Shown: positions 1 through 64,000 of the stretch, in pieces
Layout of the letters: every line of letters starts with the position of its first letter
Position numbering within the stretch: the first letter of the stretch is position 1
NCBI RefSeq assembly: GCF_016629565.1
Contig: NZ_AP023057.1
Coordinates: 1,240,001-1,304,000 of the forward strand
DNA: 64,000 bases
Source: Nitratiruptor sp. YY08-10
GTDB lineage: Bacteria; Campylobacterota; Campylobacteria; Campylobacterales; Nitratiruptoraceae
Direction: 5' to 3'
The notes under the pieces: model-generated
Database searches by the model: none
What the model was told of the DNA's origin: nothing
What the model saw: only the letters and a program-made list of their open reading frames with translations
Program-made: the position numbers and the translations under genes

Positions 1-840
1 AACAGTCGTAAGCCATCTTGTTCCTCTTGTATAAGGAAGTTCAGGCATAAACTCTTCATCCAAAAACTCTTTATACCAGTTAAAAATCTCTCTTTTTTTA
101 GCTACTCTTTCTTCAATAACCTCCATCTGTCCTACACCAATTGCGGCTAAAATATTGCTCATTCGATAGTTATAACCAACTTCTTTGTGGACATATTCAA
201 TAAATTCTGGCTCTTTTGCCTGAGTTGCAAGGAATTTTGCTTTTTTTATAAGTTCTTCATCATTGCTTACTAAAACCCCTCCTCCACCAGTTGTTAAAAG
301 CTTATTTCCATTAAAACTAAATATCCCAAAAACTCCAAAAGTTCCAGCATGCTTGCCTTTATAAAAAGCTCCCAAACTCTCAGCCGAATCTTCTATTAAA
401 TGAATACCATTTTTTTGACAAAGCTCTAAAATTGGCTCAATATCGGCTACTTGACCATAAATATGAGGTAAAATTACTACTTTTATATCATTTTCTCTAA
501 TTGCTCTTTCTAAAAGTTCTACATCCATATGCCAATACTCATCCACATCGATAAAAATTGGCTTATTACTTTCATAAAGAAGAGGATTAACTGAGCCAAT
601 AAACGTAAATGTTGAGACTGCTACTTTTGAATTTTGTATCCCTAAAACTTTTAAAGCCAAATGCAAAGCACTTGTTGCATTACATAAAGCAACTGCACTT
701 TTTGCACCTGTAAAACTTTTTATAGATGTTTCAAACCGATCAATAAATTCTCCAATAGGAGCTATATAATTGCTTTTAAAAGCCTCTTTTACATATTCAA
801 GCTCTTTTCCGCTCATATGAGGAGGGGAAAGATAAATCAC
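1..840 (-). CDS. pglE: DegT/DnrJ/EryC1 sugar aminotransferase, PglE-like (C-terminus cut off by window edge)
   Basis: PLP-dependent nucleotide-sugar aminotransferase. In the Pgl pathway this enzyme aminates the UDP-4-keto-6-deoxy sugar on the way to UDP-diacetylbacillosamine. The first 280 codons are present, about three quarters of the usual length; the rest lies left of position 1. The protein opens with VIYLSPPHMSGKE, the typical PglE opening, and has SFNGNK around residue 184 with the PLP lysine. The start is GTG at 840-838, overlapping the TGA of pglC as GTGA. It is the last visible gene of the glycosylation chain. The family is certain; the exact sugar substrate is inferred from pglC and pglB next door. 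Confidence 0.88.
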   Translation of the reverse strand, partial: MIYLSPPHMSGKELEYVKEAFKSNYIAPIGEFIDRFETSIKSFTGAKSAVALCNATSALHLALKVLGIQNSKVAVSTFTFIGSVNPLLYESNKPIFIDVDEYWHMDVELLERAIRENDIKVVILPHIYGQVADIEPILELCQKNGIHLIEDSAESLGAFYKGKHAGTFGVFGIFSFNGNKLLTTGGGGVLVSNDEELIKKAKFLATQAKEPEFIEYVHKEVGYNYRMSNILAAIGVGQMEVIEERVAKKREIFNWYKEFLDEEFMPELPYTRGTRWLTTV

Positions 841-1436
841 CTGTTTCCTTTAAATGTTTGTAAAATATATTCAATATCTTTTTTCAGCGACCAATTTTGC
901 AAATACTCTTTATTAATACGCACCTTATCAGGCCAAATCACTTCATCATTATACTTTTGTGGATCATCAACATTAGCTAAAATTTCTTCTTCATTTCTAT
1001 ATTTTAATGTAGCTGGGCCAGTCATGCCAGGTTTCATAGAAAGAAGTACTTTATCTTCACCTTCAAGCCTATCCATATATCCCGGCACATCCGGTCTTGG
1101 CCCTACAAAACTCATATCCCCTTTAAGGATATTAATAAGCTGAGGAAGCTCATCTATTTTATACCGACGAAAAAATCTCCCACTTTTTGTGATGCGTTTA
1201 TCTTTTGCAGTAGTTACACTAGAGCCTTTCATATATGGATACATAGTTTTAATTTTGATAATAGTAAAAAGCTTTCCCCCTTCACCTACCCTTTTTTGTA
1301 AAAAAAATCCATTACTTTTTGTTTCGATAGAGGCTATCAGCCAAGCAATAAGAATAATTGGCCACATTATAAGGAGCCCTATAGAGGCTCCTATCACATC
1401 AAAAGCTCTTTTTATTTTTTTTTGTTTTGGACTCAT
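837..1436 (-). CDS. pglC: Undecaprenyl-phosphate sugar-1-phosphate transferase (PglC-like initiating enzyme)
   Basis: Monotopic phosphoglycosyl transferase, 199 residues, the size of the minimal PglC family. It transfers a sugar-1-phosphate, probably diacetylbacillosamine-P, from UDP to undecaprenyl phosphate at the inner membrane and so starts lipid-linked glycan assembly. The hydrophobic reentrant segment lies at about residues 12-36. The catalytic Asp-Glu dyad is D95-E96 in RYKIDELPQL, followed by the family signature SFVGPRPDVPGY. The start ATG overlaps the pglB stop by four bases, and the stop overlaps the GTG start of the aminotransferase gene. Family assignment is firm; sugar specificity is inferred from context. 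Confidence 0.93.
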   Translation of the reverse strand: MSPKQKKIKRAFDVIGASIGLLIMWPIILIAWLIASIETKSNGFFLQKRVGEGGKLFTIIKIKTMYPYMKGSSVTTAKDKRITKSGRFFRRYKIDELPQLINILKGDMSFVGPRPDVPGYMDRLEGEDKVLLSMKPGMTGPATLKYRNEEEILANVDDPQKYNDEVIWPDKVRINKEYLQNWSLKKDIEYILQTFKGNR

Positions 1437-3562
1437 TTGATTTTATATATTTTCATCCAAGGACTCATGACAACAGGCTCAAAAAGCTTAGGATTATACT
1501 TATCGAAAAGATATAATTGAAAAAAGATAGATTTTAGATAATAGTCATCGGCTAATATTGCTTCACCAAAACTTCTATTGATAATAAGATTAACTCCTCT
1601 CTCTCTAATCTGTTGTTCTTTATAATGACTTTTTCCTTCTTTATCAATACCTACAATATAAACACTCTTGACAGGAACTTGCTGATTACCAATAAGTATA
1701 AGTGCCCTTTTAAGATCTACGATAAAACGCCCTATATAGAGCCTATTTCCTCTTTGGACGATCCTGTTTTTGTAAAAGAAATGTCTTGGATAAAGCTCTC
1801 CAGTATTAAGATTGCGTTGGGAAAAATATGCAACTGTCGGGAAAATATCAAACATCCTATGAGGTAAAATCAAATAAACGTTTCTTTTTAAATTTGGTGC
1901 TTTATACTCTTTAGAAGAAATTTTGGTAAAAAATTCATCTACATTTATAGCTTTTCCATTTTTAATAAAAAGTTGTGGCGCAACCGTTTTATTGGTATCG
2001 GTATAGACTTTGATGGAGAGTTTGGCCAAATTGGCAGCAAGCCGCTGATTGGAGGTGGTCAAAATCTTGGAGACCAAAAAGTTGTCTTCGTTGTGTTTTC
2101 CCCCATCAATGAGGGTATTGACATCCCCGTAGTACCAGATAGGATACCCATAATCCCACCAGGTGATCGCATAATCTTTGGAAGAACTTTTTTTGTTGAA
2201 TTCATTAAGCAATGCTACTTCACTATTTAAAAATGTTGTTGGCGTCAAATAGGGATAGCTTTTGAGTGGATAAAACCCTTTGATGCTATCAAGCCAGCTT
2301 ACCTTTTCGCAACATCCCGTAATATGGCTGATATTGGGTGCTAGGATAAAGAGGGTGCCTAAGCTCACGATAGCCAAACGGGCCTTTTGGGCCTCGAAAC
2401 GCTTAGCCAACCAAAAAAAGAGATAGACCGCACTCAGTGCAGCAATCGGTACAGCGTAAACGGTAAAACGAAGCCCTCCAAAATAGGCAAAAAAGCCGAT
2501 TCCCCACAAAGGAAGCGCAATAATAAACTCTTTATTGCGTATAAGCAGTAAAATATATCCGACAACGGCAAGCACAAGTCCTAAAAGAGAGCCAACGATC
2601 CTATTAGCAACCAATTCAAAAGGGATCCTTCCTGCTTCTCTTACCGTTTCATTGACATTGAGAAAATGAAGACCTGCCACTTGCTCCGTTTTGGAGGTAT
2701 AAGAGAAGACTTTATGTAAAATAATTCCAAAAACGTTTCCCAACAGCAAAAAGGCCAAAACACTCACACCAGCAGCTATTTGGAGTTTTCTAAGCTCCGT
2801 CTCATAGGTTTTGAGCAGATACCAAAGAATGAGCACAAGCAAAAGTTTGAGTACCCAAAAGATAGGCATTAGGGCAAAAGAGAAAATGATGATTGCTTGA
2901 TAAGTAAACTTCTCGTTACGATATAAAAAAGCTAGATATAAAAACATCATGATGCCCATCGCATAAACGATGGAAAGCCCTTGATCATAAAGCCAGGGAT
3001 AGAGAATAACGGTCAAAGAGGCTGCTAAAATGTAGTGTAGAGATCGATATTTTATAGCTGCGAGTAAAAAGAAGAGAATAAACATAGGCAGCATTGCACT
3101 AAACATATCGGTATCATAGTATCCGGCCAGTGTCCGATTGTAGTAACTCCAGCCAATCGAAGCGATGAGTGCACTCAAAAATCCCCATAAAAGATTGCCG
3201 TAGAGCCTGCTTATCAAAATAACAGGTATGACCACAAGGGAACTGATGACAGGAGGCAGATAGAGCATCGCCGTATCGAGTGAAATTGGCAAGAGTTTGA
3301 CGATATAGGCGGTAATAACCGCCGTGCCGTAACGCCATACGTCAAGAAGTCTTGGATTGTCTAGATGTATGTGGTACAAAATCTTTTGCGTTCCGCTTCC
3401 AAAAAAGTATCCATCCACGTTGTTGATCATCAACTGGCCGTTCCAAAAAAATTCGGGATTGTGGCTTGCCCATCCAATCCAGTAGAGATGCAACACGTAA
3501 GAAAAGAGGTAAGCTACAACAACAACTAATAGTGTCCACAGGCTCTTTTTTTCTCTACTCAT
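1433..3562 (-). CDS. pglB: Oligosaccharyltransferase PglB (STT3 family)
   Basis: Transfers a lipid-linked glycan en bloc to asparagine in periplasmic sequons. At 709 residues it is close to known Campylobacter PglB proteins. About 13 membrane segments span residues 9-410, and a soluble periplasmic domain follows. The catalytic parts are visible: D50 in NVDGYF, D150 and D152 in GYYDTDM, the TIxE-type motif TVRE at 306-309, and the sequon-binding WWDYG at 468-472 followed by GGKH. It sits between a GT2 glycosyltransferase and pglC with four-base overlaps on both sides. Base composition changes within the gene: the part coding the C-terminal domain (1433 to about 1970) is clearly more A+T-rich than the membrane part, which suggests mosaic ancestry. 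Confidence 0.96.
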   Translation of the reverse strand: MSREKKSLWTLLVVVVAYLFSYVLHLYWIGWASHNPEFFWNGQLMINNVDGYFFGSGTQKILYHIHLDNPRLLDVWRYGTAVITAYIVKLLPISLDTAMLYLPPVISSLVVIPVILISRLYGNLLWGFLSALIASIGWSYYNRTLAGYYDTDMFSAMLPMFILFFLLAAIKYRSLHYILAASLTVILYPWLYDQGLSIVYAMGIMMFLYLAFLYRNEKFTYQAIIIFSFALMPIFWVLKLLLVLILWYLLKTYETELRKLQIAAGVSVLAFLLLGNVFGIILHKVFSYTSKTEQVAGLHFLNVNETVREAGRIPFELVANRIVGSLLGLVLAVVGYILLLIRNKEFIIALPLWGIGFFAYFGGLRFTVYAVPIAALSAVYLFFWLAKRFEAQKARLAIVSLGTLFILAPNISHITGCCEKVSWLDSIKGFYPLKSYPYLTPTTFLNSEVALLNEFNKKSSSKDYAITWWDYGYPIWYYGDVNTLIDGGKHNEDNFLVSKILTTSNQRLAANLAKLSIKVYTDTNKTVAPQLFIKNGKAINVDEFFTKISSKEYKAPNLKRNVYLILPHRMFDIFPTVAYFSQRNLNTGELYPRHFFYKNRIVQRGNRLYIGRFIVDLKRALILIGNQQVPVKSVYIVGIDKEGKSHYKEQQIRERGVNLIINRSFGEAILADDYYLKSIFFQLYLFDKYNPKLFEPVVMSPWMKIYKIK

Positions 3563-4557
3563 TTTTGTCCTTTTATGTTCATTTCCAAAACATCCAACAA
3601 TCCCGCCAAACTTCCAAATCCATAACTAAAATGCAGCACCAAAAAAGCTAGCACCTGATGCAAAAGCGAGGTATCTTTTTTGATTTGCAAACTTCGTAGT
3701 GTAATTATAGTCAAATAAAAAGCGAGTAAAAATAAAAATAGATAGCCCAACCATGAGAAAAAAAAGCTCAAAACCGCACTCATAAGTAACGCCAAAACAA
3801 AAAGAAGAGGGATAAAGTGGCGCAAAGATAAAGAGGAGAGCGTTTTTGTGTAATATGCCGTTAAAATATTCCATTTTCCATTCTCAAAACTGTTTTTGGC
3901 CAAATCTTTAAAAGTCTCCCTCGCATAATAGGTGGCCTTTATATCAGGAATTAAATAGATTTTACCACCCATTTTTTTGAGTCGCTTGTTAAGCTCTATA
4001 TCTTGATTGCGCACAAGACGCTCATCATAAAGTCCAATTTTATTGAAAATCTCTTTTTTATAACACCCAAAGGGAACAGTATCTACTTCTTTAATTGCAT
4101 CCACTCCGCTTCGAAAGGTGCTTCCTACACCAAGTCTGTCGCTTAAGACATTTTTTATGGCGTTGGATGTTTTTGTTTTGTTTTTGACTTTGGTGACGAC
4201 TATCCCGCCAACATTGTCCGCACCTAATTTTTTATGCCAGTAGATGAGTTTTCGTAAGTAATCTTTTGGATAAGAAGAGTGTGCATCAAGTCGGATAATA
4301 TACTCTCCTTTTGCATTTTTTATGCCTATGTTCATAGCAGTTGGGACAATTTTTTTGGAATTGTGCAAAAGTCTAAAAAATGGATATTTTTCTTGATATT
4401 GTTTGATGATATCGATCGTCTTATCGCTGCTTCCGCCATCGATGAGTAAAACTTCCATTTTCTCCTTGGGATACTCTTGCTCGATAATGGAATCCAGACA
4501 TTTAGCGATATATTTTTCTTCGTTGAATATAGGAATGATCACAGAGATATCACTCAC
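3559..4557 (-). CDS. GT2 family glycosyltransferase, ExoA-like, membrane-anchored
   Basis: GT-A fold glycosyltransferase of 332 residues. The nucleotide-sugar binding start SVIIPIFNEEKYI is at residues 5-17, LLIDGGSSDKT is near 38, and a DAH metal-binding site (RLDAHSSYP) near 95. Two strongly hydrophobic segments at about 243-290 would anchor it in the inner membrane, as in ExoA-type proteins. It presumably adds a sugar to the undecaprenyl-linked glycan on the cytoplasmic face. It overlaps pglB and the GT9 gene by four bases each, so it belongs to the same transcript. Donor and acceptor cannot be read from sequence. Confidence 0.88.
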   Translation of the reverse strand: MSDISVIIPIFNEEKYIAKCLDSIIEQEYPKEKMEVLLIDGGSSDKTIDIIKQYQEKYPFFRLLHNSKKIVPTAMNIGIKNAKGEYIIRLDAHSSYPKDYLRKLIYWHKKLGADNVGGIVVTKVKNKTKTSNAIKNVLSDRLGVGSTFRSGVDAIKEVDTVPFGCYKKEIFNKIGLYDERLVRNQDIELNKRLKKMGGKIYLIPDIKATYYARETFKDLAKNSFENGKWNILTAYYTKTLSSLSLRHFIPLLFVLALLMSAVLSFFFSWLGYLFLFLLAFYLTIITLRSLQIKKDTSLLHQVLAFLVLHFSYGFGSLAGLLDVLEMNIKGQK

Positions 4558-5507
4558 ACATTTTCCTTTAAAATAGCTTCTATTTTATTCTCGACCATTT
4601 TTGGAGTGATCTTATCAAGACACTCAAAAGAGGCTTTAATACACCGAATTCCCCAAATCTTTGAATCAAAACATCCACTCTCTCGGCAAGGAAGCTCTAA
4701 ATCGATAGAGTGGTTGATCCTCTCATCGTAACCGCCAATTTCCAATCTATTGGTCATCCCATAAAGAGTCAACGTCTTTTTTTTCAATGCATATCCGATA
4801 TGCATCAATCCATTGTCATTTCCCACAAGAAGATCCAGATGGTTGATTATCGCTATGGTATTGATTAAAGATTCATCAACAACTGTAATATTTTTACACT
4901 CTTTTAACTGCTTTTTTAAATCTGTCTCGTCTGGGCCGATAAAGACCAAGATATTTTCATCTTGATACTTTTCAAATAACTTTTTATAGTTTTCAATGTC
5001 CCATCTTTTAAATTTCTGATTCTTTCCACTTCCTATTGCAAAACCTATATTTTTTCTATATTTTTCAATATATTTTTCGATTATTTTCTCATTTTCTTGC
5101 AAATAGACATAAGGATCTCTTTTGATTTGATTTTTTTGAAGTAAATCTCTAACAACATCTATATTTTCATCGATTCTATGTCGATTTTTTTCATTATATT
5201 TGCCAAACCACTTTTTTGCACCTATCAAAAGTGAAAGCTTTTGAAGTTTTTTGACATCTGCTCCTACAGTCCCTATGAGATAGTCATATTTTTTAAAATT
5301 TCTTAACGCAAAAAAGAATAAATGACTCTTTTTATCAATTACATAAATATTTTCAAATATATTGAGTCCAGTAATGATTGTTTTATTAAGCGAAGAGTGC
5401 AATAAAAGATCAATGGTATAACCATTATCATAAAGCATCTGCATCATAGGCGTAGCCATAATGGTATCACCAATACCGCCGTTATGAAAAATTATTACCC
5501 GCTTCAC
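4554..5507 (-). CDS. GT9 family glycosyltransferase (heptosyltransferase-like)
   Basis: A 317-residue protein with the GT9 layout: VKRVIIFHNGGIGDTIMATP at the N-terminus, and VGNDNGLMHIGYAL in the C-terminal half, which matches the donor-site motif of heptosyltransferases. The start chosen is GTG at 5507-5505, which overlaps the upstream TGA as GTGA and has AAGGA about seven bases upstream; the longer frame to 5555 would bury its start in the upstream gene. GT9 enzymes usually transfer heptose or related sugars to LPS core; here the cluster context suggests addition to the lipid-linked glycan. Specificity is unknown. Confidence 0.85.
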   Translation of the reverse strand: MKRVIIFHNGGIGDTIMATPMMQMLYDNGYTIDLLLHSSLNKTIITGLNIFENIYVIDKKSHLFFFALRNFKKYDYLIGTVGADVKKLQKLSLLIGAKKWFGKYNEKNRHRIDENIDVVRDLLQKNQIKRDPYVYLQENEKIIEKYIEKYRKNIGFAIGSGKNQKFKRWDIENYKKLFEKYQDENILVFIGPDETDLKKQLKECKNITVVDESLINTIAIINHLDLLVGNDNGLMHIGYALKKKTLTLYGMTNRLEIGGYDERINHSIDLELPCRESGCFDSKIWGIRCIKASFECLDKITPKMVENKIEAILKENV

Positions 5508-6565
5508 AAAACATCCTTGATAAATCGTACAAGTTTTTGTGCCTGATTTTGCCAACTATAGGGAGTAAAATCATAAGAGAACTCTTTTTTCTCAATTTTT
5601 TGCATCCAATTGGGAAAATCTTCTATTGGACAAAATTGAATGTAAGGAAGTCTTTTTTGCTCTAAAACTTTTAGAGGAGTCGCAATGACTTGCGCTCCAC
5701 CTAATCCATATTCCAATGCTTTGATAGGAAAGGCATTATTTGTAAAATCGTTGAGCTCAAATGGAATCAAACCAATATCCAAAGTTTTAAAGTAGTTTGC
5801 TACTTCATCTGGAGCAATAGTTTCGGTAAAAATAATATCGTTTTGAAATTTTTTTTTAATATTTTGGAAAAAACCACTTTTGGAATCACCAACTACCATC
5901 ATTGCTGTTTGAGAATTTTTTATTTGTATATACGCTTCACACGCTTTTTCTATCCCGGTCCACTCTTCGACACCTCCTATATAGCCAAAAACTTTTTTGT
6001 TTTCGAGTCCAAACTTTTTTTTTAAGGATCGTGCTTTTTCAAACTTTTCTATATAAACGCCATTGTCGATTGTTATTGTTTTTGAATGAATTTTCTTTAC
6101 TTTCTCTTCTATAGCTTCGGTAACACACACAACACCTTTTGCGTACTTTATATCTTTTTCAATCTTTTTGACTCTTGTCTCAGTCAAACCAATAGAAATA
6201 TTTTGGGTTAAATGATCATCGACCAGATCATAAATTACAGGAACTTCAATATTTTGCACATCAAATAAAAGGGCATTGGCATTAACCACAACATCTATAT
6301 TATATTTTTTGATCACTTTATTTAACAACAAAGTGTTGATTTTTGAGGCCAAAGAATCTGGTTTAAAAAGAAGTGGCATAGAAAGTTTACTATCTGTTAA
6401 AGATATAGTGTTTAAAAGTGTACTTATTTGGGAAAATATCTTATCTTTTAAAGAGCTATTGTCTATATGCCAATCTAAAACAATTCCTCTACTATTTTTT
6501 GCCAATTCATACACCCTATTGATGACTTTTTTATTTGGTACGTGGGGGATAAAAAGTATTTTCAT
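5504..6565 (-). CDS. GT-B fold glycosyltransferase (GT1/GT4-like)
   Basis: A 353-residue GT-B type protein. The N-terminal half begins MKILFIPHVPNKKVINRVYE. The C-terminal half has FGYIGGVEEWTGIE near 195-208, the second Rossmann domain, and GLIPFELNDFTNNAFPIKAL followed by EYGLGGAQVIAT, the donor-binding region. There are no membrane segments, so it is cytosolic or peripheral. The start overlaps the end of the flippase gene by 35 bases and the stop overlaps the GT9 start by four. It is one of three glycosyltransferases in the chain, consistent with a short or repeating glycan. Linkage and sugar are not deducible. Confidence 0.82.
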   Translation of the reverse strand: MKILFIPHVPNKKVINRVYELAKNSRGIVLDWHIDNSSLKDKIFSQISTLLNTISLTDSKLSMPLLFKPDSLASKINTLLLNKVIKKYNIDVVVNANALLFDVQNIEVPVIYDLVDDHLTQNISIGLTETRVKKIEKDIKYAKGVVCVTEAIEEKVKKIHSKTITIDNGVYIEKFEKARSLKKKFGLENKKVFGYIGGVEEWTGIEKACEAYIQIKNSQTAMMVVGDSKSGFFQNIKKKFQNDIIFTETIAPDEVANYFKTLDIGLIPFELNDFTNNAFPIKALEYGLGGAQVIATPLKVLEQKRLPYIQFCPIEDFPNWMQKIEKKEFSYDFTPYSWQNQAQKLVRFIKDVL

Positions 6566-7763
6566 CGAGCAGTCTTTTTTTGTATTTGAGTGCTAATAAA
6601 AACATTCCCAAAAAACTTATAATAAAACTGTAAATCACACTTTTCGCATCAAAATGTAATATACAAAACAGCCCTACTACAGACAAAAAAAGTAAAAAAC
6701 CAAAAACTCTTACTTTCAATGCCAAGTCGAATCTATTAAATCCTTTAAGGATATTTAATGAAAAGGTCGTATATGCTAAAAAAGGAAGGGTAGGTAAAAG
6801 AAGATTTAGCATTTTGTAACTCTTTTCATACTCTTTTGGAAAAATATATTGTACCATATATGGTGTAAGAGGAAGACTTACTACAATTACAAGAAAAAAG
6901 ATGCTCAAATAAACAATCAATTTTTTATCAATTCTTTTGATCTCTTTTCTCATACCTTGAGCAACAAGCCTGGATATCTCAGGAAACGTAAAACTGTTGA
7001 GGGGAAAAACAAATATAGCAACCAGTGAAAAGAAGATACTTCTAATGACAACTTGATATTCTGATAAAAAATCTATATCATGGAAAAGTTTGATAATGAT
7101 TAGTGATGCCAGGCTTATTCCCAATCCACTAAAAAAGTACATCAATGCCGTTAAGATATTGTTTTTGAAAAAATATCTTACTTTATATAAGGCAATTTTT
7201 TCATAATTAAATTGAAATTGAGAAAATTTATTTATAAAAATAACTTTTATAAGATAGGAAAAAACAAATGCAATAAAGAGACTACGTAAATCATCTAAAA
7301 AAAAGTTGAAAATAAAAAAAGATCCAACCAGTCCCAATACCATAAATAGATTTTCAAATAGCATAACCCTATACTGCTTCCAAGAAGCATTGAAATAGGA
7401 AAAAAATATCGCCAAACCATTTGCAAATAGCATAATTATTAAATAATAAAGAGGAAATATTTTATATTCAAAAAAGTATGTATAATAAACAACCTCAAAA
7501 CAACAAACTATAATAAAAAGTCCCCAAAAAGAGATTAAATACCAATAAACAACACCTCTGAAATATTCTTCATCGAAAGTTTTAACTAGACTATCTTTAA
7601 ATCCACTAAAAGCCATTACCCCAATAGCAATGAGATCCATAAAAGTATAAAATAGACCTAACTCATGTTTTGATATTTTATAAGAGAGATATATCTTAAA
7701 TAAAAAATTTATACCCATAACTAAAACAGTGATAAAAGATGAAGAGAGTAAAAGTTTTTTCAT
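6531..7763 (-). CDS. Wzx-type polysaccharide/oligosaccharide flippase (MATE-like superfamily)
   Basis: A 410-residue integral membrane protein with about 12 hydrophobic segments through the whole length and no soluble domain. FPEISRLVAQGM near residue 265 is typical of the polysaccharide biosynthesis/Wzx group. It should flip the undecaprenyl-linked glycan from cytoplasm to periplasm for PglB. Classical Campylobacter pgl loci use the ABC transporter PglK instead, and none is seen in this window. The last 11 codons overlap the start of the next gene. Family assignment is good; the cargo is inferred from context. Confidence 0.82.
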   Translation of the reverse strand: MKKLLLSSSFITVLVMGINFLFKIYLSYKISKHELGLFYTFMDLIAIGVMAFSGFKDSLVKTFDEEYFRGVVYWYLISFWGLFIIVCCFEVVYYTYFFEYKIFPLYYLIIMLFANGLAIFFSYFNASWKQYRVMLFENLFMVLGLVGSFFIFNFFLDDLRSLFIAFVFSYLIKVIFINKFSQFQFNYEKIALYKVRYFFKNNILTALMYFFSGLGISLASLIIIKLFHDIDFLSEYQVVIRSIFFSLVAIFVFPLNSFTFPEISRLVAQGMRKEIKRIDKKLIVYLSIFFLVIVVSLPLTPYMVQYIFPKEYEKSYKMLNLLLPTLPFLAYTTFSLNILKGFNRFDLALKVRVFGFLLFLSVVGLFCILHFDAKSVIYSFIISFLGMFLLALKYKKRLLDENTFYPPRTK

Positions 7764-8443
7764 TGTATTTTTTTGATTATCGCATAAAACTTAAGAACAA
7801 ATTGGAAAATCAAAATTGCAAAAGCCATATAAACAAAAATCACATGTTGAAATATTGGATAGAAAAATAATAGCAGTGCTTCTACTTCAATTGTAGATGG
7901 AAATGGCTGTATGTGTTTTTCTTTCATAAAAAGAAGATATCTTTTTAGCAAATTTTTCTCATGAGCATTTTCTAAATCTTTTGTAATACTTTTACTTCCT
8001 TGATAATAGAGCATATCGTTATATTTATTTACCAAGCAATTAAAAAATAGTAGCAATAGAAGCACAATCAACAAGTAAACTTGATTAAATTTAAGAAACA
8101 AAACCACATATAAAATGGGAGCTTTTATCCAATCTGTAAAAACATCAAAAAAAGCACCGAATTTTGATGTTTGATGCGTAACTCTTGCCAATGCACCATC
8201 TACTATATCTAAAATATAGCTAAATTGATATAAAAAAGCACCTAAAATATAATACTCTTTCCAAAAAGCAACTCCTGCAAAAATAGCTACTATAAAACTC
8301 AATAAAGTTACTTGATTTGGAGTAATTGTTGTCTTATTAGCAAGGTATTGAGTAATAATTGATGATATTTTCAAATTTATTATCAAATCCCACCAGTTAC
8401 GCTGTTTAAAGACTTGCTCAATATGTTTTTTCTCTATCACCAT
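7760..8443 (-). CDS. CDP-alcohol phosphotransferase (copy 2, 227 aa)
   Basis: Integral membrane enzyme carrying the complete CDP-alcohol phosphotransferase signature DxxDGxxAR-x8-GxxxDxxxD: D79, D82, G83, A86-R87, G96, D100 and D104. The family moves a phospho-alcohol from CDP onto an acceptor alcohol or, with a CDP-lipid donor, makes phospholipids. About five hydrophobic segments follow a short N-terminal region containing TPNQVTLLS. It overlaps its shorter relative by seven bases and the flippase by four. Inside a glycan cluster a role in phospho-alcohol decoration or an unusual lipid carrier is more likely than bulk phospholipid synthesis, but this is inference. Confidence 0.85.
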   Translation of the reverse strand: MVIEKKHIEQVFKQRNWWDLIINLKISSIITQYLANKTTITPNQVTLLSFIVAIFAGVAFWKEYYILGAFLYQFSYILDIVDGALARVTHQTSKFGAFFDVFTDWIKAPILYVVLFLKFNQVYLLIVLLLLLFFNCLVNKYNDMLYYQGSKSITKDLENAHEKNLLKRYLLFMKEKHIQPFPSTIEVEALLLFFYPIFQHVIFVYMAFAILIFQFVLKFYAIIKKIQ

Positions 8444-9024
8444 TTAAATATCCTATAAAAATAGAAAACTATCCCAAATGCATATAAAAACAACAGAAAC
8501 AGTAATATTTTTGAATAAAACAGACTCATACTTAAAAATAAAATAACAAAACTCCTATTCAAAAAATAGATAGGTGAAAATACAATTTTTTCCCTTTTAC
8601 TCAATTTTTCAAATTGCACCTGAGAATAAATTAAAATATCTTGAATATATGAATACAACATATTTAAAAATATTAATAAACTACCTGGAGAAAGATTATA
8701 TTTATAAACAAATACTAACAGTATTCCATTTTCTACAATTCTATCAGAGATATTATCTAAAAAAGTACCTTTTTTAGAAAATTGCTTTGTAGCACGGGCT
8801 AGCTGTCCATCTACACAATCGAATAAAAAAGATAGATGCAACAATAAAAATGATAAAAGTTTACACTCATAATAAAAAGATATTGCAGCAAATATACCTA
8901 GTAATAAACTTACTATCGTTATTTGATTTGGAGTTATTTTAGTTTTTGATATGAATAATGTCAATTGATACGCTAATTTTTGATAAACATAATATGATAA
9001 GATATCTGTATACTTAATTATCAT
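8437..9024 (-). CDS. CDP-alcohol phosphotransferase (copy 1, 195 aa)
   Basis: Second, shorter member of the same family in tandem. The complete signature is visible at D69, D72, G73, A76-R77, G86, D90 and D94, preceded by the shared TPNQITIVSLL segment. It is extremely A+T-rich: two lines counted by hand (8461-8520 and 8701-8760) each have 13 G+C in 60. Its start overlaps the cytidylyltransferase stop by four bases, so the CDP-activated alcohol made by that enzyme is the obvious donor. The two phosphotransferases are clearly different in sequence and probably act on different acceptors or donors. Confidence 0.85.
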   Translation of the reverse strand: MIIKYTDILSYYVYQKLAYQLTLFISKTKITPNQITIVSLLLGIFAAISFYYECKLLSFLLLHLSFLFDCVDGQLARATKQFSKKGTFLDNISDRIVENGILLVFVYKYNLSPGSLLIFLNMLYSYIQDILIYSQVQFEKLSKREKIVFSPIYFLNRSFVILFLSMSLFYSKILLFLLFLYAFGIVFYFYRIFKW

Positions 9025-9479
9025 TCAAAATGCTTTATAAGTTTTTCAACTTCACATTGAAGTTTTTTCAAATTTTCTACATTAATATCTAAATATTTTT
9101 TCAACCTATCTTTTAATAGAGTTGTTGAAATATTATCTGTTCTGTCTAAATATATTACCTGACAATATTGCTGTAAATAATCAAATTTCCCTTTCCAATC
9201 ACTTCCCATCACAAAAATATCAATATTATATTTTTTTATATCTTCAATTTTTTGCTCCCAACTAATCTCAGGAAATATAAAATCGACATATTTAATACTT
9301 TTAACAATTTCTGCTCTATCCTCATATGGAATAAAGATATCTTTATTTTTTAATTTATTAAACTCATCTGTTGATACTCCAACATATAGCTCATCCCCTA
9401 AAGCTTTAGCTCTTTTTAATAGATTTAAATGACCTATATGAAACATATCAAATGTTCCATATGTTATCACCCGTTTCAT
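9021..9479 (-). CDS. TagD/GCT-like cytidylyltransferase
   Basis: Nucleotidyltransferase of 152 residues that should couple CTP to a phospho-alcohol (the glycerol-3-phosphate or phosphoethanolamine cytidylyltransferase group). HIGH-type motif HIGH is at residues 14-17 after YGTFDMF, and RTDNISTTLLKDRL near 126-139 matches the RTxGISTT signature of TagD. The start ATG at 9479 overlaps the upstream stop as ATGA and gives [11 protein letters not shown]; the longer reading from 9500 would add seven unlikely residues. With the two following phosphotransferases it forms a CDP-alcohol supply-and-use module. Glycerol-3-phosphate is the best guess for substrate but is not proven. Confidence 0.85.
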   Translation of the reverse strand: MKRVITYGTFDMFHIGHLNLLKRAKALGDELYVGVSTDEFNKLKNKDIFIPYEDRAEIVKSIKYVDFIFPEISWEQKIEDIKKYNIDIFVMGSDWKGKFDYLQQYCQVIYLDRTDNISTTLLKDRLKKYLDINVENLKKLQCEVEKLIKHFE

Positions 9480-11224
9480 AAAACTATCCCTCTTATACAA
9501 TAATATCTATTTACAAATCTCTTTCCATTTCCTTCAATAACTTCAATATTTTCTACTTTAAATCCATTTTCTTTTAAAATTTTTTCCCACTCATTTTTAC
9601 TATACCATTTTTCTCTAAAAGGAGAATCAAAAGAATACATCCATTTGCCTTTGAATTCCAAAATAGGCTTTAATATTCCTAAAATAGAATAAGGATTTCT
9701 TTCTCCTATAATTATCTCACCATTATTTTTTAATACTCTTTTAATCTCTTTTAAAGCACTATCAATATAAGTATGTTGTAATACTTCAAAAGCCATAACC
9801 ATATCAAAAAAATTTTCTTTAAATGGAATATTATAGACACTACCTTTTAAAATATATTTTTCTTCAAAGATAGGGTCTATTCCAAAAAACTCAATATTTT
9901 TAAACCCTTTTCTTAATTCATTTATAATCACTCCCTTCCCACATCCAACATCAAGCACTTTTACCTTTTTATCTTTTGGCAAAATATTCTTTAATCTTTT
10001 GATATACTCTTTATCCATATAAGATAAATTATTCGTTACTACATCAGAGGAAATATTGAAAGCAGTTTTTACAAAATTTTCTTGTTCAATTTCTCTACTT
10101 AAATTTTCATATTCCAACAAAGCATCTATAAAAAACTTATTCGTCCAATTGACAAAATCAAAGCCCCCGTATTTTCCCCAAAAAGGAATAGAAGCACTAA
10201 ATCCGCCTTGCATAATTGAGCTTTTAAGCTGCTTTGCTTTAAGATAAAAAAGAGTATTGATCGCGCACTTTTTATAATCCTCATCATTAGTTATTTTAAA
10301 AAGCCTCATAGCGACTCCAGCCCATTGAGCAAGACCTGTCACACATCTTTCTTTGTTTACACAAGTGAAATTACTATCATATTGAGAACATAATATCAAA
10401 TCTCGATGGAGATTAATCTCTTTGAATCGATTCGCATTTTTCAAAACTGCTTCTAAAATCTTTTTATCTCTATTTATTGCATAAATATCTAGCAACCCTT
10501 CTAAAACATAAATGAGAGTATGCAAAAAAGGTGGTACACCCTCTAAAAAAGAAGAAAGTTGAAAAAAACCGTTTTTATCCTGTCTACTTAAAACCCACTC
10601 AATATTTTTTAAAGCTGCTTTTTTAATCTCCTCATCATTTGCTAAATTTCCATACATATACATCGCAGCAGCTACACGTGAATAGTAGGTATGAGGCTGT
10701 TTGTTGTAAGCAACTCTTTCCCATCTGCCATCGGCTTCTTGGTTATTCGCTAGCCAGTATGCTGCTTTTTTCGCTGCTTCAAAATATTGAGAATCTTTTG
10801 TTTTTTCATACAAAAAATTAAGCCCTATTAAACATTGACCAGTATCAAAAGCAAAAGGTTTGTTATAATCAATTTCACTAAAACTTCCATCTTCGTTTTG
10901 TACTTTTAACAACCACTCTCCTGCTTTTTTAGCAGATTTTATATAGCTATCTTCTTTTACATACTCCCCAACTCTCCACATCGATGGTATGATATACCCC
11001 GTGGTTTCAATATAGCTCTTATCTCTTCCACTTAAAAATGAAAATTTCCTACTATATCCGCTATCTTCATTTTGCATAAAAAGTAGCCAATCAGCAGCTA
11101 TTTTGAGATGGGTTGCATTATCAAAAACAGTTTCATCAAACAAAGATTTTATAGAAGCTTTTAAAATATCTGGATATTTTAAGGTATGTAAAAATCCATA
11201 AATTTTATACAATTTCTGCTTCAA
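9476..11224 (-). CDS. Two-domain protein: cyclase/prenyltransferase-like alpha-barrel repeats plus class I SAM methyltransferase
   Basis: A 582-residue protein with two parts. Residues about 35-370 contain helical repeats with QW-like motifs: QNED at 51, QNEDGSF at 109-115, QEADGRW at 162-168 and QDKNGFF at 215-221. These resemble the alpha/alpha-barrel of terpene cyclases, prenyltransferase beta subunits and six-hairpin glycosidases. Residues about 400-582 are a class I methyltransferase: motif [10 protein letters not shown] at 423-431, [12 protein letters not shown], and [18 protein letters not shown]. It overlaps wecB by 20 bases and the cytidylyltransferase by four. The barrel may bind a sugar or polyprenyl chain while the second domain methylates it; no function can be assigned. 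Confidence 0.8.
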
Positions 11225-12353
11225 TCAAAAACTCCTTGATTCTCTCACTTGCTCCTCCATCTCCATAAGGATTGTGAGCCTTTGCCATTTTTTCATATTC
11301 TTGTTTCTTTTCTATGAGCTTTTGTGCCTCTTTGACTATCTTTTCTTTATCAGTTCCCACTAGTTTCACAGTTCCCGCTGCTACAGCTTCTGGTCTCTCT
11401 GTTGTCTCACGCATAACTAGCACTGGTTTTCCAAGAGATGGAGCCTCTTCTTGTATTCCTCCACTATCTGTAATGATAAAGTATGATCTATCCATAAAAT
11501 AGACAAACTCTTCATAAGTTAGTGGCTCAATGAGATGGATATTTGGGGTATTAGAGAGTATCTCTTTTACTGGTTTTTGTACATTTGGATTGAGGTGAAC
11601 AGGATAGACTATATCGACATCTGGATTTTGCAGAGCAATAGTTTTTAAAGCTTCACAAATATTTTTAAATCCCTCTCCAAAATTTTCTCTTCTATGTCCT
11701 GTAACAAGAATGATCTTTTTATTATCTTGCAATTTGTATTGTCTATTAATAGCATCGATGATTTTATTTTGAAGATTTTTATCATTTTCTATTTTTTTAA
11801 GTACCAAAAATAGTGCATCAATCACAGTATTACCAGTTACTATAATACTTTTTGGATCTCTATTTTCTCTTATGAGATTTTCTTTAGCACTCTTTGTTGG
11901 TGCAAAGTGATAGGTAGCCAGTACTCCTGTAAGCTCTCTATTTGCCTCTTCTGGCCAGGGAGTGTAGAGATTATATGTCCTCAGACCTGCTTCTACATGC
12001 CCAACTCTTATTTTTTGATAGAATGCTGCAAGGCTCGCTGCAAATGTTGTTGTTGTATCTCCATGTACTAAAACAATATCTGGTTGAAAGTCACTAAGTA
12101 CATTCTTTAAACCAAAAAGCACATTTGATGTAACATCATAGAGATCTTGTCCACTCTTCATAATATTAAGATCATATTCTGGTGCTATTTCAAAGAGTTT
12201 AAGTACTTGATCGAGCATTTGGCGGTGCTGTGCTGTGACGCAAACTTTTGTAGTAAAACTCTTTTGGCTTTGCAAAGCTTTTACCACAGGTGCCATTTTT
12301 ATGGCCTCTGGGCGTGTGCCGAAAACCACTAAAATTTTTTTCTTTTTTGTCAT
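11205..12353 (-). CDS. wecB: UDP-N-acetylglucosamine 2-epimerase, non-hydrolysing
   Basis: Interconverts UDP-GlcNAc and UDP-ManNAc in the cytosol, supplying N-acetylmannosamine for the glycan. At 382 residues it is full length. It shows [15 protein letters not shown] near the N-terminus, [18 protein letters not shown] near 140, GHRRENFG near 219 and the UDP-binding [16 protein letters not shown] near 296. It is the first gene of the 12-gene glycan chain. In many polysaccharide loci wecB is followed by a UDP-ManNAc dehydrogenase; here only a 33-codon relic of such a gene remains upstream. No strong ribosome binding site is seen, only weak A/G-rich sequence before the ATG. Confidence 0.95.
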
Positions 12354-12377
12354 AGTCTTAATTACCGATAATCCTAA

Positions 12378-12403
12378 TTTTTATAAAGACTTTTTATAAA
12401 GAC
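12378..12403. repeat. 13-bp perfect tandem duplication TTTTTATAAAGAC x2
   Basis: Two adjacent perfect copies of TTTTTATAAAGAC at 12378-12390 and 12391-12403, about 25 bases upstream of the wecB start. It may be a slipped-strand duplication or a regulator site; on the minus strand each copy contains an A+T-rich TATAAA element. Confidence 0.8.
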
Positions 12404-12420
12404 ATTATTCATTATTTAAA

Positions 12421-12522
12421 TCATTTAACGCTTATATCAAATCTGATCGTCTCATACCTTTTGCCAAACTCTACAACTATTGGTAAACCAAAGTAGCCGA
12501 GGTCAATGATGCAAAGAGTCAT
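12421..12522 (-). pseudogene. Remnant of a nucleotide-sugar 6-dehydrogenase (TviB/WbpA/WecC family)
   Basis: A 33-codon frame (ATG at 12522-12520, TGA at 12423-12421). Its central part reads CIIDLGYFGLPIVVEFGKRY followed by FDI, which aligns by eye with the NAD-binding start of UDP-GlcNAc/UDP-ManNAc dehydrogenases (IGLGYVGLPLAVEFGKK, then GFDIN). The first glycine of the GxGxxG motif has become Asp and the frame ends after the second beta strand, so the enzyme is gone. It lies between mutS2 and wecB, where such a gene would fit functionally. It may now act only as a transcribed leader of the glycan operon. Confidence 0.75.
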
Positions 12523-12551
12523 TCATCAATGCCTTTTTTAAATGATATTGT

Positions 12552-12557
12552 ATTATA
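12552..12557 (-). promoter_or_regulatory. Candidate -10 element upstream of the wecB glycan operon
   Basis: TATAAT on the minus strand, overlapping the TAA stop of mutS2. No convincing -35 is seen. It is the only consensus -10 between mutS2 and wecB and would give a leader of roughly 190 bases that includes the dehydrogenase remnant. Confidence 0.35.
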
Positions 12558-14739
12558 ACTTCACAACAGTTGCTCCAAATCCTCCCATTTGAGGTGGAGC
12601 GTCTTCATAGCTTACAACTCTTGGATGTTTTTTCAAAAACTCTCTTACCGCACGGGCCAGTTTTCCGCTTCCTACTCCATGATAGATCAGTACCTCATCA
12701 AACCCGGCAAGCAAAGCATCACTGAGAAATTTGTCCGTTTTTTCCAAAGCCTCTTCAACCCTTAAACCATGCAGATCCAGTTTCACAGAAAGTGCTTTTG
12801 GTTTATTTACACGAACTTTTGAAGTGCTCTTTTTCTTTTGTGGCGCAGATGATCGTTTCAGTTCGCTGAGAGGAACTCTTAGTTTCATCCCATCAGCTTC
12901 GATCATTGCCTCTTTTCCCCGGATAGAGAGAATCACACCTTTTGTTTTTCTATACTTTACACTATCACCTACTTTCAACTCTTCTGGCTCTTTTTCTTTA
13001 AGTTTAGCTGATTTAGCAATTTGAGCAGCCTTTGTAAGGTGCCTGTGCAGCTCTTTTTCCTCTTTTGCTCTGAGGGCTTTTTTTGCCTCACTCACCGCCT
13101 CTTGATAGATCTGTTCAAGTTTTCTTTTTTCGTTTTTGAGCATCTCATGAAATTTTTCACGCTCTTCTTGCAAAAGCATCCTCTCTCGTGTAACACGTGA
13201 GAGTTCGAGGTCGAGTTTTTGATTTTTCTCTTTCAAAGCACGTTCAAGTTCACTGCCCCGCTCGATCAGTTCACTCAGTTTTTCCTGATCTTCCCCATAC
13301 TCTTTTTTCGCCCTTTGGACGATACCTAGAGGAATACCGTATCGTCTTGCCGTCTCGAAAGCATAGCTTTTGCCGATGATTCCTTGCAAAAACTCATACG
13401 TAGGTACTCCTTTTTCTTCATCATACATCGCAGCCACCAATTCCACATCTTCATGTGCTGCCATCAAGGAGGCAAGCCGTTTATGGTGGGTAGTGATGGC
13501 TATTTTGATATCTTTTTTCATCAGCTCTTCGATAATCACTTTAAACAGTGTCGCCGCTTCGTCACTGTCTGTTCCAAGCTCTATCTCATCCACGCCTACC
13601 AAAAGATGATTTTTTGAAAATAGCCTTGAAAACTCAAGCATTCTTCCGGCAAATGTGGAGATATCGTTTTTGACATTTTGAGGATCTTCGATGATTGGTA
13701 CGATCTCTTTGAATCTGCCGATATGGCTTTTTGGATCACACTGCATAGGTATCAAATATTTGGCCATATAGGCTGAAGCGAGGATCGATTTTAAAAGCAT
13801 CGTTTTTCCACCCGCATTGACACCCGTGACGATAAGCACCTTTTTGTCAAACACAAGGTCTACAGGTTTTGGATGCTCTATGGCAGGATGGGCAAAGCTT
13901 TTTAAGATGATCTTGTTATCGCTTTTTGGAAGGATAATATGAAGATTTTTGGCCTTAGCGAAACGAACTCTGGCTTGATAGTGATCGAACCTATCAAATG
14001 CCCGGTTGATAAATTGTAAAAATTTGAGATGTTTATTAAACAAAGCACTGATACTTTTTTTAATCTCATAGTGGATCTCCTCCATCTGGCTCAGAAGATC
14101 GGCTTCTTTGGATTTGAGCTCTTTGATTTCTTGAGGCAAGACGTAGAAAAATCCGCCGCTGCTTCTGCCAATGACAGTGGCTTTGAGGACATGGTTGAAT
14201 CCTCCTCGAACAAGTAGAGCCTCTTCGCCACCTACAAAATGGATCTGTCTGTCCACCAAATAGCTTTGCAGTTTTTTGGCGTTGATCAAAGCTTGCAGTT
14301 TTTGCCTAATCTGGGTTTTGGTGTGGGATAAAGCATTATCTAAAACCACAAGTCGCTCATCAATTTCACTTTTTATGTTTCCTTTTTCATCAAAATAGTT
14401 TGTAATCTCATCAATCTGTTCAGGAATCTCTATGCTTTGCAGCCACGCTCCTAAACTTCCTTCAAACTCCAAAGATTTGAGATACGTAAAATAGCGTACG
14501 ATTTTGACAAACTCAAAAATTTCAGATAGTGTTAAAACCCCCTGTTTTTTCAACCTCATCAGTGCATCATCGAGAACTTGCACTTTTGGAGGCTCTTTGA
14601 ATGTATAAGAGCACAGCTGCATCAAAAATTCATAATGGATATGGACATCACCCTCCATAGATAGAGGTTTTGGCCTTGCAAAAAAGTCTCGCAATTGATC
14701 CAAAAAATCTGTAAGATCGAGCTTCTTTTCTAAATCCAC
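12553..14739 (-). CDS. mutS2: MutS2 ATPase with C-terminal Smr domain
   Basis: A 728-residue MutS-family protein lacking the mismatch-recognition domain. In Helicobacter-type bacteria MutS2 suppresses homologous recombination; in others it splits collided ribosomes. Core and clamp helices occupy about 1-290, the Walker A TGVNAGGKTM is at 305-314 with Walker B LVGVDEIELGTDSDE near 381-395, a long charged coiled coil spans about 480-600, and the Smr nuclease domain (LDLHGLRVEEAL, then IYHGVGSGKL) ends the protein from about 650. The start is GTG at 14739 with AAGGA upstream, overlapping the dam stop. It is the last gene of the metX-to-mutS2 chain. Confidence 0.95.
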   Translation of the reverse strand: MDLEKKLDLTDFLDQLRDFFARPKPLSMEGDVHIHYEFLMQLCSYTFKEPPKVQVLDDALMRLKKQGVLTLSEIFEFVKIVRYFTYLKSLEFEGSLGAWLQSIEIPEQIDEITNYFDEKGNIKSEIDERLVVLDNALSHTKTQIRQKLQALINAKKLQSYLVDRQIHFVGGEEALLVRGGFNHVLKATVIGRSSGGFFYVLPQEIKELKSKEADLLSQMEEIHYEIKKSISALFNKHLKFLQFINRAFDRFDHYQARVRFAKAKNLHIILPKSDNKIILKSFAHPAIEHPKPVDLVFDKKVLIVTGVNAGGKTMLLKSILASAYMAKYLIPMQCDPKSHIGRFKEIVPIIEDPQNVKNDISTFAGRMLEFSRLFSKNHLLVGVDEIELGTDSDEAATLFKVIIEELMKKDIKIAITTHHKRLASLMAAHEDVELVAAMYDEEKGVPTYEFLQGIIGKSYAFETARRYGIPLGIVQRAKKEYGEDQEKLSELIERGSELERALKEKNQKLDLELSRVTRERMLLQEEREKFHEMLKNEKRKLEQIYQEAVSEAKKALRAKEEKELHRHLTKAAQIAKSAKLKEKEPEELKVGDSVKYRKTKGVILSIRGKEAMIEADGMKLRVPLSELKRSSAPQKKKSTSKVRVNKPKALSVKLDLHGLRVEEALEKTDKFLSDALLAGFDEVLIYHGVGSGKLARAVREFLKKHPRVVSYEDAPPQMGGFGATVVKL

Positions 14740-15590
14740 GCTTTTTCCTTGTAGTTTGTTATCACAATTTCTTGAATTTTCTCTCTTTTTTTTGCATTGG
14801 CGTTGATGATATGTGATTTTTCAATCATCGTTATACCATATTTTTCATAGAGAGAGATAATCTTGGGATGAGCAATGTTACTTTGCATCCAGTAAACATT
14901 TTTGGAATCCAGTGTTTGACAGATATGTGCCAGTTTTTGATGACTTTCATACAAAAAAAGCTGTTTGGTATAGGAGGCAAATCCGGCATTATGGCCTTGT
15001 GAAAGGTAGGGAGGATCAAGATAGACAAAGCTGTTAGACCCAACTTTTTCTAAAGCCTTTGTAAAGTCACAACACTCAATCACAACACCCTGCAAAGCCT
15101 CATGGGCACAATGAAGCGTCTTTTCATCACAGATATTTGGATTGCTGTGTTTTCCCATAGGAACATTGAAAAATCCTTTGCTATTGACTCGATAAAGCCC
15201 GTTGTAGCAGGTTTTATTGAGATAGATAAAACGGACAGCTCGCATTACTGGATCGATAGAAAAAAAATCTGCCGATCGATCCCATGACCGGATCTCATAA
15301 TAAAAAGCTTCGTTGTGCATTTTCGAAAAATCTTTTAATGTATCGATAAGAGGATCGATCCCTTTTTGAACAACTTGAAATGCATTGACCAGTTCACTGT
15401 TTTGATCGCTTAAAAAGACTCTTTTCCCTTCAAGAATGCCTTGGTTGTATAACTCAAAAAAGAGTGCCCCTCCTCCTAAAAAGGGCTCATGGTACTCACA
15501 AAAATCGATAGGAACCATTTGTGCAAGTTTTTTGGCAATCGTTTTTTTGCCACCAGCCCATTTTACAAACGGCTTTGCTCTACTTCCCAT
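14730..15590 (-). CDS. D12-class DNA adenine N6-methyltransferase (Dam-like), apparently without a partner nuclease
   Basis: A 286-residue alpha-class adenine methylase. Motif X and I region FVKWAGGKKTIAKKLAQMVP is at the N-terminus, FLGGGALFFELY follows, and catalytic motif IV DPPYLSQGHNAGF is near residue 193. Dam and M.DpnII proteins share this architecture and usually recognise GATC, but specificity cannot be read here. No restriction enzyme gene lies nearby, so it looks like an orphan methylase. The ATG at 15590 follows AAGG and an in-frame TTG at 15593. It overlaps the small membrane protein gene by 11 bases and mutS2 by 10. Confidence 0.88.
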   Translation of the reverse strand: MGSRAKPFVKWAGGKKTIAKKLAQMVPIDFCEYHEPFLGGGALFFELYNQGILEGKRVFLSDQNSELVNAFQVVQKGIDPLIDTLKDFSKMHNEAFYYEIRSWDRSADFFSIDPVMRAVRFIYLNKTCYNGLYRVNSKGFFNVPMGKHSNPNICDEKTLHCAHEALQGVVIECCDFTKALEKVGSNSFVYLDPPYLSQGHNAGFASYTKQLFLYESHQKLAHICQTLDSKNVYWMQSNIAHPKIISLYEKYGITMIEKSHIINANAKKREKIQEIVITNYKEKAWI

Positions 15591-15948
15591 CAACCTTGCA
15601 ACTATCTATCGGGACAACAAGCCCTTCATACTGCGTCCCCTCTTTTCCCATGAAAACAAGCGTTCCACTGATAAAATTGAAGCTCTTTTTATTGACTTTT
15701 CGCTGTATACCAAATGTATCTCGGCAATGTAACGTTTTGCCATGAAGATACTCATAATAAATCTGGTCCCGGAAGATCCTCTTTTTATGTTGATAGTAGC
15801 TATATCCTGCTATTGCGATCCATCCAACAAGCAAAGCAAAAAGCAAAACATATTTTATACGGGAAGTGAATGTCCCAAAAAAATAGATCACCGCTGCAAT
15901 AATAGCAAAAATGAGCAGTAAAAAGAGTAAAAAATAGAGTAACGCCAT
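15580..15948 (-). CDS. Small membrane protein of unknown function
   Basis: A 122-residue protein not recognised as a known family. Two hydrophobic helices near residues 3-24 and 30-47 are followed by a basic linker (YQHKKRIFRDQ) and a soluble domain of about 70 residues containing HGKTLHCRDTFGIQRK. The N-terminus is probably inside or forms a hairpin. It follows the HepT stop by two bases and overlaps the methylase gene, so it is co-transcribed with both. An in-frame GTG at 15951 could start it three bases earlier. Confidence 0.7.
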   Translation of the reverse strand: MALLYFLLFLLLIFAIIAAVIYFFGTFTSRIKYVLLFALLVGWIAIAGYSYYQHKKRIFRDQIYYEYLHGKTLHCRDTFGIQRKVNKKSFNFISGTLVFMGKEGTQYEGLVVPIDSCKVDGK

Positions 15949-15950
15949 CA

Positions 15951-16382
15951 CTACTCACAAAAGTTTGAATTTTTCATATAGTGATCGATTCTTTGTACAA
16001 TGACAAAAAGCTTTTTTGAGTACTCTTCTACTAGTGTAATCTTTTGTAAAAAAAGCTCTTCCAAATATTCATGAGCAAGTTCATTTCTCAAGTTTTTCAA
16101 TTCAATAAGCTCTTCATAATTTTCTACAAAACCTCGTTTTTCTGCTCGTATAACAGAATCGAGCCTTCTTTCAACTGATTCCAATTCGGCAAGATCAAGA
16201 CTTCGTAAAAATTTGTTGATCAAAATATCAACACTTCTTGAAAATCTTGCGGCAAATGTCTCTAGTTTTTCGATATTCTCTTCGCTATCGGGAACAATTC
16301 CTTGACAGCGTCGAAAAGATTTTTCCAGCCATTGTATACTTTGTACAAGATTTTTGTAGTGCTCGCAAAGGAGATCTTTCAT
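15951..16382 (-). CDS. HepT-like ribonuclease/toxin (DUF86 family), pair 1
   Basis: A 143-residue helical protein with the HEPN-type active site Rx4HxY seen as RNELAHEY near residue 102. HepT proteins act as RNases or as AMPylation targets in MNT/HepT toxin-antitoxin systems, where the nucleotidyltransferase partner silences the toxin. The start overlaps the MNT stop by four bases (MNT first, HepT second, the usual order). It is embedded directly downstream of murC with no room for a private promoter. Active-site residues are intact, so it is not obviously dead. Confidence 0.85.
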   Translation of the reverse strand: MKDLLCEHYKNLVQSIQWLEKSFRRCQGIVPDSEENIEKLETFAARFSRSVDILINKFLRSLDLAELESVERRLDSVIRAEKRGFVENYEELIELKNLRNELAHEYLEELFLQKITLVEEYSKKLFVIVQRIDHYMKNSNFCE

Positions 16383-16654
16383 AATTTTATAGCCTCTTTT
16401 TGAATATGGTGTACAAAAGGAGTATCTTTTTTCAAAACGATATCAACGGTTCTGTCACCCAAACTCAAAAAGAGATTTGTTTTTATTTTGATAATGTGAG
16501 CAAAATCGATCACAGTACTCTCTATCAAAAGATCGATGTCTCCTCCCTTTTTGGTATCGTCTGTTCTGCTGCCAAAAAGATAGATCTTTGCATCCGGATC
16601 AAAAGCATGGATAGCCTCTTTGATCGCTGCGATCTCTTCCGGTTTAAGCCTCAT
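16379..16654 (-). CDS. MNT-type nucleotidyltransferase (MntA-like antitoxin), pair 1
   Basis: A 91-residue minimal nucleotidyltransferase. The signature GSRTDDTKKGGDID (GSx10DxD) is at about residues 27-40, after IYLF. In studied systems MntA AMPylates the tyrosine of the HepT Rx4HxY motif and so neutralises it. Its ATG overlaps the murC stop as ATGA and its stop overlaps the HepT start, so expression is tied to murC transcription and translation. Confidence 0.87.
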   Translation of the reverse strand: MRLKPEEIAAIKEAIHAFDPDAKIYLFGSRTDDTKKGGDIDLLIESTVIDFAHIIKIKTNLFLSLGDRTVDIVLKKDTPFVHHIQKEAIKL

Positions 16655-17961
16655 CTCAATCCTCTTAACTGATAGGTGATATCGCCCGCTCCAAATCCAA
16701 TGACCAATCCCTTTTCAATCGACTCTAATGCCTTTTTGTCTTTGATCAACCAAACACTTTTTCCATCTTTTTTGATTCTATCGGCAAACAGCGGCGCGTA
16801 CTCTTTGAAAAGATTTTCAAAATCGATCTCCACGGGATCCTCTCCTGCACTCCATACAGGCAAAATCACTAGCTTCGCCCCTTTATGAAAACAACGCACA
16901 AACTCTTCAAGGTTGTCCAAAACCCGTGAATATTTATGGGGCTGCCAAATGATCGTAATATCTTTGATGTTCTTGAGTCTTGCATACTCCAACAAAGAAG
17001 CCAGTGTCGCTTTGATCTCTGTCGGATGGTGCGCATAATCGTCGATAACGATAAGATCCTCTCTTTTTTCAACGATATCAAATCGTTTTTTGATACCTTT
17101 GTAGTTTTGAAGATTTTTTTTGATCTCATCGAGTCCCAGCTCTCGCATGGCAGCCAAGATGGCCAAACTTGCATCGATCGCTATATGCTTTCCAAATCCC
17201 CACACTTCAAATGCACCAAAATCTCGCAGTTCAAACCGGATATGGGGTTCGTCATCTTTTAAAAAGTGGGTTATATTCTTGATATCCTGGCTTGGATAGA
17301 GCCTGATCGCTTCTAGATCAAGTGAAGCGAGGAAGGGATCTTCAGCATTAATCACTCGCACCTTTGCCTGCTTCAAAAAGGATCGGTACGCATCATAAAA
17401 CAGCTCCAAATCGTGATTGTAATACTCCATATGTTCAGGTTCTGCATTCGTCACAATGGCACAATATGGGTTGGAGTTCAAAAAGCTGGCATCACTCTCA
17501 TCAGCTTCAAATACCACCGTCTCACTTCCAGTATATCGGACATTGGAGCCAAACTCTTTGCTCTCAGCTCCGATAATGGCGCTTGCTTCATTCAAGATAG
17601 AAGCTAAAATAGCGCTAGTGGTACTTTTGCCGTGCGCGCCTGCAACGGCATACACTTTTTTGCCTCCAAGCACAATCGGCAAAGCTTCACGTCTTGGAAT
17701 CGTTTTGATGCCCAAAGATTTGGCAGCTTGAAGTTCGGGATTTTTGCTTTTCACCGCTGCACTGTAGATCACGACATCAATATCGGAAGTGATATTCTCC
17801 CTTTTTTGCGGGACATCGACTGTGATCCCTTCTTCTCGAAGCTTTTGCACCAAAGGTGTCTCACTCATATCTGAACCGCTCACACGATATCCTTCGTATT
17901 GCAAAAACCTGGCAAGGCCGCTGAGACCTATTCCTCCGATTCCTATGAAATGGATCTTCAT
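16651..17961 (-). CDS. murC: UDP-N-acetylmuramate--L-alanine ligase
   Basis: Cytosolic peptidoglycan ligase adding L-Ala to UDP-MurNAc. The 436-residue protein has the N-terminal GIGGIGLSGLARFL nucleotide-sugar domain, the ATP-binding AGAHGKSTTSAIL (G111-K112-S113-T114), FEADESDASF near 173 and the C-terminal DDYAHHPTEI near 300, all diagnostic of MurC. It overlaps the upstream unknown gene and the downstream MNT gene by four bases each. Its placement between two toxin-antitoxin-like pairs is unusual for an essential gene. Confidence 0.97.
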   Translation of the reverse strand: MKIHFIGIGGIGLSGLARFLQYEGYRVSGSDMSETPLVQKLREEGITVDVPQKRENITSDIDVVIYSAAVKSKNPELQAAKSLGIKTIPRREALPIVLGGKKVYAVAGAHGKSTTSAILASILNEASAIIGAESKEFGSNVRYTGSETVVFEADESDASFLNSNPYCAIVTNAEPEHMEYYNHDLELFYDAYRSFLKQAKVRVINAEDPFLASLDLEAIRLYPSQDIKNITHFLKDDEPHIRFELRDFGAFEVWGFGKHIAIDASLAILAAMRELGLDEIKKNLQNYKGIKKRFDIVEKREDLIVIDDYAHHPTEIKATLASLLEYARLKNIKDITIIWQPHKYSRVLDNLEEFVRCFHKGAKLVILPVWSAGEDPVEIDFENLFKEYAPLFADRIKKDGKSVWLIKDKKALESIEKGLVIGFGAGDITYQLRGLR

Positions 17962-18527
17962 CTTTGCGCCAACTTTTCAATTTTTTTGAGCTCTTCTTCG
18001 ATCAAGTCACTGTGACGAGCCAAAAACTCTTCTGCATTTTTCGTAAATGCATCGAAAAAGAAACTCTCTTCATCGACTCTTGCTTGATCTACAAACTCTG
18101 TTATAAATCTATCCAAAGACTCCTTTTGAGCAGTCAAACCAAGGGGCAAAAGCATCGCTTTTTGATATTTGTCCGGCATGATATAACTTAACACCAAAAA
18201 GAGTTCATTCGCTCCTTTATAGTCCTTACTGTCCCAACGTTCCAACGCATGTTCATAAATAGCTCTTGCATTGTAGACATCATGCTCTTTTGTAAAATCG
18301 AATCTCTCTCCTACACTGAGCATCTGTGCAAGATCGTCAAATGCCGTTCGCAAAATCTCCTGATACAGCTCATCAATCTTTTCATCCTCCATATCCAGAG
18401 CCAGCATCGTATCAAGAACATCGTACAGTTTTACAATGTCATGCTCTTTAAGCGCTTTTTGTCTCTCTTTTTCAAGATTTTCCAAAAACTCTTTATCAGT
18501 TTTTAGTCGTGTGAGGTTCGCGTCCAT
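17958..18527 (-). CDS. Conserved-looking helical protein of unknown function
   Basis: A 189-residue acidic, wholly helical protein without membrane segments or a signal peptide. The pattern NARAIYEHALERWDSKDYKGANELF near residues 85-110 resembles a tetratricopeptide helix pair, and the C-terminus is a charged helix. The ATG follows AAGGAAG. It overlaps the MNT gene of pair 2 by 25 bases and murC by four. I do not recognise a family. Confidence 0.75.
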   Translation of the reverse strand: MDANLTRLKTDKEFLENLEKERQKALKEHDIVKLYDVLDTMLALDMEDEKIDELYQEILRTAFDDLAQMLSVGERFDFTKEHDVYNARAIYEHALERWDSKDYKGANELFLVLSYIMPDKYQKAMLLPLGLTAQKESLDRFITEFVDQARVDEESFFFDAFTKNAEEFLARHSDLIEEELKKIEKLAQR

Positions 18528-18820
18528 TCACTTCCTTTGTTCAGTTCTATTCCCTTCAAGGCTTCCTGTTCAATGGGCCTTTGAAAATCTGTATGGATAA
18601 CGATATCAACAGGTTTCATCAGTTTTTCTTCCAAAATGAACTCCGCTTTTACCTTTTTTGATAAAAGTTTGTCTCTCTTTTTCGGAATAACAAAAATGTC
18701 GATATCTCCTCCCCTTTTCATATCGTCTAATCTACTTCCAAACAGATATATTTGCGTTTCTCCAAAAATCTGGTTGACAACTTTTTGAATTGTGTTAATT
18801 TCCTGAGCTTTCAATCTCAT
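18503..18820 (-). CDS. MNT-type nucleotidyltransferase (MntA-like antitoxin), pair 2
   Basis: A 105-residue minimal nucleotidyltransferase with GSRLDDMKRGGDID at about residues 28-41. The first 40 residues resemble pair 1 closely (MRLK, IYLFGSR, DDxKxGGDID), so the two antitoxins are related. Here it comes after its HepT partner, the reverse of pair 1, overlapping it by 26 bases. The C-terminal half differs from pair 1, as expected if each antitoxin is matched to its own toxin. Confidence 0.85.
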   Translation of the reverse strand: MRLKAQEINTIQKVVNQIFGETQIYLFGSRLDDMKRGGDIDIFVIPKKRDKLLSKKVKAEFILEEKLMKPVDIVIHTDFQRPIEQEALKGIELNKGSEWTRTSHD

Positions 18821-19256
18821 GATAGTATTTTTCCAACTTTTTTGTTATTTCTATCAAATAGTCACTGTTTTCGAAAATAAAATTAATCGCTTCTATACGC
18901 AATTCCTCTTCATGAGGATACTCATGGGCCAAAAAATTTCGATATTTTCTCAATTCTATCCAACTATCAACATCCAAAAATTTCTCTTTTTCCAATTCGG
19001 CTAAAATCTCAACAAACCTTTTTCCATCAACGGGATATCCACTATATTCCAGGATATTTCGAAAAATCTTTTCTCCCAAAAGATCTTGTAATTTGGCAAA
19101 ACGAAAAGCTAAGATATCCAATTTGTCAAGATATTTTTCCTCAAGTTTCAAACTCTTTAAAGGCATTACAGGTTCTAAAACTTTTTTTGCCCTCTGAATT
19201 TTGTCTATATGGATATCGGCTTCATAAAAGTAGTGCTTTAATCGTTTTGCAAGCAT
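18795..19256 (-). CDS. HepT-like protein, pair 2
   Basis: A 153-residue HEPN-type helical protein with intact Rx4HxY seen as RNFLAHEY near residue 105. It is only distantly like the HepT of pair 1. It precedes its nucleotidyltransferase partner. Its start lies 19 bases inside the end of dapC, so it is translationally coupled to a lysine/peptidoglycan gene. A toxin-antitoxin function is inferred from family and pairing. Confidence 0.83.
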   Translation of the reverse strand: MLAKRLKHYFYEADIHIDKIQRAKKVLEPVMPLKSLKLEEKYLDKLDILAFRFAKLQDLLGEKIFRNILEYSGYPVDGKRFVEILAELEKEKFLDVDSWIELRKYRNFLAHEYPHEEELRIEAINFIFENSDYLIEITKKLEKYYHEIESSGN

Positions 19257-20362
19257 GCTTTCAACCTATCCAAAGCCTCTTTTGTTTTTGCTTCATCATA
19301 CACAAGCGCTATACGAACATATCCCTTTCCGATACCGTTTCTTCCCAAAAATGATCCTGGAAGGACTTTGATATTGTACTCTTTGTACGCTTTTTTTGTA
19401 AATTCCAGATCATCTTCGACCTTCAACCAAAGATAAAAAGTCGCTTCTGGAGCATCTATGCCTAATATCTCTTTGGCCAGCTTGAAATTTTTCCTGTATG
19501 CATCTCGAAAATGCACCACATGCGCTTCATCGCTCCAGGCCTTTACTGCCGCCTTTTGCAGTGGCAAAGGCGAAGCACACCCTACATAGGTTCTGTATCT
19601 TTTGTAGCCTTGTAAAATTTTCTCATCTCCGGCAATAAATCCGCTTCGAAGCCCAGGAGCACTACTTCGTTTAGAGATGGAGTTTACAACCAAAATGTTT
19701 TCAAAACTCTCATTGCCTACCGCCAGGCTTGCCTCTAAAAGAGATGGTGGCGGCACATCGGTGTAGATTTCGCTATAGCACTCATCATTGATCAAGACAA
19801 AATCATACTCCAAAGCTGCTTCCACCCAACGCTTCAACTCCTCCATATCCATCACAGCAGCGGTAGGATTGTTCGGCGAGTTGATGATCACAAGATCAGC
19901 TAGTCTCAAACGCTCATCGATTTGGGGTTTGAAGCCATTTTGCTCGGTCAAATCAAGATAGAACACTTTTGCTCCACTAGCAATCGCCGCTCCTTCATAG
20001 ATCTGATAGAAAGGATTGGTAAACGCCATGACAGGAGCCTCTTTTGTAGCAAGCAGAAACTGAGGAAAATTAAACAGAACCTCTCGTGTCCCAAAAGTGA
20101 GTATCAGCTGCTCTGGCTTTAAAGAGATATTGAATCTCTTTTGCACAAATCCTCGCACCGCCTCATGAAGCTCCTCTTCGCCCGCTGTTTTTGGATATTT
20201 GTTGAATAAATGGGCCTTGTTGCAAAATTCATCTTGGATACATTTTGGCGTTTCAAACTGTGGTTCGCCAATGGTTAGCGTCAAAGATGCAAACTTCTCA
20301 TTTGGCTGGATGCCTTCTAAAAGTTCATTCAATTTTTCAAAAGGATATTTTTCAAACTGCAT
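19238..20362 (-). CDS. dapC: Succinyldiaminopimelate aminotransferase (class I/II, DapC-type)
   Basis: PLP-dependent aminotransferase, 374 residues, probably converting N-succinyl-2-amino-6-ketopimelate to succinyl-DAP for lysine and peptidoglycan. Seen are LTIGEPQFETP near 28, the NSPNNPTAAVM segment near 159, INDECYSEIY near 190 and the PLP lysine in NSISKRSSAPGLRSGF near 229. The ATG shares one base with the upstream TAA (TAATG). Proximity to murC fits a wall-precursor role. Other class I aminotransferase specificities cannot be excluded from sequence alone. Confidence 0.82.
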   Translation of the reverse strand: MQFEKYPFEKLNELLEGIQPNEKFASLTLTIGEPQFETPKCIQDEFCNKAHLFNKYPKTAGEEELHEAVRGFVQKRFNISLKPEQLILTFGTREVLFNFPQFLLATKEAPVMAFTNPFYQIYEGAAIASGAKVFYLDLTEQNGFKPQIDERLRLADLVIINSPNNPTAAVMDMEELKRWVEAALEYDFVLINDECYSEIYTDVPPPSLLEASLAVGNESFENILVVNSISKRSSAPGLRSGFIAGDEKILQGYKRYRTYVGCASPLPLQKAAVKAWSDEAHVVHFRDAYRKNFKLAKEILGIDAPEATFYLWLKVEDDLEFTKKAYKEYNIKVLPGSFLGRNGIGKGYVRIALVYDEAKTKEALDRLKACLQND

Positions 20363-21036
20363 TATGAACCTTCCGTTGGCATTTTAAAATGTTGCACATG
20401 ATACTCCCCCTCTTCATCAAAGAAAAGATAGTATAAAAGATCCTTTTTCACCGGTAACTCGGCTAAATACCGTAAAGCAAGATTTGCTTCAAGGCTTGCC
20501 ACATGCATCACGATAGGCGCTGCGATCCCTCCAGGCTTTCTATCTGTAATGGTAAAGGTTGTAAAACTTGTTTTGTCCATAAAACAGACTTGCCCGTGAA
20601 ACTCTTCTACACTAGCATAGACCCAAGGGGTATGTGTTGCTTTTGCGTACTCGTCGATTTTTGCACGTACCGGAAGGTTGTCCGTAGCGTCAAGAATGAG
20701 ATCAACTTGAATATCGCGCTTTGCAAATTCATCAAAACTCTCCACAAAGCTTTCCACCTCAACATAGGGACATCGATCTTCGATGACGCAAGCATTCACT
20801 TCCGCTTTGTTTTTCCCCTCATCTTGCACTTTAAAGGTAATCTGCCTGTGGATATTATGCACACTGACGTGATCAAAATCTACAAGATAGATTTTGCCTA
20901 TGCCCGTTGCCCCCAGTGCCAGTGCAAGACTGCTTCCAAGACCACCGCATCCGATAATCGCCACACTCTTTTTTTGCAGTAGCTTTTGTCTCTCTTCTCC
21001 CCAAAGCTTCACCTGTCTTGCAAAATAGTCCATCAT
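20362..21036 (-). CDS. ThiF/MoeB/HesA family E1-like adenylyltransferase
   Basis: A 224-residue ATP-dependent activating enzyme of the ThiF/MoeB type. It opens YFARQVKLWGEERQ, has the ATP-binding loop IIGCGGLGSSLALALG near 28, NIHRQITF with the conserved arginine, and DATDNLPVRAKID near 117. It lacks the CxxC zinc pairs usual in MoeB and ThiF, so its carrier-protein partner is uncertain. The start is ATG 21036-21034, overlapping the preceding TGA, with GAGGAG six bases upstream. Its neighbour is the inactive-looking nitrilase homologue. Confidence 0.85.
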   Translation of the reverse strand: MMDYFARQVKLWGEERQKLLQKKSVAIIGCGGLGSSLALALGATGIGKIYLVDFDHVSVHNIHRQITFKVQDEGKNKAEVNACVIEDRCPYVEVESFVESFDEFAKRDIQVDLILDATDNLPVRAKIDEYAKATHTPWVYASVEEFHGQVCFMDKTSFTTFTITDRKPGGIAAPIVMHVASLEANLALRYLAELPVKKDLLYYLFFDEEGEYHVQHFKMPTEGS

Positions 21037-21833
21037 AACGCGCTCCTCTTTTGTAGTGCAGATCGAAATCCCCACATTTTTCTCGCCTCTTTGATTTTTG
21101 GCTTTTCGATATCTTCTATAAGAAGTTCCTCATTCTCTCCTAGTTCCACTGAAAGGTTTCCTTCTGGATCAAAACTAACGCTTCCACCATAAAATCGCCA
21201 ACGATTGTTCTTTTCATCTTTATATTCACCGATTCTATTGACACGAATCACATAACAGTGATTGGTAAAGGCCCGCATTTTAAGAAGATTGTTCCAGCGC
21301 TCTTTTGACTCGAAGGTAGAGACAGAAGGAACTATCACTACATCCACTCTTCTTTTTAGAAACTCTTGCCAAAATCTATCAAAATGAACTTCGAATCCAG
21401 ACAATACAGCTATCTTTATCTCATTGATGCGTATGACAGGAGTGCTTTGAAGGATCTCTTTTTCATTTGCAAAAAAAGTCTCTTCGTTCCAGTGGGGATA
21501 ATTGATCAAAATCTGCTGGTCATAGTAGTGTATACGCTCTGGACGCACAATAGCAACACTCTTTTTTATACCTTCTCTATCTACACGTACGATGGGAGCT
21601 ACGATCGTCATATCATACGTTTTGGCAAACTGTTTGAGATGTTCCAGCTGGGTTTTTGACTGCTGCTGGATCATTGATTTGGGAATAGAGCGCAACTCAT
21701 GGAAAAAGGGATTAAGAGCATATTCAGGCAATGCAAAAAGACGAACCCCGTTCTCTTTTGCGATACGCATATAATAATCAAGTCTGTTTGGGCTCATACC
21801 AACAGAGGCTATCTGCAAAGCCGCAATCTTCAT
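21033..21833 (-). CDS. Carbon-nitrogen hydrolase (nitrilase) fold protein with altered catalytic residues
   Basis: A 266-residue protein with the nitrilase-superfamily fold. The general-base glutamate is present (ALPEYALNPF near residue 38). The region that normally carries the nucleophile, of the form LxCxExxF, reads AVLSGFEVHFDRF, placing Gly where Cys is expected, and the catalytic-lysine segment reads YDQQILINYPHW, with Gln in the likely Lys place. By eye the Glu-Lys-Cys triad is therefore incomplete. It overlaps xseB and the thiF-like gene by four bases each. It may be a non-enzymatic or regulatory relative. Confidence 0.8.
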   Translation of the reverse strand: MKIAALQIASVGMSPNRLDYYMRIAKENGVRLFALPEYALNPFFHELRSIPKSMIQQQSKTQLEHLKQFAKTYDMTIVAPIVRVDREGIKKSVAIVRPERIHYYDQQILINYPHWNEETFFANEKEILQSTPVIRINEIKIAVLSGFEVHFDRFWQEFLKRRVDVVIVPSVSTFESKERWNNLLKMRAFTNHCYVIRVNRIGEYKDEKNNRWRFYGGSVSFDPEGNLSVELGENEELLIEDIEKPKIKEARKMWGFRSALQKRSAL

Positions 21834-22021
21834 TGACGCTCTTCTTGCTGAATAATTTCGATCTGAACTTTTGCTTCTTCCAAAAGTTTCTGGGCATCTT
21901 GAAGCAATTTCATCCCCTCTTTATACAACTCCACACTTTTAGCCAAAGGGATATCTTGCTTCATCAACTCATCTAAAATTATTTTCGCTTTTTTGAGTTT
22001 CTCTTCAAAACTTTCACTCAT
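21830..22021 (-). CDS. xseB: Exodeoxyribonuclease VII small subunit
   Basis: A 63-residue two-helix protein of the XseB family: SFEEKLKKAKIILDELMKQD is followed by IPLAKSVELYKEGMKLLQDA, including the conserved LxxSxxLYxxG pattern. The family binds XseA to form exonuclease VII, which degrades single-stranded DNA. It overlaps metX upstream and the nitrilase-like gene downstream by four bases each. The large subunit gene is not in this window. Confidence 0.93.
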   Translation of the reverse strand: MSESFEEKLKKAKIILDELMKQDIPLAKSVELYKEGMKLLQDAQKLLEEAKVQIEIIQQEERQ

Positions 22022-23136
22022 CTTCTATCCTCTATCACATCATTGATATATTCGTTAAACTTATCTAATTCTACCAAAAAAGCGTCATGTCCATAATCAC
22101 TTTTGACTTCATAATATTCGCTGAGATCTTCTTTTCCAATCTGTCGCATTTTTTGATCGATATACTCCATCTCTTCGGGTAAAAAGAGCATATCCTTTTC
22201 AAATCCGATCAAATAGAGCTTCGATTTGACTCGCATCAAAGCCTCTTCCAGACTCTCATAGCCTGTTGAGAGATCAAAAAGATTGATCGCTTTTGTGATA
22301 TATAGATAACTCAAAGGATCAAACCATTTACTGAAGTTGTATCCGTTATATTCAAGGTAGCGCTCCACTTGAAAATGACCGAACAGCTCATACAGTCCCT
22401 CGTTTGGCACGTAGTCTCGTCCAAATTTTCTATCCATCGAATAGTGGCTCAAAAAACTGATATGCCCAGCCATTCGGCCAACCGCAAGTCCAGTGAGCCC
22501 TTTTTCTTTCAAATCATTCGCATCGTAGTTGCCGTTTTTGAAATCAGGGTCTTTGATAATCGCCTCTTTTGCAATCTCGTTAAAGGCAATCACCCAAGGT
22601 CTTGTAGCATATGTAGCAGCAAGTGCAACGATCTTTTTGGCAAATCCCGGAAAATCTACGGCAAAACGTAGAGCCTGCATCCCACCCATACTGCCGCCTA
22701 CGACGGCATGGACTCTGTCGATTCCAAGTTTTGCAAAAAGAATCTTTTGGGCTTTGACCATATCCTTGATGGTGATGACCGGAAACTTGAACCGATACGG
22801 TTCATCGCTTGGATACATCGGGCTCATTGGACCGGTGGAGCCAAAGCAGCTTCCGATGGTGTTGGTACATATGACAAACCATTTTTTGGTATCAATCGCT
22901 TTTCCATCCCCTATGAGTCCATCCCACCAACCAGGCTTCCTGTCTCCCTCATATCTGCCCGCTGCATGGTGCGAACCACTTAGCGCATGGCAAATGACGA
23001 TAACATTGGATCTGTCTTCGTTGAGTTCTCCGTATGTTTCATAGATAATCTCGTAAGGCTCTAATATACGTCCGCTTTCAAGATATAAAGGATTTGTGAA
23101 TTTAGCGGTTTTGGTAACTATTTCCAATTGCTGCAC
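22018..23136 (-). CDS. metX: Homoserine O-acetyltransferase
   Basis: Alpha/beta-hydrolase-fold acyltransferase of 372 residues that activates homoserine for methionine synthesis. The family's oxyanion region HALSGSHHAAG is near residue 50, the nucleophile elbow VVGGSMGGMQALRFA near 143, and the terminal Asp/His pair lies in GFEKDMLFLP and DYGHDAFLVE. The start is GTG at 23136; a TTG three codons later is possible. It is the first gene of the long minus-strand chain and diverges from the antiporter. The O-acetylhomoserine it makes fits the metY gene at 24779-26038. Confidence 0.94.
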   Translation of the reverse strand: MQQLEIVTKTAKFTNPLYLESGRILEPYEIIYETYGELNEDRSNVIVICHALSGSHHAAGRYEGDRKPGWWDGLIGDGKAIDTKKWFVICTNTIGSCFGSTGPMSPMYPSDEPYRFKFPVITIKDMVKAQKILFAKLGIDRVHAVVGGSMGGMQALRFAVDFPGFAKKIVALAATYATRPWVIAFNEIAKEAIIKDPDFKNGNYDANDLKEKGLTGLAVGRMAGHISFLSHYSMDRKFGRDYVPNEGLYELFGHFQVERYLEYNGYNFSKWFDPLSYLYITKAINLFDLSTGYESLEEALMRVKSKLYLIGFEKDMLFLPEEMEYIDQKMRQIGKEDLSEYYEVKSDYGHDAFLVELDKFNEYINDVIEDRR

Positions 23137-23157
23137 CCTGTCCTAAAAATTGGAATC

Positions 23158-23201
23158 ATTATACTTAAAGTTGCGTTGAAAAGAGCTAAAATAGATATAA
23201 T
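23158..23201. promoter_or_regulatory. Divergent promoter region for metX (minus) and the antiporter (plus)
   Basis: The 91-base gap holds TATAAT on the minus strand at 23163-23158, about 22 bases before metX, and TATAAT on the plus strand at 23196-23201, about 27 bases before the antiporter. Neither has a convincing -35, which is usual for this phylum. Confidence 0.5.
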
Positions 23202-23227
23202 AGAGTCAATTTTTGTAAGGAAATTTT

Positions 23228-24580
23228 ATGATCCAGGAGATGTTACAGCACAACATTTGGTTGATAAGCAGTGTCATATTGGGCATTGTAATCCTTTCCA
23301 AGACCATTGCCAAAAAAACGGCGACAGTTGATGTCTTGTGGCTTATCGTTTTTGGTGCTCTGTTTGCCAATCTTGGGATAATACCTCAACATCATGAAGT
23401 TTTGGAGTATATCGGCGAATGGGGTATTGTATTTATCATGTTTGCTCTTGGATTTGACGAGGATCTGAACCATTTCAAAGAGGGACTCAAAAGAAGTTTG
23501 GGCATTGCAATCATAGGAGCAATTTTTCCTTTTTTAGCTGGGTTTTTAAGTGCAAAAATGTTTGGCTACAACGACTCCGTTGCACTGCTATGGGGCCTTA
23601 CCATGACCGCAACGGCAGTGAGTTTGACAATGGTGAGCTTGAAAGCAAAAAATATGCACAAATCAACTGCCACTACCGGTATCATGACAGCTGCAGTGGT
23701 TGATGATGTCCTGTCCCTCATCGGCGTGGCCATTATCATCCCTTTGGCACTTGCTGCAACGAAATCTGGAGGAAGTCTGGAGATCAACTTTGAAAATATC
23801 GGATGGATCACCATCAAAGTCATTCTCTTTTTTGCCATTACTCTAATTATAGGGCTTTTTGCATTTCCTGAAAAAGTTCCCAAAAAACTTCCAAAAAACG
23901 CCACATTTTTACAAAAACTGGACTACCATTTGACAAAACTGTTTGTACCTGTTAGCATCAAAAAGCTTCTGATTATGTATGGAGGCGAGTTTACGCCGCT
24001 TATCATGGTCTTTGTGGCAATGGGCATGGGTGCAATAGCCGATCTTTTTGGTTTCCACCCAGCAATTGGTGCATATATCGCCGGACTTTTTATGAAAAAA
24101 GAGTACTTCTTATTTGAGAAAGCGCCAAGACCGGATAAGATATTTAAAGAGTCAAAATTTGTGATGGATCATATCGCATTTACCATTTTTGGACCGATTT
24201 TCTTTGTCAACCTCGGAAGCAAAATCATTTTTGACTTTGATATTTTGGACTCGATCTGGTGGCAGGTTCTGGTACTCTTTGGTCTTGTATTTATTTTTCA
24301 AATTCTCTCGGCTGCTTTAGCAGCAAAATATACTGGCGGCTACAAATGGCATGAATCGGTAATGATAGGATTAGGAATGCTTGGGCGAGCAGAGCTTGCC
24401 TTTATCGTTATCAATATCGCCTATACAGAAAACAAAATTTTCGATGATGCACAGTTTCAAACGCTTATCTTTGCAACATTTTTGCTCAATATCTCGGTAC
24501 CCCTCGTGATCAACTGGTGGAAACCCTACTATGAAGGGGAAAAGGAGTTTAAAATTTTTGGTGCTAAACTTTCCAGGTAA
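23228..24580 (+). CDS. CPA2-family cation:proton antiporter (Kef/NapA-like transmembrane protein)
   Basis: A 450-residue integral membrane protein with about 12-13 hydrophobic segments covering its whole length. Recognisable are IVFIMFALGFDEDLNHF near 75-91, the unwound-helix region AAVVDDVLSLIGVAI near 155 with the paired Asp, FGFHPAIGAYIAGLFM near 275 and GLGMLGRAELAFIVI near 385. There is no C-terminal TrkA-N domain, so it is not a full KefB/C. It probably exchanges Na+ or K+ for H+. It has AAGGAA before its ATG, is transcribed alone and ends at a shared terminator. Confidence 0.88.
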   Translation: MIQEMLQHNIWLISSVILGIVILSKTIAKKTATVDVLWLIVFGALFANLGIIPQHHEVLEYIGEWGIVFIMFALGFDEDLNHFKEGLKRSLGIAIIGAIFPFLAGFLSAKMFGYNDSVALLWGLTMTATAVSLTMVSLKAKNMHKSTATTGIMTAAVVDDVLSLIGVAIIIPLALAATKSGGSLEINFENIGWITIKVILFFAITLIIGLFAFPEKVPKKLPKNATFLQKLDYHLTKLFVPVSIKKLLIMYGGEFTPLIMVFVAMGMGAIADLFGFHPAIGAYIAGLFMKKEYFLFEKAPRPDKIFKESKFVMDHIAFTIFGPIFFVNLGSKIIFDFDILDSIWWQVLVLFGLVFIFQILSAALAAKYTGGYKWHESVMIGLGMLGRAELAFIVINIAYTENKIFDDAQFQTLIFATFLLNISVPLVINWWKPYYEGEKEFKIFGAKLSR

Positions 24581-24666
24581 ACTTGGTTATTACAATTATC
24601 ATCAAATTCAAAGAAACAATGACTAAAGAAAGCGAAATAATTTTGCAAATTTTAGTAAAAGCGTTA

Positions 24667-24711
24667 AAAAAGTGCACTTGACCCATATGGGCGCTTGCTT
24701 TTGCACTTTTT
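24667..24711. terminator. Bidirectional hairpin between convergent antiporter and metY
   Basis: Stem AAAAAGTGCA (24667-24676) pairs with TGCACTTTTT (24702-24711), giving A-run and U-run flanks in both directions. The loop contains a CCCATATGGG palindrome. It sits in the 198-base gap between two converging genes; nothing else is seen in that gap. Confidence 0.7.
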
Positions 24712-24778
24712 AGCTTTTACGTAACATTTAAAAATTTACATTATTGTTGAATCTATTTAGTTATTTTATAATTTTATT

Positions 24779-26038
24779 TTATGATAACGCCTGATTCAGA
24801 TCTTCGATCAAATCTCGGGTCGCTTCCAAGCCTATACTTAGTCGAATAAGCCCTTCACTCACACCTGCAGCTACGAGCTCTTCTGCGCTCAACTGTTGAT
24901 GAGTTGTGGATGCAGGATGGGTAATGATCGATTTGCTATCACCGATATTGACGACCCTGCTAAAGATCTTCACGCTGTCAGCTATCTTTTTTGCCTCGTC
25001 AAAACTTCCCACTTCAAAACTCAAAAGCCCGCTGGCACCTCCTCTTAGATACTTTTTGGCATTTTCATAGTTTTTATCTCCTTCCAGGAGTGGATAGTTG
25101 ACCTTTTTTACTTTTGGATGTTTTTGTAGCCATTTGGCTATTTCCAAAGCACTTTGGCTATGCTGTTTGACTCTTAGACTCAGATGCTCAAGTCCCTGGA
25201 TAAAGAGCCAGCTGTTAAACGGACTTGGCGCTGACCCCATATCCCGAAGCAGACTCAGTCTGGCTCTCAATATAAATGGAGGAAAAGGGCTATCGGTATA
25301 GATAAGACCGTGATAACTTGTATCTGGTTCGTTGAAATGGGTATATCTTGGATTGTTTTTGATTTTTTCTTTTGCACTCTCTCCTTCCACGATGATACCG
25401 CCAAGTGCCAGTCCCTGGCCTGTTGTATATTTACTGGTGCTGTGGACCACCACATCCACACCATACTCTATAGGGTTACACAGTATCGGCGTAGCGACAG
25501 TATTGTCTATGATGGTGATGATATCGTGTTTATTGGCGATCTGTACAATCTGTTCAAAATCCGGCACATCAATACTCGGATTTGTGATACTTTCAAAAAA
25601 GATCACTTTCGTTTTTTCATCGATCAGTTTTTCTATCTGCTGTGGCTCGTGCACATCAAACATTCTCGCTTCAATTCCAAGACGCTTGAGCGTGTGGGTA
25701 AAAAGCGTTACCGTTCCGCCATAGAGCTGATGGGCTGCAACAATATTGTCTCCCGCTTCACATAGATTGAGTACACTGTAGTTGATGGCTGCCATTCCAC
25801 TGGAAGTCGCCAATGCCGCTACGCCCCCCTCAAGTGCGGCGAAACGCTTTTCAAAGACATCTGTCGTCGGATTACCGATACGGGTGTAAATGTTTCCAAG
25901 CTCTTTGAGTGCAAAAAGATTGGCTGCATGTTCTGCACTGTCAAAGGCATAAGCAGTGGTCATATAGATAGGAACGGCCATCGTCTTTTGTTCATCTTTC
26001 TCATATCCTGCGTGCAGTGCTATCGTCTCTTTTTTCAT
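24779..26038 (-). CDS. metY: O-acetylhomoserine sulfhydrylase
   Basis: PLP-dependent Cys/Met metabolism enzyme, 419 residues, making homocysteine from O-acetylhomoserine and sulfide. It shows IYTRIGNPTTDVFEKR near 50, TSSGMAAINY near 79, and the PLP lysine in VVHSTSKYTTGQGLALGG near 200-217. C-terminal IRLSIGLEATRDLIEDL is typical of MetY. Length and the HAGYEKD opening favour MetY over MetB. It pairs logically with metX and is coupled by a four-base overlap to a second PLP enzyme upstream. Confidence 0.9.
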   Translation of the reverse strand: MKKETIALHAGYEKDEQKTMAVPIYMTTAYAFDSAEHAANLFALKELGNIYTRIGNPTTDVFEKRFAALEGGVAALATSSGMAAINYSVLNLCEAGDNIVAAHQLYGGTVTLFTHTLKRLGIEARMFDVHEPQQIEKLIDEKTKVIFFESITNPSIDVPDFEQIVQIANKHDIITIIDNTVATPILCNPIEYGVDVVVHSTSKYTTGQGLALGGIIVEGESAKEKIKNNPRYTHFNEPDTSYHGLIYTDSPFPPFILRARLSLLRDMGSAPSPFNSWLFIQGLEHLSLRVKQHSQSALEIAKWLQKHPKVKKVNYPLLEGDKNYENAKKYLRGGASGLLSFEVGSFDEAKKIADSVKIFSRVVNIGDSKSIITHPASTTHQQLSAEELVAAGVSEGLIRLSIGLEATRDLIEDLNQALS

Positions 26039-27243
26039 CCTATTTCCTTTATAGCATTTGTAAAATCATCTATGATCGCTTCGGGGTGCTCCAGTCCTAT
26101 GGAAACTCTCACAAATCCATCGCTTACACCCAAAAATTTTCTCTCATCTTCACTAAAATCTCGATAGATCGTACTTGCCATGTGAAGGGCCAGTGTCCGG
26201 CTATCGCCAAGATTTGCCGTGATAAAGGGAAGTTTTGCTTTTTGTAAAAAGGCAAAGGCTCTCTCTTTGCTTCCAAAATCAAGCCCCAACATCTGTCCAC
26301 AAGAGTATGGAAAATAGCGCTCATATTTTGGATCGTTGCTTACTGCTGGATGGATTACTTTTACATAACTTTGAAGTGCCAAGGCTACTTCCTTCGCACT
26401 TTGACTCACTCTTTGGACGCGCCATGCAAGGGTTTCTAGTCCAAGCATAGTCAAATAGCTTCCAAAGGCATCTTGACTCATACCAAAATCCCTCAAAGCT
26501 CTTTTTTTCAGCATCCCCATATAAGCTTTATTTCCAAGTTTTTCAATAAATTTTTCCATAAAAGGATAGTTTTGCACCAACTCTTCTCGAACGCTTCTAA
26601 ATACCACAGCTCCACCAAGTGCCTGGGAAAATCCGGCGATGATTTTTGTGGTGGAGTAAAGAACAAGATCGGCTCCGTACTCAAAAGGATTGAAAAGTAA
26701 AGGTGTTAAAGTATTGTCCACTACATACAAAATGTTATGCTCCTTGGCCAACATGCCAAGCGCTTCAAAATCAACGATCTGCATATTTGGATTGCCGATG
26801 CTTTCGCAATAGATCATCTTCGTCTTTGGAGAAATCTTTGGCAGTTCATCGGCCTTGTAGAAATTGGCTCGAATACCTAGTCTTGCAGCGGTCTCTTTAA
26901 AAAAGGCGTAACTGCCTCCAAAAAGCCCCCCAATGCAAGCAACTTCATCGCCGGACTCCAGCATCGAGGTTACCGTCATCGCGATAGCTCCCATACCACT
27001 TGCTGTGACTACCGCTCCCTCGGCTTCATCCATCATTGCTAAAATGCTTTCAAGTTTTGCATTGGTCGGATTTCCCATCCTGGCATACAGAGGCTTTGGA
27101 AGATCTCCGCTAAAGATAGCTTCCCCGTTTTGAGGCGAACCGTAGGCAAAAGAAGCTGATCCTACAATGGGAGGCGATATCGCTCCCTCTTTTGAACCGA
27201 TCATCTGCACAACAGCGGTCTGGAAACGTTCAAACTTATCCAT
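26035..27243 (-). CDS. PLP-dependent trans-sulfuration family enzyme (MetZ/MetB-like sulfhydrylase or gamma-lyase)
   Basis: A 402-residue paralogue of the downstream MetY. It has LYARMGNPTNAKLES near 51, TASGMGAIAMTV near 80 and the PLP lysine in YSTTKIIAGFSQALGG near 195-210. It is not closely similar to MetY outside these motifs. It could be a second sulfhydrylase, cystathionine gamma-synthase or methionine gamma-lyase; sequence alone does not decide. It has AGGAAA before its ATG and an extended -10 promoter. The pairing suggests alternative sulfur sources for homocysteine. Confidence 0.8.
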   Translation of the reverse strand: MDKFERFQTAVVQMIGSKEGAISPPIVGSASFAYGSPQNGEAIFSGDLPKPLYARMGNPTNAKLESILAMMDEAEGAVVTASGMGAIAMTVTSMLESGDEVACIGGLFGGSYAFFKETAARLGIRANFYKADELPKISPKTKMIYCESIGNPNMQIVDFEALGMLAKEHNILYVVDNTLTPLLFNPFEYGADLVLYSTTKIIAGFSQALGGAVVFRSVREELVQNYPFMEKFIEKLGNKAYMGMLKKRALRDFGMSQDAFGSYLTMLGLETLAWRVQRVSQSAKEVALALQSYVKVIHPAVSNDPKYERYFPYSCGQMLGLDFGSKERAFAFLQKAKLPFITANLGDSRTLALHMASTIYRDFSEDERKFLGVSDGFVRVSIGLEHPEAIIDDFTNAIKEIG

Positions 27244-27270
27244 AACGATTTCCTATATTGATTTGGAGCA

Positions 27271-27279
27271 ATTATAGCA
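27271..27279 (-). promoter_or_regulatory. Extended -10 promoter for the metZ-like/metY pair
   Basis: TGCTATAAT on the minus strand at 27279-27271, about 28 bases upstream of the metZ-like start. It begins directly after the guaB terminator U-run. Confidence 0.6.
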
Positions 27280-27303
27280 AGAAAAAGATTGGCAAAGCCA
27301 ATC

Positions 27304-27305
<2 letters not shown>
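27278..27305 (-). terminator. Rho-independent terminator of guaB
   Basis: On the minus strand a 9-bp perfect stem, AAGATTGGC and GCCAATCTT (27285-27293 and 27297-27305), with a three-base loop is followed by TTTTTC. It overlaps the guaB stop codon. Confidence 0.8.
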
Positions 27306-30089
<2,784 letters not shown>

Positions 30090-30144
30090 TCTTTTCTCCT
30101 TGCTTTTTGTATCATTATTATACCCGTTGCGGTCAATAGAATGA

Positions 30145-30170
30145 AAAAGAGTATCGCTATAACGATAGCG
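30145..30170 (-). terminator. Weak hairpin terminator after ileS
   Basis: On the minus strand CGCTAT-CGTT-ATAGCG (30170-30155) forms a 6-bp stem with a tetraloop, followed by ATACTCTTTTT. It begins three bases after the ileS stop codon. Confidence 0.55.
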
Positions 30171-30173
30171 CTA

Positions 30174-32930
30174 TCAGGAACCGGCTTGCTCAAGTCCATC
30201 GACTACCTTTTGACATCTCTCGCAAAGCGCACCCTCTTCTTTGGCTTTATACTTCCAACATCTTGGACATTTATGCAAAATAGCTTTTTTGATGATGAAC
30301 TGATCCCCTTCTACTTTGAAATCACCAAGATCTTCGGATTCGATCTGTTCTTCAACGCCACTCACAATAAACCAATCTTCTCTCTCCGTTGCATCCAACG
30401 CGAGTACCTTTGACGAAGTGGTTTCAATGACAAGCTCCAAAGAGGATTTGACAATCTTCTCTTTTTTGAGTTGATCCACAATTTCATTGAACTTGCTTCT
30501 CGCTTCGATCATATACTCTTCATCAAAATCACTTTGAATCATAGGCAGCGGCTCTATAGAAAAATCAAAAATATCTTCCGCATCGTTTCGAAGGACACTT
30601 GGTGCATGTTCCACAATCTCATCGGCTGTATAGGTCAGAACCGGCGCAATGAGCCCGAGCATGCTTTTTGCGATGAGCGCCATGGCGCTCTGACTCGCTC
30701 TTCGATGCGGATCGTTTAATGCATCGCAATAGAGTCTATCTTTGCACACATCAAGATAGATTCCGCTAAATTCGTTGACGATAAAGTTATTGAGAGCAGA
30801 GAATCCTTTGGCAAACTGATAGTTTTTGAACTGTTTCTCCACCTCTTCAAAAACCGATTTCGCTTTTGCCAAAATCCATCGATCCAGTACTCCAAAATCG
30901 CTTTGGATTGTTTCTAGGTCATTGATGTTTGCCAGCATGAAACGGAAAGTGTTTCTCAGTTTTCGGTACTGCTCGGCAATCTGTTTCAAGATGTTGTCAC
31001 TGATTTTCAGATCGCTTTGATAGTCGCTCATGGCAACCCATAGACGTAAAATCTCAACACCAAATTTTTTGGCAACATCCATAGGCGCTACCACATTGCC
31101 TTTGGATTTGCTCATCTTCTCACCCTTCTCATCCACTGTAAAGCCGTGGGTGAGAATCGCTTTGAATGGTGCCCGTTTTTCGATAGCACCACTGACCAGT
31201 AAAGAGCTTTGGAACCATCCTCTGTGCTGATCGCTTCCTTCCAGGTATAGATCTGCTGGGTACTCTCCTGCATCATAACGTCTGCTTTTAAGAACCGCAT
31301 ACCATGTGGAACCACTGTCAAACCAGACATCGAGGATATCCATCACTTTTTCAAGATCATTTGGATCGTACCCGCTTCCTGGATACAAAAGTTCTTCGAC
31401 ACTCAAGCTATACCAAGCATCTGTCCCCATTCGCTCAAAAATCATGGCGATATAGTTCAAAACCTTCTCGTCATAAATCACTTCACCCGTTTTTTTGTTT
31501 CTAAAAAAGGCGATAGGGACTCCCCAGTCTCTTTGTCTTGAGATACACCAATCGGGCCTGTTTTCGATCATGCTTTTTAGACGGTTTCTTCCCCATTCCG
31601 GATAAAAAGTGGTTTTTTCAACTTCTTGCAAAGCGATCTGGCGCAGCGTCTTTTGCAGATCTTTTGGCGCTTTGTCTACTGCGATAAACCACTGCTTTGT
31701 TGCACGGAAAATGATCGGTTTATGGGTTCGCCAGCAGTGTGGATAGGAGTGCTTGATATCCTCTTTTTTCAAAAGCGCATCGCCCAATAGTTCGCAAATT
31801 TTCTCATTTGCTTCAAAAACGTTCATACCAACAAACTCTTCAGGCAACAGCTTCTCTCGAACGATCGTCTCATCATAGCGCCCAGAATCATCAACTGGCA
31901 TCAGTACCTCAAGGTCGTACTTCAGCCCTACTCTATAATCGTCTTCTCCATGTCCTGGAGCCGTATGGACAGCCCCTGTTCCACTCTCGGTCGTAACATG
32001 CTCACCAAGAACGATGCGGCTTCTTCTACCATTTAATGGATTGATTGCGTGAAGATTTTCCAGCTCTTTTGGCGAAATACTCTTTTCAACATTGCCTTTG
32101 ACGATACCTTTTTCTTTGAGTTCATCAAGTAAGTCTGCCGCCACGACATAGCCGTCATTTGTCAAAACATACTCGATGTCAGGATTGAGAGCGATTCCAG
32201 TATTGGCAGGAAGCGTCCATGGAGTGGTAGTCCAGATGATGATACTTGCATCTTTGCCTATCTCTTGGACAGCTTCTTTATCCAGTTTGAAAGCCACATA
32301 AATCGATGGTGAAACTTTGTCTTCATACTCCACTTCCGCTTCAGCGAGTGCCGTTTTTGCAGCCCAGCTCCAGTACACCGGTTTACTTCGCTCAACCAAA
32401 AGCCCCTCTTTTGCTATTTCACAAAGGGCTCTATAGATATCGGCTTCAAAGGCGTAGTCCATCGTCAGATAGGGCTTTTCCCAGTCAGCTATGACACCAA
32501 GGTTTTTGAACTCCTCTTTTTGAATACCCACAAACTTGGCAGCGTGTTCTCGGCAAAGTTCTCGAATCTTTGTTTTTGGAAGCTCCTCTTTTTTCGCAGT
32601 TCCGAGTTTCTTCTCTACCTGCTGCTCAATCGGCAGACCATGACAGTCCCACCCCGGAGTAAAGCGAACCGCTTTACCTTCAAAATAGTTGAATTTGACG
32701 ATGATATCTTTCAAGATTTTGTTGAGGGCATGACCGATGTGAATGTGTCCGTTTGCATAGGGAGGACCGTCGTGAAGGGTGAAAAGCTCTTTGCCTTCAC
32801 GATTTTTTTTCATCTTTTCATACACATCTTTTTCAAACCATTTCGCAAACCGTTTTGGCTCGTTTTGAGGGAGATTTCCCCGCATCGGGAATGTGGTCTT
32901 GGGTAAAAGCAGCGTCTCTTTATAATCCAT
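30174..32930 (-). CDS. ileS: Isoleucyl-tRNA synthetase
   Basis: Class I aminoacyl-tRNA synthetase of 918 residues. It has [20 protein letters not shown] with HIGH at 64-67, the editing domain including [23 protein letters not shown] near 600, and a C-terminal zinc finger CPRCWKYK...CERCQK, as in bacterial-type IleRS. The start chosen is the ATG at 32930 (MDYKETLLL) with GAGGG just before; an in-frame TTG at 32948 is weaker. It diverges from cinA across a short gap. Confidence 0.97.
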
Positions 32931-32997
32931 GAACCCTCTTTTATTCAATTTTTGGTTAATATTGTATAAAAAATGTGGTTAAAAGCTTCTGAATATT

Positions 32998-33006
32998 TGC
33001 TATAAT
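32998..33006 (+). promoter_or_regulatory. Extended -10 promoter of cinA
   Basis: TGCTATAAT at 32998-33006, 25 bases before the cinA ATG, with no clear -35. AAGGA lies about six bases before the start codon. Confidence 0.6.
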
Positions 33007-33030
33007 CATTAGAAATAGCAAGGAACGCCC

Positions 33031-34119
33031 ATGAAAAACGCGATTCTTTTTATCGGTCAAGACTTTTTGATCAATGATGCCTTTGTCGCCTCCATCGAAA
33101 GAACGATGTACAAGCAATTCATCAATATCCATGCCAAAGAGTTTTTTCACGACAAAGACAAAGATCTCATTTTGCACGTATCAAAAACGATAGAAAACTT
33201 TGACACCATCTTGATAGCCACAACGAGCCAAAGTTTTCCAATAGTAAGCAAAATTTTATCGACACTGTATGAAGACAACCTGATAGCAAAAGAAGGGATG
33301 CTCGTCCCATCAAAAGTTTCCGAGATTGAAAAAGACAGTTACATACTTTATGCCCAGGACAAACAGATCAATGTCATTCAAGCAGAAGTCTGTAAAAAAG
33401 TACCAAAGATTTTACTTGAAAACGGAATCGAATCGGCCATTTTGCATATTTTCGATCTTGAATATGAAGAGTTTATTGAAAAGCTCTCGCCGCTTGCAAG
33501 AACATTCGAAATCGAGATACAAACAACAAAACTGACACACAATCTTTATAAAATTCTTGCCATCAACAAAAAATTTGGCGATTTGCCCATGTTTGTACAA
33601 AACGCAAAACTTCTTTTCCCAAACAATATGATCATCGCACACAATCTGTTTGAGTATCTAATAGATCGCTTCACTATCGCTCATAAAAAGATCACATTCG
33701 CCGAAAGTTGCACCGGAGGTCTTTTGGCTTCGATGCTTACAAAAATTCCAGGCGCATCCAATATATTCGATGGATCACTGGTCACCTATGCGAATGAAAT
33801 AAAACACGCTTGGCTTGGCGTTCGAAATGAAACGCTGATGAAATATGGAGCGGTCAGTCATGAAACAGTGGAAGAGATGATTGAAGGTGCACTGAAAAGC
33901 AGTGAAAGTGATTATGCTATCGCTATCAGTGGAATCGCAGGACCAGGTGGCGGCAGTAAAGAAAAACCTGTAGGAACGGTTTTTGTGGGTTGCGGTGATA
34001 CTAATCAATCCATCATCCACAAAATGCACTTTGAAGGGGATCGCAACTACGTCCAGTATCAAGCGGCGATGTATGGTGTAAAACTGCTTTTTGAAATAGC
34101 TTCTGATGATCTTTTTTGA
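33031..34119 (+). CDS. CinA-like protein (divergent N-terminal domain, nicotinamide-nucleotide amidase C-terminal domain)
   Basis: A 362-residue protein. Residues about 215-360 are a good CinA C-terminal (PncC) domain: TFAESCTGGLLASMLTKIPG, FDGSLVTYANEIK, and AISGIAGPGGGSKEKPVGTV. That domain hydrolyses NMN to nicotinic acid mononucleotide in known members. The N-terminal region sits where the MoaB/MogA-like domain should be but only the opening IGQDFLINDAFVASI is reminiscent of it, so the ADP-ribose pyrophosphatase half may be lost. Transcribed alone, just ahead of the tRNA cluster. Confidence 0.85.
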   Translation: MKNAILFIGQDFLINDAFVASIERTMYKQFINIHAKEFFHDKDKDLILHVSKTIENFDTILIATTSQSFPIVSKILSTLYEDNLIAKEGMLVPSKVSEIEKDSYILYAQDKQINVIQAEVCKKVPKILLENGIESAILHIFDLEYEEFIEKLSPLARTFEIEIQTTKLTHNLYKILAINKKFGDLPMFVQNAKLLFPNNMIIAHNLFEYLIDRFTIAHKKITFAESCTGGLLASMLTKIPGASNIFDGSLVTYANEIKHAWLGVRNETLMKYGAVSHETVEEMIEGALKSSESDYAIAISGIAGPGGGSKEKPVGTVFVGCGDTNQSIIHKMHFEGDRNYVQYQAAMYGVKLLFEIASDDLF

Positions 34120-34125
34120 AAACTC

Positions 34126-34154
34126 TTGACAAGCAAAAAAATTTTGCTTATAAT
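34126..34154 (+). promoter_or_regulatory. Consensus sigma70 promoter of the tRNA cluster
   Basis: TTGACA (34126-34131), exactly 17 bases, then TATAAT (34149-34154): a perfect consensus, unlike the other promoters in this window. The leader to the first tRNA is about 50 bases. Confidence 0.88.
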
Positions 34155-34210
34155 TTCACCCACATTCGTTGAGGGAAACAACTAAGAAAGCCCGAAGCGA
34201 AGGAAGTTTT

Positions 34211-34286
34211 GACCCGTTAGCTCAGCTGGTAGAGCAACTCCCTTTTAAGGAGTGGGCCGTTGGTTCGAATCCAACACGGGTCACCA
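34211..34286 (+). tRNA. tRNA-Lys (anticodon TTT)
   Basis: Complete cloverleaf: acceptor GACCCGT with ACGGGTC, D stem GCTC/GAGC, anticodon stem ACTCC/GGAGT with loop CTTTTAA, T stem GTTGG/CCAAC with TTCGAAT. Encoded CCA at 34284-34286. Confidence 0.97.
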
Positions 34287-34291
34287 CTTCA

Positions 34292-34367
34292 GACCCCTTC
34301 ATCTAGTGGCCAAGGATGCCACCCTTTCACGGTGGTCACAGGGGTTCAAATCCCCTAGGGGTCGCCA
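34292..34367 (+). tRNA. tRNA-Glu (anticodon TTC)
   Basis: Acceptor GACCCCT pairs with AGGGGTC; anticodon arm CCACC-CTTTCAC-GGTGG; T arm GGGG-TTCAAAT-CCCC. Encoded CCA at 34365-34367. Five bases separate it from tRNA-Lys. Confidence 0.96.
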
Positions 34368-34373
34368 TTTGAA

Positions 34374-34449
34374 GGTCGCTTAGCTCAGTTGGTAGAGCGC
34401 TTGCCTTACAAGCAAGTGGTCAGTGGTTCGAGTCCACTAGCGACCACCA
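34374..34449 (+). tRNA. tRNA-Val (anticodon TAC)
   Basis: Acceptor GGTCGCT pairs with AGCGACC; anticodon arm CTTGC-CTTACAA-GCAAG; T arm GTGG-TTCGAGT-CCAC. Encoded CCA at 34447-34449. Confidence 0.97.
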
Positions 34450-34452
34450 TTT

Positions 34453-34531
<79 letters not shown>

Positions 34532-34639
34532 TCTATATCATCTCTCCCATATCACAATCTTGCACAACGTATCAATCCATTGGAACATTTTTGGAACGTT
34601 CTTGTATTACAATTGCATTAGACCAATACAAGGGTTGTA

Positions 34640-35350
34640 ATGCAAGAAAATTTGCCGATATATACAATCGAATCAACACGAGAACTCCAGATAGAGCAAA
34701 TAGGGAAATTTTTCTTTACGCATAACGACTTTGCACCAATACAGCTTCATGAGCAGCATGACAAATACGCTATATGGAAGGTTCTTCCACACTCCAATGC
34801 AAAGTTTCTTCAGCAAAACATCTGCAGAACGGTTGTAATTGAAGTGCAATCTACAATCGCCCTTTCTTTCACAGCCAAGATCGAAATGGTCTGGGAGTTT
34901 GGTGATATCCGTTATATCCGTTTGCCGCATACAGACACCATAGAATATCTGTATCACAGAAAAACTCCTAGAGTTTTTCTTGGGTCCAAAGGGCTTTTGA
35001 AAATACTTTCACAAAATGGCGTTCATCCTATGTACGTCGTGGATATTATCGATATATCCGAAGGTGGAGCAAAAATAAAAATAGATGAACCAATTACAGC
35101 AAAGAATATTAATCTCTCATTTCGAGTTTTAGATAAAAAAATATCTTTGGATGGCTACGTTTTAGGCTCCACTACGATAAATGACCATAGATATTACAAT
35201 ATTGCATTTACCAACATACGACAGATGGACAAACTCTTTTTAGAAAAACTAGTATACAGTAGATTGAAAGCAGATACACATGGTGGCTTACCTTCCTGGC
35301 TAACTTTATATGAGGTACCGTACCATGAGTTTATACCCAACAAATATTAA
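34640..35350 (+). CDS. PilZ-domain protein, tandem copy 1 (putative c-di-GMP receptor)
   Basis: A 236-residue soluble protein. The C-terminal PilZ domain shows both c-di-GMP-binding motifs: RKTPR (RxxxR, R107-R111) and DISEGG (DxSxxG, D138-G143). Residues 1-95 form a beta-rich domain in the position of the YcgR-type N-terminal domain. The segment RLPHTDTIEYL just before the RxxxR motif is shared with copy 2. It follows the tRNA cluster and overlaps copy 2 by about 25 bases. It presumably senses c-di-GMP to control motility, pili or a surface process; the target is unknown. Confidence 0.8.
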   Translation: MQENLPIYTIESTRELQIEQIGKFFFTHNDFAPIQLHEQHDKYAIWKVLPHSNAKFLQQNICRTVVIEVQSTIALSFTAKIEMVWEFGDIRYIRLPHTDTIEYLYHRKTPRVFLGSKGLLKILSQNGVHPMYVVDIIDISEGGAKIKIDEPITAKNINLSFRVLDKKISLDGYVLGSTTINDHRYYNIAFTNIRQMDKLFLEKLVYSRLKADTHGGLPSWLTLYEVPYHEFIPNKY

Positions 35351-35984
35351 TACAATACACAATTCGAAAAATATACCCATCAGTACAAAAGCAAAATTTT
35401 ATTTAGATTCCCATCATTTTATTCCCGTACAACTTTGCAAAAAAAATGAACATCACAATTTTTGGAAAATCTTATATCACAAAGAGAACCACGCTATTGG
35501 AATCAATACATTTGGAAGAATAATTATCCACTTATCACCTTTATCGGCTACCGCAATTTCTGCTACTATCAAAAATATATATAAATTGGGAAAAGACAAG
35601 ATTATAAAAATCCCTCACACTAGTACCATAGAATATCTTTCACAAAGAAGCTATCCCAGAGTCGAAGTGGATATTTCAGCCCTTCTAGAAAGAACGGATA
35701 GAGTGCTTAAAACACTCTATTGTGTCACTATCGTAGATATTTCCTATAAAGGAATCAAAATCTTCCTTGATGACTCCATACTGGACGCAAACTATCCAAT
35801 TTTGTTACGCTTTAAGCTAGATAATTCATCAATCGAATTTACAGGGAAAATCGTTTCACAGGAGAAATTTGAGGATGGGTGTTTCTATAGCGTAGTTATT
35901 ACAAAAATAGACCCCTACGGGCAATTTTTGATCGACAAGTTTATCCAAACATATATGCATAAAGAGATCAAATCCAACAAATAG
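35325..35984 (+). CDS. PilZ-domain protein, tandem copy 2
   Basis: A 219-residue paralogue of copy 1 with the same plan: N-terminal beta domain, KIPHTSTIEYL, then RSYPR (R108-R112) and DISYKG (D138-G143), both c-di-GMP motifs intact and at nearly the same residue numbers as in copy 1. Elsewhere the two differ widely, so the duplication is old. The ATG at 35325 has GAGG nine bases upstream; an ATG at 35310 is possible but lacks this. It converges on the Nudix gene with six bases between. Confidence 0.8.
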   Translation: MSLYPTNINTIHNSKNIPISTKAKFYLDSHHFIPVQLCKKNEHHNFWKILYHKENHAIGINTFGRIIIHLSPLSATAISATIKNIYKLGKDKIIKIPHTSTIEYLSQRSYPRVEVDISALLERTDRVLKTLYCVTIVDISYKGIKIFLDDSILDANYPILLRFKLDNSSIEFTGKIVSQEKFEDGCFYSVVITKIDPYGQFLIDKFIQTYMHKEIKSNK

Positions 35985-35990
35985 ATTTTT

Positions 35991-36443
35991 TTATTCTCTT
36001 TTTAAAAATTTTTGCAATATGTCTGCATGATCAAAAACGAGTCTGTCCCAAGGGATCTCTTCCAGCTTCACAATATGGGCCGCTTTTGCATCATCGCCAC
36101 TTTTTGGCTCTTTATATGCGATACATTCAAATGTAATAGAAACAGTATGAAATCTTGGATCTCGCAACGGATCGCTAAAGACATGAAAAAGTCTGGGGCT
36201 TTCCACATCTAGTCCGGTCTCCTCTTTCATCTCTCGGCGTAATGCATCCTCAACCTTTTCTCCAATTTCGACAAACCCCCCAGGCAAAGCAAACCCTTTC
36301 GGTTCATTTTTTCTCTCAATGAGGACAATACCTTGAAACTGCTCTTTTATAAAGATTTTGATGATACCATCGACTGCTACATAGGGCGTTTTTGGTTGAA
36401 ACGGATAGCTGTATTTAACGTTTGAGAAGTTTTCTAAGCTCAT
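35991..36443 (-). CDS. Nudix hydrolase (ADP-ribose pyrophosphatase-like)
   Basis: A 150-residue Nudix protein. The Nudix box starts GGFVEIGEKVEDALRREMKE and continues ETGLDV, matching Gx5Ex7REUxEExGU at about residues 57-79. The family hydrolyses nucleoside diphosphates linked to another group; ADP-ribose is common for members of this size. Its start lies 29 bases inside the end of polX, so the two are coupled, which suggests nucleotide-pool cleaning linked to repair synthesis. The substrate is not proven. Confidence 0.9.
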   Translation of the reverse strand: MSLENFSNVKYSYPFQPKTPYVAVDGIIKIFIKEQFQGIVLIERKNEPKGFALPGGFVEIGEKVEDALRREMKEETGLDVESPRLFHVFSDPLRDPRFHTVSITFECIAYKEPKSGDDAKAAHIVKLEEIPWDRLVFDHADILQKFLKRE

Positions 36444-38130
36444 CTAAGCTCCTTGTGTTGATGATATCCTCTTTTTCGCACCAACCTCTCCTTGCCTGAT
36501 TGACGCCATACTGCATATAAAATAGGGAGTAGATATTGTGGGTATCTGTATTGATGGCCATTTTCACTCCCAACTCTTTTGCCATTTTTGCATGGACATC
36601 ATTCAAATCCAAACGGTCCGGTTGGGCATTGATCTCCATAAACACACCGTTTTCTTTCGCCCTTTGTAAAATCTTTGTCATATCAAGAGCGATTGGCTGA
36701 CGCATATTGATCATTCTTCCTGTGGGATGGGCGATGATGTTAACATAAGGATTGTCCAATGCTCTTAAAATCCGATCTGTCTGTTTTTTTTGATCAAGAT
36801 TAAATTTATAATGCACAGCAGCCAATACCACATCCATTTGTGCCAAAACTTCGTCACTCATGTCAAGCGAGCCATCTTCCAGTATATCGACTTCCATCCC
36901 TTTCAAAATAGTTATCCCATCGATTGTTTCATTGATTTTATCGATCTCTTCAAACTCTTTGAGCGCTCTTTTCTCATCCAAACCATGCGCTACAGTAAGC
37001 CGTTTTGAATGATCTGTAATAGCGATATACTCATATCCCATCTCTTTCGCCGCTTTGGCCATATCTTCAATGGTATGTTTTCCATCGCTATAGACGGTAT
37101 GCATGTGAAGATCGCCTTTGATATCGGAAAGCTCCACAAGCTTAGGAAGCTTTCCGGCTTTACAAGCTTCGATCTCCCCTCTGTTTTCTCTGAGTTCTGG
37201 CTCGATATAACAAAGTCCTACCGCCTTATAGACCTCCTCTTCCGTTTTTCCGGCAATGCGTTCGTTTCCTTTAAAAACACCATACTCATTTACCTTCAAA
37301 CCAAGTTCAATAGCAAGTTTTCTCACCTCGATATTGTGTGCTTTCGAGCCTGTAAAATAGTGCAGAGCCGATCCGTAACTTTCATCCTCTACGCTTCTTA
37401 AATCCACTTGAAGATCATTGTTGAGAATTACGGTCGATCTGGTAGAACCGGCAGAGACCACCTCTTTAATTTTCGGATATTTGACGAAATGGCGGATCAC
37501 CTTGCTAAAATCTTTCGCAGTTGCCAAAATATCAAGATCTCCTACAGTCTCTTTTTTTCTTCGAAAACTGCCGGCCACCTCCAAATGGGTAAGCTCTATT
37601 TGATGCAGATACTCCAACAGATCATCCACGTACTCTTTCGCCTCACTCCATTTAAAGCGGTGACCCGCTTTTTTGGCTAATCTGACTCCTTTCAAAATCT
37701 TTTGTACCAATGTTGGACCAAACCCTGGAAGTTTTTCTATCTCCCCACTCTCGGCAGCTCTTCGTAAATCTTCCATAGACTGGATATGGAGTTTCTCATA
37801 CAATGTTTTGATCCGTTTGGGACCAAGCCCTTCAATGGAGAGCATCTCCACAAGAGTTGGAGGGATCTCCTCTTTGATCTGTTCCAGTTTGGAAAACTTT
37901 CCCGTTTTGACAATCTCTTTGATATAGAGCGACAAATCGGTTCCGATTCCCGGAAGCTTTGTCAGGTCATACCCTTCGTTGACGAGCTCTTCCAAGCTCT
38001 TTCCAATATTTTCTACCGTTCTTGCCGCATTTCTGTACGCCCTGACTTTAAAAGGATTTTCCCCCTTTATCTCCAAAAGATCCGCATACTCACTAAAAAT
38101 CTTTGCAATTTCACTGTTGGTTATAGCCAT
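36415..38130 (-). CDS. polX: Bacterial family X DNA polymerase/3'-5' exonuclease with PHP domain
   Basis: A 571-residue repair polymerase. N-terminal helix-hairpin-helix regions (NEGYDLTKLPGIGTDL, then EGLGPKRIKTLYE) precede the polymerase palm with AGSFRRKKETVGDLDILA (catalytic GS and DxD) near 191-208. Residues from about 335 form the PHP nuclease domain: DLHMHTVYSDGKHT, AITDHSKRLTVAHG and HPTGRM carry the metal-binding His and Asp residues. The family fills gaps in base-excision repair. It is preceded by a 61-residue membrane protein gene three bases upstream. Confidence 0.95.
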   Translation of the reverse strand: MAITNSEIAKIFSEYADLLEIKGENPFKVRAYRNAARTVENIGKSLEELVNEGYDLTKLPGIGTDLSLYIKEIVKTGKFSKLEQIKEEIPPTLVEMLSIEGLGPKRIKTLYEKLHIQSMEDLRRAAESGEIEKLPGFGPTLVQKILKGVRLAKKAGHRFKWSEAKEYVDDLLEYLHQIELTHLEVAGSFRRKKETVGDLDILATAKDFSKVIRHFVKYPKIKEVVSAGSTRSTVILNNDLQVDLRSVEDESYGSALHYFTGSKAHNIEVRKLAIELGLKVNEYGVFKGNERIAGKTEEEVYKAVGLCYIEPELRENRGEIEACKAGKLPKLVELSDIKGDLHMHTVYSDGKHTIEDMAKAAKEMGYEYIAITDHSKRLTVAHGLDEKRALKEFEEIDKINETIDGITILKGMEVDILEDGSLDMSDEVLAQMDVVLAAVHYKFNLDQKKQTDRILRALDNPYVNIIAHPTGRMINMRQPIALDMTKILQRAKENGVFMEINAQPDRLDLNDVHAKMAKELGVKMAINTDTHNIYSLFYMQYGVNQARRGWCEKEDIINTRSLDELRKLLKR

Positions 38131-38133
38131 GAT

Positions 38134-38319
38134 CTACCTCGATTTCAAATATGCGCCAAAAATCATGATAGCCGTTCCCGCTATCATCATACCGTATGCT
38201 CCGCCACTCGTCAGCTGTACGCATCCGACGGTAAAAGCATTGAAAGCTGTCACCATCAGTCCCCATCCAAACAGATAGAACAGCTCACCTTTTCGACATA
38301 CTTTACATTTCATTTTCAC
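38134..38319 (-). CDS. Small membrane protein of unknown function
   Basis: A 61-residue protein: CKVCRKG (CxxC) at the N-terminus, then two hydrophobic helices at about 12-31 and 38-58 separated by a glycine-rich turn. The pattern suggests a helical hairpin in the inner membrane with a cytoplasmic CxxC that could bind zinc. It starts 38 bases from the response regulator gene on the other strand, with TATAAT at 38340-38335 upstream, and runs into polX. I do not recognise the family. Confidence 0.7.
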   Translation of the reverse strand: MKMKCKVCRKGELFYLFGWGLMVTAFNAFTVGCVQLTSGGAYGMMIAGTAIMIFGAYLKSR

Positions 38320-38357
38320 CCGCTTTTTTGTATTATTATATTGTTAAAGGAGAGGAT

Positions 38358-39023
38358 TTGCAAAAAGCGTCTGTTTTACTGCTCGAAGATGATATCAACC
38401 TTGCCGAAACCATCAAAGAGTATCTTGAAGATGAGGGATATAACGTAGATGTGGTTCATACATCGAGTGATGCAATGGACAATATCTATGAAAAACATTA
38501 TGATATTTTGCTTTTCGATGTCATGGTTCCTGGAATTGACGGTTTTGAGCTTCTAAAAAAGATAAGAGAAAAAGAAGAGACTCCGGCAATCTTCATCACT
38601 TCGCTCGACAGTGTGGAAAACCTCGAAAAAGGGTTCGAAAGCGGAGCCGATGACTATATCAGAAAACCTTTTGCTTTGAAAGAGCTGAAAATCAGAATGG
38701 AAACACTCTTAAAAAGAAGTTTCGAAACCAAAAACGATCGCATACCAATCGACAAAAACATCTTCTATGATATCAAATCAAATCAACTTTTCATCAACGA
38801 TCAGTCTGCAAACCTCAACCAAAAGGAACTGCGTTTATTAAAACTTTTTTTGCAACATCCAAATGAAGTACTCAGCCATGATACAATCTATGAACATCTT
38901 TGGGATTATGAAGAGACGCCGAGCGACATGGCACTTCGAACCTATATAAAAAATCTTCGAAAATATATAGGAAAAGAGCGGATAGAAAGCATCAAACGAC
39001 ATGGTTACAAATTTATCAAGTGA
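38358..39023 (+). CDS. OmpR/PhoB-family response regulator
   Basis: A 221-residue transcription factor. The receiver domain has the acidic pair E10-D11-D12 in LLLEDDINLAE, the phosphorylated D54 in LLFDVMVPGIDGF, the switch Ser/Thr in FITSLDS and the lysine in IRKPF. The winged-helix DNA-binding domain covers about 125-221 (LNQKELRLLKLFLQHPNEVL). The start is TTG at 38358 with AAGGAG five bases upstream; an in-frame ATG at 38328 lies upstream of this site. It overlaps the kinase gene by 23 bases. Its own target may be the direct repeat upstream of the cytochrome genes. Confidence 0.92.
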   Translation: MQKASVLLLEDDINLAETIKEYLEDEGYNVDVVHTSSDAMDNIYEKHYDILLFDVMVPGIDGFELLKKIREKEETPAIFITSLDSVENLEKGFESGADDYIRKPFALKELKIRMETLLKRSFETKNDRIPIDKNIFYDIKSNQLFINDQSANLNQKELRLLKLFLQHPNEVLSHDTIYEHLWDYEETPSDMALRTYIKNLRKYIGKERIESIKRHGYKFIK

Positions 39024-40173
39024 GAAAAAAAGTCTTTGGAACTTTCTGCTGCTTTATATATTTTTGACTATTATCATTTTGACATTGGCTTCTTTTACCT
39101 ACTATCGATTTGAAAAAGAGTTGATGCTCAATTCCCATCTTCCCAAACTGCATACCTACGCCAAATATGTCATCACCCGTATCAGACAGATGCACAAAAG
39201 TCTTCTGGAGGACAACTACTATCCAAGATACTCCAACTTCAACTCCGCAATCTACGATGCGGATTATGAAAAGATCTTTTCCTTGCTGAAAAATGAATCG
39301 ATCGATTTCAAACATATGCTTTATAAAAAGGGAAAATATATCTATTTTATAAAAGAGCCAGAACTCTACTATCTTGGAGCAAAATACGTGATTATAGAAA
39401 TGAAAGATGATGAAGCGTGGCTCTTTTCGGTATATAGGAACATAACGCTGTTTGGTTTACTCTTTCTTCTTTTTATGGCTGGACTCGGATATTATCTGGT
39501 AAAACTCTTTTTAAAACCGATGAAAGACTCCATCATGCTTTTAAACAATTTCATCAAAGATACAACACATGAATTGAACACTCCTGTCAGCACCATATTG
39601 ACCAATATAGAAACACTCAAAGATAGTTCATTTGATCAAAAGATGAAACGCAAGATAGAACGTATTGATATAGCGGCACGGACGATATCCACCATTTATG
39701 AAGATCTCTCCTATCTCTTGCTGCGAGATAAAATTCCATCAACAATAGAAAAAATCAATATGAATGAACTGTTACAGCAACGCATCGACTACTTTAAAAC
39801 ATTGGCCGATTCAAAAAAAATTAATATTGTATTTAATCCTGTCCAGCAATGTTTCCTAAATGCAGATAAAAAAAAGATAGCAAGACTGATCGATAATCTG
39901 CTCTCCAATGCTATCAAATACAATAAAATAGGTGGAAAAATCTTTATCACTACAACTCCCAACAGTTTTACGATCGAAGATACTGGAATCGGCATACCAC
40001 CAGACAAACTCCATTATATATTTGAACGTTACAGCAGGCTCCAAAGTAGTGAAGGCGGCTTTGGTCTTGGCCTCAATATCGTTGATATGATCGCCAAAGA
40101 GTTTCACCTCACACTCGATATCCAATCAAAACCGGATCAATTTACAAGGATAACCGTACGATGGCAAAAATAG
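39001..40173 (+). CDS. Sensor histidine kinase
   Basis: A 390-residue membrane kinase. One helix at about 12-34, a periplasmic sensor region of about 110 residues, a second helix at about 148-171, then HisKA with H190 in DTTHELNTPVSTIL. The ATPase domain has the N box IDNLLSNAIKYNK, DTGIGIPP and GGFGLGLNIV. It phosphorylates the overlapping response regulator. No PAS or HAMP domain is obvious. Its last 13 bases overlap the start of a small c-type cytochrome gene, which suggests a redox or heme-related signal. Confidence 0.93.
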   Translation: MVTNLSSEKKSLWNFLLLYIFLTIIILTLASFTYYRFEKELMLNSHLPKLHTYAKYVITRIRQMHKSLLEDNYYPRYSNFNSAIYDADYEKIFSLLKNESIDFKHMLYKKGKYIYFIKEPELYYLGAKYVIIEMKDDEAWLFSVYRNITLFGLLFLLFMAGLGYYLVKLFLKPMKDSIMLLNNFIKDTTHELNTPVSTILTNIETLKDSSFDQKMKRKIERIDIAARTISTIYEDLSYLLLRDKIPSTIEKINMNELLQQRIDYFKTLADSKKINIVFNPVQQCFLNADKKKIARLIDNLLSNAIKYNKIGGKIFITTTPNSFTIEDTGIGIPPDKLHYIFERYSRLQSSEGGFGLGLNIVDMIAKEFHLTLDIQSKPDQFTRITVRWQK

Positions 40174-40490
40174 TTTTTATTTTTTTGATACAAATCGCAC
40201 TTTTTTCACAAACGCTCTTTGATAAACGGTGCATACCTTGTCACCAAAAGAAACACATTGATCTTAAAGCTATTTATTTTAATTATATTTTATATCACTC
40301 AAGCAAATCAAGAACCCTAAAAGCCATACGAAAGTTTCTTCTTCATCCAGACCCCAAAAAATCGCTACTTCCTTATGATTATAAAAAAAGAACTAAAGGT
40401 GTATACAAGCACAAAATAAAAGAAAAAGAGCTCGAAAAGGCATTAGAAATCTATTGGACTCGATATACTGTTATTGGTAAAATCAGATAG
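40161..40490 (+). CDS. Small periplasmic c-type heme protein encoded in the sensor-kinase operon
   Basis: A 109-residue protein with a signal peptide (about 1-17) and one CxxCH heme-attachment site, CIPCH at 24-28, immediately after the predicted cleavage. The rest is lysine-rich and helical with no recognisable distal methionine motif, so the second heme ligand is unclear. It overlaps the kinase stop by 13 bases and so is co-expressed with it. It may be an accessory heme sensor for the kinase; this is inference from position. Confidence 0.8.
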   Translation: MAKIVFIFLIQIALFSQTLFDKRCIPCHQKKHIDLKAIYFNYILYHSSKSRTLKAIRKFLLHPDPKKSLLPYDYKKRTKGVYKHKIKEKELEKALEIYWTRYTVIGKIR

Positions 40491-40491
40491 T

Positions 40492-40513
40492 TCACAATTG
40501 ACTCACAATTGTG
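40492..40513. promoter_or_regulatory. Direct repeat TCACAATTG x2 at 11-bp spacing, candidate response-regulator site
   Basis: TCACAATTG at 40492-40500 and again at 40503-40511, start to start 11 bases, one helical turn. The second copy extends to the palindrome CACAATTGTG (40504-40513). A TACAAT -10 candidate follows at 40517-40522. OmpR-type regulators commonly bind such tandem sites; the regulator gene is 1.5 kb upstream. Confidence 0.5.
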
Positions 40514-40549
40514 TTTTACAATACCAATACATTCATGAAGGAGGCGAGA

Positions 40550-40873
40550 ATGAAAAAAATCGCAAGCATTATCTTCGCAGCAATGCTCGGAGCAAGCTTT
40601 GTCAGTACCGCAGCATTTGCAAGTCCAGAGAAAGGACAGAGAATCTACCAAAAGAAACTTAAAAAAGTGTGTGGATTCAACGGAGCAAAATTTGCTGCAA
40701 AACATACGCAAGATGAGTGGGAAGAGATCCACGATGCAGGAAAATTTGAAGATGAGATCCAAAAACTGTGCCCTAAATATAAAAAAGGGTATTTGAAAAA
40801 ATCTCAACTTGAAAATGTATACGATTTTGCATACGAGTATGCAAGCGACAGCGGTAACGTACCAAGCTGTTAA
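40550..40873 (+). CDS. Periplasmic protein of a cytochrome-associated family, lacking a heme motif
   Basis: A 107-residue protein with a clear signal peptide (cleavage after AAFA, residue 24). The mature part has three cysteines (C41, C74 and the terminal C107) but no CxxCH. It contains GFNGAKFAAKHTQDEWEEI, with a single conserved-looking His, and ends YASDSGNVPSC. AGGAGG lies before the ATG at 40550. It is followed 30 bases later by cytochrome c553, so it probably works with it in periplasmic electron transfer or metal handling. Function is not assigned. Confidence 0.78.
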   Translation: MKKIASIIFAAMLGASFVSTAAFASPEKGQRIYQKKLKKVCGFNGAKFAAKHTQDEWEEIHDAGKFEDEIQKLCPKYKKGYLKKSQLENVYDFAYEYASDSGNVPSC

Positions 40874-40903
40874 TCAAACCAATCTTAACCAAAGGAGGAA
40901 AAC

Positions 40904-41203
40904 ATGAAAAAATTGGCAGTACTAGGACTTGCGGCAGCAACAGCAGTAACACTAATGGCAGCAGACGGAGCGGCACTTTATAAAAAATGTGCAGGATGCC
41001 ATGGAGCACATGGTGAGCGAAAAGCACTTGGTAAATCTGAAGTGATCAAAGGTTGGCCAAAAGCGAAAGTTGTTGAAGCACTTAAAGGCTACAAAGCTGG
41101 AACAAGAAACGTTCATGGAATGGGCGGTCTTATGAAAGCTCAAGTTGCTGCGCTCAGCGATGCAGATATCGAAGCTATCGCTGATTATCTCTCTAAGCAG
41201 TAA
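40904..41203 (+). CDS. Monoheme cytochrome c553-type protein
   Basis: A 99-residue class I cytochrome c. Signal peptide about 1-20, heme site CAGCH at 29-33, distal methionine probably M73 or M77 in HGMGGLM, and the C-terminal helix DADIEAIADYLSKQ. This is the size and layout of the soluble c553 that carries electrons to terminal reductases in this phylum. Strong AAAGGAGG precedes the ATG. It ends at a strong terminator. Confidence 0.93.
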   Translation: MKKLAVLGLAAATAVTLMAADGAALYKKCAGCHGAHGERKALGKSEVIKGWPKAKVVEALKGYKAGTRNVHGMGGLMKAQVAALSDADIEAIADYLSKQ

Positions 41204-41206
41204 GTA

Positions 41207-41228
41207 AAAACCGGCTCTTGCCGGTTTT
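41207..41228. terminator. Bidirectional terminator between cytochrome c553 and trxC
   Basis: AAAACCGGC-TCTT-GCCGGTTTT (41207-41215 and 41220-41228): a 9-bp perfect stem with a tetraloop, U-rich on both exits, between convergent genes. Confidence 0.85.
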
Positions 41229-41658
41229 ATATAAATCTTTGTACCCACTGTACAATCTGCGGGGCTGACAAAGCGCCTGAGACTCTATCTAACTCTTTCC
41301 CATGTAAAAATGCGATCATCGTAGGAATTCCCCGTATACCAAACGGAGCTGCAAGCTGCGGATACTCTTCGGTATTGAGTTTTGCAAATCTGGCTTTCAA
41401 AGCAAAATTGCTAGCAGCTGCTTCAAAATTTGGCGCCATCATGCGACAGGGACCACACCAAGGAGCCCAAAAATCCACAATAACGGGAATATCGTTTTTT
41501 GTGATCATAGTTTCGAAGTTGGCCTGATTAAGCTCAATTGGGTGGGTGTCTAAAAGATCAAATCCACACTTTCCACATTTTGCTTTATTGTAGTGCTCTT
41601 TTTTAGGCAGCCTATTGACACTCAGACAGTTTGGACAAACAACATTTATCGTCTCCAT
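41227..41658 (-). CDS. trxC: Thioredoxin 2 with N-terminal zinc-binding domain
   Basis: A 143-residue TrxC-type disulfide reductase. N-terminal CPNC (8-11) and CGKC (28-31) form a zinc ribbon, and the thioredoxin domain has DFWAPWCGPCRMMAP with the active site at C68-C71 and the cis-Pro loop RGIPTMIAF. ATG 41658 is chosen because GGAGGAG lies just upstream; a longer frame would add 21 unlikely residues. It acts in the cytosol. It diverges from the cytochrome gene at 41740. Confidence 0.94.
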   Translation of the reverse strand: METINVVCPNCLSVNRLPKKEHYNKAKCGKCGFDLLDTHPIELNQANFETMITKNDIPVIVDFWAPWCGPCRMMAPNFEAAASNFALKARFAKLNTEEYPQLAAPFGIRGIPTMIAFLHGKELDRVSGALSAPQIVQWVQRFI

Positions 41659-41739
41659 ATCTCCTCCTTTTTTTCTTGCATTGTAACTTAAGAAAAAAGA
41701 TTTATGTGCGACATAAGTCACTTTTGATATGATAAAAAC

Positions 41740-42210
41740 ATGAAAAAAATGGTTCTTTTATTACTTCCGATTCTGTTTTTCGCCATAGCGTATAGTCTAC
41801 GAACCTATAAAAGTAGCGATAAAATCATCGTAAAACGACAGCAAAAAGATACCCATGTACGTATCGATCCAAACTGTACAAGTTGCTTTGAAAAATATAT
41901 AGAAAAAGTAATCAATGAAGGATCAAACATCTTTCACTACCCTTCAGGCCCTATGCCAGGAGGCACCGTATCTGCTGAAGATGCGAAAAAAATAGCCGCA
42001 TTTCTAGCAACCCTGCAAGGCTTTAAACCAAGCCATCCCGAATGGGTCCAAGAGGGCAAATACCTTTTCTATGGCAACTGCATCGGGTGCCACAGCAATG
42101 GTGGCAAAGGTCAAAAGGGATACTTTCCCGATTTGACCCGAAAACCTCTACTGGGAATCGAGATGCTCAGTCAAAAAGGATATGGTACAATAGAAAAAAG
42201 GCAAAGGTAG
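41740..42210 (+). CDS. Membrane-anchored c-type cytochrome with one intact and one degenerate heme site
   Basis: A 156-residue protein anchored or exported by an N-terminal hydrophobic stretch (4-19). A first cytochrome-like segment has CTSCF at 46-50, where the heme-binding His is replaced by Phe, followed by MPGGTVSAEDAKKIAAFLA, which looks like the end of a cytochrome c domain. A second segment starts with an intact CIGCH at 114-118 but stops after about 38 more residues. The frame continues in phase after the TAG stop (42208-42210) into the next ORF, which begins SMPEDFS, a plausible distal-methionine segment. Confidence 0.8.
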   Translation: MKKMVLLLLPILFFAIAYSLRTYKSSDKIIVKRQQKDTHVRIDPNCTSCFEKYIEKVINEGSNIFHYPSGPMPGGTVSAEDAKKIAAFLATLQGFKPSHPEWVQEGKYLFYGNCIGCHSNGGKGQKGYFPDLTRKPLLGIEMLSQKGYGTIEKRQR

Positions 42211-42213
42211 AGC

Positions 42214-42393
42214 ATGCCTGAAGACTTCAGCGTAGAAGAATCTTTCCCGGTTACACCCCTACGCCCTCATCCTGTGATTCGCATCTGGAAAAAGAGTCAA
42301 AAAAATGCAAAAAGAAAGTATGAAACATATAAAAAAAATAGAAAAAATTACAAAAAAAGAGGTAAAAACGGGCATATAGATCTCTACGTATAG
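42214..42393 (+). CDS. 59-residue basic ORF, in phase with the preceding cytochrome gene
   Basis: ATG at 42214, TAG at 42391-42393. The product starts MPEDFSVEESFPVTPLRPHP and continues as a strongly Lys/Arg-rich tail (KKSQKNAKRKYETYKKNRK). AAAGG lies about eight bases before the ATG. It is separated from the cytochrome frame only by TAG AGC, so it is either a small independent gene or the cytochrome's C-terminus cut off by a nonsense change. No family recognised. Confidence 0.55.
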   Translation: MPEDFSVEESFPVTPLRPHPVIRIWKKSQKNAKRKYETYKKNRKNYKKRGKNGHIDLYV

Positions 42394-42396
42394 CTT

Positions 42397-42405
42397 TGCT
42401 ATAAT
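42397..42405 (+). promoter_or_regulatory. Extended -10 promoter of the carboxynorspermidine operon
   Basis: TGCTATAAT at 42397-42405, 22 bases before the ATG at 42428. AAAGGAAA follows as ribosome binding site. Confidence 0.6.
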
Positions 42406-42427
42406 TTTTTCAAAAAAAGGAAACTCT

Positions 42428-43642
42428 ATGGGAAAAGTCCTCATCATAGGAGCCGGTGGCGTTGGAAGAGTCGTGGCACATAAATGCGCTCTCAATCCAG
42501 ATACCTTTGAGCATATTACACTGGCAAGCAGAACACTCGCAAAATGTGAAGAGATCCAACAAGAGATCAAAAATAGATGGAACCGAGACATCGATGTCGC
42601 AAAAGTCGATGCAGATAATGTCAATGAACTCATCGATCTCATTCATCTTGTCAAACCGGATGTAGTGATCAATGTTGCTTTGCCTTACCAAGATCTCTCC
42701 ATTATGGAAGCCTGTATGGAGACAAAAACAGACTATCTAGATACAGCAAACTATGAGCATCCCGACACTGCAAAATTTGAGTACGGACCGCAATGGGCAC
42801 TAAATGAACCATTCAAGGAACGAGGCATCATGGGACTCCTTGGAAGCGGATTCGATCCAGGAGTGACTAACGTCTTTTGTGCATATGCCCAAAAACACTA
42901 TTTTGATGAAATTCATTACATCGATATTCTTGATTGCAATGCAGGTGATCACGGCTATCCTTTTGCTACGAATTTCAATCCCGAGATCAATATCCGTGAA
43001 GTAAATTCCAAAGGTCGCTACTGGGAAGAGGGAAAATGGATCGAAACAGAACCTATGGAATATAAAATGGTTTGGGACTATCCCGAAATTGGCCCAAAGG
43101 ATAGCTACCTGCTTTATCATGAAGAGGAAGAGTCTTTGGTCAAACATATCAAAGGACTGAAACGAATCCGATTTTGGATGACCTTTAGCCAAAGCTACCT
43201 GACACATCTGAAAGTTTTGGACAATATCGGACTTACACGAATCGACCCTATAGAAGTGGATGGATGCAAAGTTGTACCACTCCATGTGGTAAAAGCCTTA
43301 CTTCCAGATCCAGCATCTCTTGGTCCCCGCACAAAAGGAAAAACCAATATTGGTGTCGTTTGTGAAGGCATCAAAGACGGCAAACGCAGAAAAATCTATA
43401 TCTACAACATTTGCGACCACCAAGAAGCCTATAAAGAAGTTTACAGCCAGTGCGTAAGCTACACTACCGGGGTTCCTGCGATGATCGGAGCCAAAATGAT
43501 GTTGGAGAAGAAATGGTATCAGCCGGGAGTATGGAATATGGAGCAATTTGATCCCGATCCATTTATGGAGGAACTCAACAAACAAGGACTGCCTTGGCAT
43601 GTGATGGAGTTGGATCCAGATGAAACAAGAGAAGTTCAATGA
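42428..43642 (+). CDS. Carboxynorspermidine dehydrogenase/synthase (saccharopine dehydrogenase family)
   Basis: A 404-residue NADPH-dependent enzyme that reductively condenses aspartate semialdehyde with a diamine to carboxy-(nor)spermidine. The Rossmann motif LIIGAGGVGRVVAHKCA is at 5-21, and VVINVALPYQDLSIMEACME near 77-96, GLLGSGFDPGVTNVF near 138 and CVSYTTGVPAMIGAKMML near 345 are typical of bacterial CASDH. The matching decarboxylase gene lies 0.75 kb downstream in the same operon. Together they provide the alternative spermidine route common in Campylobacterota. Confidence 0.92.
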   Translation: MGKVLIIGAGGVGRVVAHKCALNPDTFEHITLASRTLAKCEEIQQEIKNRWNRDIDVAKVDADNVNELIDLIHLVKPDVVINVALPYQDLSIMEACMETKTDYLDTANYEHPDTAKFEYGPQWALNEPFKERGIMGLLGSGFDPGVTNVFCAYAQKHYFDEIHYIDILDCNAGDHGYPFATNFNPEINIREVNSKGRYWEEGKWIETEPMEYKMVWDYPEIGPKDSYLLYHEEEESLVKHIKGLKRIRFWMTFSQSYLTHLKVLDNIGLTRIDPIEVDGCKVVPLHVVKALLPDPASLGPRTKGKTNIGVVCEGIKDGKRRKIYIYNICDHQEAYKEVYSQCVSYTTGVPAMIGAKMMLEKKWYQPGVWNMEQFDPDPFMEELNKQGLPWHVMELDPDETREVQ

Positions 43643-44412
43643 GAAAATTTATTTTCAGTGCACTTTGCTGTGCACTCCTGGCACATGCCGGATGGTTGGA
43701 AACACTGCAATCATTTACGACTCCCGTAAATAAAAAAAACAGTTCAAAACAAAATATCGATGATGCAAAAGCGCAAAGTGCGATGAAGGATGCCTTAAAA
43801 GTTGGTATTCAAGAGGCAATCAAACAGCTTGGAAAAGAGGATGGTTTTTATAAAAACTCTCTCGTAAAAATCCCTATCCCATCCAATATGCAATTGATGA
43901 GCAATACCTTAAAAAAAGTAGGATTGGGCAAGTATGTCGATGCATTTGAACGCTCAATGAACCGAGCCGCAGAAGAAGCGATACCTGAAACGGCCTCCAT
44001 TCTTTACGATACACTCAAAAACATAGACACAAAAAAGGCTAAAGAGCTGATTTTCTCACAAAAAGAGGATGCTATTACAGACTATTTCAAAGAGCATGCC
44101 GGTAAACAGCTTGCACAAAAAATTGCTCCAATCATTAAAAAACATGTGGAAAAAGAGCAAGTAACAAAGTATTATCAAACGATTGTCAAGTACTACAATC
44201 AATATGGACAAAATAGCTTCATAAACAATGCAATGCAATTTATAGGAAAATCCAATGAGCCAATAAAAGAAAAAGATCTTACCAGCTATGTGACAAACCG
44301 AACTTTACAAGGTCTTTTTACTATGCTTGCGCAAAAAGAAAAAGCGATACGCACATCACCAATTGCTCGAACAACAAGAACGCTACAAGAGGTTTTCGGT
44401 GCACTACACTAG
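43639..44412 (+). CDS. DUF4197 family periplasmic protein
   Basis: A 257-residue exported protein: signal peptide about 1-16 (SALCCALLAHA), then a helical domain. KDALKVGIQEAIKQLGKEDGF and VKIPIPSNMQLM near 70-84 are characteristic of DUF4197. The function of the family is unknown. It starts in the CASDH stop (ATGA) and its end overlaps the decarboxylase start, so it is held between two polyamine enzymes in one operon although it is predicted to be outside the cytosol. Confidence 0.85.
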   Translation: MRKFIFSALCCALLAHAGWLETLQSFTTPVNKKNSSKQNIDDAKAQSAMKDALKVGIQEAIKQLGKEDGFYKNSLVKIPIPSNMQLMSNTLKKVGLGKYVDAFERSMNRAAEEAIPETASILYDTLKNIDTKKAKELIFSQKEDAITDYFKEHAGKQLAQKIAPIIKKHVEKEQVTKYYQTIVKYYNQYGQNSFINNAMQFIGKSNEPIKEKDLTSYVTNRTLQGLFTMLAQKEKAIRTSPIARTTRTLQEVFGALH

Positions 44413-45547
44413 TCAAATAGAAACAGTTTTAGACAAAATTCCGACTCCCTGTTATGTCTGTGAAGAGGCACTTTTACAAAGAAACCTTGAAATTTTAGAT
44501 GAGGTACAACAAAAAAGCGGTGCAAAGATTATTTTGGCCCTCAAAGGCTTTGCTATGTGGAGCACCTTTGATCTTGTTAAAAAGTATTTATATGGTGCCA
44601 CTGCAAGTGGTCTTTGGGAGGCAAAACTCGCTTTCGAAGAATTTGGCAAAGAGGTGCACACCTACTCTCCGGCATTCAAAGCAGATGAGATCGAGCTCAT
44701 AGCAAAAATGAGCGATCATATCGTTTTTAACTCCATGCATCAACTCAGTACTTTCAAGAATATAGTCAAAAAAACAAATCCAGATATCTCCATTGGAATG
44801 CGTGTCAATCCCGAATACTCTGCAGCCCCGGTAGATTTATATAACCCCTGTGGAGCTTTTAGCCGACTGGGGGTGGTGAGGAGCGAGTTTAGCTGGGATG
44901 ATGCAATAGATGGACTTCATTTTCATGCATTGTGTGAAGAGAGTGCCGAGAGTCTGGAAAGTGTACTCAAAGTATTTGAAGAGCGCTTTGGAGAATTTAT
45001 ACCCAAATGCAAATGGATCAATTTCGGCGGAGGCCACCATATCACAAAAGAGGGCTACAACAAAGAACTCTTGATCAAACTTATCCGAGATTTTAAAAAT
45101 TGTTACAATGTAGAGGTCTATCTTGAACCGGGAGAAGCTGTCGGCTGGCAAACGGGCGTTTTGGTGGCAACTGTTGTGGATATTGTCCGCAATGGAATGG
45201 ATATCGCTATTTTGGATACCTCAGCAGAAACCCACATGCCAGATGTCCTCGCAATGCCCTACCGACCGAATGTTAGAGGAGCCGGAAAACCTGGAGAAAA
45301 GCTCTACACCTACCGCCTTGGAGGCAACAGCTGCTTAGCAGGTGATATCATAGGCGATTACAGCTTCGATGAACCACTGCAAAGAGGTCAAAAACTCATT
45401 TTTGAAGATATGATTCACTATACGTTTGTCAAAAATACTACATTCAACGGCATCAGACTCCCCTCTTTAGCCTTACTGAAAGAGGATGGACGTTTTGAAA
45501 TCGTAAAAAAGTTTGACTATTGCGACTACAAACACAGACTCTCATGA
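44399..45547 (+). CDS. nspC: Carboxynorspermidine decarboxylase
   Basis: PLP-dependent fold III decarboxylase, 382 residues, removing CO2 from carboxy-(nor)spermidine to give the polyamine. It opens IPTPCYVCEEALLQRNL, has the PLP lysine in ILALKGFAMWSTF, HFHALCEE near 172, INFGGGHHITKEGY near 210 and the C-terminal GNSCLAGDIIGDYSF with the catalytic cysteine. GTG at 44399 with AGAGG six bases upstream is the best start; the frame remains open to an ATG at 44327 inside the DUF4197 gene. Confidence 0.93.
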   Translation: MHYTSQIETVLDKIPTPCYVCEEALLQRNLEILDEVQQKSGAKIILALKGFAMWSTFDLVKKYLYGATASGLWEAKLAFEEFGKEVHTYSPAFKADEIELIAKMSDHIVFNSMHQLSTFKNIVKKTNPDISIGMRVNPEYSAAPVDLYNPCGAFSRLGVVRSEFSWDDAIDGLHFHALCEESAESLESVLKVFEERFGEFIPKCKWINFGGGHHITKEGYNKELLIKLIRDFKNCYNVEVYLEPGEAVGWQTGVLVATVVDIVRNGMDIAILDTSAETHMPDVLAMPYRPNVRGAGKPGEKLYTYRLGGNSCLAGDIIGDYSFDEPLQRGQKLIFEDMIHYTFVKNTTFNGIRLPSLALLKEDGRFEIVKKFDYCDYKHRLS

Positions 45548-46305
45548 AACTCCTTCTTCTTATTCTTTTCATCTATAGTGCTTTTGCTCTGTATCTCTAT
45601 CTTTTTCAAGAAAAAATCATCTTTCGTCCCTATCTTGCTCCTAAAAAAATAGACATTCCAAAAGAAGCAAAAGTCATTATGATTGATGGCCTGGAAGTGG
45701 GAATTTTGAATCGAAACAGCGATGTGACGGTATTTTATTTTGGCGGAAATGCGGATAATGCGTTGCAGGCTCTTTCACTTTTTGAAGATCTTCCTATCAA
45801 CGTGGCGACATACAACTATCCGGGATACGGAAATTCTAAGGGAAAACCTTCCCAGCAAACTCTTTATCAATCAGCATTGATGCTTTTTCAAAAATTTCAT
45901 ACAAAACATAATATCATCGTAGGAAGAAGTCTTGGAACAAGCGTGGCAGCCTATGTGGCTTCCCGTACCAATCCAATAAGCCTCATTCTTGTCACACCGT
46001 TTCACTCTATCGAATATCTAGCAAAAATGCGCTATCCCATATTCCCCGTATCTTTCATTTTAAAACATCCATTCCCTACGTACAGATATATCCAAAAAGT
46101 CAAAGCACCTATCTATGTCCTTTTGGCCCAACATGACACCTTGACACCTCCAAAAAGTTATGAAGCTTTAAGACCTTTTATGCATAATCTCAAAGAAGAG
46201 ATTGTTATCCCAGACTCTACACACGCAGATATCTTAGAGCATTCCAGGACAAAAGAGGTATTACGAAAATTTATCCTCCAATCTGTCCAAGAGCTCTCTT
46301 CATAA
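45544..46305 (+). CDS. Membrane-anchored alpha/beta hydrolase
   Basis: A 253-residue serine hydrolase-fold protein. An N-terminal hydrophobic helix (about 1-20) anchors it or directs export. The nucleophile elbow is GRSLG near 127, with FYFGGNADNALQ as the oxyanion strand region, Asp in LAQHDTLTPP and His in STHADIL completing the triad. Similar YfhR/BEM46-type proteins are of unknown substrate. ATG 45544 overlaps the nspC TGA. The 3' end overlaps the convergent ferritin-like gene by 35 bases. Confidence 0.83.
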   Translation: MKLLLLILFIYSAFALYLYLFQEKIIFRPYLAPKKIDIPKEAKVIMIDGLEVGILNRNSDVTVFYFGGNADNALQALSLFEDLPINVATYNYPGYGNSKGKPSQQTLYQSALMLFQKFHTKHNIIVGRSLGTSVAAYVASRTNPISLILVTPFHSIEYLAKMRYPIFPVSFILKHPFPTYRYIQKVKAPIYVLLAQHDTLTPPKSYEALRPFMHNLKEEIVIPDSTHADILEHSRTKEVLRKFILQSVQELSS

Positions 46306-47083
46306 GTTCGATATGATAATCTTCTTGATTATTGATGCAATCAAAAAATTTGCTTAATTCCTCATCTTTTACAGCAGCACTTAATGCCTTGCACTGCTCT
46401 TTTGCAGCCAACTCCTCTTCTATACCATCTTTCAAAAACTGCTTCATGTCATCAAATTTATACACTTCTTTCATTACAACTCTCGGAACCGCCAAGATAC
46501 CAAGTTTTGCAGCGATGACACAAAAAGATTTTAGATGATAAAAAGACTCATAGATAAGATCTTCGAAAATCAAAGAAAGCTCACTTTGTTTAGTATGAAT
46601 CTGAGAGTAAGTATAGGTCACGATCAGTTCATACTCTTTATAGATCTCTTCAAACAGAAACTGCACAAGACTGGATAGACTCTCTTGGTCAAGACTTTTA
46701 TAACTGAGATGTCTGTCAAAACTGTGGATATCGATAGGCTCTTGCTTGGAAAACTTTTCCAACATATAGAGCATAAAGGATTCATCACTTTGTATTCTCT
46801 CAAACAGTTTGCTTTCTGGATACTCTTTTTGTATTGCTTCGATGGAATCGATGATATCTTTAAATAAAAGAGTAGAGTTGTCAAAACCAAGCTGAATATG
46901 TTCCCTGTCCCAGTCAAAATCACTTCCATTTTCAACAATAGCTTTCGCAATCCATTTGAGATGGCGATACTGCATATTTGCAAAATCGAGCAGCGTATCA
47001 AACCACTCCCCTTTTGGGAGACTGAAAGCGCCGAACAAAACCTTGAGCCACAATTCATGCTTTTTTCGAAACAGATTGTTCAA
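46271..47083 (-). CDS. Ferritin-like helical protein coupled to a NifU-like scaffold
   Basis: A 270-residue all-helical protein. The last 50 residues, EEELAAKEQCKALSAAVKDE and NQEDYHIELMKRAL, resemble the helix pair with a Glu and ExxH that bind iron in ferritin/rubrerythrin-like folds; the match is by eye and moderate. The start is TTG at 47083 with a very strong AAGGAGGAG upstream. The start lies inside the end of the NifU-like gene (29-base overlap). A role in iron storage or delivery to Fe-S assembly is inferred. Confidence 0.55.
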   Translation of the reverse strand: MNNLFRKKHELWLKVLFGAFSLPKGEWFDTLLDFANMQYRHLKWIAKAIVENGSDFDWDREHIQLGFDNSTLLFKDIIDSIEAIQKEYPESKLFERIQSDESFMLYMLEKFSKQEPIDIHSFDRHLSYKSLDQESLSSLVQFLFEEIYKEYELIVTYTYSQIHTKQSELSLIFEDLIYESFYHLKSFCVIAAKLGILAVPRVVMKEVYKFDDMKQFLKDGIEEELAAKEQCKALSAAVKDEELSKFFDCINNQEDYHIELMKRALGQIGG

Positions 47084-47534
47084 TTTCTCCTCCTTGGGGT
47101 ATTGGGCAACTGAGCGTCACATATTCGATGTGCTCTTTCTCTTCCCCTCGTTTTCTTGCTTCATAATCTTGTACTGCAGCCATAAACGCTCTTGCAACCA
47201 CTTCGCCACACGCAGCATCTTCTGGAGGATTGTCTTTGATCTTTTCAAAAACATCTTCAGTAAATTCGATACCGCTTTGCAATGTTTTGCCTTTATACTC
47301 CTCACTGAACAAAGCACCACTGACAAGCGTCGTACCACATCCATTGGTTTGCCACTTGATCTCTTTGATAATCGTACTAATGGGATCGATTTTGAGATAG
47401 ATCACTACCATCTCCCCTGTCTGGACATTTTTTCCAAATCCTTTTGCATCATACTCTTCCATTTCACCATAATTGGTAGGATTGAGCATAAGTTCAAGAT
47501 ATTTTGGATCAATTGGGATATTAGTTTGCTCCAT
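47055..47534 (-). CDS. NifU/IscU-like Fe-S scaffold homologue lacking the first cluster cysteine
   Basis: A 159-residue protein with the IscU fold order: LNPTNYGEMEEYDAKG near 17-32, WQTNGCGTTLVSGAL with C66, YKGKTLQSG near 80 and EDAACGEVVARAF with C109. The normal first cysteine (ACGD in IscU) is replaced: the segment reads KNVQTGEM. An extra C143 lies in a C-terminal tail (LSCPIPQGG) absent from IscU. AAAGGAG precedes ATG 47534. It may be a specialised scaffold or carrier rather than the main IscU. Confidence 0.78.
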   Translation of the reverse strand: MEQTNIPIDPKYLELMLNPTNYGEMEEYDAKGFGKNVQTGEMVVIYLKIDPISTIIKEIKWQTNGCGTTLVSGALFSEEYKGKTLQSGIEFTEDVFEKIKDNPPEDAACGEVVARAFMAAVQDYEARKRGEEKEHIEYVTLSCPIPQGGEIEQSVSKKA

Positions 47535-47582
47535 AATGCTCCTTTTGCTAAAATCTAAATAGATTATATCCAAAGGTGTGGA

Positions 47583-47930
47583 GTGAAAAAAGAGAAATTC
47601 ACAAGGAGCAAATATATACGTGAATTGGAACGATTTGTCAACAGAATCGTCGACTTTTTCAACAAAAAGGAACCAACAAAACAGGAGATCGTATCCTTTT
47701 TGGATACAATCTTCAAACCATTGGAAACAATAGAGAAAACCTATCTCTCCAGTGAGTACCTCAAATCGTTAGAGAAATTTGTTGAAAAAAACGCCAATAT
47801 AGGAAGAAGTGACAAAAGCGCACAAGAACTCAGAGAGGATGTTTTGAAAGAGGCAAATCTCTTACGGAAACTCAAAAGAAAAAGAAGATTTACTAAAGAA
47901 AAACATAAAAAAGATTGGGAAGAGGCATAA
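47583..47930 (+). CDS. Charged helical protein of unknown function
   Basis: A 115-residue highly charged protein, predicted wholly helical, with a Lys/Arg-rich C-terminus (LLRKLKRKRRFTKEKHKKD). No membrane segment, signal or known motif. The start is GTG at 47583 with an AAAGG about nine bases upstream. It diverges from the NifU-like gene and converges on oadB with six bases between. Not recognised; possibly nucleic-acid binding given its charge. Confidence 0.65.
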   Translation: MKKEKFTRSKYIRELERFVNRIVDFFNKKEPTKQEIVSFLDTIFKPLETIEKTYLSSEYLKSLEKFVEKNANIGRSDKSAQELREDVLKEANLLRKLKRKRRFTKEKHKKDWEEA

Positions 47931-47936
47931 AGCCTC

Positions 47937-49256
47937 TTAGAAGATCGATAGCAGTACCCCTGCTGCCACAGCAGAACCGATAACTCCAGCAACATTTGGT
48001 CCCATTGCATGCATCAAAAGAACATTTGTAGGATCACTCTCCATCCCTACCCTATTGGCTACACGTGCTGCCATAGGTACAGCGCTCACACCTGCTGCAC
48101 CGATAAGTGGGTTGATCGGTTCTTTGGACATTTTATTCATGATTTTACCCATGATAACGCCAGCAGCAGTACCGATAGAGAAAGCTACAAGACCCAAAAG
48201 TAAAATACCAAGTGTTTCAGGAACCAAAAAATATTCTGCAACAAGCTTACTTCCTACAGAAAGTCCCAAAAAGATTGTTACGATGTTGATAAGTTCATTT
48301 TGTAATGTTTTTGAAAGTCGTTCTACCACTCCGGATTCCCGTACAAAGTTACCAAAAGTAAGAGCTCCGATAAGTGGAGAAGACTCTGGTAAGATCAAAA
48401 GCGTTAAAATCAACACAGTCAAAGGAAAGAGCATTTTTTCAAGTTTACTCACTTTTCGTCTTGTAGTCATTTTGATCTTTCGTTCCTCTTCACTTGTTAA
48501 AGCTTTCATGATTGGTGGCTGAATAACTGGAACAAGTGCCATGTAACTATATGCCGCTACAGCCATCGCACCCAAAAGATCAGGAGCGAGTTTACTTGCT
48601 ATAAAAATGGTTGTCGGACCGTCTGCCCCACCAATGATAGAGATAGCTGCAGCATCCTGCATACTAAAATCAAATATTCCAAGCTGGCTTAATGCTACAG
48701 CACCAACGAGTGTTCCAAAGATACCAAACTGTGCAGCCGCACCCAAAAGTGCTGTTTTTGGGTTTGCCAAGAGTGGTCCAAAATCGGTCATTGCTCCAAC
48801 ACCCATGAAGATGAGAATCGGAAAGAGCTCATTGGCGATACCTGCTTTGAAAAGCTCACCAATAAACCCACCGTCACCTATGATGTTAGCAAGAGGAATA
48901 TTGGCTAAAAGCCCACCAAAACCGATAGGAATCAATAAAAGTGGCTCAAATCCTTTCGCAATAGCCAAGTAAAAAAGAACAAAACAGATGGCAATCATTA
49001 TAAGACGGCCAAAACTTTGCTGAAATTTACTAACTTCATCACCTTTAGCATTTTTAACACCATCTTTAGGACTTAAAAACGCATAGATCCCAGTCTGTTT
49101 ATAAAAGTTAAGAAGTAAAGAGCCAAAACTTTTGTTTTCTGTTTGCACCTCTTTGTGCGTCTCATTGGATGCGATATGGTTCACTGTCGCCAAAGCACCC
49201 AATGGAATAAGAAAAAACGAGAGTGCCAGAAAAAAGGTAACAAGTCTTTTTTTCAT
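47937..49256 (-). CDS. oadB: Oxaloacetate decarboxylase beta subunit (Na+-translocating)
   Basis: A 439-residue inner-membrane protein that decarboxylates carboxybiotin and exports Na+. About nine or ten membrane segments. Characteristic are [39 protein letters not shown] and [14 protein letters not shown] with the essential Asp, and a C-terminal [17 protein letters not shown]. The N-terminus is extended by about 70 residues with a hydrophobic leader before the core. ATG 49256 lies four bases after the oadA stop. Confidence 0.93.
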
Positions 49257-49260
49257 CGCC

Positions 49261-51060
49261 CTACTCCATCGTTGCCAGAACTTGGCCCTCTTCAACACTA
49301 TCGTTCACTTTAACAGCGATATGCGCTATGACACCATCTTGAGGAGCTGGGATATCGATCTCCATCTTCATCGATTCCAAAATCATAATCTTATCTCCAG
49401 CTTTTACTTTATCACCTGGATTGACAAGAATTTTCCAGACATTTCCAGGAACAGCCGATTTTATCTCGACCATGCCCCCTGCTGCTTCTCCTTTACTCGC
49501 CTGTTCTTCAACGATCTCAACCTCTTTTTTCGCTTCCGCTTCCGGTTTTACCTCAACGTTTCCTTCGGCAACTTCAACGACAAATTTCTCACCATCAACG
49601 ATCACTGTATAGATTCCGCTCGTTTTACCCACTTTTTCTTCCTCCATTTCGCTTATTTTTCTCACCATTAATGGACTTTCGCCTTTTAAGAATGCGATCC
49701 CCTTCTCGCCACAAGCAGCCGCTATAAAGATATTCTCTTCTGTCGTTTCGATTTTTTCATCTTCCAGTTTTTTCTTCCAGTATGCGATCGATTTCGTTTC
49801 GTCTCTATCCGCAATATCGAGTGGATTCTCTTTTGTTGGTTCAAGTCCAAGCTGCTCGCTTGCTAGTTTTACAACCTCCTGGTCTGGTTCAACTGGCGTT
49901 TTTCCAAAATATCCAAGCACCATTCGGCCATATCCCGGAGCTATTTTCTTCCAAGGACCAAACATCACATTATTGAATGCTTGCTGCCAGTAAAATTGGC
50001 TCACAGGAGTCACACTCGTTCCAAAACCACCCTTTTCTACTACTTCTCGCATCGCCTTGATAACTTCCGGATATTTATGCAATATTTTATTGTCTCGCAT
50101 CATCTGGGTATTGGCTGTCAATGCACCGCCAGGCATTGGAGAGAATGGAATAAGTGGACTCACTTGCGTTGCTTCTGGTGGGATAAAATAGTCTGCCAAG
50201 CACTCTTTGAGTACCTCTTCATAATCTAATACTTTTTCCATATCGAGTCCACCTAGGTCATACGGTTTGCCTTTGACAGCATGAAGCATCGTGATGATAT
50301 CTGGTTGGCTCGTTCCGCCACTTACAGGAGCAGCTGCCAAATCTATACCATCAACTCCCGCTTCAAGAGCCGCTAGATAACATGCCACGCTTACACCGGC
50401 AGTCTCGTGGGTATGAAGACGGATATGTACATCTTTTCCCAAAAGTTTTCGAGCCATTTTGATAGTCTGATACACTTTCTCCGGACTGCTGGTACCGCTT
50501 GCGTCTTTGAAAGCGAGACTGTCAAACTCGATACCTCTATCTAAAATTTCTCGTAACTTTTTTTCATAAAACTCTGGAGTATGTGCACCGGTGCAGCCAG
50601 GAGGAAGATCCATGATAGTAATAACCGCTTCATGCTTCATGCCATATTTTTTGATGCATTTTGCGGAGTATTCAAGATTGTCCACATCATTGAGTGCATC
50701 GAAATTTCGTACTGTCGTCGTTCCATGCTTAGCAAACATTTTCGCAAAGAGATCAATCAACTCTCGGCTTCCCGTATCAAGCATCACTGTGTTGATCCCG
50801 CGAGCCAAAATCTGGAGATTTGCTTCAGGTCCGACCTTTTCCCTAAAAGCATCCATCATATCAAATGCATTTTCTCGTAAATAGAAAAAGAGGCTTTGAA
50901 ATCTCGCTCCTCCACCAAACTCGAAATGGGTAATGCCAACCTCTTTTGCCGCATCAAGTGCCGGCAAAAAATCTTTCATCAAAACTCGTCCACCAAAAAC
51001 GGATTGAAACCCGTCTCTGAAGGTGGTATCCATCACATCAATATACTTCTTTTTTGCCAT
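49261..51060 (-). CDS. oadA: Oxaloacetate decarboxylase alpha subunit/pyruvate carboxylase subunit B type
   Basis: A 599-residue protein: carboxyltransferase TIM barrel with [35 protein letters not shown] and [11 protein letters not shown] (metal and Lys site nearby), a conserved carboxylase domain, and a C-terminal biotinyl domain with [10 protein letters not shown], whose central Lys carries biotin. The beta and gamma subunits flank it, which supports a Na+ pump. The same protein could also serve as subunit B of a two-subunit pyruvate carboxylase; gene context favours Oad. Confidence 0.93.
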
Positions 51061-51072
51061 GTTCCCCTCTTT

Positions 51073-51297
51073 TTATGAGTTTTTCATATGATGTAAAGCA
51101 GCGGTTATGGCAGCTACTTTTTTCAATTTTTCTCGTTTTGAAGTAACGCTTTCCTCGGCTTTGGGTTCTTCAAAACTTTCAGGAAAGTATTTCAACAAAA
51201 GCTTGTGCTGCCAATCCAACACCCATATCATCAACATTAAAAATAGATACACGACCCCCATTCCAAGGATCATATACTTTACGGCTTCCAATATCAT
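51073..51297 (-). CDS. oadG: Oxaloacetate decarboxylase gamma subunit
   Basis: A 74-residue single-pass membrane protein. The helix KYMILGMGVVYLFLMLMIWV (7-26) is the OadG signature, and a short acidic tail follows. It lacks the usual C-terminal His/Pro-rich zinc site, ending ITAALHHMKNS with two histidines only. GGAG precedes its ATG. First gene of the G-A-B operon. Confidence 0.88.
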   Translation of the reverse strand: MILEAVKYMILGMGVVYLFLMLMIWVLDWQHKLLLKYFPESFEEPKAEESVTSKREKLKKVAAITAALHHMKNS

Positions 51298-51431
51298 GAT
51301 CGCTCCAATATTAGGATTTGGTTTATTGTAATAAAATGTAGCTTACAAAAGCTTATAATTATATTTTGAATAAATTTTTCTTTCCATTTTGTTACAAATG
51401 TAATAGAATATCCAAAAAACAGGAGGTTCTT

Positions 51432-51662
51432 GTGGACAAAGAGAAAGCAATGGCGGAATTCAAAACATACGAAAAGATGAGACTTGAAATGTATGACTTT
51501 TTGGAGCGCTATATTCCAAAAGATGAAAACGGTCAGCTCGATTTTTCAAAAGCCGGATGTATCCCAGCCAATGAAGTTTTTGACAGATGGTTTGCGCTCG
51601 ATTACCAAGCGAGAAAGATCCGTGGTATTGCAGTCAACTGTCTAGGACTCAAAGGTGAGTAG
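51432..51662 (+). CDS. Small conserved-looking protein of unknown function
   Basis: A 76-residue acidic soluble protein. GTG at 51432 with AGGAGG five bases upstream is the clear start; a longer frame to 51366 lacks a site. It contains FLERYIPKDENGQLDFSKAG and DRWFALDYQARKIRGIAVNC. TATAAT at 51354-51359 could be its -10. It overlaps the methyltransferase gene by eight bases. I do not recognise it. Confidence 0.75.
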   Translation: MDKEKAMAEFKTYEKMRLEMYDFLERYIPKDENGQLDFSKAGCIPANEVFDRWFALDYQARKIRGIAVNCLGLKGE

Positions 51663-52236
51663 TTTCGACGAGAGGGCAAAAGAGTGGGATAAGAACAGCC
51701 GAAGAGTCCAGACTGCACAAAAGGTTGCGAAAGCTATCAAAGAGTGCGTGCGAAAAAAGAGTTTGGATATTCTCGATTTTGGCTGTGGAACCGGGCTGGT
51801 CAGTTATGAACTCACAGATATTGCCAATTCCATCACCGGTGTCGACACTGCACCGAAAATGGTGGAGATGTTCAATGCAAAATCCCCATCCCCTTCCATC
51901 AAAGCATATTGCAAAGATATCGATGCAATTGAACCCCCATTCGATCTTATTGTCAGTTCTATGACATTTCATCACATCGAGGATATCCACGAAATCATCG
52001 GTAAACTCTATGCAAAACTAAAATCTGATGGGATTATATGCATCGCAGATTTGGTCACAGAAGATGGAACATTTCATAGTGATAACAGAGGAGTTCATCA
52101 TTTTGGCTTCGATCCAAAGTGGCTTGAAGACCAGTTGCAAAAGCAAGGGTTTACGAAAGTTTGTCAAAAGATTGTTCACACAATTCAAAAACATAAAGCG
52201 TTTGATGTTTTTCTACTCTGCATGCAAAAAGGATAG
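51655..52236 (+). CDS. Class I SAM-dependent methyltransferase
   Basis: A 193-residue methyltransferase. SAM motif I ILDFGCGTGLVSYEL is near residues 38-52, then GVDTAPKMVEMF (motif II acidic Asp), FDLIVSSMTFHHIEDIHEII and LYAKLKSDGIICIADL. It resembles UbiE-type small-molecule methylases; the substrate is unknown. GTG start at 51655 overlaps the small upstream gene. The end overlaps the convergent DUF72 gene by 24 bases. Confidence 0.87.
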   Translation: MSSFDERAKEWDKNSRRVQTAQKVAKAIKECVRKKSLDILDFGCGTGLVSYELTDIANSITGVDTAPKMVEMFNAKSPSPSIKAYCKDIDAIEPPFDLIVSSMTFHHIEDIHEIIGKLYAKLKSDGIICIADLVTEDGTFHSDNRGVHHFGFDPKWLEDQLQKQGFTKVCQKIVHTIQKHKAFDVFLLCMQKG

Positions 52237-52944
52237 TAATCTTTTTGCATCCTGTACCGCAGCTCCTCCAAAGTCGTTATTGAAATAGGCATATACGTCA
52301 CTGTTATTATGCAAAAAACTTTCTATTCTTTTTGCCCACCAAAGAAGTGTCGCATCATCATATGAACCCACATACCTTCCATTGGTTCCGTGAAAGCGAA
52401 TATAGACAAAATGAGCAGTTTGAACAATAGGGGTACTCTTTTTCCCAAAGTCATGTATGCAAAAAGCGACTCCATATCTTCGTAGCAACTCAAACAACTC
52501 CTCTTCATACCAACTGTTATGCCGAAATTCAAAAGCGTACCGATACCCATGCGGCAAAATATGTAAAAAGGAGGCCAAAAGTTCAAGATCTTTGTGCAAA
52601 GATGGTGGCAATTGAAAAAGAATGACACCAAGATGGGCCTTGAGCGGTTTAATCAAATGCATAAAACGAAAGAGTTCATCTTTTGCATCTTTGAGTTTTT
52701 TATAATGCGTAATGCCTCTGTAAGCTTTGATGGTGTAGTAAAATCCTTCTTGTGCCACCTCCAGCCAATGCTGGACGGTCTTTGCTTTTGGAAGATGATA
52801 GAAGGTGGCATTCATTTCAACTGTATTGAAATGGTGCATATAAAACCGCAAATACTCTTTTTTCGGTAGCTCCTCGGGATAAAACACCCCTTTCCAGTGT
52901 TCATAGTAAAATCCGCTTGTGCCGATATAGGCCTCAGCGCTCAT
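52213..52944 (-). CDS. DUF72 (YecE-like) family protein
   Basis: A 243-residue TIM-barrel protein: YIGTSGFYYEHWKGVFYP at the N-terminus, HFNTVEMNATFYHLP near 38, GVILFQLPPSLHKD near 106, YAFEFRHNSWY near 135 and VYIRFHGTNGRY near 179, all diagnostic of DUF72. The biochemical role of the family is not settled. It is the third gene of a serB-PEBP-DUF72 run with overlaps of 11 bases. Confidence 0.93.
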   Translation of the reverse strand: MSAEAYIGTSGFYYEHWKGVFYPEELPKKEYLRFYMHHFNTVEMNATFYHLPKAKTVQHWLEVAQEGFYYTIKAYRGITHYKKLKDAKDELFRFMHLIKPLKAHLGVILFQLPPSLHKDLELLASFLHILPHGYRYAFEFRHNSWYEEELFELLRRYGVAFCIHDFGKKSTPIVQTAHFVYIRFHGTNGRYVGSYDDATLLWWAKRIESFLHNNSDVYAYFNNDFGGAAVQDAKRLLSFLHAE

Positions 52945-53464
52945 AAACGCCCATCAATATTGCTTCATCGATCACAAAAGGCTTTATTATCTCCAAAAGA
53001 TCCTGTTTTGAAAGTCCTGGTTGTACATTAAGAACCCGATCGAGGGCATAGAGTTTTATAAAGTATCTATGAGCCCCGTTTGGTGGGCATGGTCCTCCAT
53101 AGCCGATTTTGCCAAAGTCGTTGATACCCTGTTTGATCCCATATTCAAGTTCTGGTGCATTTGGGATTCCTTCAGGCAAACCTTCAATGGTAGATGGAAT
53201 GTCATAGATTACCCAGTGAACGAAAACGCCCATTGGAGCATCTGGATCATCCATGATAATCGCTAGACTCTTTGCCTCTTGCGGAACATTGCGAAAAATA
53301 AGAGGCACTGAAATATCGGCTCCGTCACAGGTATACTTAGCAGGAATCAATCCCCCATTTTCAAAAGCTGGCGACAGTAATTGCATTTTTTCTCCTTTCG
53401 CTGCAATAAGCGCAGTAACAATCATACACAAAATAACCACTCTTTTTATAAGATTACTCTGCAT
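52934..53464 (-). CDS. YbhB/YbcL-family phosphatidylethanolamine-binding-like protein, exported
   Basis: A 176-residue PEBP-fold protein with a signal peptide (about 1-22). Ligand-site motifs are MDDPDAPMGVFVHWVIYDIP near 67-86 and YGGPCPPNGAHRYFIKLYAL near 122-141, as in bacterial YbhB and eukaryotic Raf kinase inhibitor proteins. Function in bacteria is unknown. It overlaps serB and the DUF72 gene. Confidence 0.92.
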   Translation of the reverse strand: MQSNLIKRVVILCMIVTALIAAKGEKMQLLSPAFENGGLIPAKYTCDGADISVPLIFRNVPQEAKSLAIIMDDPDAPMGVFVHWVIYDIPSTIEGLPEGIPNAPELEYGIKQGINDFGKIGYGGPCPPNGAHRYFIKLYALDRVLNVQPGLSKQDLLEIIKPFVIDEAILMGVYER

Positions 53465-54077
53465 ACTCTAAAACCAAACGAAGATCTTTTTGATCAACAA
53501 TCACATTTGCTTCTTTTTTCAGAACCTCTTTGGCGCAAAAAGCGATTTTTGTTTTTGCATGGGCAAACATACTTCTGTCATTGGCCCCGTCACCTACAAC
53601 AACCGTATCGTCAGGAGAAATATTTAAAATTGTCTGCAAACGCTGCAGCATGTCCCCTTTACTGAAATCAAACATCATCTCTCCACCAACAAGTCCAGTC
53701 AAATAGCCATTTTTGGCGTGCAAGATGTTACTAAAATCTCCATCCAATCCCAATACATCTTTTGCATAGCTTGTGGCATTGCGAAAACCGCCGCTAAAAA
53801 CCACGACTCGATACCCTCTTTTTTTGAGCGTATCAATCGTCTCTTTTGCCCCTGGCATAAAAGGGAGGCTGTGACAAATCTCATTCACCTTTTTCTCTTC
53901 CAGACCCTCAAGGAGTTTCACCCGTGTAATAAGACTTTCAAAAAAATCGAGCTCTCCCCGCATAGCCATTTCGGTAATTTCAGCTACCTTTTCCTGTAAA
54001 CCTAAAGCTCCGGCCAAAAAATCGATCGTTTCACCATCCATCAATGTAGAATCAAAATCAAAAACACAAAGCTTCAT
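53454..54077 (-). CDS. serB: Phosphoserine phosphatase
   Basis: A 207-residue HAD-family phosphatase. Motif I CVFDFDSTLMDGET gives the nucleophile Asp, motif II VVFSGGF, and motif IV VVGDGANDRSMF. Length and the MPGAKETIDTLKKRGY segment match SerB without the N-terminal ACT-like domain. It completes serine synthesis. ATG 54077 is preferred over an overlapping GTG because AGGAG is four bases away. It diverges from metF. Confidence 0.93.
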   Translation of the reverse strand: MKLCVFDFDSTLMDGETIDFLAGALGLQEKVAEITEMAMRGELDFFESLITRVKLLEGLEEKKVNEICHSLPFMPGAKETIDTLKKRGYRVVVFSGGFRNATSYAKDVLGLDGDFSNILHAKNGYLTGLVGGEMMFDFSKGDMLQRLQTILNISPDDTVVVGDGANDRSMFAHAKTKIAFCAKEVLKKEANVIVDQKDLRLVLEYAE

Positions 54078-54138
54078 CACTCTCCTTTTTACATTAGTTT
54101 AACCAAGATTAGATTAAAATAGAACAAAAAGGGTATGG

Positions 54139-55050
54139 ATGTTCGAAGCGCTCGTTGAAAAGCTGCGAAATGGTCGCTACATCTCTCTTGAGACAACGCC
54201 TGGCCATCTGCCAACGGTAGAAAATATCATCCAAAAAATTGGACAATACCATCTACATGAAAAAGTAGACGCTTTTACAACAACAGATAATCCTCTTGCA
54301 AAACTTAAATATAACGCGATCTTGGCGGCTATCCGCTTGCAAACGAAGTTTCATAAACCAGTGATCGCCACTATGAGTATGCGCGATCGCAATAAAATCG
54401 CTTTGCAATCCGATCTTTTGGGAGCCAATGATTTTGATATACGAGCCATTTTGGCCCTCACTGGTGATCCGGCAAAAATCAGTGATCAGCCGAATACCAA
54501 AGGATGCTTTGAAGGAGACAGTACACTGCTTCTGGATATCATCAAATGTTTCAATGCAGGTATCGATTATGCGGGCAAAGAGTTTTCCATAAAACCAAAA
54601 AAGATCTACCCGTTTGCCGTATCCAATTCTTACGCCAAAAATTCAAAAACGTTGCAACGAAAATTTGCTAAAAAAATTGAACACGGTGCAATTGCCATCA
54701 TCACCCAGCCGGTTTTCGACAAGGAAAATATCACTTTGCTTCTGGAACTTTTTGAAGAGACACGATCACACTTTCAAAATGACAAAGCAAAATCGCAGCT
54801 TATTCTTGGCCTTTTTCCTATCACAAAACTCAAAACCGCCCAGTTTCTTGCTTCTCATGTTCCAGGAATCAATGTCCCAAGATTCTGGATCGATGAACTC
54901 TATAAAGCCCATAAAGATGGAGAGAAAAAAGAGTATGAAGTGGGTATGGCATTGAGCCGGGATCTTTTCGAAACGATGCTAAAAATGCATCCCAAAGTCC
55001 ATATTATGACAGCCAACAGATTTGAGGTTGCACATGAAATACTTACTTAG
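54139..55050 (+). CDS. metF: 5,10-methylenetetrahydrofolate reductase
   Basis: A 303-residue flavin-dependent TIM barrel enzyme producing methyl-THF for methionine. It has ISLETTPGHLPTVENI, AFTTTDNPLAKLKYNAI near 49-65, IRAILALTGDPAKI near 104, FAVSNSYAKNSKTL and IEHGAIAIITQPVFD. The last motif is the conserved AxxxITQ region. It supplies methyl groups to the pathway whose homocysteine comes from metX and metY at 22018-26038. The annotation could also fit a MetF-like methyltransferase of the same family. Confidence 0.87.
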   Translation: MFEALVEKLRNGRYISLETTPGHLPTVENIIQKIGQYHLHEKVDAFTTTDNPLAKLKYNAILAAIRLQTKFHKPVIATMSMRDRNKIALQSDLLGANDFDIRAILALTGDPAKISDQPNTKGCFEGDSTLLLDIIKCFNAGIDYAGKEFSIKPKKIYPFAVSNSYAKNSKTLQRKFAKKIEHGAIAIITQPVFDKENITLLLELFEETRSHFQNDKAKSQLILGLFPITKLKTAQFLASHVPGINVPRFWIDELYKAHKDGEKKEYEVGMALSRDLFETMLKMHPKVHIMTANRFEVAHEILT

Positions 55051-55927
55051 CTTTATCTTTACTGTATCGGTTTTATATGCAGGCGTTTTAGATACATGGC
55101 ATAAAAAAATAGAAGATTTTTTTGGAAACACCATAGAAAAATTGGACAAATTTTTAAGTGAAAGCAACGCATCTGTTCCTCAAAAGTACAGTCTTGAAAC
55201 ATCCCTGAGAGTCTTTACAGAATCAAAAAAGATAGGGAGTGGATACAAATTCAATATCACATCCAAAATCCCCCTGCCAAGAACACAAAAAAGACTCTAT
55301 CTTTTCTTGCAAGATTTCAAACGTACCACCTCCATCGATGAACAATCGGGAAACAATATCCGTGATTCGATAGACAACAACTCCTATCTGCTCGGTCTCT
55401 TTTACAACACAAAATCAAAGCTGAAATTTCGAGCGGGGGTTCGCTTTCACACAATCACACCGGATCCGTTTGTAGGAGCGACGTTTACTCATACCTATCC
55501 ATTTGATCAAAAAAATCGTATCGAGTTTGGAAATAGTTTGTACTACTACCTTGACAGAAAACTGGACAATACTTTTTATGCCAACTACATTCATCAGTTC
55601 AATGCTACACAAAATTTTGCCTTTGAAAACAGTTATCGCTATATACAAGACCAAGAGAATGAACATCAAATTCTCAATAGCTTCAAGCTTTATACTGTTT
55701 TAGACGCAAATAGATTTACTATTCCAAGTTTTCAGTTCTACTCCACGACAAATCAAAAACGGTCCTATCATGTCGACTACCTCTATCTGGGCATTAAATA
55801 TCACGATACGATCTGGAGAAAATGGATTTTTTATGAGTTGACACCTGCTGTACTTTTTAGAGAAATCAACAATTTTCAAGCAAGTTACAGAGTTGATTTT
55901 ACAGTAGGTATCACATTTTCAAAGTGA
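55034..55927 (+). CDS. Exported beta-rich protein, probably outer membrane
   Basis: A 297-residue protein with a signal peptide (YLLSFIFTVSVLYAG, cleavage near residue 17). After a short helical section the sequence alternates polar and hydrophobic residues in many segments rich in Tyr, Phe and Asn, ending VDFTVGITFSK, the pattern of an outer-membrane beta-barrel. No specific family recognised. ATG 55034 lies inside the end of metF. The stop overlaps the convergent LpxH-like gene by 17 bases. Confidence 0.68.
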   Translation: MKYLLSFIFTVSVLYAGVLDTWHKKIEDFFGNTIEKLDKFLSESNASVPQKYSLETSLRVFTESKKIGSGYKFNITSKIPLPRTQKRLYLFLQDFKRTTSIDEQSGNNIRDSIDNNSYLLGLFYNTKSKLKFRAGVRFHTITPDPFVGATFTHTYPFDQKNRIEFGNSLYYYLDRKLDNTFYANYIHQFNATQNFAFENSYRYIQDQENEHQILNSFKLYTVLDANRFTIPSFQFYSTTNQKRSYHVDYLYLGIKYHDTIWRKWIFYELTPAVLFREINNFQASYRVDFTVGITFSK

Positions 55928-56591
55928 TGAACGCACCGTTTTTATACTGCATAAACTCTTTGGAACAGGCAAAAGAGGGCAGATTGATATATCGTTTTTT
56001 GTCGCACTCTATATCGAGATTTTGATGATAGTGCCCTTCTATAACAGTGTCGCATTGATATAAAAGCACTCTTTTGCAAGCGATTGTTTCAAAATCTTCT
56101 ATTTTTTTGCACAATTTTTTTGCTCTGTTATATGTTTGAATCTTGTTTGAGAGCCAATTGCCGACATTGATGGCATTTAATATTGTGATGACAATGGGAT
56201 TGCGAATTATTTTTGCATAGTATGCATACGTTCCGGCTATGAAGGTATCTCCATGAGACAGGGCAATGCATCCCTTTGGGCTTTGGAGATACAAAGGCTG
56301 CAAGGAAAGAGGTATAACTTTCATGAAAGGGAAAACTTCGTTCAAGTGAAAATCGTGGTTCCCTTCAAGGTAGATGCATTCAATCTTTTTTGAAACAGCA
56401 TTCAACAAAGCAATAACATCTCGGTTTTCCTCCAATGTAGCTTTTATTCCACCTACCAACAGATCGAAGATATCCCCCATCAAAAAGAGTTGGGGGGTAT
56501 CGATTTGTTGGACAAATTGAATAAACTCTTCACGAATCCCACGATGGTAATGGGCATCTGCGATGAAAACAGCACCTTCTTTAAGGAACAT
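55911..56591 (-). CDS. lpxH: UDP-2,3-diacylglucosamine diphosphatase-like metallophosphatase
   Basis: A 226-residue calcineurin-like phosphoesterase with all metal motifs: FIADAHYH, MGDIFDLLVGG, LEGNHDFHLNEVFP, SHGDTF and IEGHYHQ. LpxH-type enzymes cleave UDP-diacylglucosamine to lipid X, the lipid A precursor that LpxB uses; lpxB lies 1.5 kb away. The ATG at 56591 is chosen; an in-frame TTG at 56597 is possible, and no clear ribosome binding site is seen, so translation is probably coupled to argC, which it overlaps. Confidence 0.82.
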   Translation of the reverse strand: MFLKEGAVFIADAHYHRGIREEFIQFVQQIDTPQLFLMGDIFDLLVGGIKATLEENRDVIALLNAVSKKIECIYLEGNHDFHLNEVFPFMKVIPLSLQPLYLQSPKGCIALSHGDTFIAGTYAYYAKIIRNPIVITILNAINVGNWLSNKIQTYNRAKKLCKKIEDFETIACKRVLLYQCDTVIEGHYHQNLDIECDKKRYINLPSFACSKEFMQYKNGAFITLKM

Positions 56592-57588
56592 AGGCAATTG
56601 TTGGTAATCCGGTAGATTCAGGTAAGCCCATCATGATATTCGCATTGGCGACTGCCTGGGAAGAGGCGCCACGTAAGAGATTATCTATTGCGCTGCTTAC
56701 AAAAAGCGCATTTTCATGACACTGGGCGTAAATGTCGCAAAAATGGGTTCCCGCAACACTCTTTACATCGACCGGTATCTCTTTGATTCGAACAAATGGC
56801 TCATCTGCATAAAAATCACGTAGAACCTCTATCGGATCAATCGACTTTTTCAAGGTCACATAACTGCTGACAAGCATTCCCCTAGTTATCGGCAAGAGAT
56901 GAGGAACAAAATTGATATGGTAGATCTCTTTTCCAAACAGTTCAAGCTTTTCTTTTATTTCAACAGAGTGTCGGTGTCTGATGGGATTGTAGGCGAAGAT
57001 ATTCTCATTGATAGTAATATAATGGGTTTTGGATGAGCATTTCTTCCCTGCCCCGCTCACACCGCTTTTCGCATCGATGAAAATTGGAGCATCTGCATCG
57101 ATAAAAGGCAAAAATGGAATAAGTGATAGAAGGGTAGCTGTTGGGTAGCATCCCGGATTTGCTATGAGCTGGGCATGCTCTATTTTGTCTCGAAAGATTT
57201 CTGGTAAACCGTATACTGCATTTTTAAGATGCTCTGTATCGGTATGTTTTGTATAGTAGGCTTCATAGTTTTCCAAATGCAACCGATAATCTGCTGAAAG
57301 ATCGACCACGCGTACGCCTGCTTCCAAGAGCGGTTTTGCAACTTCCATTGCTGTTTTATGCGGAAGTGCCAAAAAAGCAAGGCTGCAGTTATCGGCTATT
57401 GTTTTAATATCTGTTTTTTCAAGCTCTTTTTCATATACTCCTTGCAGTGCTGGATAGAGCTCTTCAATCCGTTCTCCCCCTTCACTACTGGAAAGATATG
57501 TCAATTCAAAATGGGGATGATTCAACAATATTTTGATAAGCTCCAGCCCCGTATAACCGGTTGCTCCAACAATTGCACACTGAATCAT
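56581..57588 (-). CDS. argC: N-acetyl-gamma-glutamyl-phosphate reductase
   Basis: A 335-residue NADPH-dependent enzyme of arginine synthesis. AIVGATGYTGLELIKIL at the N-terminus binds NADP, the catalytic cysteine is in LIANPGCYPTATLLSL near 148, DAKSGVSGAGKK follows near 171, and HRHSVEIKEKL provides the active-site His region. Full length for the shorter ArgC type. It overlaps the greA stop by four bases. Confidence 0.96.
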   Translation of the reverse strand: MIQCAIVGATGYTGLELIKILLNHPHFELTYLSSSEGGERIEELYPALQGVYEKELEKTDIKTIADNCSLAFLALPHKTAMEVAKPLLEAGVRVVDLSADYRLHLENYEAYYTKHTDTEHLKNAVYGLPEIFRDKIEHAQLIANPGCYPTATLLSLIPFLPFIDADAPIFIDAKSGVSGAGKKCSSKTHYITINENIFAYNPIRHRHSVEIKEKLELFGKEIYHINFVPHLLPITRGMLVSSYVTLKKSIDPIEVLRDFYADEPFVRIKEIPVDVKSVAGTHFCDIYAQCHENALFVSSAIDNLLRGASSQAVANANIMMGLPESTGLPTIAYVP

Positions 57589-58076
57589 TCTTCAAACTTT
57601 ATCGGTTTATAATAGACTTCTAAAACCTCAAAATCGATCTCCCCTTTTGGAAGTTTCACCGTTATCTCATCTCCCTCCTCTTTGCCGATGAGCTGTCTTG
57701 CAAGAGGTGTATTGTAAGAGATGAGACCATGTTCGGGGTTGCTTTCTGTTGAACCGACAATCGTGTATTCAATCTCTTCTTCTTCCTCAATGTCAAGAAG
57801 CTTCACCGTTGATCCAAATCCCACTTTGTCGTGAGGAAGTTTGCTTGGATCGATCACTTGCGCTCTTGCCAACAGGTCTGAAAGCTCCGTCAACCTTGCA
57901 TCGATAAACGCGAGTCGCTCTTTTGCAGCATGATATTCGGCATTTTCTCGTAAATCTCCATGCTCTTTTGCCCGTTCTATCTCTTCGACAACCTTTGGAC
58001 GCTCCTCTTTCAACGCTTCAAACTCTTTTTGAATTTTCTCATATCCATATTGCGTCATCGGCTCTTTTTGTTCCAT
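57585..58076 (-). CDS. greA: Transcription elongation factor GreA
   Basis: A 163-residue protein that stimulates RNA polymerase to cleave backtracked transcripts. The N-terminal coiled coil includes YEKIQKEFEALKEERPKVVE and the signature GDLRENAEYHAAKERLAFID, and the C-terminal FKBP-like domain has FGSTVKLLDIEEEEE and SYNTPLARQLIGKEEGDE. ATG 58076 with AAGGG upstream gives the standard length. Its promoter appears to share a -10 with lpxB. Confidence 0.96.
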   Translation of the reverse strand: MEQKEPMTQYGYEKIQKEFEALKEERPKVVEEIERAKEHGDLRENAEYHAAKERLAFIDARLTELSDLLARAQVIDPSKLPHDKVGFGSTVKLLDIEEEEEIEYTIVGSTESNPEHGLISYNTPLARQLIGKEEGDEITVKLPKGEIDFEVLEVYYKPIKFEE

Positions 58077-58091
58077 CAAATTACCCTTTTT

Positions 58092-58107
58092 TGCTATAAT
58101 TATACCA
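58092..58107. promoter_or_regulatory. Overlapping divergent extended -10 promoters of lpxB and greA
   Basis: The palindrome TATAATTATA (58095-58104) contains TATAAT on both strands, overlapping by two bases. The plus copy is preceded by TGC and the minus copy by TGG, so each is an extended -10. Both starts are 17-24 bases away. Confidence 0.65.
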
Positions 58108-58123
58108 ATTTTCAAGGGAGCAG

Positions 58124-59167
58124 ATGAAACTACTTGTCAGTGTTTTAGAGCGTTCCGCAAATATCCATTTGGCCTCGCTTCTTCCTCATCTCGACGATGT
58201 AGAGATCCAAGGGATTTTCGATAAAGAGCTTGGAAATCCAGTAATGGATTTGCAATCTTTGGCTGTTATGGGTTTTGTGGATGCTGTCAAAAAAATTTCT
58301 CTTTTTCAAAACTTGCAAAAAGACCTGGTCACAATGGCAGCAGATGCCGACAAAGTCCTGCTTATGGATTCATCAGGATTCAATATTCCTCTTGCAAAAA
58401 AAATCAAAAAAGCCTATCCAAATAAACCGATCATCTACTACATACTTCCTCAAGTTTGGGCATGGAGGCCAAAAAGAGCAGAGGTGCTTGAAAAATATAT
58501 CGATCAACTGTGTGCCATATGGCCATTTGAGTCAAAATTTTACTCCTGCGATGCACCTATTCGCTTTGCCGGGCATCCTCTCCTTGATCAAATCAAAGAG
58601 TTCAAAAAAGAGCCTATCCAAAGCGATATCATTGCATTTTTACCCGGTAGCAGACGCAGTGAAATCAAAAGATTGATGCCTGTATTTCAAGAGGTTCGAA
58701 AAAGGCTGAGTAACAAAGAGGCTCTTTTAGTGGTACCGAAACATTTTGCCAAAGAAAATTTGCATGAGTTGTATGGTGATACAAGAAGCTTTACAATCGT
58801 CCATAATACGCACAAAGCGTTATACAAAGCAGAATTTGCTTTCATATGCAGCGGCACAGCGACACTCGAAAGCACTCTTATCGGCACACCCTTTATCCTC
58901 TCCTATATCGCCAACAGTATTGACTTTGCCATTGCAAAGCTTTTTGTTCATTTGCGATATGCCGGTATAGCCAATATTCTTGCCGAATCTATCACAATAG
59001 ATCCCATTCATCCAGAATATTTACAAAATGAGGTGACCCCTCAAAACCTTCTCAAAGCCTATAATGAGTATAATACGATACGTTTTTATGAAAAATCTTC
59101 ACAAATCCGCTCACTGTTAAAATATGGCAGCGCCAAAAATGTAGCGGAAATTATCCAAAAGGTATAA
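58124..59167 (+). CDS. lpxB: Lipid-A-disaccharide synthase
   Basis: GT19 glycosyltransferase of 347 residues joining UDP-diacylglucosamine and lipid X. It has YYILPQVWAWRPKRAEVL near 105-122, PFESKFY near 133, FAGHPLLDQI near 147, LPGSRRSEIKRLMP near 168 and CSGTATLESTLIGTPFIL near 242, all LpxB signatures. AAGGGAG precedes the ATG. It begins a plus-strand operon with the gnnB and gnnA genes three bases and one overlap away. Confidence 0.96.
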   Translation: MKLLVSVLERSANIHLASLLPHLDDVEIQGIFDKELGNPVMDLQSLAVMGFVDAVKKISLFQNLQKDLVTMAADADKVLLMDSSGFNIPLAKKIKKAYPNKPIIYYILPQVWAWRPKRAEVLEKYIDQLCAIWPFESKFYSCDAPIRFAGHPLLDQIKEFKKEPIQSDIIAFLPGSRRSEIKRLMPVFQEVRKRLSNKEALLVVPKHFAKENLHELYGDTRSFTIVHNTHKALYKAEFAFICSGTATLESTLIGTPFILSYIANSIDFAIAKLFVHLRYAGIANILAESITIDPIHPEYLQNEVTPQNLLKAYNEYNTIRFYEKSSQIRSLLKYGSAKNVAEIIQKV

Positions 59168-59170
59168 TAT

Positions 59171-60277
59171 ATGAAAATTGATTTTATCGACCTCAAAACC
59201 CAGTACAAACAATATCAAAATGAAATTGATCAGGCTGTCTTGAGTGTGATGGCATCGGCCCAGTTTATTGGTGGGCCGGAAGTGAGTTCGCTTGAAAAGG
59301 AATTGGCCCAATATAGTGGCTCGGCCCATGCCATTGGGTGTAGCAGCGGTACGGATGCTTTGCTCCTAGCACTCATGGCGATTGATGTGAAACCGGGTGA
59401 TGAGGTTATCACTACACCATTCACGTTCATCGCTACTGCAGAAGTTATCGCATTTTTGGGTGCAATTCCTGTTTTTGTCGATATCGATGAAAAGACATAC
59501 AATATCGATCCCACAAAAATCGAAGAAAAAATTACCTCAAAAACAAAAGCGATCATTCCAGTCAGTCTCTACGGCCAACCGGCCGATATGGACGAAATCA
59601 ACAAAATAGCCCAAAGATATGGTTTGATCGTTATAGAAGATGGGGCACAAAGTTTCGGTGCTGAGTACAAAGGAAAAAAGAGCTGCAATCTCTCGCACAT
59701 AGGATGTACCAGTTTTTTTCCTTCCAAGCCTTTGGGATGCTATGGAGATGGAGGCGCTGTTTTTACAAATGATGAAAGAATCGCCAAGAAAATAGATATC
59801 TTAAAAAATCATGGCCAAACAAAGCGATACGAACATGAGCTCATAGGTCTCAATGCCAGACTCGATGCAATTCAAGCGGCAATTCTTCGTATCAAACTCA
59901 AACATTTCCCTCAAGAAATCGAAGATAGAATCACAATTGCCACCAGATACACGAAAGCTTTACAAGAATACGTCGTCACACCATTGGTCAAAGCGGATAG
60001 AACAAGTGTGTATGCCCAGTACTCCATCCAGGTGCAAAACAGAGATGAGGTTTGTAAAAAACTCAATGAAAAAGGGATTCCGACAGCCATCCACTACCCC
60101 AAACCGCTACATTTGCAAAAAGCTTTTTCCAATCTTGGCTACAAACTCGGAGATTTTCCCGTCGCGGAAAAGGTGAGTCAACATATTATGAGTTTGCCTA
60201 TGAGCCCTTTTCTGCAAAAAGAGCAACAAGACTATATTATCGATTCTCTCATTGAAATTGTAAAGGAAGCTCGATGA
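59171..60277 (+). CDS. gnnB: UDP-3-keto-GlcNAc aminotransferase, GnnB-like (DegT/DnrJ/EryC1 family)
   Basis: A 368-residue PLP enzyme: IGCSSGTDALLLALMAI near 55, ITTPFTFIATAEVIAFLGA near 78, DGAQSFGAEYKGKKS near 157 and the PLP lysine in TSFFPSKPLGCYGDGGA near 179-195. The same family includes WbpE and PglE. Because lpxB is directly upstream and a GnnA-like dehydrogenase overlaps downstream, the likely job is forming UDP-2-acetamido-3-amino-glucose for lipid A with amide-linked acyl chains. A polysaccharide role remains possible. Confidence 0.8.
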   Translation: MKIDFIDLKTQYKQYQNEIDQAVLSVMASAQFIGGPEVSSLEKELAQYSGSAHAIGCSSGTDALLLALMAIDVKPGDEVITTPFTFIATAEVIAFLGAIPVFVDIDEKTYNIDPTKIEEKITSKTKAIIPVSLYGQPADMDEINKIAQRYGLIVIEDGAQSFGAEYKGKKSCNLSHIGCTSFFPSKPLGCYGDGGAVFTNDERIAKKIDILKNHGQTKRYEHELIGLNARLDAIQAAILRIKLKHFPQEIEDRITIATRYTKALQEYVVTPLVKADRTSVYAQYSIQVQNRDEVCKKLNEKGIPTAIHYPKPLHLQKAFSNLGYKLGDFPVAEKVSQHIMSLPMSPFLQKEQQDYIIDSLIEIVKEAR

Positions 60278-61167
60278 ATTTAGCGATTGTTGGACTTGGA
60301 TCCATGGGAAAAAATCACTATAGAGTTCTCAAACGCATGGATAATGTCACTGTTACTGCGCTGTGCGATATTCAAAAAAATGAAGATTTTTACGAACCTT
60401 TTTACACTGATTTGGATACAATGCTCAAAAACGAACCTATCGATGCGCTTATCATTGCAGTGCCCACTTTTTTACACAAAGAGATAGCTCTCAAAGCCAT
60501 TGAATACGGCAAAGATGTTTTTATAGAAAAACCTGCTGCATCGACTATCGAAGATGCATATGAAATTTTACACGCTGCTAATCAAAAAGGCGTCAAAAGC
60601 TGCGTTGGGCATGTGGAGCGATTTAATCCGGCAATTACGCACCTCAAAAATGAACTCAAAAACAAAATTATCTATACTATAGAGATCACGAGGATTGGTC
60701 CGTTTCCTCCCCGCATCAGCGATGTTGGAGTTTTAACAGATCTTGCCGTACACGATATCGACCTCATTCGGTTCATTACAGGCAAAGATATTTTGCAAAC
60801 TTCCATCTACAAATCGAGAAAAATCCATAATCACCATGAAGACAATGCGGTATTGAGCCTGTTATTAGAAGATGAAATTGTCGCAAATATAACAACAAAC
60901 TGGCTCACACCATTTAAGCGTAGAAAAGTGGAAGTTGCCTGCAAAGAAGTGTACTATGAAGCAGACTTGATTGGTCAAACCTTGCATGCCTATAGCGATT
61001 TTCAAACAGACAACTCCTACCGGACACGAGACATCCATATCAAAAAAGATGAGCCTCTCTATAAGGAGTTAGAAGCCTTTATTCATTATCTTCAATCAGG
61101 TGACAGAGGAAATCTCGCTTCTATCGAAGATAGTATCGAAACGCTCCGTATCACACAGGCCAAATGA
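60274..61167 (+). CDS. gnnA: UDP-GlcNAc 3-dehydrogenase, GnnA-like (Gfo/Idh/MocA family)
   Basis: A 297-residue NAD(P)-dependent sugar dehydrogenase. The Rossmann motif LAIVGLGSMGKNHYRVL starts the protein, with VFIEKPAASTIEDAYEI near 85 (family EKP motif), GHVERFNPAI near 112 and DLAVHDIDLIRFITG near 156 carrying the catalytic His. It should oxidise C3 of UDP-GlcNAc before GnnB aminates it. It overlaps gnnB and the AEC transporter gene by four bases each. Confidence 0.8.
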   Translation: MNLAIVGLGSMGKNHYRVLKRMDNVTVTALCDIQKNEDFYEPFYTDLDTMLKNEPIDALIIAVPTFLHKEIALKAIEYGKDVFIEKPAASTIEDAYEILHAANQKGVKSCVGHVERFNPAITHLKNELKNKIIYTIEITRIGPFPPRISDVGVLTDLAVHDIDLIRFITGKDILQTSIYKSRKIHNHHEDNAVLSLLLEDEIVANITTNWLTPFKRRKVEVACKEVYYEADLIGQTLHAYSDFQTDNSYRTRDIHIKKDEPLYKELEAFIHYLQSGDRGNLASIEDSIETLRITQAK

Positions 61168-62081
61168 TTGCAACACTGGTTTCTATCGGCGCTATCTATA
61201 TCTTTATCCTTTTAGGATATTTTGCAAAATACTTTTTCAAAGAGAAAATTCACGATAAAACCCTCGTGATTTTTTCTGTCTATATTTTCCAGCCTTTCCT
61301 CGCCCTATGGGGGATATTGCAAAAACCGATCGATTTTGACTTGGCAATGGCACCTGTTCTCTTTTTTACCATCTCTTTAGGTATCATTTTCTTTAATACG
61401 CTTTTAGCAAAAAAGCTCTTCCAATCTTTGCAAGACCGATCGATCTTCACAGTAGCAAGTGTCATAGGAAATACAGGCAACCTTGGAGTTCCTCTTGGTA
61501 TTGCCATATTTGGCGAGGCTTCCGTCCCTTATACAACACTCATAAATCTTGCCAATGTGATCATTGTCTACACCTTTGGAGTCTACTTCTATTCACGAGG
61601 AAATTTTAGTGTCAAAGACTCCATTCTCAATATCATTAAACTTCCTGTGCTTTGGTTTACTCTCCTTGCTATCATACTCAACCTTTTGCATTATCAACCA
61701 TCTCCATCAATCGATAAATCTTTGCAAATGGGAGCATATACGAGTATGGTCGTACAGCTTCTCATTTTTGGGATCTATCTTTATTCTGTACATCTCAAAG
61801 CCATTGATGCAAAACTGATAGGCTCTATTGCTTTGATCAAATTCGTTTTCATTCCACTGATAGCCTTTCTCATTTTGTCATCATTATCTATCGAACCGTT
61901 TACCAAAGCAGTGCTTTTTATGGAACTTATGATGCCTTTGGCAGTTGCCAATGTCAATCTGGCAGCTCTTTATGAATGTAAACCGACTCAAGTCACTGCA
62001 GCCGTTTTCGTAACATCACTGCTCTTTTTACTTCTGATCTTTTTCTATTTGCCCCTTTTGCACCATTTATGGCAACAGTGA
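61164..62081 (+). CDS. AEC-family transporter (auxin efflux carrier-like)
   Basis: A 305-residue integral membrane protein with about 10 helices. VASVIGNTGNLGVPLGIAIF near 98-117 is the characteristic N-G-x-x-G-x-P segment of the AEC/bile-acid-permease-like family, and FMELMMPLAVANVNLAALYE near 252 is its second-half counterpart. Bacterial members export or import small organic acids such as malate. It ends the lpxB-gnnB-gnnA operon, where it looks unrelated to lipid A. Substrate unknown. Confidence 0.87.
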   Translation: MIATLVSIGAIYIFILLGYFAKYFFKEKIHDKTLVIFSVYIFQPFLALWGILQKPIDFDLAMAPVLFFTISLGIIFFNTLLAKKLFQSLQDRSIFTVASVIGNTGNLGVPLGIAIFGEASVPYTTLINLANVIIVYTFGVYFYSRGNFSVKDSILNIIKLPVLWFTLLAIILNLLHYQPSPSIDKSLQMGAYTSMVVQLLIFGIYLYSVHLKAIDAKLIGSIALIKFVFIPLIAFLILSSLSIEPFTKAVLFMELMMPLAVANVNLAALYECKPTQVTAAVFVTSLLFLLLIFFYLPLLHHLWQQ

Positions 62082-62084
62082 GTG

Positions 62085-62093
62085 TGTTATAAT
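62085..62093 (+). promoter_or_regulatory. Extended -10 promoter of surE
   Basis: TGTTATAAT at 62085-62093, directly after the transporter stop and 21 bases before the surE ATG; GAGAGGAA is the ribosome binding site. Confidence 0.55.
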
Positions 62094-62114
62094 TGCCCAA
62101 AAAGTTGAGAGGAA

Positions 62115-62891
62115 ATGAAAAGGATTTTAATCACCAACGATGATGGATTCGAATCTCTCGGACTTCGTGCACTCATAGAAGCCCTGCAAGATATCGCGCA
62201 ACTTACCATCGTTGTACCAGCGAATGAAAAGAGTGCATGTGGTCACAGTTTGACACTCACTAAACCCCTTCGATTTGTTGAAATCGAGGACAATTTTTAT
62301 AAACTTGAAGATGGCACTCCTACCGATTGCGTCTATTTAGCTCTGAGTGCACTCTATCCTGAAAATGAAAAACCGGATATTATCGTAAGCGGCATCAACA
62401 GAGGCGCCAATATGGGAGAAGATATCACCTATTCCGGAACTGTGGCTGGTGCAATGGAAGGCGCGATTTACGATATTCCTTCGATTGCTATCTCTCAAGT
62501 GTGCAACTCCAACTGCGAAGAGACAGAAATGGAAGTAGGATATGAACAGGCAAAACATGTCGCTCGCGATCTTGTTCAAAAAATTTTCCAAGAAGGATGG
62601 CCTGCAGGTCATAGAAAATGTCTTAATGTCAATGTCCCCTCAACAAAAGAGTTTAAAGGGTACAAAATTACAAGAGCAGGATATCGAGTCTACTTCAATC
62701 AGGCTCACCTGCACAGAAACCCTAGAGGGATCGAGTACTGGTGGCTGGGACTTCATCCGTTGGATTGGATACCAGGAAAAAAGAGAGATTGTGACTTTGA
62801 AGCAGTGAAAAATGGTTATGTCTCTATCACGCCGATCAAAGCCGATCTCACAGCATATGAAGAGATTCCAAAATTAAAGAGTTGGCTATGA
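62115..62891 (+). CDS. surE: 5'/3'-nucleotidase SurE
   Basis: A 258-residue divalent-metal nucleotidase. MKRILITNDDGFESLGLRAL carries the metal ligands D8 and D9, SACGHSLTLTKPL follows near 36, and SGINRGANMGEDITYSGTVA near 93 holds the conserved Asn. Length and motifs are standard for SurE. It overlaps tcdA by four bases. Confidence 0.96.
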   Translation: MKRILITNDDGFESLGLRALIEALQDIAQLTIVVPANEKSACGHSLTLTKPLRFVEIEDNFYKLEDGTPTDCVYLALSALYPENEKPDIIVSGINRGANMGEDITYSGTVAGAMEGAIYDIPSIAISQVCNSNCEETEMEVGYEQAKHVARDLVQKIFQEGWPAGHRKCLNVNVPSTKEFKGYKITRAGYRVYFNQAHLHRNPRGIEYWWLGLHPLDWIPGKKRDCDFEAVKNGYVSITPIKADLTAYEEIPKLKSWL

Positions 62892-63529
62892 GATTTGAGC
62901 GATGCCGCATGCTTTTTGGCAAAGATTTTGAAAAACTACAAAAAGCAAAAATACTCATTTTAGGTGTTGGAGGCGTAGGAAGTTTCGCGCTCGATTGTCT
63001 TTATCGAAGTGGCGTACATGATATAACAATAGTTGATTTTGACCGATATGACCCTACCAATCAAAATAGACAAATAGGCTCTGAACATGTTGGAGAAGTC
63101 AAAGTAGATGTTCTTAAAAAACTCTATCCTGGAATCAAAGCGATAGAAGCAAAAATTGATCAAAAGTGGATCGAAGATTTTGATTTTGAGCCATATGATC
63201 TTGTGATCGATGCGATCGATGATAGACATGCAAAAGTGGCACTGGCTCTAAAGGTATGGCCAAAACTCATCTCATCCATGGGAAGTGCCAAAAGAAGCGA
63301 TCCCACCAAAATAGAAGCAACGTCTATATGGAAGACACATGGAGACCCTTTTGCAAGAAAAATTCGTTATGAATTAAAAAAAGCAGGATTCAAAGGAAAC
63401 TATCCAGTCATTTTCAGCTCAGAAGAGCCGAAATGCAAAGAGAAAGGAAGTTTTGTCGGTGTTACCGGAAGCTTCGGCCTTACGATATGTTCAAAAGCAA
63501 TAGAAAAAATCATCGATTCAAAAAAATAA
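62888..63529 (+). CDS. tcdA: tRNA threonylcarbamoyladenosine dehydratase, TcdA-like
   Basis: A 213-residue E1-like enzyme that cyclises t6A37 in tRNA. It has RCRMLFGKDFEKLQKAKILI, the ATP loop LGVGGVGSFALDCLYRSG, VDFDRYDPTNQNRQIGS, IDAIDDRHAKVAL and the family-typical SMGSAKRSDPTKIEATSIWK followed by DPFARKIRYELKK. The last segment distinguishes TcdA from ThiF and MoeB. ATG 62888 overlaps the surE TGA. No CsdA/CsdE genes are near. Confidence 0.88.
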   Translation: MRFERCRMLFGKDFEKLQKAKILILGVGGVGSFALDCLYRSGVHDITIVDFDRYDPTNQNRQIGSEHVGEVKVDVLKKLYPGIKAIEAKIDQKWIEDFDFEPYDLVIDAIDDRHAKVALALKVWPKLISSMGSAKRSDPTKIEATSIWKTHGDPFARKIRYELKKAGFKGNYPVIFSSEEPKCKEKGSFVGVTGSFGLTICSKAIEKIIDSKK

Positions 63530-63812
63530 TCTTTTTTACATCGTTCCCTTCTATCTCTTTGCATCTTCGTAAATAGGCTGTGGGATAATAGTGCCTGGTT
63601 TGATGTAGAAACTTTTTTGCTTCTTGAAGATTTTCATAGGGACCTGAAACAAATCGATACCATTTTTTATTTTTATAAATCACACCCAACGGAAAATGCT
63701 CGAAAAAAACTTTATCCTCATTGCCATGAATTTTTTTCTGCGTAGAGTGGACAATACACCACCCTCCCCAACTTTCTAATAACAACAAACAAATGATAAT
63801 GATAAAACGCAT
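63510..63812 (-). CDS. Exported protein with SPOR-like domain
   Basis: A 100-residue protein with a signal peptide (FIIIICLLLLESWGGWC, about 2-18; the Cys could also be lipidated but no clear lipobox is present). KKWYRFVSGPYENLQEAKKF and FLHQTRHYYPTAYLRR resemble a SPOR fold, which binds denuded peptidoglycan. The match is by eye. The 3' end overlaps tcdA by 20 bases. Confidence 0.62.
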   Translation of the reverse strand: MRFIIIICLLLLESWGGWCIVHSTQKKIHGNEDKVFFEHFPLGVIYKNKKWYRFVSGPYENLQEAKKFLHQTRHYYPTAYLRRCKEIEGNDVKKIIFLNR

Positions 63813-63863
63813 CTAACCTCACCTTATTTTGTATCTTAAGTATATTTTGGCTATATTTAAATT

Positions 63864-64000
63864 ATGATTAAAAGAGATGCATTTACGTTGTACGAACTTA
63901 TTATCGTCATTGTAACAATTGGCATATTGGCTGCAGTGGCACTTCCAAGACTTAAGACAAACACTTTGCAAGAAGAAACATTGAAAGTTGTGGATTATAT
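63864..64000 (+). CDS. Type IV pilin/pseudopilin-like protein, N-terminal part (cut by window edge)
   Basis: The 45 codons present read MIKRDAFTLYELIIVIVTIG then ILAAVALPRL, a class III signal with cleavage before FTLYE (E5 present) and the conserved hydrophobic assembly helix. It would be a type IV pilus or type II secretion pseudopilin. The residue before cleavage is Ala rather than Gly. The rest lies right of the window. Confidence 0.85.
   Translation, partial: MIKRDAFTLYELIIVIVTIGILAAVALPRLKTNTLQEETLKVVDY

Follow-up and report, generated by a model that had tools for sequence, protein, structure and literature searches.

Positions 38358-41203 of the window (the whole 64,000-nucleotide stretch of Nitratiruptor sp. 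YY08-10 DNA that was analysed) hold, on the + strand, a gene cluster that, judged by comparison with its relatives, is a real, conserved regulatory circuit in which a known kind of switch is combined with an unusual, separate putative heme partner and a predicted regulon. An OmpR-type response regulator, a histidine kinase and a small CxxCH protein, here called P3, probably constitute a sensory operon that acts via a box on the genes for a heme-less protein, P4, and cytochrome c553, as well as on envelope genes, with P3 as the stand-alone heme subunit of the sensor. The regulator (38358-39023), which starts at a TTG codon and comprises a receiver and a winged helix (PF00072, PF00486; start and stop codons checked), overlaps by 23 bp the open reading frame of the membrane histidine kinase (39001-40173), which has HisKA and HATPase_c domains (PF00512, PF02518); all four models score above their cut-offs, and the pair is thus an OmpR-type two-component system. 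The kinase frame in turn overlaps by 13 bp that of P3 (40161-40490), a secreted protein of 109 amino acids that is the proposed heme subunit, so that regulator, kinase and P3 form one overlapping operon. It is followed by a direct repeat, by the first predicted target gene, which encodes P4 (40550-40873; 107 amino acids, secreted, without CxxCH), and by the gene for cytochrome c553 (40904-41203; 99 amino acids; PF00034, PF13442), which is probably co-transcribed with P4. P3 and P4 match no Pfam or NCBIfam model at the cut-off. An earlier, sequence-only reading of this DNA had described a kinase gene overlapping the gene of a 109-residue monoheme protein, and a repeat lying upstream of a heme-less protein and cytochrome c553, and this is the arrangement found, with exactly one CxxCH in P3 (C24, C27, H28).

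The repeat, TTCACAATTGA-CTCACAATTG (40491-40511, + strand), has a period of 11 bp and is the predicted box of the regulator; within it, TCACAATTG occurs at 40492-40500 and again at 40503-40511, and the spacing and placement right after the heme protein gene had been reported correctly. TACAAT (40517-40522, + strand), the predicted -10 hexamer, follows the 20-bp box (40491-40510) at a distance of exactly 6 bp, so that TTCACAATTGACTCACAATTG is located 3' of P3, 6 bp ahead of this hexamer and upstream of P4 and c553. A search of the 1.82-Mb genome, as the sequence-only reading had suggested, found the exact pair to be unique, with a single one-mismatch copy at G000:C1:394209. Five exact 9-mers are repeated at 10-12 bp spacing in the window, against a mean of 0.75 under a first-order Markov null; an exact 9-bp repeat at such spacing is not rare by itself, and the window alone gives it no significance. 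Moreover, because CAATTG is a palindrome, a direct and an inverted repeat look the same in the window, and it is the relatives, with TTCACRAT-N3-TTCACRATT, that show the orientation to be direct. A matrix trained on the sites of the triad loci (regulator, kinase and P3), one training row of which (L106) ended before its -10, gives the window site, itself part of the training set, a score of 39.4 versus 3.1 for the second-best position in the window. In the own genome, a loose scan allowing up to three mismatches was uninformative (69 matches versus 57 in the reversed control).

The significance of the repeat comes from its conservation rather than from window statistics. P3 is present in 75 of 149 relatives, and 50 P3 loci from these genomes were fully read. 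The kinase adjoins P3 in all 50 and a regulator is detectable in 48, while the box TTCACRAT-N3-TTCACRATT, or a near variant, lies directly 3' of P3 in 41; relatives with the same gene order have thus kept the repeat that the sequence-only reading took for a regulator's target. In 38 of these 41 sites, a -10-like hexamer, TA[ACGT]A[AC]T, follows the box at exactly 6 bp. A chance match, for which the excess of repeated 9-mers in the window might be quoted, is contradicted by such conservation with fixed -10 spacing, and its probability is practically negligible. Nine of the 50 loci were recorded as lacking the site, among which L132 is an artefact (the region was cut at an ATG inside the site, which is present in that genome's locus) and L151 has the box ahead of the next P4 copy (L024). 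The box was not seen 3' of P3 in the f9 loci L140, L143 and L147, nor in L139 and L152. Where P4 is missing, the box precedes c553 instead (L134, L135, L141, L145, L146, L148, L149, L150, L221).

The box also follows its genes when they move. In two congeners, P4-c553 has been relocated away from the kinase locus (L097/L098, L099/L100); the relocated genes retain the box, and the kinase loci L097 and L099 retain P3 without it. Several genomes have second copies of P4 elsewhere (the protein is identical in G002, G004 and G008), and at all eight of those scored (L101, L107, L110, L112, L116, L118, L120, L122) the box is absent, with scores below 0. Because relocated copies keep the box and second copies lack it, it appears to be a promoter element of the regulated copy and not baggage of P4. 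A box score of at least 15 was obtained for 39 of the 41 P4 genes that belong to a triad or have been relocated, and among 10 further P4 genes distant from the triad, one (L201) reaches this score and another (L202) has a box with the -10 shifted by one base. Autoregulation was considered as well and is unsupported, as a matrix score of at least 8 was reached in only one of 48 regulator upstream regions (L106, 14.5).

Genome-wide, a scan of the 149 genomes for box plus hexamer with at most one mismatch gave 156 matches in 79 genomes versus 22 in 19 for the reversed pattern. Matches occur in 69 of the 75 P3-bearing genomes (six have none) versus 10 of the 74 without P3, the reversed control giving 10 and 9; the genomes are related, and these counts are not 149 independent events, for which reason no probability is attached to them. 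This distribution bears on the proposal that the repeat is the box of some other regulator, either an orphan of the HP1043/CosR type or a paralogous OmpR-type protein, and that its proximity to the kinase is coincidental. There are many OmpR-type regulators per genome (17 matches in G000), and, according to the available part of the source, HP1043 (HsrA) of Helicobacter pylori binds 11-bp direct repeats that replace the -35 box at promoters including that of c553 (PMC5253667). The likeness lies in the type of regulator (OmpR), in a pair of direct repeats 11 bp apart that occupies the -35 position and in c553 as a target, here a predicted one. However, HP1043 is an orphan without a kinase, its half-site is TTTAAG with a 5-bp spacer, and the accessible portion of that paper mentions no heme protein gene with it (PMC5253667). 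Here, a kinase is adjacent and the box is TTCACRAT-N3-TTCACRATT, not TTTAAG-N5-TTTAAG, which sets the system apart from the HP1043/HsrA-CosR orphans. The pattern tracks P3, the half-sites differ, and those second P4 copies that lie near a paralogous regulator-kinase pair (L101, L107, L110, L116) have no box, all of which makes control by another regulator highly improbable. The link between the OmpR-type regulator and the repeat, as first suggested, thus gains comparative support, the repeat being the predicted box of the adjacent regulator.

A second known system to compare is DccRS of Campylobacter jejuni, which resembles the present pair in being an OmpR-type system with periplasmic and membrane protein targets, a handful of whose genes it activates, as far as the portion of the source at hand goes (PMC9449129). 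A match to P3 was absent in ten genomes of family f11, which by inference is Campylobacter, although a further f11 genome (G398) did give a match. In two g26 genomes, the best match to the regulator is only 30% identical and lies beside an HtrA-like protease gene. The DccR box is reportedly a TTCAC direct repeat, which would be a further likeness; its printed sequence was not found in our literature search.

The predicted regulon extends beyond P4-c553. The second box of the own genome (L002, G000:C1:394208-394766) precedes a 162-residue glycine-zipper 2TM envelope protein (PF05433), and when orthologues of this protein were gathered regardless of the box, a promoter box was present in 16 of 16 congeners, with matrix scores of 18.6 to 31.7 and p 0.003 each, the lowest value that 300 mononucleotide shuffles allow. 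Beyond the genus, the box at this promoter is patchy (three of the 14 rows not selected by box; L195 and L204 were selected by it, and L307 was not cut at the correct start). Genes 3' of the pattern matches encode mostly exported proteins: P4, c553, the glycine-zipper protein (PF05433), a YidB-like protein (PF20159), another monoheme cytochrome, SoxY, DUF2202, helix-hairpin-helix (ComEA-like) and thioredoxin-like proteins, and lipoproteins. Since these loci were selected by the pattern, the target list in other families is a prediction only; in two of 40 pattern-selected stretches no gene had a ribosome-binding site, and several matches (L351, L352, L365, L370) precede genes of other kinds. 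In the own genome, among the two-mismatch matches inspected (L260-L265), only L264 scored well (26.8); its box and hexamer (G000:C1:1579482-1579501) lie 147 bp ahead of a secreted-looking protein that resembles a TonB-dependent receptor by eye only, its first 75 residues having no Pfam match. In family f7, an extra box followed by TTTCATGG recurs (L197, L200, L372) with no convincing downstream gene. Control of periplasmic electron carriers, which the sequence-only reading had put forward, agrees with the box upstream of such carriers; as a description of the circuit it is too narrow, the predicted regulon being envelope-wide.

P3 is an unusual component of the system. All 50 sequences have a hydrophobic N-terminus and a single CxxCH, and the remainder of the protein is divergent, apart from a few near-invariant residues (Y42, S47, S48, P63, Y98 and W99 in window numbering). 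No conserved second axial ligand, Met or His, was found across the 50; Met occupies a GLMP-like position in the rows of family f4 and in L135, and the count of 11 LMP motifs in the alignment includes two rows with Met elsewhere. Because the structure model is poor (pLDDT 64; best Foldseek E 5.5), neither the fold of P3 nor its interface with the kinase can be derived from it. A profile search across the phylum detected P3 in 124 of the 397 genomes sampled, representing 36 of 68 genera; among the matches listed, all are within the same order. In a selection of 20 loci from the weaker P3-like matches, 19 genes lie directly 3' of a kinase, 15 of them with a detectable regulator, and three of the other four are cut by contig ends; no c553 match at 1e-8 was found in the stretches around them.

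It could be argued that the regulator controls the box but that P3 is no more than a neighbour in the operon, with an electron-transfer or structural role: it would pass electrons in the periplasm or assist cytochrome maturation without any part in signalling. P3 is, after all, secreted, carries CxxCH and lies next to P4 and c553, its f4 members keep a GLMP motif as in ordinary cytochromes, and its wider relatives match Cytochrome_CBB3/Cytochrom_C. Nonetheless, the departure of P4-c553 leaves P3 beside the kinase (L097, L099), the weaker P3-like genes adjoin kinases with no such c553 match nearby, and a conserved second axial ligand is missing, so that this role appears unlikely. Of the earlier suggestion that the small heme protein is an accessory sensor, the association with the kinase is borne out comparatively, and the sensing itself is our inference.

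The history of the regulator is consistent with such an association. In the tree, the regulators that go with P3 fall into a single clade (UFboot 95, SH-aLRT 87; recovered in 96% of bootstrap trees), and a single gain of P3 followed by inheritance would be the simplest reading of this tree. The clade adjoins the regulators of f16, and then those of f11 and f14; in several loci of these types, a gene for a DUF1104 or similar small secreted protein lies upstream of the regulator. Such DUF1104-type genes, whose product is possibly a CpxP-like partner, were also noted upstream of related regulators in L388, L398 and their neighbours and in L139, L140 and L150, in some loci behind a weaker box. In addition, many genomes contain paralogous regulator-kinase-CxxCH triads with a different P3 subfamily (L418-L436).

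In enterobacteria, the two-component pair CpxRA works with CpxP, a small protein of the periplasm, and controls envelope genes; cpxP is itself induced by Cpx. The present cluster shares this pattern, with predicted envelope targets, and it may be asked whether it is a Cpx-like envelope-stress system, with envelope damage as the input, P3 as a CpxP-like modulator of the kinase and heme as a secondary matter. The predicted targets are indeed mostly exported (PF05433, YidB PF20159, lipoproteins, thioredoxin-like, SoxY, DUF2202), and a DUF1104 gene precedes related regulators that lack P3 (L388, L398). However, the most constant targets are c553 and P4, the CxxCH of P3, a feature that distinguishes it from CpxP, is invariant, and P3 is not itself behind a box, unlike cpxP, and we consider this explanation rather unlikely. 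In model searches, regulator and kinase fall far short of the Cpx cut-offs (CpxR, 106.3 bits versus a cut-off of 341; Legionella CpxA, 70.5 versus 800).

P4 has three conserved cysteines, of which C41 and C107 are invariant and C74 is nearly so, and the absence of CxxCH from all 22 aligned sequences means that it does not carry the motif of a c-type cytochrome. Its structure model is better (pLDDT 80), and each of the nine proteins matched by Foldseek either is a c-type cytochrome or includes a domain of this kind, although the matches are weak (Foldseek E 1.7 to 8.6; VIA Z up to 5.5). It is thus likely, as far as the model goes, that P4 is a cytochrome that lost its heme. For P3 and P4, no sequence relative in the PDB was found below E 0.07. 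The possibility that the two are one family was rejected, as they share no profile similarity.

If P3 is the heme subunit of the sensor, it would be exported, receive covalent heme and serve the kinase in the periplasm as a separate subunit that either senses or modulates. The signal would probably be the redox or ligand state of this heme, reporting the condition of electron transport or of the envelope. A dimer of the phosphorylated regulator would then bind both TTCACRAT half-sites, which are spaced by one turn of the helix at the -35 position, and recruit RNA polymerase to the -10 hexamer 6 bp downstream, an architecture read from conservation. Because the box stands in place of the -35 beside a -10, activation is favoured, as for HP1043. 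The regulator would thereby turn on P4-c553 together with the glycine-zipper envelope protein encoded at another site in the genome, and in other families of the order it may also turn on other periplasmic and lipoprotein genes.

Extracytoplasmic sensing with c-type heme is represented by sCache_heme (DUF3365/Tll0287), which, in the part of the source available, is often stand-alone, has some members with NO-sensor properties and is common in Campylobacterota (PMC12889525). P3 would resemble it in an extracytoplasmic c-type heme used for sensing and in the stand-alone form but is tied to a kinase gene and matches no DUF3365 model (four sequences, P3 or P3-like, gave no such Pfam match at E up to 1). 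A bolder reading, which we regard as a tentative and doubtful possibility, is that P3 is the first of a family of c-type heme proteins with an open site that serve kinases across the order as stand-alone sensor subunits; the kinase would read the gas bound or the redox state (NO, sulfide or oxygen) at a separate periplasmic heme and drive an ancient regulon of electron carriers, a heme-less cytochrome and envelope proteins. If the circuit works as proposed, kinases would have a further means of sensing the periplasm, a separate c-heme subunit, and P3 and P4, two families without a Pfam or NCBIfam model at cut-off, would gain a role. The cluster provides bacteria related to C. jejuni with a conserved candidate sensor that has a predicted heme input, box and regulon; for C. 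jejuni itself, a review reports, in the portion available, no known oxygen-responsive regulator and no known signal for its respiratory regulators (PMC6682613). A literature search, with most subscription papers outside it, returned no description of the regulator-kinase-P3 triad.

Two further features of the window may be mentioned. At 34640-35984, two neighbouring open reading frames of about 230 residues look alike by eye and are possibly a tandem duplication. At 41740-42210, a secreted cytochrome gene encodes a first motif that reads CTSCF, with no His, and a second that reads CIGCH, and a thioredoxin gene adjoins it on the opposite strand.
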